The translations under genes and the position numbers were made by a program. 49,009 nt of DNA from a virus, in the IMG/VR virus record IMGVR_UViG_3300020171_002237, positions 1 through 49,009 of that record. The stretch is one strand, 5' to 3'. Every line of letters begins with the position of its first letter. Position 1 is the first letter of the stretch. Under the pieces are notes generated by a model that saw only the letters and a list, made by a program, of their open reading frames with translations, had not been told where the DNA came from and did not search any database. Of this stretch, positions 1-49,009 are shown one piece after another.

Positions 1-942
1 ATGGCATTAAATCTGGCGAAGGCCGTACTTGGTTACTTGAAGGAGCGGCCTGATGAGAAGCTGACTGCGCGGCAGATTGCCGAATGGATCTTCGTCACGT
101 TCCCTGATGAATGCCAAGCGAAGAAGCAGAGCAGCCAGTACGTGAGCACGGACGCTGAGCTGGTGCAGCAGCTTGTCGCGGAAATCAGCTCGCAGCGCCC
201 GCGCTTGCAGAAACGTCACCCAGAGTTGAAGACCACCGAGGGTCGGCCACGCAAGTATTACCACTCGGAGAAATCTGACGTCGCCGAAGTTGCGGCGGCT
301 GAGGGCGTGGTTGCCGCTCCTATGGCAGACAGTAGCGATGCCAAGCTCGGGGAACACGCGATGTACCCGCTGCTCTCGCTGTATCTGTGGGAAGAGTTCG
401 GGGTCTATTCGAAGCGAATCGACGAGAAGCGCTCATCCAACAAGCGAGGGCCAAACGGAAACCGTTGGCTGTACCCGGACGTAGTCGGGATGGAGGATTT
501 GGGCGCTGAATGGCACCAGGAGGTTCGGGACTGCGTGAATCAGTACTCCGACAAACGCACCAAGCTGTGGTCGTTCGAGGCGAAGTTGCTGATCAACCGG
601 TCGAACGTGCGTGAATGCTACTTCCAGGCGGTATCCAACTCGTCATGGGCCAATTTCGGCTATCTGGTCGCAGCGGAGATCGAGGGCCAGGATACGCTCA
701 AGGAATTGCGGATGCTGTTTGCGGCTCACGGCATCGGCCTGATTAAACTGGATGCCGACAACCCGGCAGACAGTCAGGTGTTGATTCCTGCCCGCGAACG
801 AGACGAGATTGATTGGGACATGGCCAACCGGCTGGCAACGGAAAACCGGGATTTTCTCGATTACGTGAAGCTGGTGAAGCAGTTCTACCAAACCGGCGAA
901 GCAAGGCTGGCCGATTGGGATGTGCCCGAGGCGACCGACTGA
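1..942 (+). CDS. HrgA-like protein (COG2958): winged-helix domain plus predicted PD-(D/E)XK nuclease domain
   Basis: 313 residues. The first ~85 residues resemble the HARE/winged-helix domain that opens HrgA-type (COG2958) proteins. A low-complexity Ala-rich linker follows (about 90-112). The C-terminal half carries the series D160 (YPDVVG), then E193-x-K195 (SFEAKLL), which fits a PD-(D/E)XK restriction-endonuclease core. Known: in Helicobacter pylori, hrgA replaces a restriction-modification locus in some strains; the biochemical role of the family is not settled. Inference: DNA-targeting cargo, possibly defence. It lies beyond the lysis genes on the opposite strand, converging on the next gene with a 6-bp gap, as accessory genes often do at prophage ends. 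The start is base 1 of the window, so its ribosome binding site cannot be seen and the protein could be longer. Confidence 0.7.
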   Translation: MALNLAKAVLGYLKERPDEKLTARQIAEWIFVTFPDECQAKKQSSQYVSTDAELVQQLVAEISSQRPRLQKRHPELKTTEGRPRKYYHSEKSDVAEVAAAEGVVAAPMADSSDAKLGEHAMYPLLSLYLWEEFGVYSKRIDEKRSSNKRGPNGNRWLYPDVVGMEDLGAEWHQEVRDCVNQYSDKRTKLWSFEAKLLINRSNVRECYFQAVSNSSWANFGYLVAAEIEGQDTLKELRMLFAAHGIGLIKLDADNPADSQVLIPARERDEIDWDMANRLATENRDFLDYVKLVKQFYQTGEARLADWDVPEATD

Positions 943-948
943 GGAAGA

Positions 949-1239
949 CTACTCGAGATGGCCGATGACATCAAGGCGTTGCTCGCCCCGCTGAAACGCG
1001 CCAAACCATTCATTGCGTGAGTCGGCGCGGGCCCGGCTCACGAGTAATGCAAAACCCTCGCAGCCTCTCTCTTTGGCAGAGGCGAAATCACTAATGTCAA
1101 ATTTCGCTTCGCGCACAAGCGTCGTCGCGACCGTTTTCATGGCGGATTCGAATAAATCCAGCAGGCTCGCCTCCAAGACGTCGTCGATGTTGCGCGAGGT
1201 CACGTCGTCGATGACGGCGCGCTTGAATCGGTTGCTCAT
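949..1239 (-). CDS. small unknown protein, 96 aa, with the repeated 31-bp leader element
   Basis: Starts MSNRFKRAVIDDV. The ATG at 1239 is preceded by AAGGAG at 8-nt spacing, which favours it over the longer reading that begins at 1311. The protein is soluble, mixed charged and helical, with no membrane segment or signal peptide, so it is not an obvious Rz/Rz1 spanin despite sitting next to the lysozyme gene. Product not recognised. Its 5' region carries the same 31-bp element (1268-1298) that precedes the small genes at 27-29 kb and the DUF2924 gene at 46.8 kb. This suggests it is controlled with those accessory genes, not with the lysis cassette. Confidence 0.65.
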   Translation of the reverse strand: MSNRFKRAVIDDVTSRNIDDVLEASLLDLFESAMKTVATTLVREAKFDISDFASAKERGCEGFALLVSRARADSRNEWFGAFQRGEQRLDVIGHLE

Positions 1240-1267
1240 GGCTAATGCTCCTTGTTGGCGTGGATGA

Positions 1268-1298
1268 CATGAACGCGCTGTTCGGGGATGAAGCCAAG
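1268..1298 (-). promoter_or_regulatory. 31-bp leader element, copy 7
   Basis: Read on the minus strand: CTTGGCTTC, 7 variable bases, AACAGCGCG, then TTCATG. Spacing is identical to the six other copies. It ends 28 nt before the ATG of the 96-aa gene. Seen directly; the function as promoter or operator is inferred. Confidence 0.6.
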
Positions 1299-1318
1299 CT
1301 GTTCCGGACATTTCTGGT

Positions 1319-1783
1319 TCAGGTGTTGCGAATCAGCAAAGTGGCCTCTGCTTCCCGGCGAGTGACAAGTCCCGGTAGAACTTTCCCGCCGCCGTAGATC
1401 CACCTGCGCAGTTCCTGACTAGCCGCGATCCAGTCCCGTTGGGTGACTCGCCGCCGCAGCGTAGACGTCTGCAGCCGCCCAGCCCCAAGGTTGAACGTGA
1501 AATCCACGATGGCCGCGAGCCGCTCTTCGGGCTCGGTGACCAGCACCGGGCAGTAGCGCAGCGTCGCAGCTAGTGCCGTTTGCAGATCGCTCGCCAGATA
1601 AACCTCTGCCTCACCTTCGGTGATCAGCGGGTGTTTGGGGTCGCAGAGGTGGCCATATCCAATAGTCCAGTACCCGGCCGGACAGATGTAAGGATGTGCG
1701 AGCAAGGGATCAGCCCTTGCCACCCGATGGAACCCCTCAAACCGCTTGGCCAAGTCCACGGCTGCTTGGGGTGCGCCAATCAC
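1319..1783 (-). CDS. phage endolysin, GH24 lysozyme family
   Basis: 154 residues, a usual length for a phage lysozyme. Cleaves peptidoglycan glycan strands at the end of infection. The catalytic Glu16 lies in KRFEGF, and the C34-x5-T40 pair in the CPAGYWTIGYGH block matches the E-(C/D)-T layout of the family. There are more residues than usual between the Glu and the Cys. The later FNLGAG and GLVTRR blocks are typical of RrrD/R-type lysozymes. There is no signal peptide or N-terminal membrane anchor, so release should depend on the holin. Overlaps the holin gene by 4 bp (ATGA), so the two are translationally coupled. Confidence 0.92.
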   Translation of the reverse strand: MIGAPQAAVDLAKRFEGFHRVARADPLLAHPYICPAGYWTIGYGHLCDPKHPLITEGEAEVYLASDLQTALAATLRYCPVLVTEPEERLAAIVDFTFNLGAGRLQTSTLRRRVTQRDWIAASQELRRWIYGGGKVLPGLVTRREAEATLLIRNT

Positions 1784-2256
1784 GACCGACCTCGATCAAA
1801 CACTCGGCCAAGGAACCAGAAGTTCAGCACACCAGCCCAAAGCGCCTGATCTGCCTCCGACCAAGCGGCCAGCACGGCAGCACCCCAGCCAGCCCCAGCG
1901 TTCAGGGCCGCAACGAACGCCACCGTCTTGGCCGCACAGTACAACGCCATCAGCCAGTAGGTGATGATTGGCCGCACGCTTGATGACAAGGCATCAGCCC
2001 ACCAGACACCTGTTTTCTCGCCCTGGGTGCGTACAGCGTCACGCAGTGCCTCGATTGCACCCGTGTTCCATGCCGCGTCAGCTTGTGAGCCGATTTCAGC
2101 CATGCGCTGCGCACCACGAATCTTCTCAAATTCCAACGCCTTGTCCTGCATCGCCAGTTCGTGGCCTCGCTCGCCCTTGCGGTCCAGCCATTTCAGAAAT
2201 TCAGGAGCCAGTCGAAAGGCCCCACCCAACAATCCACCCAGAAGTGTTTCGATCAT
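1780..2256 (-). CDS. holin, 3TM (GTA_holin_3TM-like) family
   Basis: 158 residues. Starts MIETLLGGLLGG, with an amphipathic N-terminus followed by a charged helical stretch (KWLDRKGERGHELAMQDK, the family signature). Hydrophobic segments lie near residues 95-120 (PIITYWLMALYCAAKTVAF) and 138-152 (LWAGVLNFWFLGRVF). The family forms the membrane lesion that lets the lysozyme reach the wall. Coupled by ATGA overlaps to both the upstream small membrane protein and the downstream lysozyme gene, which makes a compact lysis operon. Confidence 0.85.
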   Translation of the reverse strand: MIETLLGGLLGGAFRLAPEFLKWLDRKGERGHELAMQDKALEFEKIRGAQRMAEIGSQADAAWNTGAIEALRDAVRTQGEKTGVWWADALSSSVRPIITYWLMALYCAAKTVAFVAALNAGAGWGAAVLAAWSEADQALWAGVLNFWFLGRVFDRGRS

Positions 2257-2546
2257 TGGGCACCTCCGAACAGTTTGAGTTTGATCAGAGTGCCGGTCAG
2301 GATTGCCATCACCAGCCCGGTGACCACCATCTTGATGATGGTCAGGCCAGCAGTCTTCTTGGCTTCATTGAAGGCATCGAGCAGATTGCGCAGTTCGCGG
2401 ATGTCGTGGGCCGCGTCCTCACCATCGAGACCCACCTCATGCAGGGCGTGACGCGCACCCCTCTCAGCCGCACGCTCAAGCATCTGCTCAAAGTCGTCGT
2501 GCGGCATCGTCACCATCTTGCGTCGTTCAGTTTGATTCGCTTCCAT
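2253..2546 (-). CDS. small membrane protein of the lysis cassette (DUF6127-like)
   Basis: 97 residues. A charged, coiled-coil-prone N-terminal part (MPHDDFEQMLERAAERGARHAL) is followed by one transmembrane helix near residues 70-90 (IIKMVVTGLVMAILTGTLI). This resembles the DUF6127-type proteins beside phage holins. It may be a holin partner or antiholin, which is inference from its place: it is the first gene of the lysis operon and overlaps the holin start by 4 bp. No clear Rz/Rz1 pair was found nearby. Confidence 0.7.
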   Translation of the reverse strand: MEANQTERRKMVTMPHDDFEQMLERAAERGARHALHEVGLDGEDAAHDIRELRNLLDAFNEAKKTAGLTIIKMVVTGLVMAILTGTLIKLKLFGGAQ

Positions 2547-2558
2547 TTTTCATACTCC

Positions 2559-2608
2559 AAAAATGCGAAACCCGCCAGATGCGCGTGATGCACATCGAAG
2601 CGGGCTTC
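2559..2608 (-). terminator. probable intrinsic terminator between tail and lysis operons
   Basis: On the minus strand GAAGCCCGC (2608-2600) pairs with GCGGGTTTC (2575-2567), and the loop can itself fold. The stem is followed by GCA and five T (2563-2559). It sits between the stop of the last tail gene and the first lysis gene. Seen directly; the U-tract is short, so termination may be partial. Confidence 0.55.
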
Positions 2609-2634
2609 AGGTTAAAAATTGTTTTCTGTCGGGG

Positions 2635-2856
2635 TCAGATTTCAATGATTTCCAGACTCAGATTGGGTGCAACGGCTTCCAGAACGCCATCGCGCACAAA
2701 AACGCGCGCTCCCATGCTTGCGCTGCCCCTGGCCTTGACGGTGCCACCACCCGGCAACTGGACGGTGACAACACCGGTGCCAATTTCTGACACGGTGCCG
2801 ACCTGTAGCGGTGGGTCAGACAGCAATTGCCTGAACTGCTCGTAAACGTTATGCAT
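2635..2856 (-). CDS. small tail-module protein, 73 aa
   Basis: Starts MHNVYEQFRQLLSDPP. The ATG at 2856 lies inside the last codons of the 658-aa gene (8-bp overlap), so it is probably coupled to it. The middle (VGTVSEIGTGVVTVQLPGGGTVKARG) reads as a small beta barrel of the kind seen in phage baseplate or spike-type proteins. Function unknown; by position it is the last tail gene. Confidence 0.6.
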   Translation of the reverse strand: MHNVYEQFRQLLSDPPLQVGTVSEIGTGVVTVQLPGGGTVKARGSASMGARVFVRDGVLEAVAPNLSLEIIEI

Positions 2857-4825
2857 AGGTCTGCACTCCCAAGGTTTGCCAGACCTCTGGAAACCCGGCC
2901 TGCACTTGGGTGGATCGCACCAGTCCGATGCGGTCAATACCGCCATCTCGGTACTGGACAAAGGCACCGGGCTCAATGATTCCGGTCTCAGCCAGCACCG
3001 GCATATTCAAACTGACCTCAATCTGCCGACCGGTGTCACTCAAAACTGCCAATCCGCGCTGGCGGGCAACAGCAGCCTCAGAAATCAGGGCATCCACCAC
3101 CATCGGTGCCAGAGAATCGCCAGCGGTGCCCGCCCGGGTCACCTGCGCCAGCACTCCGGCTTCCTGGCCTGAGATAAACACCCGGTTGTAGGACGGCTTT
3201 TCCAGCCAGCGCAGGGATTCCTTTTCCACGACATCGACTGGCAGAACAAAGTTGGGGGTCACAGTGGCCCATTCCCAGGGCGCGACTGGAAATCGGTGTC
3301 GCACGCGAATCGTCTGGTCTCTGGGGTGTGGCAGCAGATAACCACCGGCTGCCCCAGCAATGACACTCAAGGACTCAATCCATGTCCCTTGGTGCGAAAA
3401 CACCCCGGCTGGTACGTTCCAGTCGGTTAGTCCCCAGTCCACGCTCCAGCCCATGGAGGCACCATTGATGGTCAGCACATCGTCCATCAACTGGCGTGCC
3501 GTTCGCGCCTGTGAGTTGGTGAACGTCATCACCGGCGCATAGGGTGCTGCCAGCACGGCATTCTTGCCGCGACCGGTCAAACGAATGCTGGTTTGCCCAA
3601 AGCTGCGTTCACGGCTGATGTTTTCAGCAAGGACTGCATAAGTGGTGCCGTTGACTGTGGCCAGCAGTTCCACCACGCCAGCGCCGTTTGGCTCGATCAG
3701 ACTTTGCGCACTGTGCGGTAACACGGCATCAAATCCCCAAGCCCAGGAGGACGCATCAAGAGACAGGGACAAACTGTTGACCGGCACCTCCACCCCGTTG
3801 GATGCCCGGCGCAGACTGACATCGTTGATCACAAAGTACACCTTTCTGACCGCTACGGTCACAACGCCGATTGGCGGGGTTGAAGGAAATTCACACTGAC
3901 GAGCCCCAAACATCAGCATGGGTGCCGCCAGTGGCGGACAGGCAAACAGCAAGGCTGTGCCCCAGCACGTCGGCTTAATGGGTGGGGTCGCCGGGATCAA
4001 ATGCACACCGGGTCGCGGTACCCAAGCCTCCTGAAAGGCCGATGGCAGAAACCTCTTCAGTGGAACGGCAGCGCCAGCATGGCCCGTGTACCCCTTGTTG
4101 CGAGGGATCGCACCAGCCCAAAAGTTCTCGAGCCATGCGCGCCTGTCATGCAACCCGTCCTGAAAACGGCCCACGGCGCGAACGGTTGGCCCACGGTGGC
4201 CTTCCTGGAAGGGACTGGTGCTGTTCACTCGTCGATCAGCCAGCCCGTCCGACCAATTGGCATGCAGGCGTGACCGCGTCGCGCATCCATCCTGAAACTG
4301 CGATCCAACTTCTCGGCTGGAACGAATTGCCTCAACATAACTCGGGCTCACGCCCTGGCGGATCGAGGCAGCGTTATGCGCTTGATCCGTCGCGCCAGCA
4401 TTGGTCGCTTGGGCGTGCTGCTGTGGTTGGGTCAGGCCGGACTCATTGACCAGCGACACCTGCGACCAGGTCTGCACCTGCGCCACCATCGGCCGTTGCG
4501 TCTGGCTCTGGTACTTCACAGCGACCGTACCGACCAGATCAGGCAATACCGCTTGCCACGCCACCGGCACACCAATGACCAGTCGCAATTGGGTGACCAG
4601 CTCTGGCAGCGCACCTGAGACTTCGAGCAATGAGTCCGGGTGCGTGCTGGTGTCACTGTCACCAAACACAAAGCGGGTCGGATGCACCCTGGGCGGCTGG
4701 GCAAACACCAGATCGGTGATTTTGGCGTTCGAATCAGCAACACCCTCACCAAACACCAGATCCAGCGCGTCAAGGAGCGGTGTACCAGCAAAGACCAAGT
4801 TTTCTGGCACCGCGTGAACCCTCAC
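2849..4825 (-). CDS. large tail tip / hub-like structural protein, 658 aa
   Basis: Product family not firmly recognised. Position, size and beta-rich sequence point to a tail tip or hub protein. The last ~250 residues (from about ISRERSFGQTSIRLTGRG) have the look of the hub proteins of long-tailed phages, with paired-barrel sequence ending in a conserved-looking SVLAETGIIEPG...GLVRST pattern. The listed start is GTG at 4825 without a clear Shine-Dalgarno. A second GTG at 4810 has GAGGG 8 nt upstream and may be the true start (5 residues shorter). Followed by the 73-aa gene, which overlaps its end. Confidence 0.65.
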   Translation of the reverse strand: MRVHAVPENLVFAGTPLLDALDLVFGEGVADSNAKITDLVFAQPPRVHPTRFVFGDSDTSTHPDSLLEVSGALPELVTQLRLVIGVPVAWQAVLPDLVGTVAVKYQSQTQRPMVAQVQTWSQVSLVNESGLTQPQQHAQATNAGATDQAHNAASIRQGVSPSYVEAIRSSREVGSQFQDGCATRSRLHANWSDGLADRRVNSTSPFQEGHRGPTVRAVGRFQDGLHDRRAWLENFWAGAIPRNKGYTGHAGAAVPLKRFLPSAFQEAWVPRPGVHLIPATPPIKPTCWGTALLFACPPLAAPMLMFGARQCEFPSTPPIGVVTVAVRKVYFVINDVSLRRASNGVEVPVNSLSLSLDASSWAWGFDAVLPHSAQSLIEPNGAGVVELLATVNGTTYAVLAENISRERSFGQTSIRLTGRGKNAVLAAPYAPVMTFTNSQARTARQLMDDVLTINGASMGWSVDWGLTDWNVPAGVFSHQGTWIESLSVIAGAAGGYLLPHPRDQTIRVRHRFPVAPWEWATVTPNFVLPVDVVEKESLRWLEKPSYNRVFISGQEAGVLAQVTRAGTAGDSLAPMVVDALISEAAVARQRGLAVLSDTGRQIEVSLNMPVLAETGIIEPGAFVQYRDGGIDRIGLVRSTQVQAGFPEVWQTLGVQTYA

Positions 4826-4838
4826 AAATCAAAGAACA

Positions 4839-5246
4839 TCAAGTCAAAGTGCATTGCCCCAACAGCGCACGCGCACCGGCGTAAAGCACCGTGCCACTGG
4901 TGCCCGAGAGTTTGAAATCTCCGGTACCAGCAGCGTCCGACACCGAACCATCGGCCACCACTTCATCCCGCCCATTGATCCAGCGTGCCCAAAGCGCAGT
5001 GCCAGTCTCCAGAATCAGGTCACCCGAAGGCTCTGACTGCTTGAGTGCCAGCACGCTGGCATTTATCTCACCGCACGGCTTGGCCAGCAGGATCTCCACC
5101 AGCAGCCCACCACCTGGATCACCGCCGGTTGCTGGCTGGGTCGTTGCGTACAGTCGAATGCGGCTGTTTTGCGGGCCAGCATCCGCAAACGTCAGTGTTC
5201 CGGTTAGCCGCGCCAGCTTGTGCGCAGGAGAAATGGCCAGCGTCAT
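4839..5246 (-). CDS. tail-module structural protein, 135 aa
   Basis: Starts MTLAISPAHKLARL. Almost entirely predicted beta strands (LTGTLTFADAGPQNSRIRLYATTQ) with no cysteine cluster, signal or membrane helix. Its ATG overlaps the stop of the LamG-like gene (ATGA), with GGAG 8 nt upstream. Probably a tail tip accessory protein; not recognised further. Confidence 0.6.
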   Translation of the reverse strand: MTLAISPAHKLARLTGTLTFADAGPQNSRIRLYATTQPATGGDPGGGLLVEILLAKPCGEINASVLALKQSEPSGDLILETGTALWARWINGRDEVVADGSVSDAAGTGDFKLSGTSGTVLYAGARALLGQCTLT

Positions 5247-6337
5247 GGCGACTGCTCCGTCATCAACTCAGGCACCACCCGATCAGCCACCACCGCCCGA
5301 AAAGCTTGCGTGTGGTCGTAGCTCACCACGGTGTAGGTGGTGTACGTGGAAACCCTGCCAAACGAATATGCACCGGTAGCCGCTTCGCTCCATGTCTCAC
5401 GGATAACGGCACGAGTGGATTCCTCGATCAGCAGAACACGCCGCCGCACTGGTGTGGCTGGTGTGTTTTTGACGGTGCCCACCACCTGGCCGACACCACC
5501 GAAGTAGATGTCGTGGTGGCCCAAGATCGGAACCAGCGCTTTATTGCGAACTCCCAGTCCATCGAGCGCCTGCATTGGTGCGGTGTTGATGCGCCCAGTG
5601 TTGTCACCCAGACCTTGTGTTGCCAGATTGACCGTTGGAATGGTGTTCACCCGACTCAGGTCAGTGCCGTACCCATGAAAAACCACAGGTGGCCCCACCA
5701 CAGCCAGGCGAACCTGAGCTTCCAGGTCTTGCAGATCGGTCAGGCTGGCAACTCCGTCGAACATGCCCAGTGCCGATAAATTTGCATACATGCCCCAGGA
5801 TGAGGGCCAATTGGAGCCAACACTGGAGAGCAAGCTCAGTGGCACGGAGAACTTCGCTCCCACCCAAGTTCCGTTGCAGTAATACTGGTAGCCACTGGCA
5901 TCAAAAGCGATGGCGACGAACTTGACCGCTGCCCCTGTGGGCAGTCCGACCGAGTTTGCCGAGCCTTCGCAGCGAATTTGCCCATGTGGGCTCAGTGTCG
6001 TGACATCTGTCTCAATCAGCAGTGCATGGAAGTTGCCAGCCACCCCGTAATCAGAAAACAGCATCACCCGTGGATTGACGTGACTCACCAGCGCCATCAG
6101 CACGCCAGAAGTCGGACGAGTCACCCGTTGGTAGATCCAGCCAGCACCCACCCCTTTGACGCAGGTGATGGATTGAATGGGGTTGGTTCCTACCACCACC
6201 AGACTGGCTGACTGGCCCGCCATGTCCGCATGGTTACCGCCACCTGTCAAATCGGTCAAAACCGAGTTCGACTCGAAATGTGAGGAGTCATACGCAATAA
6301 TCGGGGTCAACCCCGGAGCACTTGTCCACCAGTTCAT
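5243..6337 (-). CDS. tail protein with LamG/concanavalin-like domain
   Basis: 364 residues. Residues ~15-215 look like a concanavalin/LamG jelly roll (opening YDSSHFES..LTDLTGGGNHADM; later VKFVAIAFDASGYQYYCNGTWVG). This fold commonly binds carbohydrate. The C-terminal ~90 residues (VGTVKNTPATPVRRRVLLIEESTRAVIRETWS...GAYSFGRVSTYTTYTVVSYD) match the short carboxypeptidase-regulatory-like / FN3-like beta sandwich found at the end of many phage tail-tip proteins. Inference: part of the receptor-contacting tail tip. Coupled to the 135-aa gene by ATGA. Confidence 0.65.
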   Translation of the reverse strand: MNWWTSAPGLTPIIAYDSSHFESNSVLTDLTGGGNHADMAGQSASLVVVGTNPIQSITCVKGVGAGWIYQRVTRPTSGVLMALVSHVNPRVMLFSDYGVAGNFHALLIETDVTTLSPHGQIRCEGSANSVGLPTGAAVKFVAIAFDASGYQYYCNGTWVGAKFSVPLSLLSSVGSNWPSSWGMYANLSALGMFDGVASLTDLQDLEAQVRLAVVGPPVVFHGYGTDLSRVNTIPTVNLATQGLGDNTGRINTAPMQALDGLGVRNKALVPILGHHDIYFGGVGQVVGTVKNTPATPVRRRVLLIEESTRAVIRETWSEAATGAYSFGRVSTYTTYTVVSYDHTQAFRAVVADRVVPELMTEQSP

Positions 6338-6340
6338 GGC

Positions 6341-7627
6341 TTACCACCAGGGCCCGGTGATGTCATAGGCCAGTGTCGCGGTGTAATTGCCACTGCTGAC
6401 ACCATGCGCGACTTTGAGCAGTAGAAAAGTGCGCCCTGGGTAACCCGCCACGCCCGAGATGGTGTCTAGGTGGTTGAAACTAGGGCTGTCGTTATGCACC
6501 CAGAACATGCCTGGCATCCTGCCGCGCAAGTGGGAGCTTTCACGCAGCAAGGTCGGGTGCAGGATCATGCTGTAGTCCGGCCCATTGGGCCAACTGATGC
6601 CCGTGCTGTAACCTGAGGTGGTTTGGCCGTTGTTGGTGTTCAGGCTGGTGAACGAAGCACTGACGTTGTTGCCGATTTGCAGATAGCTGCGCATCAGAAT
6701 CTTGCCTGTGCCGTCCAGGGTTCGCGGAAATCGTGAGCGCCAGTCGGAGGATTGATAGCCTTCGCCATCAAAACTGCTGTTCGGTATGGACGCATAGTTA
6801 TAGGCCTCCTGCGCGCACAGCAAGGTGTTGAAACCGTCGGCACTGCGGTAACTCTCGAAGTCGGTGAAGCACTTGCCGCCCAAGCCGCCCGAACTCCAGG
6901 TGTCATTGAAGATGTAAAAGCCACGATCATCACCCACCAAAGTCCACGGGCGGTTGAAAACGGACGCGCCGTAGTGGTCGTAGGCGTTGCCATCTGACCT
7001 GGCGTAGTACCACTTGTACCAACCGTCATACACACCGGCACCGGAACCGGTCGCGATTTCGTTTCGTGTGGGGTAAGCGCTGTCAAATGGAGCCCGGGCA
7101 CCGACGAAAGTGTCAATATCACTCATGCCTTGGGCCATGGTCACCTTAGCCTTTTTGGCGTAAGTGGTGGTGTAGGCAGGATCACAACCGTCGTCCACCC
7201 GCAGGTAGGGACGATTGGAGAGGACATTTCTGCTGCGGTAAGCGCGCTTGTTGGTGGCGGTAAACGCAATCTCCCAGCCCAGGGGTGCCACCTTGGAGGT
7301 GATGCTCGCTCCAGTGGCCGGGCTCACAGGCGTGCCAGTGATGGCGTAGGTGAAGGTGCTGGTCGTCACAGCCACCACACGCACCTCGCCGTTGTACTCG
7401 TTCTGGTCTGCGCCAGAAATGGTCAAGACCTGACCCACCCAGTACAAATGCCCTGCGGGAATGCTGGCTGTGGCGACACCGGCGACGCTGGTCAGCGTTT
7501 CGATGGTTTTGAGGTTGAAACCAGTGACCAGCACCGCATCAAGCAGCGCCGTCATGCAGCCCCAGTCGTTGGTCAGTTGAGGGGCACCTTGCATGGTGTT
7601 GGCGTAGTATTTGACGGGCAGTGTCAT
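6341..7627 (-). CDS. tail-module structural protein, 428 aa
   Basis: Starts MTLPVKYYANTMQGAPQLTN after an AGGACT ribosome site. The first ~115 residues are a beta domain of the kind common in this class of tail proteins (IPAGHLYWVGQVLTISGAD). The rest is rich in Tyr, Trp, Gly and Asn and looks like an extracellular virion protein. Ends in YDITGPWW. Probable tail-tip or side-fibre component by position between the 1207-aa and 364-aa genes. No enzyme motif seen. Confidence 0.6.
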   Translation of the reverse strand: MTLPVKYYANTMQGAPQLTNDWGCMTALLDAVLVTGFNLKTIETLTSVAGVATASIPAGHLYWVGQVLTISGADQNEYNGEVRVVAVTTSTFTYAITGTPVSPATGASITSKVAPLGWEIAFTATNKRAYRSRNVLSNRPYLRVDDGCDPAYTTTYAKKAKVTMAQGMSDIDTFVGARAPFDSAYPTRNEIATGSGAGVYDGWYKWYYARSDGNAYDHYGASVFNRPWTLVGDDRGFYIFNDTWSSGGLGGKCFTDFESYRSADGFNTLLCAQEAYNYASIPNSSFDGEGYQSSDWRSRFPRTLDGTGKILMRSYLQIGNNVSASFTSLNTNNGQTTSGYSTGISWPNGPDYSMILHPTLLRESSHLRGRMPGMFWVHNDSPSFNHLDTISGVAGYPGRTFLLLKVAHGVSSGNYTATLAYDITGPWW

Positions 7628-7665
7628 GAAAATCAGTCCTTAAACGTTATTGAAAAAATTCGGGT

Positions 7666-10600
7666 TCAGGGGCGATCCACATCGCCACGCGACAGCAAAG
7701 TGAAGGAGTGCTGGATGCCTGTGTTGGGTCCTTGCTGGATGGTTCGCACCACCCACACCGGTGTCATTGCACCGACGGTGTTAAAGCGCAGCATGTTTCC
7801 CGCCGCCCAGCCGATGCCCCAGCCCAATGCAGGAACCTTGAAGTACGGTGTGTTGGTAGCAGGGTTGTTGGGGCTCAAATCGGTGTTGGTGCTGCCAATG
7901 GCAATGACCCCGACGTGCTCACCAATGACGTTAAAACTCGTGGTGTTGGTGAACACCAGTGCCCAGCGTTCACTGACTGCGCCCTTGTTGGTCACCACAA
8001 TCGGTGCCAGCACGTCGTTGAACGTACCCGTGGCCGCCGTGCCGCTGACACCGTCAAGCCAGGTGGTGCCGTTCCAGGTCGCCTGATCGAACAGCACAGA
8101 CACCCGTGCTTTGAGGTCGCCAGCGACCAACGCGCTCGAGACAAAGCTGCTGGGTGGACTGGTGACGGGATAGTCATGCGTCAGTGGCCGCGTGAAGGTC
8201 AACTCGCCACTGATCTGCACATCACTGACCACCGCCATGTCTTCCACCCGGTGCTCTATTCGCACGGGCTGGCTGTAACCAGCCACCGCTGTGAAGGTCA
8301 CCATTCCGGCTTCCAAATCAACTGAGTAACCGGCGTTGATGACATTGCCATCAAACCCGACCACCCGAACCCTACTCAAACGCACGCGTGCGCAGTTGAT
8401 GGTCTGACCGTTGGCGACAGTCGCCGTGATGGATTGGGTATTGCCCACCACCGCAAAACCGCCCGGCCGAAAGATCGGCACGCGCCCGTCGCTGGGCAAG
8501 CGTACCGGGTCAATGCCGAGGATATTGGCATCCAGTGGCAGATAGCTGTAGGCCACGGCTGCATAACGAATGGAGTCGGCCATGACGGCGGAAGCCACAA
8601 AGATATGCCCACCGATGATTTTGGACGCGTCATACCAGGACTTGGTCTCATTGCCAGCGGCTAACTCCCATTTGCCAAAGGCCAGCGACACAATGCCGGT
8701 CTCATAGTCCACCTTGCCTGTGACGTTGGCCGACTCAATCTTGCCGTTGGCATCCGATGTGACGATGTGCGAGACCTGAGCGTCGTCGTCAGCCAGCACA
8801 AACTGCACCGCCAGACTGGACGGACGAATGGGTGCCGTGCTGGTTCTGAATTGCACGTCAGTCACCGGCATCGGACTCTGACTGGTCACCATGCTGGTGA
8901 TTACCCCCGAATTCGTCGCACCCACTGGCAGCACGGTCAGACTTGCCATGCCGGTCGAGTAGTTGATGCTGCCCGAGGTCAACCCTGAACCGGTCGCCGG
9001 ATCGATGTTGGTAATCAGCGAGCCCTGACGATCAATAAAACGTGTACCACCCAGTGTGAAGCTGCACGACCCGCCCACAATGGGCTCACTTGAGCTTTGC
9101 GTCAGATCGACCGCAAGCTTCACCGGAAACACCTCGGTGTTGGTGTTGCCAGCAGCGCTGGTGCGGTAAGTGACCTTGACATACCCGGACATGTCGGTGG
9201 GCATGATGGCCCCGATGGTCTGGTAGATGAAGCCGCCAAAGACCGTTTTCTCAGTAGCCAGGGTGCCGGTGTACCAAGCGTTGTCAATCACTTGGGTGCC
9301 GATGACCACCTTTGTCCAGTTGGGCTTGGGCAGTGCAATCACAGTATCTGGCTTGAAACTCAAAGTGCCAGCGGCGTAATTGATCACACCTGCGCACTCA
9401 GGACGCGTTTGAAATCCGCCAGCACCGTTGTCATGGACGATGACGATGGGGTCGACGCGGGGTTTGTAGGTCAGCGAGAGCCAGCGGGTCGAAATCTGGC
9501 CCTCAATGGTCAGGTCTTTCTCGTCATACACCGTGTTCCACTCAACCTTGACGGTGCGCGCCAGCACGTTGGGGTTGGCCAGAACGATCTCGATGTGACC
9601 GTCGGGCGCGAAACGCTCGGGTGCCTGGAAACTCTCTTCAATCGGCGCTCCCCACGAGTATTCAATGCCGACCTGTGCGCCAGAGCTGGGCAGGATCAAT
9701 GGTTTGAAGGTGATCACGCCATCCAGATAATCCACTTTTCCAGTGGCGTCCCCAGTGAGCAGCCCCTGTCCGTTGTCAGTGGCGGTTTTATTCACGCCAC
9801 CTGTCACCCAGGTCAGCGTGACCGTGCTTGGCGCCACGCCAGGGTGGGCCAGAGTGAATACGGATTGGGCGGCAATGGCAACACCATAAACAGCCGTGTC
9901 GGCAGTGGCCAGCCCATAGGTGGCGAGCACCTGGGTACCCGCATCGGGCAAGGCAGCAAGGGTGACCATCATCGATCCGGTATTGAAATTGAGCGTGCCA
10001 GCGCCCACCGAGCCAAAGGCACTGCGCAACTGGCCGTTACCCGCATCACGCAGGGTGTACCAACGGCCCTGGGCGCGATAACTCAGTGCAAAACTGCCCG
10101 GTTTTGGCGCAGGATCAAAGATCGCCACCAAGGTGCTGGAGCGCGATTCGGCTGTGACCGCCCAACTGGCGGTGTGAAGTGAACGCACCGGTGTTGCAGC
10201 CGGTGTGTAGATGATCGTTTTAGCCCCGGCGTAGCTCACTGCGGGATCGGTGATTGAAATCAGCCCATTGGCGTAATCCACCGCACCTACTGCGCTGCCC
10301 GCAGCAGACAACAGGCCGCCATCGTCGACCAATGTCAAGCTGCCTGTGGTCAGTTTGAGCGTATTGGGCATGATGGCCTGACCCACGCTGATGGTGTGAG
10401 AGGTGTTGAGTGCCACCGATGTCGTGATCGTTAACGGCCCGCCCGCAGCAGACAAAACCACCTGTTCACCGTTGGGTTTCAGATCAACCAGTGGTGTTTC
10501 AGTCTGGGCACTCGGCACCAACTGCGTATAGACGCTGCTGGCGCGAATGCTGAATGTCCCAAGATTGGCGGCAGCGGCCAGCGGCACCACGCCCACATAG

Positions 10601-11289
10601 GAGCCAGCATCTGCCACCGTCGTGTCTCTAACTTTGGTCGCGCCCGCTGCCGGAGCCGCCTTGGCGTTGCCTTCCGAACCCTGAAAATCCGTGCGCAGTG
10701 CATCGCTGATAGAACAGGTCACCACGTTCATGTCGACCATCTTGCCTTGGCTGTCCTCGAACTTGCGCTTGACGGCGCTGACCTCAGTGGTTCGGATGTA
10801 CTGGTTTCTCTCGTTGGTTGCCCCCTCGTTTTGCACCAGCACCATGGTCTGGCCGATTCGAGGCAGTTCAGCATCCACACCCTGCAAAATTTGCACGGCA
10901 CGCTGGCCAGCGATATGGTTTTCCAGCAGCATGCCGCCCCACATCGGCCCTTTGGTGAGATAGCTCTCCACCCTGGCCGATGCGGCGTCACGCCGATCAA
11001 AGGTATCGCGGGTGCTGAACAGCGTGACACTCACATTCGGATCCGCTGGCGGCTCTGAGACGATGATGTTCGAGCCCATGTAGGTGTCGGTGTCCATCGT
11101 CTGCACAGAGACATGGAGTTTGCGCAGGTTCACCCGACCACCAGCACGGTCGAGTTCAGAGATATCGGGAAAGATGGCGTTTGATGTTCCGTCCGTGATG
11201 ACTGTGGCTGTGGGTGCGCCACCGCCCTCGGGCACGTCGTCCATGACTTGGGATGCGACCAGTTTGATGTCGCCAGTGAGAATGGGCAT
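7666..11289 (-). CDS. giant tail-tip / fibre-like protein with seven repeat modules, 1207 aa
   Basis: Starts MPILTGDIKLVASQVMDD with GGAG 6 nt upstream. A repeated motif of the form (V/I/L)(D/N)YxxGxhxh, where h is hydrophobic, occurs near residues 337, 433, 519, 636, 775, 860 and 990. Each copy lies in a stretch of beta strands ~90-140 residues long, which indicates a string of related beta-sandwich modules. No protease or hydrolase motif is visible. It lies directly after the small gene that follows the tape measure, where long-tailed phages place distal tail and tip proteins. Probable structural role in the tail tip; exact homology not recognised. Confidence 0.65.
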   Translation of the reverse strand: MPILTGDIKLVASQVMDDVPEGGGAPTATVITDGTSNAIFPDISELDRAGGRVNLRKLHVSVQTMDTDTYMGSNIIVSEPPADPNVSVTLFSTRDTFDRRDAASARVESYLTKGPMWGGMLLENHIAGQRAVQILQGVDAELPRIGQTMVLVQNEGATNERNQYIRTTEVSAVKRKFEDSQGKMVDMNVVTCSISDALRTDFQGSEGNAKAAPAAGATKVRDTTVADAGSYVGVVPLAAAANLGTFSIRASSVYTQLVPSAQTETPLVDLKPNGEQVVLSAAGGPLTITTSVALNTSHTISVGQAIMPNTLKLTTGSLTLVDDGGLLSAAGSAVGAVDYANGLISITDPAVSYAGAKTIIYTPAATPVRSLHTASWAVTAESRSSTLVAIFDPAPKPGSFALSYRAQGRWYTLRDAGNGQLRSAFGSVGAGTLNFNTGSMMVTLAALPDAGTQVLATYGLATADTAVYGVAIAAQSVFTLAHPGVAPSTVTLTWVTGGVNKTATDNGQGLLTGDATGKVDYLDGVITFKPLILPSSGAQVGIEYSWGAPIEESFQAPERFAPDGHIEIVLANPNVLARTVKVEWNTVYDEKDLTIEGQISTRWLSLTYKPRVDPIVIVHDNGAGGFQTRPECAGVINYAAGTLSFKPDTVIALPKPNWTKVVIGTQVIDNAWYTGTLATEKTVFGGFIYQTIGAIMPTDMSGYVKVTYRTSAAGNTNTEVFPVKLAVDLTQSSSEPIVGGSCSFTLGGTRFIDRQGSLITNIDPATGSGLTSGSINYSTGMASLTVLPVGATNSGVITSMVTSQSPMPVTDVQFRTSTAPIRPSSLAVQFVLADDDAQVSHIVTSDANGKIESANVTGKVDYETGIVSLAFGKWELAAGNETKSWYDASKIIGGHIFVASAVMADSIRYAAVAYSYLPLDANILGIDPVRLPSDGRVPIFRPGGFAVVGNTQSITATVANGQTINCARVRLSRVRVVGFDGNVINAGYSVDLEAGMVTFTAVAGYSQPVRIEHRVEDMAVVSDVQISGELTFTRPLTHDYPVTSPPSSFVSSALVAGDLKARVSVLFDQATWNGTTWLDGVSGTAATGTFNDVLAPIVVTNKGAVSERWALVFTNTTSFNVIGEHVGVIAIGSTNTDLSPNNPATNTPYFKVPALGWGIGWAAGNMLRFNTVGAMTPVWVVRTIQQGPNTGIQHSFTLLSRGDVDRP

Positions 11290-11307
11290 GTCAACTCCAA
11301 ATAAAAA

Positions 11308-11715
11308 TCAGATTTGCATCAGCTTCAAAGTGATGCGGTAGAAGTCCGCCTCTGACCGTGCTGGAAACCCGGTAACGGGCTCGGCTTCAAGGGCCCCGTC
11401 GGCATGACGAAATGCCACAGTGAAAACTCGGGCATCGGTGAGCGTCAACTCAAAGCGGCCACTGACCGAGTCAAGTGGCAGTGCCACCCAGTCGCGCAGA
11501 ACATTGACAACAGATCTCGCGACCCATGCCATGTCGGCGGCACCCACCAGGGTGATGGCCCGCCCCGCTTGCCGTGTGGCCGACTGCACCAAGAGGGAAC
11601 CAGTGATCAGGTAAGACACGCTGGAGACCACTGGACTCCAGCCGTGTTCATCGCTCCACAGCAAATCGTCAGGCAGGGTCAACGTGGCCCCACTGAAGAG
11701 GTTTTTAAGTTCCAT
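11308..11715 (-). CDS. tail-module protein, 135 aa (distal-tail-like by position)
   Basis: Starts MELKNLFSGATLTLPDDLLWSDE. Beta-rich, with no membrane segment or cysteine pattern. It directly follows the tape-measure gene in transcription (12-bp gap), the slot usually held by a small tail-tip or distal-tail protein. Motifs such as RFELTLTDARVFTVAFRH fit a tail beta sandwich. Specific family not recognised. Confidence 0.6.
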   Translation of the reverse strand: MELKNLFSGATLTLPDDLLWSDEHGWSPVVSSVSYLITGSLLVQSATRQAGRAITLVGAADMAWVARSVVNVLRDWVALPLDSVSGRFELTLTDARVFTVAFRHADGALEAEPVTGFPARSEADFYRITLKLMQI

Positions 11716-11727
11716 GAGGATTCGCCC

Positions 11728-14700
11728 TTAAAAAGCCCGAGCTTTGGCTTGTTTCAAGATGTCGAGCAGGCGCGACTCATCCCTGGCATCGACCGTGGCC
11801 GACACACTGCGGTTTCCCGCTGCCAGTTCAACCCGCACAGTGCGCACCGGTGCAGCGTCACCTGCAAATGCAGGTCTTGGCGCAGCCATAGATGAAGCCA
11901 GTGACTGCACCAGCCCCCCACTGGAAAAACCTTGGATCTGGCCCTGAACACGCGCGGCCAAGGCTTGCGCTGGTAGGCTCAGGTTGTTGAGTGACTCAAA
12001 AAAGCCGGTGCCAAACCGAGATACGGCCGACCGGTTGACCACGTACTCGCCCGGAGTGAGCATGGCAGGAACCGTGTCGGACCTGGAAATGCCGCCGCCG
12101 CGAAAGAATTCGCCCTGATGCAACTCCATGTAATCCATGAGTTCTCGCTCAAGATCTTTACCATAGACCAGTGGCTGCGCCATGGCTTGCCGCCAAGTGC
12201 CTTTGATGGCATCAATCTTTTGCTTCTCGTTGGCAGTGAGTTGGGACCGATTGGGAATGGACTCCAGCGTTTGACGGTCAGTTGCAGCCTGCTGGCCATA
12301 ACTCTTCATGGTCTGCCACTCCATGTCGATGCTCAGCGCCGCGCCATAGTGGGCTCGAAGCCAATTGGTGTACTCCCGCATCGCACCCAATCCCATATCG
12401 ATCATTTTTTGCGCCTCAAAGGCATCCCGATTGCGTTTGATGGAAGTGGGTCCGGTTGGCGTCACTGCGCCGCCGGTCGCAAAGTGTGCGATGCCAAAGC
12501 TTGAGACACCGTTGGCCAGTTTGGACAGAACACCACCGCCGTACTTGCGAACCGCTGCCTTGCGCAGCACAAATGCACCCGCGTCCAGCGTGCGCGGCAC
12601 TGTGTCCTGATCGCCCGAGCCCGGCACGGAGCCACCGGTCATACGGGCAAATGCCTGGGCAACTGGTGATGCCACAGAACCGCCGACCGCAAAATGCGGC
12701 ACACCGGCACCCACCAGACCACCCGTGGCATTGGTCTCGACCTTGGTCACATAGATCGTGTGCGTGCTCGACGTGTTCATGCCGTTGAGGCTGGAGATTT
12801 GCGAGCGTGCCGCGTCGGCATTGGTGTTCACACTGTGCTGCGACTCGGTCCGGATGCGACCCAGTGCATTGATCATGCCTTCCACATTGTTGATCGAGGC
12901 TTGAGCTTTTTCAGAGGTGACCTGTAACTCGATCAGCGAGTTTTGCTTGGCATAGACGGTCAGTTTGTCCAGCGCCGCTTTGGCCTGACTGACATCTGCG
13001 TCGACAGGCAGCGTCTTGCCCTCTTTGAGCAAAGCTTCATATTCCTGGAGCTTTTTCTGGGCCTGTTCCAGATCGGCCTTGATGATCAGCAGCCTTTCCT
13101 TCTCGGCCATTGCCTTATCAAGATCAGCCATGGCTTTGTCAAACCGGCTGGTGTCAGCGTCCAGCGTCACTTTCAAGCCATCTTTGAGCTTGGCGGTAAT
13201 CTGGTCTATCTGTGTTTCCGTGTCCGTGAGGGTCTGCTTGATCTGCTCCCGCGCTGCTACTGCCGCTTGGGCTGCCTGTTTGTGCGCCTGTGCTTGAGCG
13301 TCCAGTGACTTATTCAGGATGTCCTCGGATTCCCGAATGGCTTGAATGGATCGGTTGACACCGTCCTTGCCCTGAGTGATCGCCGCATCGGACTCCTTGG
13401 TCTTTTGCGCCAGTTCTGCGCGCAGGGCATCAGCCTGGCGCATCAGGTCGGCAGCCTTGTCGTACTCCTGTTTGCGCGATGCCTCACGCGCCTGCGACTC
13501 CAGTGTCACGACCTGGGTGTGCGCCTGCTCAGATTGTTTCTTGGCTTCTTCCGCCTTCTTTGCCTCTGCGGTCTGGGTGCTGCCCACTTGAACCGCCAAA
13601 TCCATGGCCTTCTGCGCCAGTTGTTTGGCCTGCTCAAATTCACCTGCGGCCAGCGCATCACGCGCCTTGCTCTGCAACTCGACAATCTGGCGTTTGCGGT
13701 CTTCCGTGGCTTCAAACTCTGTCATGCCTTGACGGCGCAGCTCACGGATTTTTTCCTCCGTGGTCATCGTCAGTTGACGTTTGGCTTCTTCAATGCGCTG
13801 GATTTCCGCCAAATGCCGGTTGGCTTCAGCGTTCAAGGTATCGATGTGAGCGCGGTATTCCGTGGCGGCTGTGACCATCGACTGGCGTTTGGTTGCCAGA
13901 ATCTCATTTTCGACCCGTGTCACGTTAGCGCTGCGCTCGGCTTCTGTTGCGCCTTGCTTGGCCGCTGCTGCCACCCTGGCGCTGGACTCGTCATCGATGA
14001 GTCTCAGTGTGTCTGTGGTGGCCTTTTGACGCAAGGTGGTCTGCTGAGTCAGTGCATCGGTGAGCAGCAGGGTTGATTTGCTGATCTGGGTCGCTTGCGA
14101 GGCAGACGATAACTCCAATGCCGTCTGCTCCTGCTGGTACCGTGTTTTCACAGCATCAACCTGTTTTTGCAGGTTGGCCTCGACCATGGCAGTCAAGCCT
14201 TTGTACGCCTCAGCCATTTTTGCTGTCGCATCGGTCACCACGCCGTTAGCCTTGGTGACCGCCTGTTCGACCTCACCCAGCCGGGATTTAAGCTTTTCCA
14301 CGGCCGAGTGAACAGCCTCAACGCCACGACCGACCGCTTCTTGGGTGCCCTGACGCACAGCTTCCAGCTTTTTGGCAATCTCTTCTGCCGTGGTGGCCGC
14401 AGTGGTCATTGCTGCCTTGGCGGTGTCGGAGCCCTTGGTGGCATCCGCATACATCTGGGCAAAAATCACATTCATCTCGGCCAGCCGGGCTTCGTGGCGC
14501 TTGGTGGCCGCATCAATGGTGTCACTGGTAAAGATCGCAGCAAACGCCTCCCATCGGTACTGCAACTGCTCAACCGCTTTGACCAGAATTTCGACCATGA
14601 AGATGCCAGCCTTGCGCACGATCTCGAATTTCTTGGACAACCAGGTTCCGATTTCCCAGCCCACGGCGAACGCACCGAGCACGGCAAAGGCTGTCTTGAG

Positions 14701-15771
14701 CAGACCGACGCTGGCAATTGCAGCCGTCACCGACAAATTGGCGGTGGCCCAGGCCGCAGAGGTGGCGGTGGCAGCCGTGATGGCTGCGGCCCCGGCGGTC
14801 TGCCAGGCTGTGACCAACGCTGGCAGCAACCGGTAAATGAGCACCGCCAAGCCCACCTCGGCAATTTTTTTGAGCCACTGCATGACCGTATCCAGATTGG
14901 TGGCGAGCCAAGTCAGGCCATCGGCGAGTTTCTTGGTGATGCCTGTGGCCGCATCCACCTGCGCTACCCACTGCCCGAAGGCGTTTTGCAGGCGCTGAAA
15001 GGCCTGACTGACCGTTGCAGGCAACTGAGAATATTCAGCGGCAAGCTTGTCCTTTTGGCTCATCAAGGCGTTGACCACCACGTCAGCGGTGAGTCGCCCC
15101 TCTTCAGCCAGCTTGCGCAGCCGACCAATGGGCACGTTCAAGCCATCGGCCAGGGCTTGGGCCAGACGCGGACTGTTCTCGACCACGGAGTTGAATTCTT
15201 CGCCGCGCAGCACACCAGATGCCAAGGCCTGGCCGAACTGCAACAGGGACGACTGGGCTTCTGTGGCCGACGCACCGGACAGTCGCAAGGCCTGCGAGAT
15301 GCTCTCCGTGATGGTCAAAGCATCTTTCTGTTCACCACCGAGCATGCGCACCGCTTGCTGCAACTTGCCGTACAGAGTAGAGACTTCCTGAATGGGCACG
15401 CCAATGCGCTGAGCGATGTCGAACAGCGCCTTTTGTGCGATGACAAATTCATTCTGACCGGCGGTTGCCAGTTTCAAGCGTGCGCCCATCATATTCCAGG
15501 CATCGGCAATCTGGACGATCTCCTGCACTTTGCCCGCCGCCCAGTTGATCGACAGGAATGCCAACAGTTGCGTCTTTGCGGTCGCCACCTGATCGCCAAA
15601 CGCTGACATGCCTGCCTTGACCTCGGCCATACCGCGCGCTGCCTTGTCGCCAGCGGTCTTGGCCGTCGATGCCAACTCACCCAGGCTTTGCTGGGCGGAA
15701 TTGAGGGCGCGTTTGAGCCCGTCATCGGCACCTTCAAGGGCGACTAAAACGGCGATACGGTTGTTGGCCAT
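11728..15771 (-). CDS. tail tape measure protein
   Basis: 1347 residues. The N-terminal ~270 residues match the conserved tape-measure domain (LALFDIAQRIGVP-type helix, SISQALRLSGASATEAQSSLLQFGQALASG, FNSVVENSP). A hydrophobic segment lies near residues 290-375. Long helical coiled coil follows (about 430-900; rich in Gln, Lys, Glu, Ala). Gly-rich segments with GGxVxG-type repeats appear near 1020-1130 and a second FRGGGISRSDTVPAML repeat near 1260. The protein sets tail length; at the usual ~0.15 nm per residue this suggests a tail near 200 nm (inference). It follows the chaperone and DUF6441 genes, as expected. Confidence 0.93.
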   Translation of the reverse strand: MANNRIAVLVALEGADDGLKRALNSAQQSLGELASTAKTAGDKAARGMAEVKAGMSAFGDQVATAKTQLLAFLSINWAAGKVQEIVQIADAWNMMGARLKLATAGQNEFVIAQKALFDIAQRIGVPIQEVSTLYGKLQQAVRMLGGEQKDALTITESISQALRLSGASATEAQSSLLQFGQALASGVLRGEEFNSVVENSPRLAQALADGLNVPIGRLRKLAEEGRLTADVVVNALMSQKDKLAAEYSQLPATVSQAFQRLQNAFGQWVAQVDAATGITKKLADGLTWLATNLDTVMQWLKKIAEVGLAVLIYRLLPALVTAWQTAGAAAITAATATSAAWATANLSVTAAIASVGLLKTAFAVLGAFAVGWEIGTWLSKKFEIVRKAGIFMVEILVKAVEQLQYRWEAFAAIFTSDTIDAATKRHEARLAEMNVIFAQMYADATKGSDTAKAAMTTAATTAEEIAKKLEAVRQGTQEAVGRGVEAVHSAVEKLKSRLGEVEQAVTKANGVVTDATAKMAEAYKGLTAMVEANLQKQVDAVKTRYQQEQTALELSSASQATQISKSTLLLTDALTQQTTLRQKATTDTLRLIDDESSARVAAAAKQGATEAERSANVTRVENEILATKRQSMVTAATEYRAHIDTLNAEANRHLAEIQRIEEAKRQLTMTTEEKIRELRRQGMTEFEATEDRKRQIVELQSKARDALAAGEFEQAKQLAQKAMDLAVQVGSTQTAEAKKAEEAKKQSEQAHTQVVTLESQAREASRKQEYDKAADLMRQADALRAELAQKTKESDAAITQGKDGVNRSIQAIRESEDILNKSLDAQAQAHKQAAQAAVAAREQIKQTLTDTETQIDQITAKLKDGLKVTLDADTSRFDKAMADLDKAMAEKERLLIIKADLEQAQKKLQEYEALLKEGKTLPVDADVSQAKAALDKLTVYAKQNSLIELQVTSEKAQASINNVEGMINALGRIRTESQHSVNTNADAARSQISSLNGMNTSSTHTIYVTKVETNATGGLVGAGVPHFAVGGSVASPVAQAFARMTGGSVPGSGDQDTVPRTLDAGAFVLRKAAVRKYGGGVLSKLANGVSSFGIAHFATGGAVTPTGPTSIKRNRDAFEAQKMIDMGLGAMREYTNWLRAHYGAALSIDMEWQTMKSYGQQAATDRQTLESIPNRSQLTANEKQKIDAIKGTWRQAMAQPLVYGKDLERELMDYMELHQGEFFRGGGISRSDTVPAMLTPGEYVVNRSAVSRFGTGFFESLNNLSLPAQALAARVQGQIQGFSSGGLVQSLASSMAAPRPAFAGDAAPVRTVRVELAAGNRSVSATVDARDESRLLDILKQAKARAF

Positions 15772-15793
15772 GGGTCAGTTCAATGTTTGAAAG

Positions 15794-16438
15794 TCATCCG
15801 ACCGTGCGGATTTGTTGTTCGATGCTTGCTGCCAGTCGTGGGATGCGCCGTACCACCAGTCGCTCGATATCAAGTCGCTTTTTGAGCATGACGCGCGGAA
15901 CGAGTACCGCAATCGGAATATCAGCACCACGCTTCAAGCGTTTGATTCCTTCAGCTTTTCGGTACCGGCGTTTGAATCCAGCCAAGGGGCGGTCGTGCTC
16001 TTTGATGTTCTCGGCCATCAGCACCACGTTGCCCTTGGCGTTTTTGATGAAGTAAGCGTTGCCGCCCCGCATCAGTTCAGCGATCTGTGCCTTGAAGCGC
16101 TTGCGGCCAACCCGGCCATGCAGGGGAATCAGCATCTTGGCCGAAATGGTCCCGCCTTTTTCATGCATGCCAACCCATGGAATGCGCGAGCCCACGTACA
16201 GCGCTGGTAAGCGACTGGGGTCTTTGTCTATCACGTAGGCAGAAAACCCCTTGAGGAAGGTCTTTTTGACCACCGTCAGTTGACTGGCCACCTGGTCGCG
16301 CACGTCCGTCTTAATCTCAACTGCCTCTTTCGCCATGGCCTTGGCCACCGCCTTTTTGACCTTGTCACGAAACTCCCCGCCCCAACGGCGTAGCTGGGCT
16401 TGCGCGGCAGCGCTGTCGATTCGGATGGAGATTTTCAT
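15794..16438 (-). CDS. tail completion / minor tail protein, DUF6441-like
   Basis: 214 residues, very basic, starts MKISIRIDSAAAQAQLRRWG. The pattern of N-terminal helix, VASRxxxxKK and a middle WVGMHEKGG block resembles DUF6441-type minor tail proteins found between the tail chaperone and the tape measure. Its ATG overlaps the stop of the frameshifted chaperone reading frame (ATGA at 16438-16435). So it is positioned to be translated by ribosomes that complete the frameshift product. Confidence 0.65.
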   Translation of the reverse strand: MKISIRIDSAAAQAQLRRWGGEFRDKVKKAVAKAMAKEAVEIKTDVRDQVASQLTVVKKTFLKGFSAYVIDKDPSRLPALYVGSRIPWVGMHEKGGTISAKMLIPLHGRVGRKRFKAQIAELMRGGNAYFIKNAKGNVVLMAENIKEHDRPLAGFKRRYRKAEGIKRLKRGADIPIAVLVPRVMLKKRLDIERLVVRRIPRLAASIEQQIRTVG

Positions 16439-17027
16439 GATGGGTTTGATGCAGTGGTCAGACGTTCAAGCGATTGATCGAGGTTTTTGGAGTCGCCCCT
16501 GCTGCCAATGGCAATCAGGGACAAGAGTTGGGCATCACGCGCGCTGTCCATACGCACAACGGCCTCTGCAAAACCTCTCAACTGCGCCAGCGTGTAGTCC
16601 AAGATGTCGGGCAGCCGGTGGCCGTGCCCGATCAGGCGCTGGGTGAGGTCGAACCAGTGTTGGCTGCCCGAATGCCCTGGCCCAGACTGAACAGACCGTC
16701 GAGTTTGGGAATCACCGTTCGGGTAAAAAAATCAGCGTTGACCTCCATCACCTTGGCTGCCAACAGCAACGCGTCGTCCGCAGCCAGGTCATCCACCCAC
16801 TCGCGCGGTTTTTTGACTGCAATGCCGATGGCGTTCAACAAATCGTCACCACGCTCGCCAAACAGCGCCAGCCAGTTGATTTGCGGCTGGCTCAATTGCG
16901 CCATCACGGGTGCGATCACCCGCAGGAAAGCAGGCAACTGGCCCACTTTGAGGGGGGATATCGCAATGGTTTCGCCTGCCACCTGCACCAGGGTGTCCTG
17001 GGGAATGAGTTTTTCCAAATCAGTCAT
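16435..17027 (-). CDS. tail assembly chaperone GT, -1 frameshift fusion product
   Basis: Predicted product of a -1 slip at the T7 run 16731-16725. 101 codons are read in the first frame, then reading continues in the -1 frame to a TGA at 16435, giving about 197 residues. The -1 frame is closed by a TGA immediately before the T7 run and open for 96 codons after it. It encodes a protein-like segment (HRLPDILDYTLAQLRGFAEAV) typical of the second part of tail chaperones. It has no start codon with a ribosome site of its own. Known: lambda G/GT and most siphophages make such a fusion to load the tape measure. Confidence 0.8.
16632..17027 (-). CDS. tail assembly chaperone G (unshifted product)
   Basis: 131 residues, starts MTDLEKLIPQDTLVQVAG at the ATG 17027 with AAAGG 8 nt upstream. 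The longer open frame from 17078 overlaps the tail-tube gene and has no better site. Helical after residue ~25 (LPAFLRVIAPVMAQL), ending in the slip region. It lies between the tail tube and tape-measure genes, the normal chaperone position. It coats the tape measure before tail polymerisation. Terminates at 16632 unless the ribosome shifts. Confidence 0.85.
   Translation of the reverse strand: MTDLEKLIPQDTLVQVAGETIAISPLKVGQLPAFLRVIAPVMAQLSQPQINWLALFGERGDDLLNAIGIAVKKPREWVDDLAADDALLLAAKVMEVNADFFTRTVIPKLDGLFSLGQGIRAANTGSTSPSA
16725..16731 (-). promoter_or_regulatory. programmed -1 ribosomal frameshift slippery site
   Basis: On the minus strand the zero frame reads GAT TTT TTT ACC, so the heptamer T TTT TTT lies exactly in slippery register. 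The -1 frame has a TGA ending at the base before this run, then stays open until 16435. Seen directly; that it works is inferred from family precedent. Confidence 0.8.
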
Positions 17028-17037
17028 GACGCGCCTT

Positions 17038-17811
17038 TCAGATTTGGACAATGCGGCCGAACTGGCCCAGCGTTGCATCGAAAGGCTTGCTGGAATCGGC
17101 CAGCAAGGAGCCTTCCATTTCGAACTTGTTGTATTCGTTGGAGATGAACGAGATTTCCTTCAAGGGATCAAACGCCACCCGGTACAACTCCACCAAGACC
17201 TTTGCATTACCGTCGGCGGTGTTGATGCCCTCCAGCCGAAGGAAACGCTCTGGCAGGGGCTGGGTGAAGATGCCAATCTCAGTAGTGACACCGAAGGCGT
17301 AGCTGGCCTTCAAGGGTGCGGCGTAGGCCACGGCAGGTGTGCCTCCATCGTTCAGACGCAGCAACTGGATCGCCCCAAAGTCTTTATCGACCGTGTAGTC
17401 CACCCCTTCGACAAGCGTTGCGGGTGTGGCGCTGCTGTCCAGAATCACCAGGCTGGCTACCTTGGGGTGAGCCAGGAAATAGCGCTCGCCGACCAAGGGA
17501 GAAGCGCCCGCCAATGGCTCATTGGTCACAGTGCCGGGCGTGCCGACCACATAGTTGCCGTACAGGGCCAGCGCAAGGTTCTCTTTGGTGAACTCTTCGA
17601 TGGTCAGATTTACTGTGGCGGACTTTTGTTTGACCATGCGGTGATCGAGCGTGCGCTGACCGGTTTGGCTCTCGTAATGCTCCAGCACGTCGGTTTTGAG
17701 CGAGAGTTTCAACTCGGCCACGTTGCCGGGTGAGCGAACCTCGATGGGGTTGCCTTCAACGTCACGTTTGCCAAGGTAAACACGGCCCTGGAATGATGCA
17801 TAGGTACTCAT
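17038..17811 (-). CDS. major tail tube protein
   Basis: 257 residues, starts MSTYASFQGRVYLGKRD. Beta-rich, with a central domain (VEGVDYTVDKDFGAIQLL) like the extra Ig-type insert of some tail tube subunits, and a C-terminal LYRVAFDPLKEISFISNEYNKFEMEGSLLAD that fits the tube-fold edge strand. No catalytic motif. Located between the tail terminator and the chaperone genes, matching lambda V. Forms the hollow tube through which DNA exits. Confidence 0.85.
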   Translation of the reverse strand: MSTYASFQGRVYLGKRDVEGNPIEVRSPGNVAELKLSLKTDVLEHYESQTGQRTLDHRMVKQKSATVNLTIEEFTKENLALALYGNYVVGTPGTVTNEPLAGASPLVGERYFLAHPKVASLVILDSSATPATLVEGVDYTVDKDFGAIQLLRLNDGGTPAVAYAAPLKASYAFGVTTEIGIFTQPLPERFLRLEGINTADGNAKVLVELYRVAFDPLKEISFISNEYNKFEMEGSLLADSSKPFDATLGQFGRIVQI

Positions 17812-17864
17812 GGTTTGGGATCCTTAAAAGTTGAAATAAATAAACAGAAAAATGGAAAAGTGAT

Positions 17865-18311
17865 TCAGGCTTGAATGGAAATGTCAGCAATCAGGGTGCG
17901 GTAGGTGATCTGGTAGCGAGCAGATGTACTGGCAGCAACCCCGTCCGCGTCATCCACTTCCCATTCGGACTCGACTTCCCTTACACCGAGAGCCAGACCG
18001 CCCAGGTTGACGTCACTCATCAGGGCGGCATGCGCCGCGCAGAGCAAGGCATCCGCTTGGGTTTCGGCAACGTCGGGTGGAACCGCGCGCGCCAGTGCGG
18101 TGATACGCACTGTCAACTCGCGAGTGACCCGGTCGTTGGCGCGATCAGCCAGTGACTCAGTCTCAGGAAACACCACCAACGATGGGCACTGGTCGCGCGT
18201 GATCGACACGCTGGGCGTGCGCCACACAGTGGCTGCCTGATCCGTGGCGACCGGGGTCAACCGCGCCACCAGCGTCTGCAAAATCCGTTCACGAATGGAG
18301 TTCGCTGCCAT
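17865..18311 (-). CDS. tail terminator-like protein (lambda U position)
   Basis: 148 residues, starts MAANSIRERILQTLVARLTPV. A helix followed by alternating strands (CPSLVVFPETESL; RELTVRITALARA) and a conserved-looking C-terminal end (RYQITYRTLIADI) matches the fold pattern of small tail terminators/Gp37-type proteins that cap the tail tube. Order head-tail joining, this gene, tube, chaperone equals lambda FII-U-V-G. Start ATG at 18311 has only a weak ribosome site. Confidence 0.75.
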   Translation of the reverse strand: MAANSIRERILQTLVARLTPVATDQAATVWRTPSVSITRDQCPSLVVFPETESLADRANDRVTRELTVRITALARAVPPDVAETQADALLCAAHAALMSDVNLGGLALGVREVESEWEVDDADGVAASTSARYQITYRTLIADISIQA

Positions 18312-18316
18312 GGGAT

Positions 18317-18622
18317 TTACACCCGCATCAGTTTGGCGCGCACTTCGGACCCGTCGCCCACGGCCGTGACTTCTCGCACCTGATACGCGACACCCTCGAT
18401 CTGCACTGATTCGCGGGATTTGAGCCCCACAAAGCAGGAGTTCGGGTAGGTCATCTCGTATTCAGTGCTGACACCAAGCCCTGCGAGCATTTCCTTGTCA
18501 GGTGCAGAAAATCCGACAGAATGCGTCTGCGCTGCACCGCTATCGGTGGGTTGCCAGTCGCAGGTCTTGAGAAACCCGACATTGGCAGCAGCCAGATAGA
18601 TTTTTTCGACCAGTGTGGTCAT
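18317..18622 (-). CDS. head-tail joining protein, gpFII-like
   Basis: 101 residues, starts MTTLVEKIYLAAANVGF. Short, beta-rich and between the major capsid and tail-terminator genes, the FII slot. The C-terminal SVQIEGVAYQVREVTAVGDGSEVRAKLMRV is typical of FII-type attachment proteins (VGxxxYxVRxxxxxxDGxxxxxxL). Joins the completed tail to the filled head. Confidence 0.75.
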   Translation of the reverse strand: MTTLVEKIYLAAANVGFLKTCDWQPTDSGAAQTHSVGFSAPDKEMLAGLGVSTEYEMTYPNSCFVGLKSRESVQIEGVAYQVREVTAVGDGSEVRAKLMRV

Positions 18623-18635
18623 GGGTTTAACCCGA

Positions 18636-19658
18636 TCACGTCGCGGTCAGGCGCACCAACAGGGCTGGACGCTGGCACAGGGGCAGCGGGTTGCTCTGGG
18701 TGTGCAGGTCAGTGCCACGCTCAAAATGTCGCGGTGCCTGCTTGGCATAGATGGGTTGCCCCAGCGTGTTGACCGTCTCGTTGAAGTCAGCCGGTGCAAA
18801 GTAGGTGGCAAAGGTGTCAATCGTGCCCAGCGGGAACGCATGCGCTTCGCCCGCTTCGATGTACGGTTTGGTCACCCAACCACCGGAACCATCGGGTACG
18901 CTGGCTTCACCGGCATATTCCTCAAAGGTGACCCCTGCAAACGGGAAGCCTGAGCGCATGTCGGAGCGCAGAATCTGGCTCTCGTTGAACAGCCGATACG
19001 CATCGACCACGCTGGGGTGGGTCACCAACTTGGTGAAGAACTCGGGCGAGACCAAGCACTGCACGCTGCTCATGCGTTCACCCATCAGGCTTTTGCCAAG
19101 GTAGCGCTTGAGATCGAGACATTTTTCCAGCACGTTGGTGGTGTCGACGTTGAGTTTGAAGCTGATGGTTTTGGGCGTGATCTTGAATTCGTCGTACAGA
19201 TTGACCAGAACCCGACCATCCGCGTCGAGCACGATGCCTTTCAAAGCGCCCATGCGCAGGTACTCCAGGGTGGCCGCATGCTTGGTGCGCATGTTGTCCA
19301 GGTGCTCGGCCAGTACCGCCGCAATGGAGGCAAATTCGTTCTCGGTGCCAAACGAGCGCAGGCCAGAGACTTCTTCGGGCAGCACCACGTCATCGTGCGG
19401 GATGTGCGGAATCACAAAGCTGCGCAGCGTGCGTTTTCCACGAATGCCGACCGTGCCAGGTGAGCCCACAGGCAGGCTGGGCAGCAAATTGAGCACACCG
19501 GCCTTTTCCTCCAGCACGATGGTGCGGGTGCGCACCGGCTTGGCGGCAAAAAGACCCAACTGGTCGAGTCGGTCGTAGCGGTTGGGCAGCAGGTTGATCG
19601 CGGCTGTCAGCGATGCCATTGAAAAAGCAGGATTGAGAAACGGGTTGTTGATGGCCAT
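18636..19658 (-). CDS. major capsid protein, gpE family
   Basis: 340 residues, the usual size for lambda gpE-type capsid proteins. Starts MAINNPFLNPAFSMASLTAAIN with AAGGAA upstream. Family features: NRYDRLDQLGLFAAKPVRTRTIVLEE near residue 25-50, FVIPHIPHDD near 85, the KALEYLRMGALKG-like helix near 150, and VNLYDEFKI. Builds the icosahedral shell with the gpD-like decoration protein encoded just upstream. Confidence 0.93.
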   Translation of the reverse strand: MAINNPFLNPAFSMASLTAAINLLPNRYDRLDQLGLFAAKPVRTRTIVLEEKAGVLNLLPSLPVGSPGTVGIRGKRTLRSFVIPHIPHDDVVLPEEVSGLRSFGTENEFASIAAVLAEHLDNMRTKHAATLEYLRMGALKGIVLDADGRVLVNLYDEFKITPKTISFKLNVDTTNVLEKCLDLKRYLGKSLMGERMSSVQCLVSPEFFTKLVTHPSVVDAYRLFNESQILRSDMRSGFPFAGVTFEEYAGEASVPDGSGGWVTKPYIEAGEAHAFPLGTIDTFATYFAPADFNETVNTLGQPIYAKQAPRHFERGTDLHTQSNPLPLCQRPALLVRLTAT

Positions 19659-19720
19659 GATGGCTTTCCTTCAAAAAGTGGGATGAGTGGGGCGAATTGG
19701 CTTGCAGATCAAAGCGGATA

Positions 19721-20098
19721 TCAGGCGCTTTGGCGCACCAGAATGCCCACGGTCTTGAGCTGGGCCACTGCTGCATCGCGCTCTGCCACGGTGATGGCCG
19801 CAGGCCAGGTGAGTGCGTGCTGGGCCACCGCGCCATGGCGCGCCAGCATCAGTGCGTCGTCCCGGTCCACCAAGTAGGCATCGCAGTCCTGCAACAACAC
19901 ACCACAGGCGAGTTGGCTGCCATCGGTGGCACTTGGATCAAGTTGTTTGACCTTGCCGGTGGCGGTCACCAGCCCAAGTACGGTGCCAAGTACCAGGGTT
20001 TGGCCAGCAGTCAGTGTGGCGCGGTCGCGCGAGTAAAAGCCTTCGTCTTCGTACTTGAGCAAGTCGCCCAGATTGAGGGTTTGTTTGATTTCAGCCAT
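19721..20098 (-). CDS. head decoration protein, gpD-like
   Basis: 125 residues, starts MAEIKQTLNLGDLLKYEDEGFYSRD with AGGAG 6 nt upstream. The sequence SRDxATLTAGQTLVLGTVLG and GVLLQDCDAYLVDRDDALMLARHGAV are signature stretches of the HDPD family. Trimers stabilise the expanded capsid. Located between the protease/scaffold gene and the major capsid gene, as in lambda. Confidence 0.92.
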   Translation of the reverse strand: MAEIKQTLNLGDLLKYEDEGFYSRDRATLTAGQTLVLGTVLGLVTATGKVKQLDPSATDGSQLACGVLLQDCDAYLVDRDDALMLARHGAVAQHALTWPAAITVAERDAAVAQLKTVGILVRQSA

Positions 20099-20133
20099 GG
20101 AGTTCTCCTATTGGTGAGGGGGTCAGGTGGGAT

Positions 20134-20499
20134 TTAGCGAGCACCGATTCGGGCTTTGACGGCGGCAATTAGCGGGTTGTCAGGCGAAGCCGGGTTGGAA
20201 GTGGCCATTTCCTGGCGCACGGCAGCATTCGGGTCAATGCGGCTGACGATTTCCGTGGATTGCTGCGCCATTGCCGTGAGCAACTGGCTGCGCACCTGAC
20301 TGGGTGCCACTTTGGCTTCCAGAAAGCCAGCGATCAGGTCGGTGCGTCCAGCCAGCGTGCAACTTTGCGCGACTTCAATCGCATCAGAAACCGCAAACAC
20401 GGAGTCGGCGGGTGAAGTGGCGGCCGCCGTGGCGGCAGATGTGGTGGTATTGATACCAGTTTGGGCGAGCACAGGAGTGGGTTGGACGGATTGCGTCAT
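20134..20499 (-). CDS. nested scaffolding protein (Nu3-like), in frame within the protease gene
   Basis: In-frame ATG at 20499 (MTQSVQPTPVLAQTG, residue 306 of the protease) is preceded by AAGGAA at 7-nt spacing, a better ribosome site than chance would usually give. The 121-residue product is Ala/Thr/Gln-rich then helical, with a charged C-terminus (PLIAAVKARIGAR), like lambda Nu3. Known: lambda C and Nu3 share their 3' end in this way. Expression of the short form is inferred. Confidence 0.65.
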   Translation of the reverse strand: MTQSVQPTPVLAQTGINTTTSAATAAATSPADSVFAVSDAIEVAQSCTLAGRTDLIAGFLEAKVAPSQVRSQLLTAMAQQSTEIVSRIDPNAAVRQEMATSNPASPDNPLIAAVKARIGAR

Positions 20500-21414
20500 G
20501 GGAATTTCCTTTTCAGGTGAGGTTTCAGGGAGGGTTTGACTGGCAAGCAGCCGGGAGAGCGAGGGAACTGGTGGGGTCAGCATGGAATTGATCTGCCTGA
20601 TCGCGTCATCGAGCGTTCCCACGTCATCAGCCAGACCAGAAGCAACCGCATCTGCGCCGAAGTAAAGGGCGGCTTGGGTGCTTTTGATGGTGTTCACGCC
20701 CATGTGCCGGTGTTTGGCCACCGTGGTTGCAAACAGGTCATAAATGCGGTTGACCTCACCCTGCAAAAAGCTGTGTGCTTCACCCGAGATGGGTGCGTGC
20801 GGGTTGAGATCGTTTTTTCGATCACCGGCAAAGACTGCGGTGTAGGCAATACCGTCTTGCTGGTCTTTGACCGACTGGTCAACGTGCATGGCAATCACGC
20901 CAATCGAGCCCACGCCACCGGTGCGCGAGACGATCAGGCGGCTGGCAGCACTGCCCAGCGCATAGGCAGCGGAGAACGCCATGTCGTTGGCAACCGCCCA
21001 GACCGGTTTGATGGTCGTGGCGGCGCGAATTCGGTCAGCCAGATCGAATACGCCAGAGGATTCACCACCGGGCGAGTCGATGTCGAGCAGGATGGCAGCA
21101 ACGCTCGGGTCGGCCAGTGCAGTTTCCAGCGACTGGGCAATTCCGGCGTAACTGGTCAGGCCAGACTGGGCTTCAAGCCCCTGGGTGCGCCGCACTAACG
21201 TGCCATAAATGGGAATCACAGCAATGCTTGACCGAGCAGCGCCGGTATCTGCATGGGCAGCGCTTCGATCAGGCTGGACAAAGCCAGTCGGTGCCGACAA
21301 GTCAGGCAGTCCGACGCGCGTGCCCAGCACCGACAAGATGACATCAAGTTTTGGGCGATGGATGAGCAGCGGCGCACCAAATAGGCGTGCCGCCAAATGC
21401 GGTAACAGGTTCAT
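20134..21414 (-). CDS. head maturation protease, S49 (SppA/gpC) family
   Basis: 426 residues. An N-terminal S49 peptidase domain has IPIYGTLV near 67-73, LDIDSPGG near 110-117, the nucleophile Ser148 in NDMAFSAAYALGSAA, and the general base Lys200 in FAGDRKNDLNPHA. The C-terminal ~120 residues are a linker and helical scaffold-like region that can also be made separately from an internal start (see 20134-20499). Cleaves scaffold and itself during prohead maturation. It sits between portal and decoration genes, as lambda C/Nu3. Confidence 0.93.
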   Translation of the reverse strand: MNLLPHLAARLFGAPLLIHRPKLDVILSVLGTRVGLPDLSAPTGFVQPDRSAAHADTGAARSSIAVIPIYGTLVRRTQGLEAQSGLTSYAGIAQSLETALADPSVAAILLDIDSPGGESSGVFDLADRIRAATTIKPVWAVANDMAFSAAYALGSAASRLIVSRTGGVGSIGVIAMHVDQSVKDQQDGIAYTAVFAGDRKNDLNPHAPISGEAHSFLQGEVNRIYDLFATTVAKHRHMGVNTIKSTQAALYFGADAVASGLADDVGTLDDAIRQINSMLTPPVPSLSRLLASQTLPETSPEKEIPMTQSVQPTPVLAQTGINTTTSAATAAATSPADSVFAVSDAIEVAQSCTLAGRTDLIAGFLEAKVAPSQVRSQLLTAMAQQSTEIVSRIDPNAAVRQEMATSNPASPDNPLIAAVKARIGAR

Positions 21415-21423
21415 GGAAATCCT

Positions 21424-22956
21424 CTACGTGTCAGTGGTGACGGGATCGCTGGCTTGGGTGTCGGCGGCTTGAGCTGCATGCTTGTTGGGCTCTGCGCTGC
21501 CACCGTCTTTGGAGGTACGCCGAGGGTCGGAGTCAAAAATCAGACCCAGGTCATCGGCGCGCTGGTTGTCAGCCGCGATTTCCCGGTCGACGTCCTCTGC
21601 GTCATAGCCAGAAGCCGAAATGGCCTCAGACCGACTCATCAGACCGGAGCGAATCGCAAGCAGCATGGCTTTGAACTCTTTCTCGGGGTCCACCCACTGC
21701 CAGCCCTGCGGAATCCACTTGGCTGTGAGGTATTGCCGCCGCTTTGCGTTGCCGCCCCGGGCAAAGCCTGGAGCCTGCAATGCGCCACTGAGCACGGCCT
21801 GCTTCATCCATGCGGCCCACACCGGGCGACACATCTGATGCACCAGCACGCCGTGCTGCACCATCTCGCATCGCCTGCGGAACTCAAGCATCCCGGCGCG
21901 AATGCTGGAATAGTTGACGCCAGAGAGGTCACCGGTCAGTTGTTCATAGGTGATACCAATGGCCGCTGCCACTGCCCGAAACTGGGCGCGCAGGAATTCG
22001 CCATAGGAGCCACCCACATCGGCCGGGTCAGAGAACTTGATGTCTTCACCGGGCTCAAGAATCTGCATGGTGCCGGGCTCCAAACCAGCCAGTGACACAC
22101 CGTTTCCATCCGGCAGGCCTTCGCCCAGCAGGTTGTCCTCCACGCTTTGCCGGGTGACAAAGCCTGCGAACATGGCGGCGGTCTTCTTGCGCACCAGTTC
22201 CGCGTCGTCGTACTGGTCGAGTTCATTGAGCTTGACCAGGGCGCGTGAAAGCCACGGCTCGCCCCGTATCTGTCCCGGGCGCAACACCTTGTAGAGGTGG
22301 ATGATTTCACTGGCATCGATGCGCACCGTCTCCAGACCACCCTGGCCGGACATGGGTGCCAGCCTGCCATCCTCGGGGTGAGATCGGTACAAGTGGTACG
22401 CCACGCGCTTGCCAACGCCATCAAATTCGATGCCGGAACGAACCACATTGCCAGAATCGAGATCAATGTTGAGATTCAGTGGCAAGTGCTCTGGCTCAAT
22501 CAGCTGGAGTTGCAGCGGCACACTCAGCCCATCTTCGGGTCGGCGCGGCCGCAGCCGGATCAGGCATTCACCACCTTCCAGCATCGCCCGACAGGCCAGC
22601 GCTTGCAATCCATAGAAGTCGGTTTGGCCTGCCGCATCGGCTTCTTCAACCCAGTCACGCCATAGCGTCTGCACTGCCGCCTTGAACGTGTCGTCACCGG
22701 CCAGACTTTGTGGCTTGATGCCGGTACCGACTGCATTGGCCACAAAAGCCTCGATGCCGGACTGCGCCCAGGCGTTGCGGCGCACCAGATCACGACTTTT
22801 GGTGCGCAGTTCGGAATTTGTGGCAAGCAGCGCCGACACAGCGCCCGGGTTGCCGGGCATCCAGGCTTGTGCACGCCTGCCACGGCCTGCTGCTTCATGT
22901 ATCGGTCCCTGACCCACCTGGCCAAACAGACTTCTGATTTTTGTGTACCAAGCCAT
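21424..22956 (-). CDS. portal protein, lambda gpB family
   Basis: 510 residues from ATG 22956. The longer open frame to 23007 overlaps gpW and is not used here. Family stretches: WYTKIRSLFG at the start, SRDLVRRNAWAQSGIEAFVANAVGTGIKP near 55-85, EQLTGDLSGVNYSSIRAGMLEFRRRCE near 345-375, QGWQWVDPEKEFKAM near 415. A Ser/Ala-rich tail follows. The 12-subunit ring forms the DNA entry vertex and docks the terminase. Start overlaps the gpW stop by one base (TGATG). Confidence 0.95.
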   Translation of the reverse strand: MAWYTKIRSLFGQVGQGPIHEAAGRGRRAQAWMPGNPGAVSALLATNSELRTKSRDLVRRNAWAQSGIEAFVANAVGTGIKPQSLAGDDTFKAAVQTLWRDWVEEADAAGQTDFYGLQALACRAMLEGGECLIRLRPRRPEDGLSVPLQLQLIEPEHLPLNLNIDLDSGNVVRSGIEFDGVGKRVAYHLYRSHPEDGRLAPMSGQGGLETVRIDASEIIHLYKVLRPGQIRGEPWLSRALVKLNELDQYDDAELVRKKTAAMFAGFVTRQSVEDNLLGEGLPDGNGVSLAGLEPGTMQILEPGEDIKFSDPADVGGSYGEFLRAQFRAVAAAIGITYEQLTGDLSGVNYSSIRAGMLEFRRRCEMVQHGVLVHQMCRPVWAAWMKQAVLSGALQAPGFARGGNAKRRQYLTAKWIPQGWQWVDPEKEFKAMLLAIRSGLMSRSEAISASGYDAEDVDREIAADNQRADDLGLIFDSDPRRTSKDGGSAEPNKHAAQAADTQASDPVTTDT

Positions 22957-23177
22957 CAGAAGCCTTTGGATGTGGTCATGCGGATCTGGCGCGGCGCGCC
23001 GGGCCACATGCCAGTGGATGCAGCCTGCTCAGACAGACCTCGTTTGACCTCACGAATGGCTTGGCGTAGTTCGTCAACGGAGCGGTATTCGACCGTCTTG
23101 TCGCCAAAGGAGACACGACGCTCGCCTTGAGTGAGTGCGGTCTGCAAGGCTTCGAGTTGGGTTTGTGAGAAGGACAT
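22956..23177 (-). CDS. gpW-like head-tail joining protein
   Basis: 73 residues, starts MSFSQTQLEALQTALTQGERRVSFGDKTVEYRS. This is the classical gpW pattern of an N-terminal helix, a two-strand hairpin around VSFGDKTVEYRSVDEL, then a second helix. Plugs below the portal after packaging and prepares the site for gpFII. Located just before the portal gene, as in lambda (A-W-B). Confidence 0.9.
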   Translation of the reverse strand: MSFSQTQLEALQTALTQGERRVSFGDKTVEYRSVDELRQAIREVKRGLSEQAASTGMWPGAPRQIRMTTSKGF

Positions 23178-23200
23178 GGTGTTTGTTTTCTGTTAACGCA

Positions 23201-23605
23201 TCAGCGCCAGACGGTCAGGTTCATCTCAGTGGTGTCAGACAAGGATCCGTTTGAGGTGGTGCAGACGACCTCCACAAACTGGGCGGTCTTGGCTTCTGCG
23301 GTGGCGCGTGCGCCAGCGTGTTTCATGGCGGATTGGTTGCCCGCATTGCGTGCGAACGCATGCCAGCAGTAACTGGCATCTGGCATGGGGCTCAAAAACG
23401 TCACCCGGAACTTGCCAGTGCTTGTGCGGGTGACGCTATGAACATTGAACCCAGCCCGAACCACCACCGTGGCCTCGTCACCAGAGCCACTGACACCAAA
23501 GGAGACCCAGGCTTTTGCAACCCCGGGGTGATCGGCGGTGATGCGGGTCTTGAGTTCAAGAGCCAGGCGCTGCGCCAATTCGGTGATGTGTTGGGCCAGG
23601 TTCAT
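23201..23605 (-). CDS. virion-type protein of unknown role, 134 aa
   Basis: Starts MNLAQHITELAQRLALELKTRI, whose helix resembles the start of the neighbouring 168-aa protein. The rest is a beta domain with GKFRVTFLSPMPDASYCWHAFARN, a stretch like the C-terminal domains of many phage tail-fibre or gp53-type proteins. Its place between TerL and gpW is not a lambda position. Probably structural; role not known. Confidence 0.6.
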   Translation of the reverse strand: MNLAQHITELAQRLALELKTRITADHPGVAKAWVSFGVSGSGDEATVVVRAGFNVHSVTRTSTGKFRVTFLSPMPDASYCWHAFARNAGNQSAMKHAGARATAEAKTAQFVEVVCTTSNGSLSDTTEMNLTVWR

Positions 23606-23611
23606 GAACGA

Positions 23612-24118
23612 TCAGGCCAAAAGAGCAGCTTCAAACGCCGCCACAAAATCGGTATCCGCATTGCCGATGTCCAGCACAGAGACCGCACCGATGTTCTGGC
23701 GAGCCTGTTCCTGCTCAAGGGCAGTCAGGGATTGCGCCGCATCAAAGCGCACCCGCTTGTCGACAGCGGCAAGCAGTGCAGCAATGCCTGTCTGGTCATC
23801 CAGAATGGCCGTTTGCAACTCTTTGAGCGTGTCGAAGGCCGCATCAGCACCACCCAGCAAGTCAGCCTTGAGAGCATCAAGCAAGGAGGTGATCTTGGAA
23901 GCCGAGAACGTGGTTGCCGTACCAGCCGCGTTGGCATCGTCAATGATGGTGACGCCCGCCAAAGTGGAAATCTGGCTGCGCAGCTCATTGATGGAACTGA
24001 CCAGGTTGGTCTTGTCAGTGGTCGAGAGGTTGGCCAGCGTACCGACCTGACCGTAAATGGTCTTGAACTCGGCGGCAAGGCGTAGAACCAGGGATTCAAG
24101 GCGTGTTTGCAAACTCAT
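23612..24118 (-). CDS. fibre-like virion protein, 168 aa
   Basis: Starts MSLQTRLESLVLRLAAEFKTIYGQVGTLANLST. The segment LSTTDKTNLVSSINELRSQI and the later FDTLKELQTAILDDQTGIAALLAAVDKRVRFDAAQSLTALEQEQARQNIGA pattern are common in tail-fibre and tail-tip proteins of diverse phages. Lies directly downstream of a terminator that follows terL, 6 bp before the 134-aa gene, so the pair may be one unit. Function unknown. Confidence 0.6.
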   Translation of the reverse strand: MSLQTRLESLVLRLAAEFKTIYGQVGTLANLSTTDKTNLVSSINELRSQISTLAGVTIIDDANAAGTATTFSASKITSLLDALKADLLGGADAAFDTLKELQTAILDDQTGIAALLAAVDKRVRFDAAQSLTALEQEQARQNIGAVSVLDIGNADTDFVAAFEAALLA

Positions 24119-24142
24119 GGGGAGAACTCCAAAAAAGGCAAT

Positions 24143-24189
24143 AAAAAAGGCACCGAAGTGCCGTCAGGAATGGAGCGCCAAAACGCTCC
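24143..24189 (-). terminator. two hairpins and a U-tract after the terL gene
   Basis: On the minus strand, GGAGCG/CGCTCC (24189-24184 with 24177-24172) is followed by GGCAC-TTCG-GTGCC (24162-24149) and then six T (24148-24143). The second hairpin has a stable TTCG-type tetraloop. This is a clear intrinsic terminator just after the terL stop. It separates packaging genes from the head and fibre-like genes, so the latter probably depend on read-through or their own promoter. Confidence 0.8.
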
Positions 24190-24219
24190 GGTTAAACAGT
24201 CGCCCAGTGCGCCGCAGCC

Positions 24220-26262
24220 TTAGCGTTTGAGCCAGGGACTGCGGATCACGCGGCGACTGAATTTGGGCTGTCCAGAAGCACTGATGCCAGCGCGACTGGG
24301 ATCAGTTGGGCTGGCATCAATGGAATCTGTGGACAAATCTGATGAGGTGACATTCACCTCGGGGTCGGGTGGCCGCGCCAGCCCGAGTTGTTTTTCCAAT
24401 TCGCGCCAGTGGCGCTCCTCAAAGCGGTCCAGACCGACACTCGATGCAGCAGCCCGGGCGTACACATAGCAGTCCAGAGCCTCGTTGCGCTCGCGCATCT
24501 TTTGCCACTCACGGTGTGCAAAGCCATTTCGGTCGTGGCGGGTGATCAAACTCTCGGCGCACAACTGCTGCACGTATTCAGCGTCCACCTTGGGCAGGTG
24601 GACAAATCCGGCTGGGTAAAGTGGCGTGCTGCCGTCAGAGCCCACATCAGCCGCTTTGCGCAGGTTGTTGTAAAGCTCCATCTTGGCCATGCCCACCGCC
24701 ACCGAATACAGCTTGATGCCTCGGCGCAGCTTCTTTCCACCCTGGGTCACATCGACCGCAGTGGGCGTGCCAATCAAGGCCGCGCCGCCCATCGCACCGC
24801 TGCGCACACCTTTGACTGGCATGAGTCGCGGGTCATGGCAACTGCGGGCGAACGCATAGGTCTCCTGGGTGGCAAAGCCGGTATCGAGCGCCAGCCGGGT
24901 CAAAGGCATCAACACACCACTGGCGTGCGTCCAGCGCTCGGCCAGTAACTCTGACAAGCGTTTCCAGACGGCATCGCGTGCAGTGTCACCCATCAGCACG
25001 CGGTGCTCCACCAGCCAGGACTCCTTGCCGCGTCCGAATGCCCAGATCGACACCTCGATCCGGTCTTTCTGCACGTCGGCACCGGCCACCAACAGCAAGC
25101 CACCCAGTGCAACGCTTCCGATTCGGTAATCTTCGCGGCGCTCAATCAGGCGCTGCCAATCCGGTGCTTCGCCTTCTTCGAGCCAGGTTTCACCCAGTTC
25201 GGTGTTTTTGAAGGTCTTGATGGCAGCAGCAGAACCAGATTCCTTGCTGACCGCGCTCTCCCAGGCTGCGGCCACATCGCGCCAGCTACGCCAGCCGACC
25301 GGGCTGTATAGGCTGGAGAGGTGAAATCCGGCAGTCTTTTTGCGACCTTTGCTGCTCTTTGCAGACTCTTGCGCGATCATGCTGCGCCATTGGCCCAGCT
25401 CCAGCATGCGCGTCTTGTGGTGCTCGGCAATCGGTTGCTCACAGGACTCGCACACGTAAGCGGCGGTCTCGGGTTTGGCTTTTTCCCAGCGCAGATTCTC
25501 AAAACGCAGCCACTGGCGGTGGTCGCAGTGCGGACAGGGCACAAAGTAGCGCCGCTGGTCACTTGCCTCGTACTCGCGCTCGATGGCCGATACACCCGAG
25601 ATCGTCGGGGTCGACACAATAAATATTTTGCGCCGGGTGAAGGTGCGCGTGCGTGCTTCGGCCAGTGAAATCGCATCACCTTCGCCTTCCACGTCGAGCG
25701 GGTAACCATCGACCTCGTCCAGGAACAAATAGCGCACCGGCATTGAGCGCAGTCCCACTGCACTGTTGGCACCGGTCATCACCAGCACGCCACCCCTGAA
25801 CTCCTTGGCCAGAATGGTGTTCCCGGAGTCTCGTGACCTGGCCGGTGATATCAATTCGCGCAGCGCCGCTGACTCCTCAATCAAGGGGTCGATCCGCTGC
25901 TTGGAGTTGCGCTTGGCCATGTCCACAGTCGGCCAGACCGCCATCATGGGCCCGGGCGCATGGTGGATCACGTAGCCAATCCAGTTGCTGCCCATTTCAG
26001 TTGCGCCCAGTTGCGCTGCCTTCATGAATACCACACGCTCCACTGGCGACGATGGTGAGAGGCAATCCATGATCTCTTTCAGGTACGGCGTGCGGCTGGT
26101 TCGCCAGCGACCGGGCTCGGCAGAGGCTTTGCTGGAGAGCATGCGGTGCTGATCGGACCACTCGGACACCGACAGCAGAGGGTCAGGCGTGAGGCCATCG
26201 CGCCAGGCTCGCTCTATTTCGCTTGCGCCATCGTAGTGATCGGTTTCGATTTCGGTGCTCAT
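24220..26262 (-). CDS. terminase large subunit, gpA family (TerL)
   Basis: 680 residues, in the normal range for gpA-type terminases. ATPase half: Walker-A-like KAAQLGATEMGSNWIGY near 81-97 and Walker B LFLDEVDGYP near 179-188. A Cys cluster CPHC...CESC near 240-275 resembles the Zn site of the family. Nuclease half: VAGADVQKDRIEVSIWAFG near 408 carries the first acidic metal ligand. Cuts concatemers and drives DNA into the prohead. Starts at ATG 26262, overlapping the TerS stop (TGATG). The family suggests cos-type packaging (inference). Confidence 0.95.
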   Translation of the reverse strand: MSTEIETDHYDGASEIERAWRDGLTPDPLLSVSEWSDQHRMLSSKASAEPGRWRTSRTPYLKEIMDCLSPSSPVERVVFMKAAQLGATEMGSNWIGYVIHHAPGPMMAVWPTVDMAKRNSKQRIDPLIEESAALRELISPARSRDSGNTILAKEFRGGVLVMTGANSAVGLRSMPVRYLFLDEVDGYPLDVEGEGDAISLAEARTRTFTRRKIFIVSTPTISGVSAIEREYEASDQRRYFVPCPHCDHRQWLRFENLRWEKAKPETAAYVCESCEQPIAEHHKTRMLELGQWRSMIAQESAKSSKGRKKTAGFHLSSLYSPVGWRSWRDVAAAWESAVSKESGSAAAIKTFKNTELGETWLEEGEAPDWQRLIERREDYRIGSVALGGLLLVAGADVQKDRIEVSIWAFGRGKESWLVEHRVLMGDTARDAVWKRLSELLAERWTHASGVLMPLTRLALDTGFATQETYAFARSCHDPRLMPVKGVRSGAMGGAALIGTPTAVDVTQGGKKLRRGIKLYSVAVGMAKMELYNNLRKAADVGSDGSTPLYPAGFVHLPKVDAEYVQQLCAESLITRHDRNGFAHREWQKMRERNEALDCYVYARAAASSVGLDRFEERHWRELEKQLGLARPPDPEVNVTSSDLSTDSIDASPTDPSRAGISASGQPKFSRRVIRSPWLKR

Positions 26263-26840
26263 CAGTCAACGCTTGCCTGTAAGTTACCCAATTCCTGCAA
26301 GTGCTCGCGCACCGCGTTCTCCAGCGCCACGTGCATGGTGTGCGCATCAATTTCCAATTTGGCGGCCATCTGGGCTGAGACCCGTGCGGGCCAGTTCAGC
26401 CAGGCATCACGTTCACTTCGGGCCAGTTTGAACACATGGGCAATGGCCTGCGGCCGATCAATGAGTTCGCCCTTGAGCCTGGCCAGTCGCACCTTGTTGG
26501 TCTGCGCCTTGACTACCTCGTTGACGGTTCGGGCTTGTAAGAGCGAGGTTCCACCAGCGCCGCCTGCACCACCACCGCCAGAACCAGTGTTGGTTGCAGC
26601 GCTCGCACCAACTCTGTCACCACCACCCTCGCCATCGACCTCCGGCACTTTGACCTTGACGGCGGGTCGTTGCGTGCCGGTCTTGGGCGAGCTGGTGTTG
26701 CGTTCCCACTGGGCATCGGCCTGATCAGGATCAATCGTGCCGTCGGAGAGCGCATTGATGCGACCGCTACGGATGGCCTTGTGTACAGCGGTGTCGGTGA
26801 CCCCGCGATGACGGGCGTAGGCGCGAATCGATAGTCCCAT
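26262..26840 (-). CDS. terminase small subunit (Nu1-like)
   Basis: 192 residues. The N-terminal HTH (IRAYARHRGVTDTAVHKAIRSGRINAL) binds the packaging site in this class of TerS. A Gly-rich linker (about 85-105) joins it to a helical C-terminal assembly domain (KVRLARLKGELIDRPQAIAHVFKLARSERDAWLNWPARVSAQMAAKLEID). Translated just before TerL, with a one-base overlap. Confidence 0.9.
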   Translation of the reverse strand: MGLSIRAYARHRGVTDTAVHKAIRSGRINALSDGTIDPDQADAQWERNTSSPKTGTQRPAVKVKVPEVDGEGGGDRVGASAATNTGSGGGGAGGAGGTSLLQARTVNEVVKAQTNKVRLARLKGELIDRPQAIAHVFKLARSERDAWLNWPARVSAQMAAKLEIDAHTMHVALENAVREHLQELGNLQASVD

Positions 26841-26891
26841 GGGTGTGTTTTGTTCTTTTCATCTCAAAAGTGATGCATCAGGTGCGTCCGG

Positions 26892-26915
26892 CAGAGATGC
26901 AAATTTGCATCTCTG
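26892..26915. repeat. perfect 24-bp palindrome (CAGAGATGCAAA half-site)
   Basis: Perfect inverted repeat centred on GCAAATTTGC in the 199-bp gap between the divergent terS and DUF6900 genes. It shares its core with a longer palindrome at 28096. It could be an operator, a transcript-end hairpin, or part of a packaging/cos region; the sequence alone does not decide. A further TGATGCATCA palindrome lies at 26871-26880. Confidence 0.7.
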
Positions 26916-26976
26916 GTGGGGTGTTGGTTTGAAGCCAATCAAAGAAAAAAATGATTCAAAAAAAGATGCAAATTGA

Positions 26977-27007
26977 CTTGGCTTCTCAAGCACACAGCGT
27001 CTTACTA
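26977..27007 (+). promoter_or_regulatory. 31-bp leader element, copy 1
   Basis: CTTGGCTTC, 7 variable bases, CACAGCGTC, then TTACTA. Preceded by an A-rich GATTCAAAAA stretch and TTGA. Ends 32 nt before the ATG at 27040. Confidence 0.6.
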
Positions 27008-27039
27008 CATGCATCGCAACCAACCAAACGGAGTTTGAA

Positions 27040-27249
27040 ATGAAAAGCACCATCGACCAGATTTTTGCCCTGATTGCTGAGAAGCACCTCTTTATCGAAA
27101 CCCTGGAAACACGCAACTCAGACAGCCTTGACTTCCATGACGTGTCAGTCTGGGGTGTGCGCAGCGCCCTGGAAGCAGCCTTTAAAGCAGGGGTTGAGTT
27201 GGGTGCATCCATGCCAAAACCGACTGAGTCGGAGATTGGCAACACATAA
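27040..27249 (+). CDS. DUF6900 domain protein
   Basis: 69 residues. FALIAEKHLFIETLETRNSDSLDFHDVSVWGVRSALEAAFKAG is the DUF6900 signature. Small, soluble, acidic; the family has no known function but is frequent in phages and plasmids of proteobacteria. First of five plus-strand genes that each carry their own 31-bp leader, against the direction of the flanking phage operons. Ribosome site ACGGAG upstream. Confidence 0.8.
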   Translation: MKSTIDQIFALIAEKHLFIETLETRNSDSLDFHDVSVWGVRSALEAAFKAGVELGASMPKPTESEIGNT

Positions 27250-27258
27250 ACAAATCAC

Positions 27259-27289
27259 GACAAGCCAAGCAGAAAAAGCTTGGCTTGTC
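27259..27289 (+). terminator. 12-bp perfect hairpin after the DUF6900 gene, overlapping leader copy 2
   Basis: GACAAGCCAAGC (27259-27270) pairs perfectly with GCTTGGCTTGTC (27278-27289) around a 7-nt A-rich loop. There is no U-tract after it (TTGC follows), so it may be a weak terminator or a structural part of the leader element, whose CTTGGCTTG block forms the 3' arm. Confidence 0.5.
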
Positions 27290-27309
27290 TTGCAAACAGC
27301 GCGTTCATT
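27279..27309 (+). promoter_or_regulatory. 31-bp leader element, copy 2
   Basis: CTTGGCTTG, 7 variable bases, AACAGCGCG, then TTCATT. Ends 35 nt before the ATG at 27345. Its 5' block is the right arm of a 12-bp hairpin. Confidence 0.6.
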
Positions 27310-27344
27310 ACATCGTCTTAACAACCACCACGAAGGAGCCTCAA

Positions 27345-28082
27345 ATGAGCACCATTTCATTGACCGCCACCCAGCAGAGCATGCTGGCCCATGCCATCCA
27401 TCACACTGAAGGCCGCATCGACTGGTTTCCAGAAAACATCAAAGGCGGCGCACGCCAGAAAGTGTTGCAAGGACTTTTCAATCGCGCCTTGATCACGCCA
27501 CATGGATCAGACTGGCTGGTCGCCGCCGAGGGCTACGACGCGCTGGGGTGCGCCAGACCCACTGCTTGCAGCATCGCACCAGACCCAGATCTTGACGCAG
27601 CCGTGGCGCAGGCTGAGGCAACGTGGGCGCAAGGTGTGGATACCAACGAGTCAGCGCCAGCAGCTCAAGCCGAATCAGGCGAAGTCGCCATCGAAACCGG
27701 AACCGAAACACAAGTCGACCAGCACGACAACGCCACAGGCTGCGAAGAACGCCCGGCTGGCACTGATGCACCAGCAACTGAAATCGACGCGACACAGGGC
27801 CAGCCCTTGCCAGCGGCAGCGCCAGCCGAACAGCCCATTACGAAGGCCATCCGCACCCGAGAGCACAGCAAGCAGGCCACCATCATCGGGATGCTCCAAC
27901 GCGTCGAGGGTGCCACCATCGCCCAGATCTGCGAGGCAACTGGCTGGCAGGCGCACACGGTGCGCGGCACCTTTGCCGGAGCCTTCAAAAAGAAGCTGGG
28001 GCTCACCATTACATCGGTCAAGCCACAGGGTGGCGAGCGCAGCTACCGCGTTGTGGCATCGACAGATGAATTGCTGGCTTGA
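27345..28082 (+). CDS. DUF3489 domain protein
   Basis: 245 residues from ATG 27345, which has AAGGAG 6 nt upstream; an upstream in-frame ATG at 27285 lies before the leader element and is not used. The N-terminal part (SLTATQQSMLAHAIHHTEGRIDWFP...GGARQKVLQGLFNRALI) is a DNA-binding-like helical domain. A low-complexity acidic middle (about 90-175) follows. The C-terminal EHSKQATIIGMLQRVEGATIAQICEATGWQAHTVRGTFAGAFKKKLGL is the DUF3489 winged helix. In many genomes DUF3489, DUF2924 and a serine recombinase gene occur together; here the last two are 18 kb away. Confidence 0.85.
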   Translation: MSTISLTATQQSMLAHAIHHTEGRIDWFPENIKGGARQKVLQGLFNRALITPHGSDWLVAAEGYDALGCARPTACSIAPDPDLDAAVAQAEATWAQGVDTNESAPAAQAESGEVAIETGTETQVDQHDNATGCEERPAGTDAPATEIDATQGQPLPAAAPAEQPITKAIRTREHSKQATIIGMLQRVEGATIAQICEATGWQAHTVRGTFAGAFKKKLGLTITSVKPQGGERSYRVVASTDELLA

Positions 28083-28095
28083 TCGGATGTATGGA

Positions 28096-28121
28096 CTGGG
28101 TGCGCAAATTTGCGCACCCAG
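28096..28121. repeat. perfect 26-bp palindrome (CTGGGTGCGCAAA half-site)
   Basis: Perfect inverted repeat beginning 13 bp after the DUF3489 stop. As RNA it would form a strong hairpin, followed by ATTGATTC and seven A but no U-tract. It shares a GCAAATTTGC core with the palindrome at 26892, and a 16-bp core with 40918-40933 inside the ParB-like gene. Terminator or operator; unresolved. Confidence 0.7.
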
Positions 28122-28149
28122 ATTGATTCAAAAAAATGATGCGAATTGA

Positions 28150-28180
28150 CTTGGCTTCTCAAGCGAACAGCGTCTTCATA
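28150..28180 (+). promoter_or_regulatory. 31-bp leader element, copy 3
   Basis: CTTGGCTTC, 7 variable bases, AACAGCGTC, then TTCATA. Preceded by the same A-rich GATTCAAAAA block as copy 1. Ends 40 nt before the ATG at 28221. Confidence 0.6.
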
Positions 28181-28220
28181 GAGGTGTCGCGATTGACGAC
28201 GAACCTTTAGGAAAAACGCA

Positions 28221-28580
28221 ATGACAACCATGACCATCACCATCGAGCGCACACCGCGCACCGTCCAACTTGGCACCGCCACCCTCCAAACCGAGGAGTT
28301 GAGTGTCTCCTTGCCCTTTGCCCGCAAGCCTTGCGACCTAAGCGAACTCGGCGGCGGGACACCTTCCAAAGTGCTGGTCACCGAAACCCGCGAGATGACC
28401 ACCACAGAATTTGACGAGTTCGCCGCCAACTTGCTTCGTTCACGCCCCTGGCTAAACGGTCGGGGAGGCACCACACGTGAAGGCACCCTTTGCGTCGAGG
28501 TCTGCGCACCGGGTCGCCCCTACCTTTACATCAACCCCGAAGGCGGCGATTACGCCCGGTACGTGGCGCGTCTCGGATAA
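28221..28580 (+). CDS. unknown accessory protein, 119 aa
   Basis: Starts MTTMTITIERTPRTVQLGTATLQTEEL, with TAGGAAA at usable spacing. Mixed alpha/beta, no membrane segment; the C-terminal GRPYLYINPEGGDYARYVARLG is rich in aromatic residues. Not recognised. A single gene between leader copies 3 and 4, so probably its own transcript. Confidence 0.6.
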   Translation: MTTMTITIERTPRTVQLGTATLQTEELSVSLPFARKPCDLSELGGGTPSKVLVTETREMTTTEFDEFAANLLRSRPWLNGRGGTTREGTLCVEVCAPGRPYLYINPEGGDYARYVARLG

Positions 28581-28611
28581 GAAAATTGATTGAAAAAGGA
28601 AGCCAAATTGA

Positions 28612-28642
28612 CTTGGCTTCTCCATCAAACAGCGCGTTACTA
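28612..28642 (+). promoter_or_regulatory. 31-bp leader element, copy 4
   Basis: CTTGGCTTC, 7 variable bases, AACAGCGCG, then TTACTA. Its TTGGCTTC (28613-28620) pairs perfectly with GAAGCCAA (28599-28606), giving an 8-bp hairpin. Ends 37 nt before the ATG at 28680. Confidence 0.6.
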
Positions 28643-28679
28643 CGGGTGTCGCAACAACCACACTGAGAGGACAAACATC

Positions 28680-28889
28680 ATGAGCCAAGTCACCGTTAAA
28701 CGCATCTCCACCACCGAAGAACTTGTCACCCAACGCACTGTTGGCTACCAAATCTTTGTCAACGACGAGTATTTGCTGACCTGCACCGATGTTTGCGATG
28801 CGATGGACTTTAAGGAAAAGCTTGAAAAGCAGCCGCACGATTGGGTCCAAATTACATCTCACTCTGATTGGGACAAGGCAAAAACCTGA
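28680..28889 (+). CDS. unknown accessory protein, 69 aa
   Basis: Starts MSQVTVKRISTTEELVTQ with GAGAGGAC upstream. The longer open frame from 28590 crosses leader copy 4 and is less likely. Small acidic protein with two predicted strands and a helix (YQIFVNDEYLLTCTDVCDAMDFKEKLEKQ). Not recognised. Followed by an 8-bp CGGGCCAG/CTGGCTCG hairpin (28896-28915). Confidence 0.55.
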   Translation: MSQVTVKRISTTEELVTQRTVGYQIFVNDEYLLTCTDVCDAMDFKEKLEKQPHDWVQITSHSDWDKAKT

Positions 28890-28895
28890 CACCAA

Positions 28896-28915
28896 CGGGC
28901 CAGCAAACTGGCTCG
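28896..28915 (+). terminator. hairpin after the 69-aa gene
   Basis: CGGGCCAG and CTGGCTCG pair (one G-T) around a CAAA loop, 7 bp after the stop at 28889. No U-tract follows (ATAAATAG), so it is a weak terminator candidate. Confidence 0.4.
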
Positions 28916-28945
28916 ATAAATAGATTCAAAAATGATCAGAATTAA

Positions 28946-28976
28946 CTTGGCTTCTCAATCAAACAGCGCGTTACTA
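28946..28976 (+). promoter_or_regulatory. 31-bp leader element, copy 5
   Basis: CTTGGCTTC, 7 variable bases, AACAGCGCG, then TTACTA; preceded by GATTCAAAAA as in copies 1 and 3. Ends 34 nt before the ATG at 29011. Confidence 0.6.
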
Positions 28977-29010
28977 GAGGCATCGCAACACACCAAACGG
29001 AAGAATTGAA

Positions 29011-29376
29011 ATGACCAACGCAACACAAACCCTCGCCACACAGAACCTTGATTTGGGCTTTTGGGGCACCATGAACGAACACGCCACCGCCGCTTGGCCC
29101 ATCGCCTCCACAGCGATTGCCACAGCCACAGGGTGCGAACCTGAACAAGTCAGAGCCTTCTTGGACAGCCGCCACGGACGCCACTTTGCAGACGATGTCC
29201 AAAACGGACTTTTTGTGGGTTGCAACCTTAAGGACGCGATTGACAAAGCAACTGCCAAATGGATGGGCTGGACGATTGGCCGCATCACCGCCAAGGAAAC
29301 TGGCATCCCTCGCGGCATGGCTTACTTGACCGGGTTTGTGGTGCAAGCCGCCATCGACGACGAGCTTTTTGCCTGA
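29011..29376 (+). CDS. unknown accessory protein, 121 aa
   Basis: Starts MTNATQTLATQNLDLGFWGTMNEHA with CGGAAG upstream. Helical, with EQVRAFLDSRHGRHFADDVQNGL and a hydrophobic C-terminal half (MGWTIGRITAKETGIPRGMAYLTGFVV). Resembles small hypothetical proteins of plasmids and phages; function unknown. Last of the leader-element genes here. Its last 55 bp overlap the convergent membrane-protein gene. Confidence 0.65.
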   Translation: MTNATQTLATQNLDLGFWGTMNEHATAAWPIASTAIATATGCEPEQVRAFLDSRHGRHFADDVQNGLFVGCNLKDAIDKATAKWMGWTIGRITAKETGIPRGMAYLTGFVVQAAIDDELFA

Positions 29377-29588
29377 CGCACTCGCCGGGCCTCAAACGCC
29401 CGGCGCAGCAAGTAGCTGCGCGCCAGCGACACACCCGTAAAGATCAATCCGATCATCAGGTTCTGCGACAAGGTCGCATGCAGTCCAAACAGCGGGAACA
29501 CCAAATACTGAGTAGTGACAGCCACGATGTAGCCCACCAGCACGTTGGCCACCGACTCCACCAGGGACATCCAGCGCGACTGCATCAT
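29322..29588 (-). CDS. DUF7220-like small membrane protein
   Basis: 88 residues (87 if the second ATG at 29585 is used). SRWMSLVESVANVLVGYIVAVTTQYLVFPLFGL...LSQNLMIGLIFTGVSLARSYLLRRAFEARR fits the DUF7220 pattern: two transmembrane segments and a short positive tail. The start overlaps the methyltransferase stop. The C-terminal 18 codons run antisense to the end of the 121-aa gene. Function unknown. Confidence 0.75.
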   Translation of the reverse strand: MMQSRWMSLVESVANVLVGYIVAVTTQYLVFPLFGLHATLSQNLMIGLIFTGVSLARSYLLRRAFEARRVRQAKSSSSMAACTTNPVK

Positions 29589-30880
29589 GATTGACCCTGA
29601 TCATTTTGGCTATCGTCGCCAGTATCCCCGACGACAACTCCGGCCAAATTGTTGAAGCCAACGCCATCGCACTCGCGACTGGCGAGTTTCTCGGTCCAGT
29701 CTTGCCAGCGCCGGACAATCACGTCGACATACTTCGGATCGAGTTCCATCAGGCGCGCCGTGCGGCCTGACTTTTCTGCGGCGATCAGGGTCGTGCCGGA
29801 TCCGCCAAAGGGGTCGAGCACCACGTCACCGGGCTTGCTGGAGTTACGAATCGCACGCTCCACCAGCTCGACCGGCTTCATGGTCGGGTGCAAATCATTC
29901 TTGTGGGGCTTTTTGATCTGCCATACGTCACTCTGGTCCCGGTCGCCACACCAGTGGTGCTTGCCGCCTTCCGGCCAGCCGTACAGAATGGGTTCGTACT
30001 GGCGCTGGTAGTCTGAGCGACCCATGGTGAAGGTGTTCTTGGCCCAGATGATGAAGGTCGACCACTTGCCACCGGCCTCGCGAAACGCCGCTTGCAGCAC
30101 GTCGAGTTCACTTGACGACATGGCCACGTAGACCGCGCCCGTACAGTTGGCCATGATGGGTGTGAGGGCCGCCAGCAGGAAGTCATAAAACCCGTCGCCC
30201 AGGTTGTCGTTGAGGATGGCGCGGTCTTTACCGCGCATCTTGTCCTTGGCGCTGTTGGCATAGTTGACGTTGTACGGCGGGTCGGTGACCGTCATGTCCA
30301 CCTCTTTGCCTTGCAGCAACTGCTCGTAGCACTTGACATCGGTGGCATCACCACACAGAACGCGGTGGCCACCGAGCAGCCACACGTCGCCTGGGCGCGA
30401 GATAACTGACTCCTGCGACTCGGGTACCTCATCGTCACCGGTTTGGCCCGTGTCGCCTTCGTCGCCCTCGAACAGGTCGGCCAGTGCGTCCGCATCAAAG
30501 CCGGTGAGCGACAAATCGAAATCGTCATCGCGCAGTGCATCAAGTTCTACCCGCAGCATTGCATCGTCCCAGCCTGCGTTTTCAGCAATGCGGTTGTCTG
30601 CAATGATCAGGGCTCGGCGCTGGGTGGGCGTCAGATGGTCGAGCACGACCACCGGCACGACTTCCAGTCCGAGTTTCTGTGCCGCCGTCAGTCTGCCGTG
30701 GCCCGCCACGATGATGCCGTCACTGCCAGCCAGAATAGGGTTGGTAAAGCCAAACTCAACGATGGACGCAGCGATTTGAGCGACTTGATCTTCCGAATGG
30801 GTGCGCGCATTTCTGGCGTATGGCAGCAGTTTGCCGGTTGGCCACTGCTCGATTTTGTTGGCCAGCCAGGATGCGGTCAT
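29585..30880 (-). CDS. ParB-domain DNA methyltransferase 1 (beta-class, DPPY)
   Basis: 431 residues from ATG 30880; a longer open frame to 31102 overlaps the upstream gene and has no matching domain. An N-terminal ParB/Spo0J-type domain (NARTHSEDQVAQIAASIVEFGFTNPIL, VAGHGRLTAAQKLGL, IADNRIAENAGWD) spans ~1-130. After an acidic linker comes the methyltransferase with motif IV DPPY at 200-203 and the SAM-binding DPFGGSGTT near 356-364. That order is beta class. Likely adenine-N6 or cytosine-N4 transfer; the target is unknown and no restriction partner is seen. Coupled to the upstream methyltransferase gene by ATGA. Confidence 0.9.
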   Translation of the reverse strand: MTASWLANKIEQWPTGKLLPYARNARTHSEDQVAQIAASIVEFGFTNPILAGSDGIIVAGHGRLTAAQKLGLEVVPVVVLDHLTPTQRRALIIADNRIAENAGWDDAMLRVELDALRDDDFDLSLTGFDADALADLFEGDEGDTGQTGDDEVPESQESVISRPGDVWLLGGHRVLCGDATDVKCYEQLLQGKEVDMTVTDPPYNVNYANSAKDKMRGKDRAILNDNLGDGFYDFLLAALTPIMANCTGAVYVAMSSSELDVLQAAFREAGGKWSTFIIWAKNTFTMGRSDYQRQYEPILYGWPEGGKHHWCGDRDQSDVWQIKKPHKNDLHPTMKPVELVERAIRNSSKPGDVVLDPFGGSGTTLIAAEKSGRTARLMELDPKYVDVIVRRWQDWTEKLASRECDGVGFNNLAGVVVGDTGDDSQNDQGQS

Positions 30881-32346
30881 GGATTTACCTCTGCGGATTC
30901 GTTTGATTGGGTTGCTGGCGCGAGTCGCTCTGCGGCGACCGCCTTGAAGGTCTGGCCGGTCGCTGCGAGCGTCACCGGCACATCGGGGAAGTTTTGCTGG
31001 AAGCGAATGACGGCCACGTCCACATACTGCGGCGCGATCTCCACCAGTCGGCACTGGCGACCACTGCGCTGCGCTGCCAGCATGGTTGTGCCGCTGCCGC
31101 AAAAGGGTTCGAACACAATGTCACCGGCGTCCGAATACGCTTCCAGCACGAACTGGGGCAGTGCCACCGGAAACACGGCCGGGTGATCGATGTCCTGCCC
31201 GATCTTGCCCTTGTGGCGCATGATGCGAATCACCGAGTCAGCAATTTTGGTGTCTTGGGTGAGCGTGCCAACGTGGTTCCACGAGGTTTTGCTGCCATCT
31301 TTGTTGCGCATGCCACCGGCGCTGGTGCCGTCACCACGCAGATGGGTGTCACGTCCAGCGTAGATGCAGGGAACGTTCTTGTTGGGTCTGCGCACCTCGG
31401 AGTCCTTGCGATTGAAGTGAAACACGAACTCGAACGCTGGCGCAAAGCGACCACTCCAGTCACCCGGCAGGCCCGGGCCTTGGTCCCAAACGTACCAGCC
31501 AAAGCGCCGCCAACCCTGCTGGCGCATCCAGGACAGCCAGCCATCCCAGTACGGGACAACTTCCTGCTCGCGGTGGATCAGCCCCAAGTTGACCAGCACT
31601 TGGCCGGTTGCAGCCATGGGCAGGTTCGCGAAGACCGAACGCATCAGCGCGTCCCAATCAACAATGGTGTCGGTGTAGTCGCGCTGGGTACCATAGGGCG
31701 GCGAGGTGAAACACAGCGCAGCCTTTTCAGATTGCATCAAAGCAGCGATCACCGCCGGGTCACCGGCATCACCACAGATCAGACGGTGTGCGCCAAGCTG
31801 CCAGACATCACCAGTTCGCGATACCGGATTGACTGGCGCGTCTGGAACTTCGTCACCTGCGTCTGGGGCATCGTCGGATTTGTCATCGCCTGCCGGGTCG
31901 TCGCCGGTCTCGCCATCAATGTGTTCGGCCATCATGGCTTCGATCTCGGCATCCTCAAAACCAGTGAGCGCCAGGTCGTAACCGGACTCACACAGCTCAG
32001 TGAGTTCAAGGGCCAGCATCTCTTCGTCCCACCCGGCATCGAGTGACAGGCGGTTGTCAGCGATCACATAGGCGCGCTTTTGGGTGGGCGACAGGTGCCC
32101 CAGTTCAATGACCGGAACCTCCGTCAAGCCCAACTTGCGGGCAGCAGCCAGACGACCGTGCCCGGCGATCACGCCGCAGACACCGTCGACCAGCACCGGA
32201 TTTGTCCAGCCAAACTCGGCGATGCTGGCTGCGATCTTGGCCACCTGCTCCTCGCTGTGGGTACGTGGGTTACGGGCAAACGGGATCAGCGCGTCAACCT
32301 TGCGGTACTCGACGTTGAGGGGATTCAAGGGTTTGGAGCTTTCCAA
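30877..32346 (-). CDS. ParB-domain DNA methyltransferase 2 (beta-class, SPPY)
   Basis: 489 residues from a TTG at 32346; a second TTG at 32328 with GGAAAG upstream may be the true start. The N-terminal domain is closely similar to that of methyltransferase 1 (RTHSEEQVAKIAASIAEFGWTNP, GHGRLAAARKLGLTEVPV). The catalytic half differs: motif IV is SPPY at 215-218, as in cytosine-N4 enzymes, and the SAM motif EPFCGSGTT is near the C-terminus. Beta-class order. The TTG start directly behind a terminator-like hairpin suggests weak or regulated expression. Confidence 0.88.
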   Translation of the reverse strand: MESSKPLNPLNVEYRKVDALIPFARNPRTHSEEQVAKIAASIAEFGWTNPVLVDGVCGVIAGHGRLAAARKLGLTEVPVIELGHLSPTQKRAYVIADNRLSLDAGWDEEMLALELTELCESGYDLALTGFEDAEIEAMMAEHIDGETGDDPAGDDKSDDAPDAGDEVPDAPVNPVSRTGDVWQLGAHRLICGDAGDPAVIAALMQSEKAALCFTSPPYGTQRDYTDTIVDWDALMRSVFANLPMAATGQVLVNLGLIHREQEVVPYWDGWLSWMRQQGWRRFGWYVWDQGPGLPGDWSGRFAPAFEFVFHFNRKDSEVRRPNKNVPCIYAGRDTHLRGDGTSAGGMRNKDGSKTSWNHVGTLTQDTKIADSVIRIMRHKGKIGQDIDHPAVFPVALPQFVLEAYSDAGDIVFEPFCGSGTTMLAAQRSGRQCRLVEIAPQYVDVAVIRFQQNFPDVPVTLAATGQTFKAVAAERLAPATQSNESAEVNP

Positions 32347-32391
32347 AAAAGTGCGGCCCGCACGGGTCTATAAAAACCAGTGACGGGCCGC
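32345..32391 (-). terminator. terminator-like hairpin at the start of methyltransferase 2
   Basis: On the minus strand an 8-bp stem (32391-32384 with 32360-32353) is followed by AC and six T (32350-32345). The T run abuts the TTG proposed as the start codon. Either upstream transcripts end here, or the second methyltransferase is under attenuation. Confidence 0.55.
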
Positions 32392-32863
32392 GAGGTCGCT
32401 TGAGATCACAAGCGCTGGAGTTGAACGAGAGAACCCGCCGTCAGAAAGCTCCGAGGGCGGGTTCAGAAAAAGTCAGGAGACGAAAACTTGGATGTCAGAT
32501 CGGCAAAGGGTGTGAATTGAATTCCCCCCCCTTTGGTGCCAGGGTGCAAACCTGCTGCTGGTGCAAACCCCTGCAAACTCTGGTTTGCAGTCTGTCGGTG
32601 GGCGAGTCTTGCGCTGTTGCCCCCCGCATAGGATTTTCTGAAAGAAGGACCCCTTTTACCTGGGGCAGAGTAGCTAATTTCCAACTGATCGTCAGCGGTT
32701 TTCTCCATCCATAGCCGTAAATATACCGAAAAACGCTCTGGTTGTTTCACACCAATTTGCAGGCAAAAGGGACAAACTCCAAATCAAAGGACAGAGTGCC
32801 AAAGCATTACCCTACGTGACCCAATAGCTCGGATGATTTGTCGGGCTATTGGGGCTCGCCGGG
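32392..32863. other. non-coding 472-bp region with repeats between DUF6362 and methyltransferase genes
   Basis: No convincing gene: the best open frame (GTG 32750 to 32463, minus) has no ribosome site or recognisable protein. The region is more AT-rich than its neighbours. It contains two direct copies of GGTGCAAACC (32543-32552, 32560-32569) and the inverted repeat CTGCAAAC/GTTTGCAG (32571-32578, 32583-32590). A dyad GTGACCC...GGGTCAC (32816-32867, inner CCAATAGC/GCTATTGG) overlaps the DUF6362 stop. Probably a control region for the methyltransferase operon. Confidence 0.55.
32543..32590. repeat. GGTGCAAACC direct repeats and adjoining inverted repeat
   Basis: Two identical 10-bp repeats 17 bp apart, then an 8-bp inverted repeat built on the same TGCAAAC word (loop TCTG). 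This is arranged like a regulator binding site. Seen directly; the binding protein is unknown. Confidence 0.55.
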
Positions 32864-33262
32864 TCACTTTTTGCTGCTGTCATTGAGCTTTTCTGCCATC
32901 AAAGCCATGGCCTGATTCCAATGCCGCCAAGCAGTCGAGCGTCCAATGGCAAAGCGCGTGCAGATGTCACGCCAGCCGTACCGCTTGGCACGCATCCAGA
33001 CCAAGTGACGCTGCTCGACCTCAAGCCACTGCACCCAGAGCATGACCTCAAGCATGTCCTCCACGTCCTTCGGTGATGGAGGGAAGCGACAGACCACACG
33101 CTCATCGGTTGCCAGCATCTCCCACTGGCAACGCACGATGGTGGGCCACGCGTTGAAGTAGCCCTGCACGTTGGCCGAGGGCAGTCGCCTTGCCGTGACC
33201 GCAGCGTCCTCGAAGCGGTTGGCCACGTCATCAGGTGTCCATGGCGTGTTGCGCTCAGCCAT
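32864..33262 (-). CDS. DUF6362 family protein (HTH, late-regulator-like)
   Basis: 132 residues from ATG 33262. The start TPWTPDDVANRFEDAAVTARRLP and the C-terminal RYGWRDICTRFAIGRSTAWRHWNQAMALMAEKLN (a helix-turn-helix) match DUF6362. These proteins sit near the end of phage early operons and may act as DNA-binding regulators; the function is not established. The start overlaps the 69-aa gene by 8 bp. Confidence 0.8.
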   Translation of the reverse strand: MAERNTPWTPDDVANRFEDAAVTARRLPSANVQGYFNAWPTIVRCQWEMLATDERVVCRFPPSPKDVEDMLEVMLWVQWLEVEQRHLVWMRAKRYGWRDICTRFAIGRSTAWRHWNQAMALMAEKLNDSSKK

Positions 33263-33464
33263 GACGTGTCCTTGGTGTGCCGTACAGACGCTCGCCAATG
33301 CGTCGCACCAGTTCACGCTCGAGGTAGTCCAGCCGCTTGTCCTCAGCGTTGACCACCAGGATGTTCTGATCACGCCAGCCGCGTTGCTTGACGCTGTCCA
33401 GGTCTGTGACGGTTGGCTGCAAACGACCAAGGGGGCATTGGTAGTGGTGGGTGGGAACCTTCAT
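33255..33464 (-). CDS. unknown early protein, 69 aa
   Basis: Starts MKVPTHHYQCPLGRLQPTVTDLDSV at ATG 33464, with a strong AGGAGG at 6-nt spacing. Contains a single Cys/His-rich N-terminus and a charged helical end (DKRLDYLERELVRRIGERLYG). Not recognised. Packed between the resolvase and DUF6362 genes with overlaps, so it is part of the same operon. Confidence 0.6.
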   Translation of the reverse strand: MKVPTHHYQCPLGRLQPTVTDLDSVKQRGWRDQNILVVNAEDKRLDYLERELVRRIGERLYGTPRTRHG

Positions 33465-33465
33465 G

Positions 33466-33948
33466 TCACACCTCCTGCGTGTCGAGTGCCCAGTGCAGGA
33501 TGGCCAAGGCATCGGCTTCGTTGTCGTCAGTAACGGGGTGACCAAGGGCACGCATGGCAGCAATGACATCAGCCTTGCCTGCGTTGCCTTTGCCGGTGGC
33601 ATGCTTCTTGATCGTGCCCACGGGCACGCCCTGGTATGGGATACGGTGGTGCTCGCACCAAGTGGTCAGGGTGGCCATCAAGCCGCCATAAACGTGGGCT
33701 GCATCGACACCAACGTGGCGGCGTACCTCCTCGAAGTACACGGCGTTGATCTCGCCAGTCATCGTTTTGATTTCAGCCAGCCAGTGTTTGAAGCGCAGGA
33801 AGCGCATTCCACCGCCTTCGAAGCGCTGGGATTTGAAGCTCACGAAGCCGTGAGCGATTTGGCTATCTCGGGATTTAAGAGCCCAGCCTGTGGTCGTACC
33901 AAGGTCGAGTGCCAGGGTAACGGTGTGAGAAATGGTGGTTTGTTGCAT
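33466..33948 (-). CDS. RuvC-like Holliday-junction resolvase
   Basis: 160 residues from ATG 33948; a longer frame to 34020 would run into a strongly structured repeat region and is thought less likely. Acidic catalytic set of the RuvC/RNase H fold: Asp15 (LALDLGTTTGWAL), Glu73/Glu74 (YFEEVRRH), and Asp142/Asp146 (DDNEADALAI). The VGTIKKHATGKGNAGK loop is typical of the phage members. Resolves branched DNA before packaging. Follows the primase-helicase gene. Confidence 0.88.
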   Translation of the reverse strand: MQQTTISHTVTLALDLGTTTGWALKSRDSQIAHGFVSFKSQRFEGGGMRFLRFKHWLAEIKTMTGEINAVYFEEVRRHVGVDAAHVYGGLMATLTTWCEHHRIPYQGVPVGTIKKHATGKGNAGKADVIAAMRALGHPVTDDNEADALAILHWALDTQEV

Positions 33949-33984
33949 GGGGATTGGGTTCAAAAGTGGGGGGTTTTTATCGGC

Positions 33985-34105
33985 CTGACGCAGCCGACGC
34001 TGCTCACGGTTAACTTCCATAACCTGCGCGTCACGCGCCCGCGTGAGAAACTAACCGTAGGCAAAGTCGGCTGCGTCAGAATCTGGTTTGACTGACACAG
34101 CCGAC
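33985..34105 (-). repeat. structured intercistronic region with alternative 14-bp hairpins
   Basis: Three copies of a 14-mer: A CTGACGCAGCCGAC (33985-33998), B its exact reverse complement (34066-34079), and C with one change (34092-34105). B can pair with A (perfect) or with C (12-nt loop, one G-U in RNA), but not both. Inside A-B are two more inverted repeats: ACGGTTA/TAACCGT (34006-34012, 34052-34058) and TCACGCG/CGCGTGA (34031-34037, 34040-34046). It lies between the primase-helicase stop and the resolvase start. Confidence 0.8.
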
Positions 34106-34175
34106 ACGCATTGCCGGATTCAATCTGTGCGTCAGCAGCGTCAGTTTTAGGGTGGATGGCGGACATTTGACGTTC

Positions 34176-36485
34176 TCAGTTGTCCGCATAAGGCGTGTAA
34201 CTTGGGGTGCGAATCTCTTTCAAACCGATGCCTTGATAGCCACGCAATCCCACAGAATTGCGCCATTTCTCAAGGCCTCGGGTAAGCAGCAGATCGGAGA
34301 AGCGGCGTTGTGGCCCGACGAACTCACCAGCCGCTTCTGCCCACTGCTTCCAGTCGGAGAACAGCTCGGTGGTCAGTGATTTGGCGCTTGGCACACGCAC
34401 ACAACGTTCTTCCATCCAGCGTCCCAAGGCATCCTCAGCCTCGAAATACTCCTTGGTCGCACTGACTACACTCTCGGGCGCAATCAGTCCCTCGCGCTGC
34501 CAGGCCAAACAACCCTGTACGCCCCACTCAAAGATCGCGTTGCGCTCAATCAGCAGCTTGGCCTGCAGCTGCTTATCGCGTTTTTCAGGTGGCACAGTGA
34601 TCGTGAAGGGGATAAGGTGCAAGCGCCTGCGCATGGCCTCATCGATGTTGCGAATGGCCGGTTTGTGATTGCCCGCGATGACCAACTTGAACTGCGGCAG
34701 GTAGGTGAAGAAGTCCTGACGCATGAAGCGCGCCGAGACCCGGTCGCCACCGGTGATCTCCTTGATCTTGGACTCGTTCCAACGCCGCCCCTGTTCAGTT
34801 TCGGTTGCCCCGACAAAACGCGCGCCACGCAGGCCTGCCAGATCGGTTGGGTGCCGGTCACCGCGCGACTCCATGAATGTGTCCATCGGCGCGTTGGCCG
34901 CGTAGTCGCCCATCAGGGTGAAGATGGTGTTGACGAACACCGACTTGCCGTTGGCACCGGTGCCATACAAGAAGAACAGCGCGTGCTCTTGGGTGGAGCC
35001 TGTCATGCAGTAGCCGAACACCTTTTGCAGGTAGTGGATTTGATCGGCATCCCCCCCGGTCACATCGGCCAGAAATGCCAGCCAGTTGGGACAGGTGCTG
35101 CCTGCCTGAATCGTTGCTGTGCAGATTTTGGTCATGCGGTCGGTGCGATCATGGCCGCGCATCCGGCCGGTACGCAGGTCAACCACGCCACCGGGGGTGT
35201 TGATCGACCACTCGTCAGCATCCCACTCGTCCGTGGTGCCTGCATGCTTGCGGTCTGCACGGGCCAGTCGCTCGACACCGCTGATGGTGCCCGAAGCTGC
35301 CAGTTTCGCCGCAAGTTTGGGGTTGTCAGACTTGAGCGATGCGAAACGACAGACGTGGCGCACCAGATCGGATGCGGCCAGAGTGTCCTCGCTGCGCCAG
35401 CGCTGGCCATCCCACATCAGCCATTTGCCCCACGCCGCAACGTATCGCCAGTCATTTTTGTAGCGGCTCGTGAAACTCACTGCCAGCGCATCTTCGGTAC
35501 CCCAAACCGTATGCTCCTCATCACTGTTCGTACTCGGCGCTGTTTGGGCAGCTTTTGCCGTTCCAATGTCAGGCAGATGAATGGTCATGTAAGGGCTGTT
35601 GGCCACGATGTCGTGAACATCTACGCCCTCGGTCAACGCGTCGGCGCAGTCCCAACCATCGGGTTTGCCTTCGGGCGGGTACAGGATGACGCAACTGGTG
35701 GCCTTGGCTGCAAGAATGGCCTGTGCTGCGTTTTCTGCATACGTCCAGCCGGGCTTGTCCTTGTCGGGCCAGATCAGCACTGTTTTGCCCGCCAACGGTG
35801 ACCAGTCGGTTTTGTCCACCGGCGCATTGGCACCATGCATGGCGGTGGTGGCGCAGATGCCCGCATCGATCAGGGCTTTGGCACACTTTTCCCCCTCGAC
35901 CACAACCACCCGATCTGACTTGAGCATGCCCGGCTGGTTGTACAGTGGCCGTGGATCAGGCGGTGTAGCCTTCTTGCGTTTGACATCCCATGGCCGGAAT
36001 TCCTTCTTCTGCCCGGGTGGGTCATAGCGGTACACGATTGCGATCAACTTGCCTTCGCCGTCGTGATACTCCCATTTGGCCGTTGCTGGGCCCAGTTCAT
36101 CAATGGCGGGCTCAGCCTTGCGTTTGCGCGTCGCCTCTGGTGGTGCCTTGCCTACCATTTGCGCTGCAAAGTTCAGCACCTTGGCAAAGTCGGAATGGAC
36201 ATTGAGCGCCAAGTGGCCGGAAATCAGGTCGAAGATGTCTCCACCCTGACCAGTTGCACGATCTGTCCAGAGACCGGCCTTATCGCCGGTGACCACAATC
36301 TCCAGACTGTCGCCCGGGCTGCCCAAGATGTCGCCGACCAGGAACTTGCCCCGCTTGACCTTGCCAGCGGGAAACATGTCCTTCAGCACCGACTCAAGCC
36401 GCAGCAGCAAGCTGGCGCGAATTTCTTCGCGGTTGCCATCGCTGGACGGTGATGGTGCCGGTGTCACATCGTTAAAGTCCATCAT
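34176..36485 (-). CDS. phage primase-helicase (D5/P4-type)
   Basis: 769 residues from ATG 36485, with GGAGGG 8 nt upstream; an in-frame GTG at 36494 is less likely. N-terminal primase half: TOPRIM-like VVVVEGEKCAK near 193-203 and IWPDKDKPGW near 238-247. C-terminal helicase half: D5-type N-domain (WLAFLADVTGGDADQIHYLQKVFGYCMTGS), Walker A GTGANGKS at about 508-515, and the SF3-like FMRQDFFTYLPQFKLVIAGNHKP. Starts and unwinds phage DNA replication. Central gene of the early operon. Confidence 0.93.
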   Translation of the reverse strand: MMDFNDVTPAPSPSSDGNREEIRASLLLRLESVLKDMFPAGKVKRGKFLVGDILGSPGDSLEIVVTGDKAGLWTDRATGQGGDIFDLISGHLALNVHSDFAKVLNFAAQMVGKAPPEATRKRKAEPAIDELGPATAKWEYHDGEGKLIAIVYRYDPPGQKKEFRPWDVKRKKATPPDPRPLYNQPGMLKSDRVVVVEGEKCAKALIDAGICATTAMHGANAPVDKTDWSPLAGKTVLIWPDKDKPGWTYAENAAQAILAAKATSCVILYPPEGKPDGWDCADALTEGVDVHDIVANSPYMTIHLPDIGTAKAAQTAPSTNSDEEHTVWGTEDALAVSFTSRYKNDWRYVAAWGKWLMWDGQRWRSEDTLAASDLVRHVCRFASLKSDNPKLAAKLAASGTISGVERLARADRKHAGTTDEWDADEWSINTPGGVVDLRTGRMRGHDRTDRMTKICTATIQAGSTCPNWLAFLADVTGGDADQIHYLQKVFGYCMTGSTQEHALFFLYGTGANGKSVFVNTIFTLMGDYAANAPMDTFMESRGDRHPTDLAGLRGARFVGATETEQGRRWNESKIKEITGGDRVSARFMRQDFFTYLPQFKLVIAGNHKPAIRNIDEAMRRRLHLIPFTITVPPEKRDKQLQAKLLIERNAIFEWGVQGCLAWQREGLIAPESVVSATKEYFEAEDALGRWMEERCVRVPSAKSLTTELFSDWKQWAEAAGEFVGPQRRFSDLLLTRGLEKWRNSVGLRGYQGIGLKEIRTPSYTPYADN

Positions 36486-36735
36486 GGCTGGCACCCTCCG
36501 ACTCTTGGGGCTCGGCGTCGGAATCGCCAGCGGCGCTGCTGTTGGCAGCCCAGGTGCTCAGTTCATTCATACGAAAACGAACCAAACCACCCAGCAGGTA
36601 GTGCGGAATGCGGTGTTTGGCGCGCATCTTGGGGTCGCCAAACCAGTACAGGGGCAGCCGCAGCGCGCACGCAGCCTGCTTGGCATCGATCATGGGCTCG
36701 GCATCCATTTGGAATTCTTGTTTTGGTGTGTTCAT
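36472..36735 (-). CDS. AlpA/excisionase-like HTH protein, 87 aa
   Basis: Starts MNTPKQEFQMDAEPMIDAKQAA at ATG 36735 (GGAGGAC upstream). MIDAKQAACALRLPLYWFGDPKMRAKHRIPHYLLGGLVRFRMNELSTWA fits the MerR/AlpA winged-helix fold used by small phage DNA-binding proteins and excisionases. Its end overlaps the primase-helicase start and its start overlaps the nuclease stop (ATGA). Possible regulator, excision factor or origin-binding factor; this is inference from fold only. Confidence 0.7.
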   Translation of the reverse strand: MNTPKQEFQMDAEPMIDAKQAACALRLPLYWFGDPKMRAKHRIPHYLLGGLVRFRMNELSTWAANSSAAGDSDAEPQESEGASHDGL

Positions 36736-37469
36736 GGGGTTGTCCTCCAGCAGCGGTCTTGCCACGCGCAAAACTTGCATTCAAAGTGGGTGGCATCAAG
36801 GTAGGCGCGAGGTAGCAACTCACCTGCTTCGGTGGCTGCAATCACCTTCACACCCCGGTCAGACATGCGCTGGGCCAGCGCCGCATCGAACGGCACCAAC
36901 TCGGCGTAGATGTCCATCGTGTCTGCGTTGACCGCCGTGAAGATGGCCGGGTTTTCATGCAACTCCAGGTAAGCCTGGTAAATGGCCACTTGGGCGGCGT
37001 AGACCGGCTTGGAGACCGCGAGCTTGTTTTTCTCGAGATCGCGCCAGGACTTGGAGCCCAGGCACTTGTTCTCCCAAAGCGCCGGGTACGTGAATCCATC
37101 AGGCCCACCTACAAAGACACCGTCGATGTGTCCCTGCAAGCGACCGTCTGCCGTTGAAAACCCAAACTGATCGCCGTTCGGTTTGTGCGTGCGCAGATCG
37201 AACCCGGCTGCACGCAGCCACGCGACCATGCTGTCCTCGTTGACGTGGCCACGCTCAAAAATGCGCAGAATCCGCCCCTGCGTCTCGCGCCCCGGGTCCA
37301 CCGGCGCTTGGGCATACTCGTATTGCAGGGCGCGCTCGCACGACACCCCCAGACGAGATGCGCCCAGGTACTGGCGGGATTTCTCCTTGGAGCGGGTCTT
37401 TTGCAGACCCAGATCGATCAACGAGCTGATCTGACCACTGACGCTCGATGATGAGTTGAAGTCCATCAT
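36732..37469 (-). CDS. Cas4-like PD-(D/E)XK nuclease with Fe-S cysteine set
   Basis: 245 residues. Nuclease core: His75 (ERGHVNED), Asp116 (GHIDG), Glu133-x-Lys135 (LWENKCLG). Cys44 (VSCERAL) plus C-terminal Cys231, Cys234 and Cys240 (ECKFCAWQDRCW) match the four-cysteine 4Fe-4S cluster of Cas4/AddB-type enzymes. Known homologues are 5'-3' or 3'-5' DNA exonucleases in recombination. Here it sits between the Zn-finger gene and the AlpA-like gene, near the Sak4-like ATPase, so it is probably the end-resection nuclease of a phage recombination module. Confidence 0.85.
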   Translation of the reverse strand: MMDFNSSSSVSGQISSLIDLGLQKTRSKEKSRQYLGASRLGVSCERALQYEYAQAPVDPGRETQGRILRIFERGHVNEDSMVAWLRAAGFDLRTHKPNGDQFGFSTADGRLQGHIDGVFVGGPDGFTYPALWENKCLGSKSWRDLEKNKLAVSKPVYAAQVAIYQAYLELHENPAIFTAVNADTMDIYAELVPFDAALAQRMSDRGVKVIAATEAGELLPRAYLDATHFECKFCAWQDRCWRTTP

Positions 37470-37942
37470 TTGGCATCCTCCCAGGGCAGGTCGTTTTCCA
37501 TGTCGGCAAACGGATTGGCCATCGGATCCGGAACTTCAGGCAGACCACGCACTGGTGGGTACTTGGACTTCTCGTGGTGCTCCACCATGGCCTGCGTAAA
37601 GCAGGTCACGATGGCGTCGATCACCGCCAAGGCTTCTGATTCGGAGTAGTCACCCAGTGGCTTTTTGAACCCAATGGCCCCGGCTGAATCGCCGAAGGCC
37701 TTGAGGCACTTGACCATGGCGTTTTGCTCGACTTCAGAGAGATTGACCATGGTCACCCCCTTGGAGTCGACGAGGTCGTCCTTCAATCTGACCCAGTTGC
37801 CATACATGGCGTGAAACGCTTTTTGACAGCGTTCGGAACAAAAGACCCAGTCCAGCGGATACCGCTGGGCCTGTCCTGTGCGGTGCCGGTTGTCGGTATG
37901 ACCGTACCCCCGGGCTTGACGTGAGCAGACCCAGCATTTCAT
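37466..37942 (-). CDS. DUF6511 zinc-finger protein
   Basis: 158 residues from ATG 37942 (AAAGG upstream). MKCWVCSRQARGYGHTDNRHR...DWVFCSERCQKAFHAMYGNW is the DUF6511 start, with a C-x2-C ... C-x3-C zinc site. The remainder is helical and ends acidic (FADMENDLPWEDAK). Function unknown; common in phage early operons. Start and stop overlap both neighbours. Confidence 0.8.
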   Translation of the reverse strand: MKCWVCSRQARGYGHTDNRHRTGQAQRYPLDWVFCSERCQKAFHAMYGNWVRLKDDLVDSKGVTMVNLSEVEQNAMVKCLKAFGDSAGAIGFKKPLGDYSESEALAVIDAIVTCFTQAMVEHHEKSKYPPVRGLPEVPDPMANPFADMENDLPWEDAK

Positions 37943-38214
37943 CGCCTGCCTTTCTTCTTGCAATTGACAAGACGTTCACTGACCGGGCGACGACCCTCGG
38001 TGTAACCGTCGCAGTCAACAAAGAAGCGGGTTTTGGCGTGCAGGCAGCGGCACTGCTTGATCATCTGGTGCTGGTAGGCACGGGTGCAATCAGTGCAGTA
38101 GTCGCTGTCACCAGCTCGGGTCTTGATGGCATAGGTGCGCCACTGCTGGTACTGCGACGCGTCACTGAAGCAGCCCGGGTGGTAGGCCTGCGCCGTGGGT
38201 AAAGAGGCATTCAT
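37939..38214 (-). CDS. small cysteine-rich protein, 91 aa
   Basis: Starts MNASLPTAQAYHPGCFSDASQYQQW. Cys at DYCTDCTRAYQHQMIKQCRC and VDCDGYTEGRRPVSERLVNC suggest a zinc-binding fold. Very basic C-terminus (NCKKKGRR). Coupled to the DUF6511 gene by ATGA. Function unknown. Confidence 0.6.
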   Translation of the reverse strand: MNASLPTAQAYHPGCFSDASQYQQWRTYAIKTRAGDSDYCTDCTRAYQHQMIKQCRCLHAKTRFFVDCDGYTEGRRPVSERLVNCKKKGRR

Positions 38215-38226
38215 GGCTGGCGCTCC

Positions 38227-38895
38227 TTACTGAGCCCATGCGGGTTTGCCGGAGACTGGCGCGCGCTGCGGCCCTGGCGCTTGGTGTGCTGGTGGTGTTC
38301 CTGCACTTTGGGCCGCAGGGGCTTGTGGTACTGAATTGACTGTCGCTTGCGCGCTGGGTGCCAATTTCGACGGCACACCAAACGTGCGGGCGTAATCCGG
38401 GTGGTCGGGCTCGACAGCCATCTTGACCACGTTGCGGTCGTCACCCCGGTCGTCCTTTTCGATGTCCACGCGCACCACAAACTCCAACCCGTCGAGATCA
38501 ACAAAGCCTTGGATGCGCCGGGCAGCGGCAGCCTGTGGGCCGTTGTCCTGCGGCAGGAAGTTTCTGGCGCTGTTCAGTGCGGCGCGTACGAAGGTTCTGC
38601 CCATCTGCGTCCAGGTTGGCCCCTTGGGTGAATACAAGCCGATGTTCGACCACATCTTGCGCTTGGCATATTCGCCTCCGGTGATGACAAACTCGGCCGC
38701 CAGATAGACCGCACCCGTCTTGGATGACTGGGTGGGATAGCCGTCGGTCCAGCCCTGACTTGCGTCATAGTGGCCACCGGGTTTGAGTGTCATCAGCACC
38801 GGCACAAGCGCACCCTTGGGGATCAGGTTAAAACCCGACTGCTGTGCTTCTGCGTCGTTAAAGTCTGACCAGACATTGGTGTTGTTGTCGTTCAT
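38227..38895 (-). CDS. SSB-like replication/recombination protein, 222 aa
   Basis: Starts MNDNNTNVWSDFNDAEAQQSGFNLIPKG with AAGGAG upstream. A beta-rich core (VYLAAEFVITGGEYAKRKMWSNIGLYS; GLEFVVRVDIEKDDRGDDRNVVKMAV) is followed by a Pro/Ala/Gln-rich disordered tail ending in a short KPAWAQ. That domain plus flexible tail layout is typical of phage single-strand DNA-binding proteins. It directly follows the Sak4-like ATPase gene, the usual partner. Specific family not certain. Confidence 0.55.
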   Translation of the reverse strand: MNDNNTNVWSDFNDAEAQQSGFNLIPKGALVPVLMTLKPGGHYDASQGWTDGYPTQSSKTGAVYLAAEFVITGGEYAKRKMWSNIGLYSPKGPTWTQMGRTFVRAALNSARNFLPQDNGPQAAAARRIQGFVDLDGLEFVVRVDIEKDDRGDDRNVVKMAVEPDHPDYARTFGVPSKLAPSAQATVNSVPQAPAAQSAGTPPAHQAPGPQRAPVSGKPAWAQ

Positions 38896-38900
38896 TTGAA

Positions 38901-39746
38901 TTACTCCTTGGAATCAGTGGGGGTTGGGGCTTGTGGGTGCTGTGCAGGGGTGCCGGTGCCAGCGCACTTGGCGATAAGCGCACCCAGGTCGGGCGGCTCC
39001 AGCAGGTCAAGACGACCGCTGCGGTCTTTTGCGGGAAACGAATACGGGTTGATCGTCTGGGTGACAAATGCCCGGTACGAGGTACCGTCATCAGCCTTAA
39101 TTTCAGCCAGCGTCACCACCTCGTCCACGATGCCGGGCAGTTGCAGGGCAGTGGCGCTGCCCTCGATCTGAGGAACAAACACCTTGCGGCCGAAGTCGTC
39201 CGTCTTGCAGTCCAGGATGGCCACGAAAACCACGTTTTTTCCGCGAGCGTGTTGCAAGTGGGTCAAGGCCGTGACCATTTCCTGACCCAAAAGACCATAC
39301 GCGCCGCGTGAATCCGGCTTGCCTGTGCGGTCAGAAAATGCGGCTGGCTGGCTCTTGGCCCAGTTAAAGCACAGCCGCGAGAGTGCCGTGATCGAGTCGC
39401 AGAAGTAGGTTTGGTACTTGTCCAGGCTGGCCGGGTCACCATAGACCGAGCAGACATGGTCAAAGTGCGCCTGCGAAAACGGTGACTGTTCGGGCAGCGC
39501 CGGGTTGGGCCCTGCCAGATAGACCACCAAATCCCGAAACTCAGGCCAGGTGCGCGGTCGCAGGCAATCGCCATCCCACGTGGAAACCGACAGGTCACCC
39601 GCCTCCAAGTCAATGAACAACGTTGAGTGGGTGTCGAGCGATTTCAGCTGGGTCGTTTTACCGATGCCACTGACGCCCAAAATGACGATCTTGACGCCAC
39701 GGCGCTGCGCGCGGCGTTGGTCAGCAGTGATGATGGGGAGTGCCAT
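38901..39746 (-). CDS. Sak4-like RecA-fold ATPase (AAA_24)
   Basis: 281 residues. Walker A GVSGIGKTT near 24-32, FIDLEAGD near 44-51, Walker B-like YFCDSITALSR near 115-125, and a RecA-type core. A Pro-rich C-terminal tail follows. Sak4-type proteins are single-strand annealing/strand-exchange recombinases that work with SSB and an exonuclease. Those two partners are encoded on either side here (SSB-like, Cas4-like). Confidence 0.8.
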   Translation of the reverse strand: MALPIITADQRRAQRRGVKIVILGVSGIGKTTQLKSLDTHSTLFIDLEAGDLSVSTWDGDCLRPRTWPEFRDLVVYLAGPNPALPEQSPFSQAHFDHVCSVYGDPASLDKYQTYFCDSITALSRLCFNWAKSQPAAFSDRTGKPDSRGAYGLLGQEMVTALTHLQHARGKNVVFVAILDCKTDDFGRKVFVPQIEGSATALQLPGIVDEVVTLAEIKADDGTSYRAFVTQTINPYSFPAKDRSGRLDLLEPPDLGALIAKCAGTGTPAQHPQAPTPTDSKE

Positions 39747-40271
39747 TTAAGCCACCTCCGCTTCAACGTGCTCTGATGCACCAAGGACATCAAAAACACA
39801 ACTGTCGCCAATTGCACCCATGGCCAGCGCCATGTCATGGAGTTCGGTCAGAGCCCGGTGGCGACTGATGTCGGCCCGAATCTGGCTTGTCAGCATGTCC
39901 AAGTGCGCGCCCAGCTCGCCAAAGGTGACCTTGGCCAGAGGCTTGTAGACGACACCCTCGTCGTTTGAGTCGTCCTCGCTGGGGATGCTGATGGCCGGTG
40001 GCAGCAGGCGTGCCATCACTTCGGGCACACCTGGGAGCAGCATTTGCATGCTTGACTCACAGCTTTTGGTGCTGTTTTTGAGTTCACGGCGCGCCACATC
40101 GGTGATGGCGTTTTCTGCCAACTGAGCACCAATGGCGGCAATGCTGTCGGGATTGGCTGTGCAGACCAGTTTTGCGATGTCACGCGGTTTGGCAAAACCA
40201 AAACAATCAAAGGACTGTGTGATTTCATTGCGCACCGCTTCGCGCAGGTGGGTGAGGGTTGGATTACGCAT
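39747..40271 (-). CDS. unknown early protein, 174 aa
   Basis: Starts MRNPTLTHLREAVRNEITQSFDCFGFAKPRDIAKL at ATG 40271 (GGAG 8 nt upstream). Helical, with regular Leu/Ile spacing near VTFGELGAHLDMLTSQIRADI. No metal or nucleotide motif. Lies between the ParB-like and Sak4-like genes. Function unknown; perhaps a replication accessory protein by context. Confidence 0.6.
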   Translation of the reverse strand: MRNPTLTHLREAVRNEITQSFDCFGFAKPRDIAKLVCTANPDSIAAIGAQLAENAITDVARRELKNSTKSCESSMQMLLPGVPEVMARLLPPAISIPSEDDSNDEGVVYKPLAKVTFGELGAHLDMLTSQIRADISRHRALTELHDMALAMGAIGDSCVFDVLGASEHVEAEVA

Positions 40272-41256
40272 GGGCTTGGCTCCAAAGTGAATTGAGTTGA
40301 TTGAGGTAAGGCACGGCGCTGGAAAGCCAGTCGGTGACGTTTTTCTGCTGGTACGGAGGAATGGACGCAAATGCCTCGTCTGCTGAAAACTTCAGCTTGG
40401 CCAGAGGCTCCAACCCCTCGCGCAAGTTCAGCCACTGCTGCATACGAGCGTTTTCATCGGGGTCGCCGGGTGCTGTGTGGTAGCAGCCATCACTGCCGAG
40501 AACCAGCAGACCTTTGGCACCCTCGGACGCGATGCGCTTTGCCTCCACCGGTGTTGGCAGCGGAGTTGCCTGATCCTTGAGGACTTGGACGACGGCGAGT
40601 CGCTGCGCGCCGTCGAGTCCAGCCTCCTGGGCAACCTCATCGAAGATGCGCACAGCAGACTGGCCGACCACGCCAGCGCTCTGGATGCGGTTGCCCACAT
40701 CTTGTGCAATGGCGCGAATCTCCTGGGGCGTGCGAGATAGCACTGCCTGCTGTGCGTCCACGGTATGACGGCTCAAAGCCGCTGCGCTGGAGACCGCAAT
40801 GACACCAGTGTCAACAGCTGTTGCAAGCTCTGGCGCGCCATGCTCAAGGACAGCACGGGCGTGTTGCACCGTGCGTCGACTCACATTGAGCATTTCTGCG
40901 GCACTGTCCTGCGAGGGTGCGCAAATTTGCGCATGCTGATTTGAACCAAGTGGTAAATTGGCTAAGCGTGCAGCCACCATTGCGCGCTGGCTCTCATCGA
41001 GGTGCCGCCGACGCAGGTTCAGGCTGATGACCAAGGCGTTCAGGTCAGTTCCATCCGGCACCACGACGAACTGTGGCTCAACACCTGCTTGTAAGCAGGC
41101 GCGGTACCGGTGACGACCATCAACGACGCTGTCTCCCATGATGTGGATCGGCTCGCGCAGACCATTGGCCGTAATGTCGCCGACCAACGCGTCGAACTCT
41201 GCAGGTGGCATGCTCGGGAAAATCTCACTGACAGGGTGAAATTTCAACTGCTCCAT
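40264..41256 (-). CDS. ParB/Spo0J N-domain protein, 330 aa
   Basis: Starts MEQLKFHPVSEIFPSMPPAEFDALVGDITANGLREPI at ATG 41256 (AGGAGG 7 nt upstream; a GTG one codon earlier is possible). ParB-N features GDSVVDGRHRYRACLQAGVEP and the SLNLRRRHLDESQRAMVAARLANL box are followed by a KorB/ParB HTH (SAAEMLNVSRRTVQHARAVLEHG). No ParA gene is present, so it is more likely a phage transcription or replication regulator than a partition protein. A 16-bp TGCGCAAATTTGCGCA palindrome (40918-40933) lies inside it. Confidence 0.82.
   Translation of the reverse strand: MEQLKFHPVSEIFPSMPPAEFDALVGDITANGLREPIHIMGDSVVDGRHRYRACLQAGVEPQFVVVPDGTDLNALVISLNLRRRHLDESQRAMVAARLANLPLGSNQHAQICAPSQDSAAEMLNVSRRTVQHARAVLEHGAPELATAVDTGVIAVSSAAALSRHTVDAQQAVLSRTPQEIRAIAQDVGNRIQSAGVVGQSAVRIFDEVAQEAGLDGAQRLAVVQVLKDQATPLPTPVEAKRIASEGAKGLLVLGSDGCYHTAPGDPDENARMQQWLNLREGLEPLAKLKFSADEAFASIPPYQQKNVTDWLSSAVPYLNQLNSLWSQAHA
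40918..40933. repeat. 16-bp palindrome shared with 28096-28121
   Basis: TGCGCAAATTTGCGCA, identical to the central 16 bp of the palindrome after DUF3489. Here it is inside the ParB-like coding sequence. May be an internal binding site for that same regulator, or coincidence of the coded residues QICA. Confidence 0.45.
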
Positions 41257-41738
41257 CACAGCACCTCCTGGTCAAGGGTCAACGTGAAGGACGGTTTTCC
41301 AGCGTCCACGGTGCGGGCAGCGGCAAACTGCTGCTGCAACGCCGGTGGCCAGTTGGTGTAACGGGACTCAGACACCGACAACTTGATGTCGATGTAGCTT
41401 TTGACCTGGTCACCAGATGCAGCCACACGCTCAGCGATGTCGCCGAGTTGCTTTTGATCCCATGTGACTTTTTTTGGAAGGTCAAACTTGATGCGCAATG
41501 GACCGTCATTGATGTGAGCGGTGCCAAAATCACGACCGGACTCCAGTAATGCAGATTTCGCCTTTGCTGCATATTCCTGCTCTAAGGCGGCATCCAGCTT
41601 GGCCAGTTGCTTTTTGAGAAATGCGCTTGCTTCGATCAGGTTTTTACTGATCTCATGCTTTTGCAGTGGTGAAAGTCGGGCGATTTGTGACACGGACATC
41701 TCGGCGATGTCTGCGGGGTAGAGAGTGAGATTGGTCAT
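41256..41738 (-). CDS. unknown early protein, 160 aa
   Basis: Starts MTNLTLYPADIAEMSVSQIARL at ATG 41738 with GGGGGA 7 nt upstream; an in-frame ATG at 41756 overlaps the HTH gene stop but lacks a clear site. Long helical stretch (LQKHEISKNLIEASAFLKKQLAKLDAALEQEYAAKAKSALLESG), then a beta part with KKVTWDQKQLGDIAERV, a stretch common in phage early proteins of unknown function. Located between the small HTH and ParB-like genes. Confidence 0.6.
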   Translation of the reverse strand: MTNLTLYPADIAEMSVSQIARLSPLQKHEISKNLIEASAFLKKQLAKLDAALEQEYAAKAKSALLESGRDFGTAHINDGPLRIKFDLPKKVTWDQKQLGDIAERVAASGDQVKSYIDIKLSVSESRYTNWPPALQQQFAAARTVDAGKPSFTLTLDQEVL

Positions 41739-41752
41739 GGTCACGTCCCCCT

Positions 41753-42016
41753 TCATTGGTAAACCGAAGTGAAGGTGGAGTGGCGCGAAACACGGCGCTC
41801 GTATGCTTCGATCTCAGAGATGAGGTACGTGACCCGGGCACCCATCTTGCAAAAAATGGGTCCGAGTTTTTCTTGCCGCCATCGGCGCAGGGTTTTGACT
41901 GAAAGACCCCAGCGCTGGGACAACTCGCGTTCGTCAAGGGCAAGCCGCAAGACAGCGGCGTAGTGTGATTTGACGGGGGGCTGTCCCGTCTGATCGGTGG
42001 TGAAGTGGCGTTGCAT
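41753..42016 (-). CDS. small HTH (excisionase-like) protein, first gene of the early operon
   Basis: 87 residues from ATG 42016; the frame continues to 42061 but the better ribosome site (GGAG, 8-nt spacing) serves 42016. LALDERELSQRWGLSVKTLRRWRQEKLGPIFCKMGARVTYLISEIEAYERRV is a HTH_17/AlpA-type winged helix. Its ribosome site lies in the loop of a 9-bp hairpin, and four TCCGGA sites lie just upstream. It may bind those sites itself (inference). Confidence 0.75.
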   Translation of the reverse strand: MQRHFTTDQTGQPPVKSHYAAVLRLALDERELSQRWGLSVKTLRRWRQEKLGPIFCKMGARVTYLISEIEAYERRVSRHSTFTSVYQ

Positions 42017-42051
42017 AAGAAGTGCTCCATTGGTTGAAAAGCCACTTCTTA
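42016..42051 (-). promoter_or_regulatory. hairpin enclosing the ribosome binding site of the early operon
   Basis: On the minus strand, TAAGAAGTG (42051-42043) pairs perfectly with CACTTCTTA (42024-42016). The loop holds GGAG, and the last base of the right arm is the A of the start ATG. Could expose or hide the start site. Seen directly; the effect is inferred. Confidence 0.6.
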
Positions 42052-42066
42052 TTGTTCGCACCGACC

Positions 42067-42107
42067 TCCGGATGACCTCCGGATGGACTTCCGGATAAAC
42101 CTCCGGA
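42067..42107. promoter_or_regulatory. four-site TCCGGA operator array, one helical turn apart
   Basis: TCCGGA occurs at 42067, 42078, 42090 and 42102, i.e. 11, 12 and 12 bp apart. Each is in a wider ACCTCCGGAT-type context on the plus strand. The array is 15 bp beyond the leader hairpin of the early operon and 12 bp from the end of the 306-aa gene. Sites on one helix face fit a cooperatively binding regulator or replication iterons. Confidence 0.7.
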
Positions 42108-42118
42108 AAAGCTGTATA

Positions 42119-43039
42119 TCAGCTCACGCGGAGGCGATATTTCCCAAACGCCACGCGCTCAATCCATGCCTGCCATTCACCTTTTCCAAAAACAGAATCT
42201 GGATCCTTGCCGCAGTCCGTGCTTGATCGAACCTCCGACCATTTGAGGCTGAGTTGATGACGCTCTCGCCAAAACAGTGCAATCACTGATTTTTGGTATT
42301 CGCCTGTGAAAGTCTTTTCAGTCGCCATGCACCGCAGCTTGAGCACGCCGGTCAACTCGTTGTACCGGTCACGGTCATCAGTGGCATCAGCTGGCACGCC
42401 GCGCAGCATGCGATCCAGCACGTCGCTTTTGAGAGTGACCACGTTGGTTACATCCGTTAGCAAGGCATCCAGCTCGCGCACCTGGTGATGATTTGGCAGA
42501 TTTGTGCTTGTTTTGGAATCAGTCACCAGCACTATGCCGTGACTAGACCTCTCAAGATCACGAAGATTTTGATCCCACTCCATGGGGCACATTTTTGAAC
42601 GGCGAGAAACGTACAGCGGGACAAAACGACTTGAGCCACTGACGCGCAGGTCACCCAGATGCCACAGATGGCCCTGGATCAGCTCGCGACGCCAGGCAAC
42701 TTTGGATGGCTCAATGCAAAACAGGGTAGATATTTCGTCCAGCCATGCATCAACGTTGATGGTAAAAATCGTGATTTCAGCGAGAGGGCGAGTAACAATT
42801 GTTGTCAGTCCGCCCAAACGGCAGTAGCTGTAAGTTTTAGTTTTTTCGTCAACTTCAACATCAGCTTCGTCTTCGCCATCGAGAACTTGAACCGGTATGG
42901 TTGACAAATATCCGTCTTCAAGAATCCAGCGACGACTCAGGAATTGTTTAGTTTGCCCCATCAGCTGGTTTGACATGACAGGCTTATCAAGCTGACTGAC
43001 TCGCTCCAGCGTGCGCAAATAATCGGAGTGCAGGGTCAT
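42119..43039 (-). CDS. unknown protein of the XRE/ImmA cassette, 306 aa
   Basis: Starts MTLHSDYLRTLERVSQLDKPVM (GAGGTG upstream). Alpha/beta, acidic N-terminal half (VLDGEDEADVEVDEKTKTYSYCRLGG), a middle LYVSRRSKMCPMEWDQNLRDLERSSHGIVLVTDSKTS that resembles a Rossmann-type strand-helix, and a positively charged C-terminus (RVAFGKYRLRVS). No known catalytic motif could be assigned. 8 bp after the 465-aa gene; the last gene of the cassette. Confidence 0.55.
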   Translation of the reverse strand: MTLHSDYLRTLERVSQLDKPVMSNQLMGQTKQFLSRRWILEDGYLSTIPVQVLDGEDEADVEVDEKTKTYSYCRLGGLTTIVTRPLAEITIFTINVDAWLDEISTLFCIEPSKVAWRRELIQGHLWHLGDLRVSGSSRFVPLYVSRRSKMCPMEWDQNLRDLERSSHGIVLVTDSKTSTNLPNHHQVRELDALLTDVTNVVTLKSDVLDRMLRGVPADATDDRDRYNELTGVLKLRCMATEKTFTGEYQKSVIALFWRERHQLSLKWSEVRSSTDCGKDPDSVFGKGEWQAWIERVAFGKYRLRVS

Positions 43040-43047
43040 GTTGCACC

Positions 43048-44445
43048 TCAGTACTGGCGCGCACAGCCAAGACTCATCAACTGGGCAAAAACCAATTCCG
43101 TGTCTGCTTTGGTCTTGCCGGAATCGTTGAAGCCGTTTGGGGCAGTGATTTGCGCAGAGACGTTGTGCGCCCTGCGTTGCGAAGATTTCGAGACGACCAT
43201 GCGCAGCTTGACCTGGGTAATGACATATGCCGTGAGGTCTTCTGACAGATCATCTTTGGCCCGGGCGTAGATGTCGCGGTCTTCCCAGCGATGCAGACGA
43301 ATGACCAGAGAATTTTCAACCAATCGCTGGACTGACTTACCCTTGAACTGAACCATTTTCATTTCCGGCCGTGTCACCACCAAGTGCTGGATCGAGATTT
43401 CATCAATGCCAGCGATCCTGTTTTTTTTGAAGCGATCCAGCATGGCCGGAGTGGAAAAACCCATCAAGTCAAATTCGCGAACCGGCATCGATTCAATGGA
43501 ACCATTGCCGCCTAGCACAACATCTCGAAATATGGCTGCCAACTGCGGGCGAATGGGTATGTCATCACAGAACACAGACAACGTTCCCTTGACCGGCTGC
43601 CATGAATATTTCACGTTTGTGATCACGGGAATTTCGGAATCAATCACCTGTCCCGTTCCCATCCGGACCCAGTTATATCTGCCTCCATCGAAATTTATGC
43701 TCAACAAGTACTGAACTATGGGCTGCTCAGGCTGACTAAAGTCACGTTGTTCAAAGTGCTCGACCAACATATCCTCAGCATTGACGTTGCCAAACAGATC
43801 TGCCAGTCGTTGCTTCAGTGAGACTTCAAGCGAATCATCCAATTTCGGGGTCACACCTTTTGGGCCAAGATAATGGCTTGACTGATTTTCACTTTTCGAG
43901 CGCTGAATTATTTCCTTGCGTTCTTCGGCATGATCGAAGCGACCAGGCTGACTGGTCTTGGCTTGCCAATACTCCTGCTGGAGAAACAGATACAGCGCTT
44001 TGCTGAATTTGTCAGTTGACGTTTGAAGCAGAGATGGCTCTTTGAAGTCATCGTCCACCAGCAACTCTCCGACGGCCAGTGCACCGTATTCGTCACACAT
44101 GAGGCCAACTCGTTCTGACGCGTCCTCAATCTCGTTTTGGGTGGGCACTGGCATTGCCGCGACTTCTGCGAAAACTGCGTTTCGCGATGCAATGGGCATG
44201 GAGCCTGCTGCTCCGTTTATCAGTGCCGCAGTGATGGGCACTGGACTTTTGCTGGCACTCTCGAGCAGCGAGCGAATCAACTCGGTGGAGTGGACCTTGC
44301 GCACCAGCTGGATAAAGTGCTCCATGGTCGGTAATGTTTGCGGGCCCATGTCGACTTGCCGTGGCTTTGTCGATCTTGTTTTCGGCTGCTTCTCCGCAAC
44401 TGGTGGTGATTGTTTTTTAACGACGTTCTGCTCGACTGCTGACAT
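43048..44445 (-). CDS. unknown protein of the XRE/ImmA cassette, 465 aa
   Basis: Starts at ATG 44445 with AAGGAG 7 nt upstream; the frame to 44517 has no such site. Low-complexity basic N-terminus (about 1-45), helical region (MEHFIQLVRKVHSTELIRSLLESASK), a middle DGGRYNWVRMGTGQVID-type beta part, and near residue 360 MLDRFKKNRIAGIDEISIQHLVV. No membrane segment, no nucleotide or nuclease motif recognised. Role unknown; its position links it to the peptidase-regulator pair. Confidence 0.55.
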   Translation of the reverse strand: MSAVEQNVVKKQSPPVAEKQPKTRSTKPRQVDMGPQTLPTMEHFIQLVRKVHSTELIRSLLESASKSPVPITAALINGAAGSMPIASRNAVFAEVAAMPVPTQNEIEDASERVGLMCDEYGALAVGELLVDDDFKEPSLLQTSTDKFSKALYLFLQQEYWQAKTSQPGRFDHAEERKEIIQRSKSENQSSHYLGPKGVTPKLDDSLEVSLKQRLADLFGNVNAEDMLVEHFEQRDFSQPEQPIVQYLLSINFDGGRYNWVRMGTGQVIDSEIPVITNVKYSWQPVKGTLSVFCDDIPIRPQLAAIFRDVVLGGNGSIESMPVREFDLMGFSTPAMLDRFKKNRIAGIDEISIQHLVVTRPEMKMVQFKGKSVQRLVENSLVIRLHRWEDRDIYARAKDDLSEDLTAYVITQVKLRMVVSKSSQRRAHNVSAQITAPNGFNDSGKTKADTELVFAQLMSLGCARQY

Positions 44446-44548
44446 GGGCTTGCTCCTTGGTTTGATAGATGCGCGATTGCGTGACAGGTTAATAGATGTT
44501 TTCAAAAAAACCGACACAAGGTCGGCGGCTCCATACTGATCTCAACGA

Positions 44549-45373
44549 TCAGTAATTCTTGACTCCAGGCTTGAGGAGTCCATATCGATCCATGCGAACA
44601 CGGATAAATCTCGGTGTCACGCCGAAGCGCGTAGCCAGTGCCTTTAGCAACGGATCCATACCGTCAAAACCAAAGATGCTCTTGGCTGACAGGGTCATGC
44701 CCATGCCTGGAAAATCTAGATCGAGAGATGGACTACGCGTGATCGTCACGCTGTATTGCTCGGCCAAATCTTCGACTGCACGCATCAGGTGCTGGCGCGG
44801 CACCAGCAGTGAACCCATGAATTCATTGGCACGAAACTCCGCAAAACGAACGCTTGCCTCGTGCGCAGTGTTGCCTACATTGGGAGATTTGGCCAAATGC
44901 TCAGCATTTGGTGTCGAGGTGCGATAGGCTTTATGCGCGGTGAGTGCGGGCTCATCGAACAGTCCCGCACCTTGGGCTGCTTCATAAATCCAACCTGGTG
45001 CTTCAAAAACTGCATGCCCAAGTTCGTGGGCAAAAGTGCTCAAAACCAATTCAATCGAAGCAATTTCGCAAACTGGTGTGACCAAGAGCAGCGCAGCATC
45101 CTTTGACCCTTCGGGGTCAAACTCACAAACGCCCAAAACCGCGCAGCCCGACTCATCTTTAACTGGGTGATCGGTATCGACCCATAACTCGTATGGGATG
45201 CCATTGACCTTCATGTTGTCAATGGCACCCAGTATTTCGAGCGTTAAAGCATCGGTGTCATCACTGATCAATTGCTGGCGCGCTTGCAGTGCAATATTGG
45301 CAACTTGGGTGTGCTTGACGTAGGCAGGAAAATAGCGGTCGCAGTGCTGGTAGCTGAGCGTTAGTAACGACAT
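44549..45373 (-). CDS. ImmA/IrrE-type zinc metallopeptidase
   Basis: 274 residues, starts MSLLTLSYQHCDRYFPAY. Zinc site HELGH at 116-120 in STFAHELGHAVFEAP, with the downstream EFRANEFMGSLLVP near 179-192 matching the family ExxANxFAxxLLxP third-ligand region. In ICEBs1, ImmA cleaves the XRE repressor ImmR. Here it is encoded directly after the XRE gene, so that protein is its likely substrate. The C-terminal ~80 residues (SAKSIFGFDGMDPLLKALATRFGVTPRFIRVRMDRYGLL) hold a second HTH-like end. Confidence 0.85.
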   Translation of the reverse strand: MSLLTLSYQHCDRYFPAYVKHTQVANIALQARQQLISDDTDALTLEILGAIDNMKVNGIPYELWVDTDHPVKDESGCAVLGVCEFDPEGSKDAALLLVTPVCEIASIELVLSTFAHELGHAVFEAPGWIYEAAQGAGLFDEPALTAHKAYRTSTPNAEHLAKSPNVGNTAHEASVRFAEFRANEFMGSLLVPRQHLMRAVEDLAEQYSVTITRSPSLDLDFPGMGMTLSAKSIFGFDGMDPLLKALATRFGVTPRFIRVRMDRYGLLKPGVKNY

Positions 45374-45652
45374 TCACTTCTCCGCCTGCGACTGCTTGCG
45401 GTACATCCGCACGACGTTGCCAACCTCTGTCTGCAAGTCCGGCGGCAAGCGGCTTGCTTCAATGAATGCATCATCAACGCTCACGCCTAAAATTTCAGCG
45501 GCCTTGATGATCAGTTCGTCTTTGGGGGCATTTTCTCTGTCGCGCTCAATGCGTGACCAGTAGGCAGGCGAAATCTCGAGCAGACGGGCAAAGTCGTTCA
45601 TTTGCATGCCCTTTGCCTCTCGATGATTTCGTATGAATGCTCCGAAGCTCAT
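45374..45652 (-). CDS. XRE-family HTH regulator
   Basis: 92 residues. GAFIRNHREAKGMQMNDFARLLEISPAYWSRIERDRENAPKDELIIKAAEILGV is a complete Cro/CI HTH domain, with a short helical tail. Adjacent to the ImmA-like peptidase gene, so it is probably the cassette repressor; it is also the best candidate in the window for a prophage-level repressor, since no separate CI-like gene was found. Confidence 0.88.
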   Translation of the reverse strand: MSFGAFIRNHREAKGMQMNDFARLLEISPAYWSRIERDRENAPKDELIIKAAEILGVSVDDAFIEASRLPPDLQTEVGNVVRMYRKQSQAEK

Positions 45653-45688
45653 GGTGTTATTTAAGTTGCGCGATTAGTTAATTTGACA

Positions 45689-45722
45689 ACTATACCGCAA
45701 ACGTCTGTCTTTTTGTGCAGAC
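45689..45722 (-). promoter_or_regulatory. possible promoter and dyad upstream of the XRE gene
   Basis: TATAGT (minus strand, 45694-45689) could be a -10 box for the XRE gene. An inverted repeat GTCTG/CAGAC (45703-45707, 45718-45722) lies just upstream, where a self-binding repressor could sit. No good -35 box is visible, so confidence is low. Confidence 0.3.
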
Positions 45723-45737
45723 TGGGAAAATTTAACG

Positions 45738-46016
45738 TCAGTGAATTTTTGGCAGGTCTGCGCGCAAGCGATCCCGAAAAGCACGCATGATGACCATGCT
45801 CGCCTCATCGGGCTCGGTCTCACCCGTGGCCTTGAGCAACTGGTCGTTGCCAGCATAAAAGCCCATGTGGTTGCGAATCCAAACGCCCAATCCAAAGTGC
45901 AGCGCGTAAATGTCTTCGCTGTCCATGGCCGCGATCTTGGTCTGCTCGGATTCCTCCACCATGCTCAGGAGCAGGCGCACCGCAGCATCCACCGTGGTTG
46001 GAAATTCATTCGCCAT
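45738..46016 (-). CDS. DUF6794 domain protein
   Basis: 92 residues from ATG 46016 (GAAAGGG upstream). FPTTVDAAVRLLLSMVEESEQTKIAAMDSEDIYALHFGLGVWIRNHMGFYAGNDQLL is the DUF6794 pattern. Function unknown; small accessory protein of phages and plasmids. Overlaps the end of the nuclease gene by 11 bp. Confidence 0.8.
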   Translation of the reverse strand: MANEFPTTVDAAVRLLLSMVEESEQTKIAAMDSEDIYALHFGLGVWIRNHMGFYAGNDQLLKATGETEPDEASMVIMRAFRDRLRADLPKIH

Positions 46017-46527
46017 GGTCACCCTTTCGCCAGTCCCAAGGCGCAATGGGTGACTTGTCTCCCCAAAGACCCTGGTGGCGCGACTGTGCGCCCAGTTCCG
46101 CCTTTTCATACTTGGGTAGGTCATCTGCAGGCTGTTCCTTGGCGTACTTGCGGTACCACCAAGCCAGACCGGCGCTCACCTGACTCAAGCCTGCATCGAA
46201 CGTCCTGGAACAAGCACTTGAGCAGTTGGGCGACGCCACCAGCACTTTGCCAACGATACGTTTGTACCGATCAAGCTTTGTCCACTCAATGTCGACCTCT
46301 TTGTCGAAAACCAGTCGTGACAGGTTTTCCTTCGACACCTGACCGAATGCCTGCTTTTTTTCGGGCGCATCAATTCCGGCGACCCGAATCTTGTGCTGTA
46401 CCTTTGCGGCATCAAGCACTGTGATGGTGTCGCCATCAGTGACGCCGACAACATGGCCGGTCAGCACCTCAGCATTGACTGGGCAAAAGGCCACGCTCAG
46501 CGCCAGCGCAAATCCAAAAATCCTCAT
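46006..46527 (-). CDS. secreted thermonuclease (SNase fold)
   Basis: 173 residues. An N-terminal signal peptide (MRIFGFALALSVAFCPVNA) is followed by the SNase OB fold: VTDGDTITVLD, KIRVAGIDAPEKKQAFG (the Arg and Glu of the active site) and DRYKRIVGKVL, then GLAWWYRKYA. A Ca-dependent DNA/RNA hydrolase expected outside the cytoplasm. Common as phage and ICE cargo; not part of the phage replication cycle in an obvious way. Confidence 0.88.
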   Translation of the reverse strand: MRIFGFALALSVAFCPVNAEVLTGHVVGVTDGDTITVLDAAKVQHKIRVAGIDAPEKKQAFGQVSKENLSRLVFDKEVDIEWTKLDRYKRIVGKVLVASPNCSSACSRTFDAGLSQVSAGLAWWYRKYAKEQPADDLPKYEKAELGAQSRHQGLWGDKSPIAPWDWRKGDHGE

Positions 46528-46579
46528 CCGATTACCCTCTGTTGCCCTACGTTACCCATCGTCTTGGAGGATTTGATTC

Positions 46580-46822
46580 ATGATTTCTGGGTCTTTCAAA
46601 TGCCCTTTGCAAACCATGAAACCTATCAAACTCACTCTCCCAGAACAGATGTCAGCGCGCCAGCGAGCAGCCGAGATCACATCCATCCTGTCGGCAGCCA
46701 TTATGCGTACTCACGCCAGTGGTCAGTCCGCGACAGACCAAATAGAAAGACAAGTTGGACTTGGCTTTTCTGGTGACCAGCGCGTTCATACGAACCCCTA
46801 TCAAACAAGGAGTTCCAAATGA
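46580..46822 (+). CDS. small protein ahead of DUF2924, 80 aa
   Basis: ATG 46580 has GGAGG at 9-nt spacing; a second in-frame ATG at 46616 gives MKPIKLTLPEQMSARQRAAEITSILSAAIMR, which resembles the small helical proteins that often precede DUF2924. The stop overlaps the DUF2924 start (ATGA). Odd: the 31-bp leader element copy 6 lies inside its C-terminal coding part. May be a real coupled gene or a remnant. Confidence 0.5.
   Translation: MISGSFKCPLQTMKPIKLTLPEQMSARQRAAEITSILSAAIMRTHASGQSATDQIERQVGLGFSGDQRVHTNPYQTRSSK
46760..46790 (+). promoter_or_regulatory. 31-bp leader element, copy 6
   Basis: CTTGGCTTT, 7 variable bases, ACCAGCGCG, then TTCATA. Ends 28 nt before the DUF2924 ATG at 46819. 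Lies inside the 3' end of the small ORF 46580-46822. Confidence 0.6.
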
Positions 46823-47274
46823 GTGACACCACCACCTCAGTGGCTGCCCAAGTGGCCGCACTGTCCAGCCTGCCAACACCAGACTTGTGGGCACTGTGGG
46901 ATCGGTTTTTCAAACGCCGCCCGGACAACCCGAACCGCAATTACCTCGAGTCGCGAGTAGCCTACAAGCTTCAGGAACAGGCGTTTGGCGGTCTACCCGC
47001 AGAGACACAACGCCGACTGATCAACATCGGCATACGCCACTCCAAGATCAAGAGCAGGCAGATTGCCCGCGACATTGAACTGGCACCCGGCACCGTTCTG
47101 CTGCGCGAATGGGGCGACCGTGACCACAAGGTGACCGTGACCGCAGAGGGCACCTTTGAATATGAGGGCAAGTTCTTCAAGAGCCTGTCTGCGGTGGCCA
47201 GACACATTTCGGGCACGCCATGGTCAGGACCACTGTTTTTTGGCTTGAAGACAAACCGCAAGGAGGCTGCATGA
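46819..47274 (+). CDS. DUF2924 domain protein
   Basis: 151 residues. DLWALWDRFFKRRPDNPNRNYLESRVAYKLQEQAFGGLPAETQRRLINI plus the PGTVLLREWGDRDHKVTVTAEGTFEYEGKFFKSLSAVARHISGTPWSGPLFFGL C-terminus is DUF2924. The family sits beside serine recombinases and DUF3489 proteins; it may take part in the recombination reaction, but its role is unproven. AAGGAG upstream; ATGA coupling to the recombinase. Confidence 0.88.
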   Translation: MSDTTTSVAAQVAALSSLPTPDLWALWDRFFKRRPDNPNRNYLESRVAYKLQEQAFGGLPAETQRRLINIGIRHSKIKSRQIARDIELAPGTVLLREWGDRDHKVTVTAEGTFEYEGKFFKSLSAVARHISGTPWSGPLFFGLKTNRKEAA

Positions 47275-48650
47275 GCGTCACCTCCCAAATTGCATCGCCC
47301 AAACCGCGTAAACGGTGCGCCGTGTACTGCCGCGTCTCAAGTGACGAGCGGCTGGAGCAGGAATTCAACTCCATCGATGCGCAGAAAGAGGCAGGCCAAT
47401 CCTATGTTGCCAGCCAACGCTCGGAGGGCTGGATTCCGGTGGTGGACGACTACGACGACCCCGGGTTTTCTGGCGGTAACACCGAGCGACCTGGACTCAA
47501 GCGCCTGATGGCAGACATTGAGCGCGGTCTGGTCGACATTGTGGTGGTCTACAAAATTGACCGGCTTACCCGCAGCCTGGCCGACTTCTCAAAAATGGTC
47601 GAGGTGTTCGAGCGCCAGGGGGTGTCATTCGTATCCGTCACCCAGCAGTTCAACACCACCACGTCCATGGGCCGCTTGATGCTCAACGTGCTGCTGTCGT
47701 TTGCCCAGTTTGAGCGGGAAGTCACCGGCGAGCGGATCCGCGACAAGATTGCCGCCAGCAAACGCAAGGGACTGTGGATGGGTGGTGTGCCGCCCTTGGG
47801 CTACGACGTGGCCAGCCGGTTGCTGGTGGTCAACGAAACTGAAGCCGATCTGGTGCGGCGCATTTTTGGTGAAATGCTCACCATCGGATCGCCGACGCGC
47901 ATCGCGCAGGGCTTGGCCAGCGAGGGCATCACCACCAAAGCCTGGACGACCCAAGATGGTCAGGTACGCAGTGGCACCCAGATGGACCGGAAATATCTGT
48001 ACAAGCTGCTGCGCAACCGCATCTATTTGGGCGAGTTGTCACACAAGGGCAGTTGGTTCCCGGGCGCGCACGCACCAATCATCGACCACGGTCTGTGGGG
48101 GCAGGTGCATGAAGTGTTGGCGCGCGACTCGCATGTGCGGTCGGTGGACACACAAACCCGCGAGAGCACGGATGCACTGTTGCGCGGCCTGTTGTTTGGC
48201 CCCAGTGGCGACCCGATGTACCCGACCTACGCCAGCAAGAACAAACGCAAGTACCGCTATTACGTCTCCAAGGCTGAAATGCGATTTGGTGCAGCGGGTA
48301 AAACGCACGAGCGCATTCCGGCCGCCGAGGTGGAAGCGGCAACGGTCAACCAGGTCAAGACCGTGCTCTCCAGCCCCGAAGCCATCACCGCCGTTTGCAA
48401 ATCACTTGAACTACAAGGTGTCCAGATCAACGAAGACGAAATCGTGATGGGACTTCACCAGCTCGGGGAGGCTTGGGAGCAGCTTTACCCGGCCGAGCGG
48501 ATCAGGATCGTCAAATTAATGATTGAGCGTGTTGATCTGGTTGCAGGTGGGTTGAAGGTGAAGTGGCACGCCCTGGGCTGGAAGGAACTCATCAAAGAGT
48601 TCGCAGCGAAGGGCATTGGTGCGGAACTGGTGGAAATGGAGGCCGTATGA
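47271..48650 (+). CDS. large serine recombinase
   Basis: 459 residues from ATG 47271. Catalytic Ser23 in YCRVSSDE. Resolvase core with YDDPGFSGGNTERPGLKRLMADIERGLVDIVVVYKIDRLTRSL and the E-helix RLMLNVLLSFAQFEREVTGERIRDKIAASKRKGLWMGG, then the Recombinase domain (VNETEADLVRRIFGEMLTIGSPTRIAQGLASEGI). The usual cysteine-bearing zinc ribbon after LLRGLL is missing (FGPSGDPMYPTYASKNKRK instead). The only integrase candidate in the window. Confidence 0.93.
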   Translation: MSVTSQIASPKPRKRCAVYCRVSSDERLEQEFNSIDAQKEAGQSYVASQRSEGWIPVVDDYDDPGFSGGNTERPGLKRLMADIERGLVDIVVVYKIDRLTRSLADFSKMVEVFERQGVSFVSVTQQFNTTTSMGRLMLNVLLSFAQFEREVTGERIRDKIAASKRKGLWMGGVPPLGYDVASRLLVVNETEADLVRRIFGEMLTIGSPTRIAQGLASEGITTKAWTTQDGQVRSGTQMDRKYLYKLLRNRIYLGELSHKGSWFPGAHAPIIDHGLWGQVHEVLARDSHVRSVDTQTRESTDALLRGLLFGPSGDPMYPTYASKNKRKYRYYVSKAEMRFGAAGKTHERIPAAEVEAATVNQVKTVLSSPEAITAVCKSLELQGVQINEDEIVMGLHQLGEAWEQLYPAERIRIVKLMIERVDLVAGGLKVKWHALGWKELIKEFAAKGIGAELVEMEAV

Positions 48651-49009
48651 ACGCTGACCTCGAATCCTTTGTGCCTCTCACCTATTCTCGACGTGGCGTT
48701 CAGCGGCTGGCCACCACCAGCGCGGTCGCGCATGACACGACGTTTTTGGTGGGGCTGAGTCGTGCGTTTTACTGGAAGAGCCTGCTTGACACCGGAGCCA
48801 TGAAAAGTGGTTCTGAGATAGCCAAGAATGAAGGTCTTCACCACTCGGTGGTCAACGAACTGATGCGTCTGACACTTCTGGCACCCGAGATCATCATGCA
48901 GTTGATGTCCGGCACACAACCACGGCGGCTGAACTTGATGTGGTTTCAGCGCAACCGGCTTCCGGTGGACTGGCAGGCCCAGCGCGCCATCATCGACGGC
49001 TTCAAATAG
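48647..49009 (+). CDS. recombinase-partner protein, 120 aa
   Basis: Starts MNADLESFVPLTYSRRGVQRLATTSAVAHDTTFLVGL at ATG 48647, overlapping the recombinase stop (ATGA). A HTH lies near SGSEIAKNEGLHHSVVNELMRLTLLAPEIIMQLMSG, and the end is typical of short proteins encoded directly behind this type of recombinase. Possibly a directionality or accessory factor (inference). Its stop is the last base of the window. Confidence 0.7.
   Translation: MNADLESFVPLTYSRRGVQRLATTSAVAHDTTFLVGLSRAFYWKSLLDTGAMKSGSEIAKNEGLHHSVVNELMRLTLLAPEIIMQLMSGTQPRRLNLMWFQRNRLPVDWQAQRAIIDGFK

Follow-up and report, generated by a model that had tools for sequence, protein, structure and literature searches.

A candidate induction switch in a tailed phage: an XRE-ImmA pair beside a probable two-protein activator of the early operon

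Genes and relatives

The window, by which we mean the whole 49,009-bp stretch of DNA analysed, carries terminase, portal, head, tape measure, and endolysin genes and therefore belongs to a tailed phage. Four consecutive minus-strand genes, lying exactly where a sequence-only reading had placed them, adjoin the early operon:

45374-45652, minus: XRE repressor gene, 92 aa (HTH_31, CapH-like match, conservation)
44549-45373, minus: ImmA/IrrE-like metallopeptidase gene, 274 aa (HELGH, weak M78 match, phrog_87)
43048-44445, minus: P465, 465 aa, body subunit of the proposed activator (no library match, AlphaFold)
42119-43039, minus: P306, 306 aa, DNA-reading subunit of the proposed activator (AlphaFold, no library match)
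41753-42016, minus: first early-operon gene, excisionase/AlpA-like HTH, the proposed target (phrog_66, 1e-6)

The XRE protein matched HTH_31 in Pfam (E value, 3e-13; 50 bits; cut-off, 27) and a CapH-like model in PADLOC (8e-7), and an XRE-type protein is conserved in 45 open reading frames (ORFs). The ImmA gene is contiguous with the XRE gene and encodes an HExxH motif read from the sequence as HELGH. Its match to Peptidase_M78 was weak (16.3 bits, below the cut-off of 22), fused XRE-ImmA relatives exceeded that cut-off (47 bits), and PHROGs returned the phrog_87 metallo-protease (9e-4); tblastn of ImmA against phages and plasmids found no match. For P465, the mechanically called ORF begins at an outer GTG (489 aa), the conserved start being the ATG at 44445, and 8 bp separate P465 from P306. 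The first early gene starts, by conservation, at the ATG at 42014-42016.

No usable match to P465 or P306 was found in Pfam, PHROGs, NCBIfam, PADLOC, or PDB sequences, nor by tblastn for P465 against phages and plasmids or for P306 against plasmids. The earlier description of both proteins as unassignable thus holds for sequence libraries, and its suspicion of an undescribed element is borne out in that the two form a protein family without a library match.

The relatives compared were 80 viral contigs retrieved using the serine integrase of the window as query; P465 as the sole query of the viral contigs gave no match. One contig of a Rhodoferax metagenome-assembled genome (MAG; L082) matched the window at 100% identity in P465 and in every other control or early gene that was compared. 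All four proteins are kept, in unchanged order, in dozens of other contigs, so the four ORFs are more than chance, and the same XRE-ImmA-P465-P306 quartet occurs in about half of the 80 contigs. Iterated profiles and profile-profile alignment identified P465 and P306 as colinear halves of a protein of about 750 aa, which is found fused in 28 contigs. Split or fused, a gene of this family is present in all 66 related contigs that span both flanks, with the same early operon alongside, and P465-P306 is therefore core and not cargo; the proposal that the quartet is a cargo module is not supported. The split pair adjoins the same early operon in Comamonas, Stenotrophomonas, Xanthomonas, Nitrospira, Stutzerimonas, and other genomes. 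When 300 Burkholderiales genomes were searched with a profile, six matched; three of the six are remote relatives that reside in prophages of the same kind and have XRE-ImmA running divergently from P465-P306. A related integrase was looked for near three genomic loci (L115, L116, and L118) and not found.

A 1,347-aa ORF caught by the iterated P465 profile was rejected as the tape-measure gene. In L045 the P465 frame continues into a 1,536-aa ORF (a chimera or deletion), which is probably how the tape measure was drawn in.

Several neighbouring genes were recorded separately. Between XRE and the integrase block (45738-46527), DUF6794 and staphylococcal-nuclease genes are present in few relatives only, and this insert is more likely than the quartet to be cargo. 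Two overlapping, mutually related ParB/DNA-methyltransferase fusion genes lie at 29585-32346. In L115, an AbiH-like gene (by inspection; oriented positions 7700-8605) directly upstream of XRE is likely cargo with a defence role, located at the end of the prophage.

Operator-like sites and terminator

Three features mark the intergenic regions of the quartet:

45666-45681, minus: operator-like site at the XRE promoter, TTAACTAATCGCGCAA (conserved in 67 upstream sequences; scan)
44500-44526, minus: intrinsic terminator between ImmA and P465, GCCGACCTTGTGTCGGT plus T run (conserved in 41 distinct gaps; also delimited as 44510-44526)
44477-44492, minus: second operator-like site, between the terminator and the P465 start, TTAACCTGTCACGCAA (scan, gap alignment)

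The 67 distinct XRE-upstream sequences share a promoter type, TTGAC-N17-TAYGAT, which in most of them is flanked by inverted copies of the TTAACNAATCRCGCAA site. In the window, the -10 element (TATAGT, 45689-45694) is followed immediately by the clear downstream copy; the inverted copy upstream of -35 is not clear. The second site lies about 1.2 kb beyond the first and is present in 41 distinct gap sequences. A scan for the operator-like site at the early promoter, where XRE sites had been expected, found none. From their position these are probably XRE sites, and their placement suggests that XRE controls both its own genes and P465-P306; the terminator would insulate the latter pair in the lysogen. 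In three relatives (L072, L112, and L113), XRE is retained, ImmA was not detected, and the XRE-promoter site is altered.

The idea that the regulator-peptidase pair looks like a self-regulated switch is supported. The description of the quartet as one cassette stands in the sense of a single functional set; in arrangement it is two two-gene units, XRE-ImmA and P465-P306, parted by the conserved terminator and operator-like site.

Exchangeable inputs and LexA boxes

Upstream of the core, 31 of the 66 spanning contigs carry split XRE and ImmA, 16 carry an XRE-ImmA fusion together with a PIN-like protein, 1 has only XRE, and 18 have other inputs, which include HTH plus PIN_3 in opposite orientation, four LexA-box loci, and a remote variant (L021). 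The HTH (153 aa) and PIN_3 pair precedes a fused 750-aa gene in L014, L055, L018, and others, in opposite orientation, and is flanked by the first early gene and DUF2924 as a toxin-antitoxin-like input cassette. In L037, a PIN-like protein (5776-6297; by inspection, no Pfam match) lies between fused XRE-ImmA and a 757-aa gene.

Five P465-P306 loci lack both XRE and ImmA (L003, L005, L008, and L009, plus L089 from the genome scan). In each, a LexA-type box immediately precedes P465, and three of these boxes are perfect CTGT-N8-ACAG; XRE-bearing loci have none within 150 bp of P465, allowing up to one mismatch. Seven AT-rich LexA-type boxes occur in 436 kb of this region, five of which are those of the XRE/ImmA-less loci. 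Since identity to the window's P465 is 45% for L089 and 29 to 32% for the other four, at least two lineages are represented. The lexA promoters of Rhodoferax, the window's host included, carry CTGTATTTTTAATCAG or CTGTATTTTTAACCAG, the variant being as in L003 and L005. The window's XRE promoter has a one-mismatch LexA-like site of its own (45705-45720), which L102 does not share and which was taken as chance.

Repeat array, early promoter, and leader

Four direct repeats (offsets, 0/12/24/35 bp) occupy the gap that separates P306 from the first early gene, and the P306 gene ends in the segment proposed to read them:

42122-42376, minus: P306 C-terminal winged helix, residues 222-306, proposed reader head (model, repeat-class tracking)
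42102-42107, minus: repeat 1, TCCGGA
42090-42095, minus: repeat 2, TCCGGA
42078-42083, minus: repeat 3, TCCGGA
42067-42072, minus: repeat 4, TCCGGA
42051-42056, minus: weak -10-like AACAAT, putative promoter (read from aligned gaps)
42015-42052, minus: leader hairpin ending at the ATG of the first early gene (arm co-variation)

Within the window, TCCGGA clusters at this site only, 56 bp upstream of the first early gene. Repeat 4 lies 54 to 57 bp from the early ATG across several repeat classes (gaps scored at about 25 bp had an inner ATG picked), and the 0/12/24/35 spacing is constant across TCCGGA, CCATAA, CCGTA, and TGCCAAA classes despite the changed sequence. Fused class B has 11-11-bp steps instead of 12-12-11. 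The remote E-type has CCCGTACA at 0, 12, and 35 with a degenerate third site, an assignment made by eye whose automated score was not clearly above shuffles. In aligned gaps the -10-like element follows repeat 4 by 10 bp, and no -35 element was seen.

Among 60 distinct P306 proteins, repeat type correlated with the last 85 residues (r = 0.79) more strongly than with the first 215 (r = 0.55). P306 of L076 and L099 is 95% identical in its N terminus and 49% in its C terminus, with CCATAA and CCGTA repeats, respectively; taking this pair with L033/L109, the N termini are 88 to 95% identical, the C termini 46 to 49%, and the repeats differ, and L033/L051 shows the reverse of the L033/L109 pattern. 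The L076/L099 gaps are identical again right after repeat 4, which argues that head and repeats move together. Because the repeats directly follow the stop codon of P306, this co-inheritance is partly linkage; the fixed repeat geometry does not follow from linkage.

The leader hairpin is conserved in most related phages. Its arms co-vary: over 19 leaders, pairing with the locus's own arm scored 8.7 against 5.3 with arms of other loci (0 of 2,000 permutations), permutation being used since a single alignment of all leaders mis-registers the two loop lengths. The hairpin may act in RNA/translational control or may be a DNA palindrome or second operator.

Predicted structures

The AlphaFold model of P306 (pLDDT, 86.5) has two winged-helix-like ends. 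Residues 222-306 aligned with CovR (Z, 6.4) and ToxR (Z, 6.0) over about 80 residues, modest values below the level called clear, so that resemblance to an OmpR/ToxR-type winged helix is a lead; Foldseek of the P306 model against the PDB gave no match at an E value of ≤0.001. For P465 (pLDDT, 75.4), residues 187-465 gave modest Z values of 6 to 8 with VIA and matched phage RdgC-like models in BFVD, a lead towards tandem TBP/RdgC-type domains. A receiver domain was looked for in Pfam matches of P306 and P465 and not found.

Proposed switch and alternatives

The preferred reading, which we consider probable from the sequence patterns above, is that the quartet is a temperate-phage induction switch in which P465-P306 activates the early operon through the four repeats. 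In the lysogen, XRE would repress its own promoter and, with the terminator and second operator, keep P465-P306 off. ImmA, once activated (probably by single-stranded DNA [ssDNA]), would remove XRE, presumably by cleavage, and transcription could then reach P465-P306. The two proteins are predicted to form a complex that binds the 12-12-11 repeats directly through the winged-helix head of P306 and, where a -35 is missing, would recruit RNA polymerase to the excision/recombination/replication operon. We infer activation, rather than another effect, because SOS or ImmA must raise P465-P306 and the early promoter has no -35; P465-P306 is thus probably an activator.

Repression of the early operon by P465-P306, as a lysogenic repressor or a Cro-like late shut-off, is improbable. 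Repeats beside the early promoter could occlude polymerase, but that promoter offers no -35 to block. The lysogenic version is unlikely: given LexA control in five loci and two lineages, SOS would raise P465-P306, which is the wrong sign; a Cro-like late role may still apply. An SOS-induced repressor would be odd; the activator reading fits the LexA-box loci.

Slightly less probable again is a replication initiator, held off by XRE or LexA and on induction binding the repeats as origin iterons. Short direct repeats and two winged-helix-like ends of P306 recall plasmid Rep proteins, and in this model P465-P306 is induced together with the early operon; however, the fixed 54 to 57 bp from the early ATG and the 10 bp to a -10-like element are promoter-like, an AT-rich unwinding region was not noticed at the repeats, and the phage encodes its own primase-helicase.

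A cargo module for defence or superinfection exclusion, as the sequence-only reading proposed, is very doubtful: XRE/ImmA resemble CapH/CapP, and PIN domains accompany the fused relatives (Pfam PIN_3 in class C; by inspection in class B), but P465 and P306 have no PADLOC match, their family is in 66 of 66 spanning contigs rather than accessory and adjoins the early operon in the genomes seen, and both the operator-like sites and the LexA-type boxes suggest that what is controlled is the early operon of the phage itself, although XRE may incidentally confer immunity to similar phages.

Returning to the activator, a broader reading is tentative, and we put it somewhat below even: P465-P306 would represent a new activator class with a TBP/RdgC-like DNA-gripping body, an exchangeable winged-helix head reading a fixed 12-12-11 array of four sites, and a common output for varied damage sensors (XRE plus ImmA, fused XRE-ImmA with PIN, HTH plus PIN, and host LexA). 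Dormancy would then be kept by absence of the activator, with no cI-like repressor acting on the early promoter.

On the induction-switch reading, the quartet is likely the master switch of a prophage family that is widespread and mostly uncultured (Comamonas, Rhodoferax, Xanthomonas, Stenotrophomonas, Nitrospira, and others), and a function is predicted for a family of proteins that none of the searched libraries contains. Natural domain swaps predict the repeat read by each P306 head, and the exchange of an ImmA-type sensor for LexA before the same output makes what ImmA-type proteases sense testable in prophages.

Comparison with known systems

Like PhoB/OmpR, the proposed activator has a predicted winged-helix head and direct repeats about one helical turn apart. 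Repeats 3 and 4 (11 bp) are near the usual pho-box position. Unlike PhoB/OmpR, the receiver domain is absent, the head is joined to an unrelated body, and there are four sites. The P465 model (residues 188-465) aligned with RdgC (2owy; Z, 6.4 over 214 residues), a partial alignment with poor root mean square deviation; P465 differs from RdgC in having no Pfam match and a different context and partner.

An XRE gene beside a putative M78-type peptidase gene recalls ImmR-ImmA of ICEBs1 and pneumococcal prophages (PMC12637031) and PprI-DdrO (PMC10904395). Unlike in those systems, the excision promoter has no operator-like site; such sites lie instead at P465 and the XRE promoter, and an additional activator layer is inserted. 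PprI (PMC10904395) and CapP are activated by ssDNA, and a pneumococcal ImmAR prophage has been proposed to respond likewise (PMC12637031); the XRE/ImmA input and the LexA input may thus register one and the same kind of damage.

In SetR-SetCD of SXT/R391, a repressor that is removed on DNA damage holds off a two-protein activator, and SetCD is a class II activator at promoters without a recognisable -35, turning on xis/int and transfer genes (PMC4344509). No evidence of common ancestry between P465-P306 and SetC/SetD emerged from the library scans, which gave P465 and P306 no match. The switch proposed here is similarly a predicted repressor-held two-protein activator, with candidate sites near a putative promoter in which no -35 was seen; the 10 bp from the last repeat to the weak -10-like element recalls class II activation. 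It differs in that SetR is cI-like and self-cleaving, whereas here a separate ImmA-type protease, or LexA as its replacement, would relieve repression, and in having a four-site array of 12-12-11 repeats in a tailed prophage.
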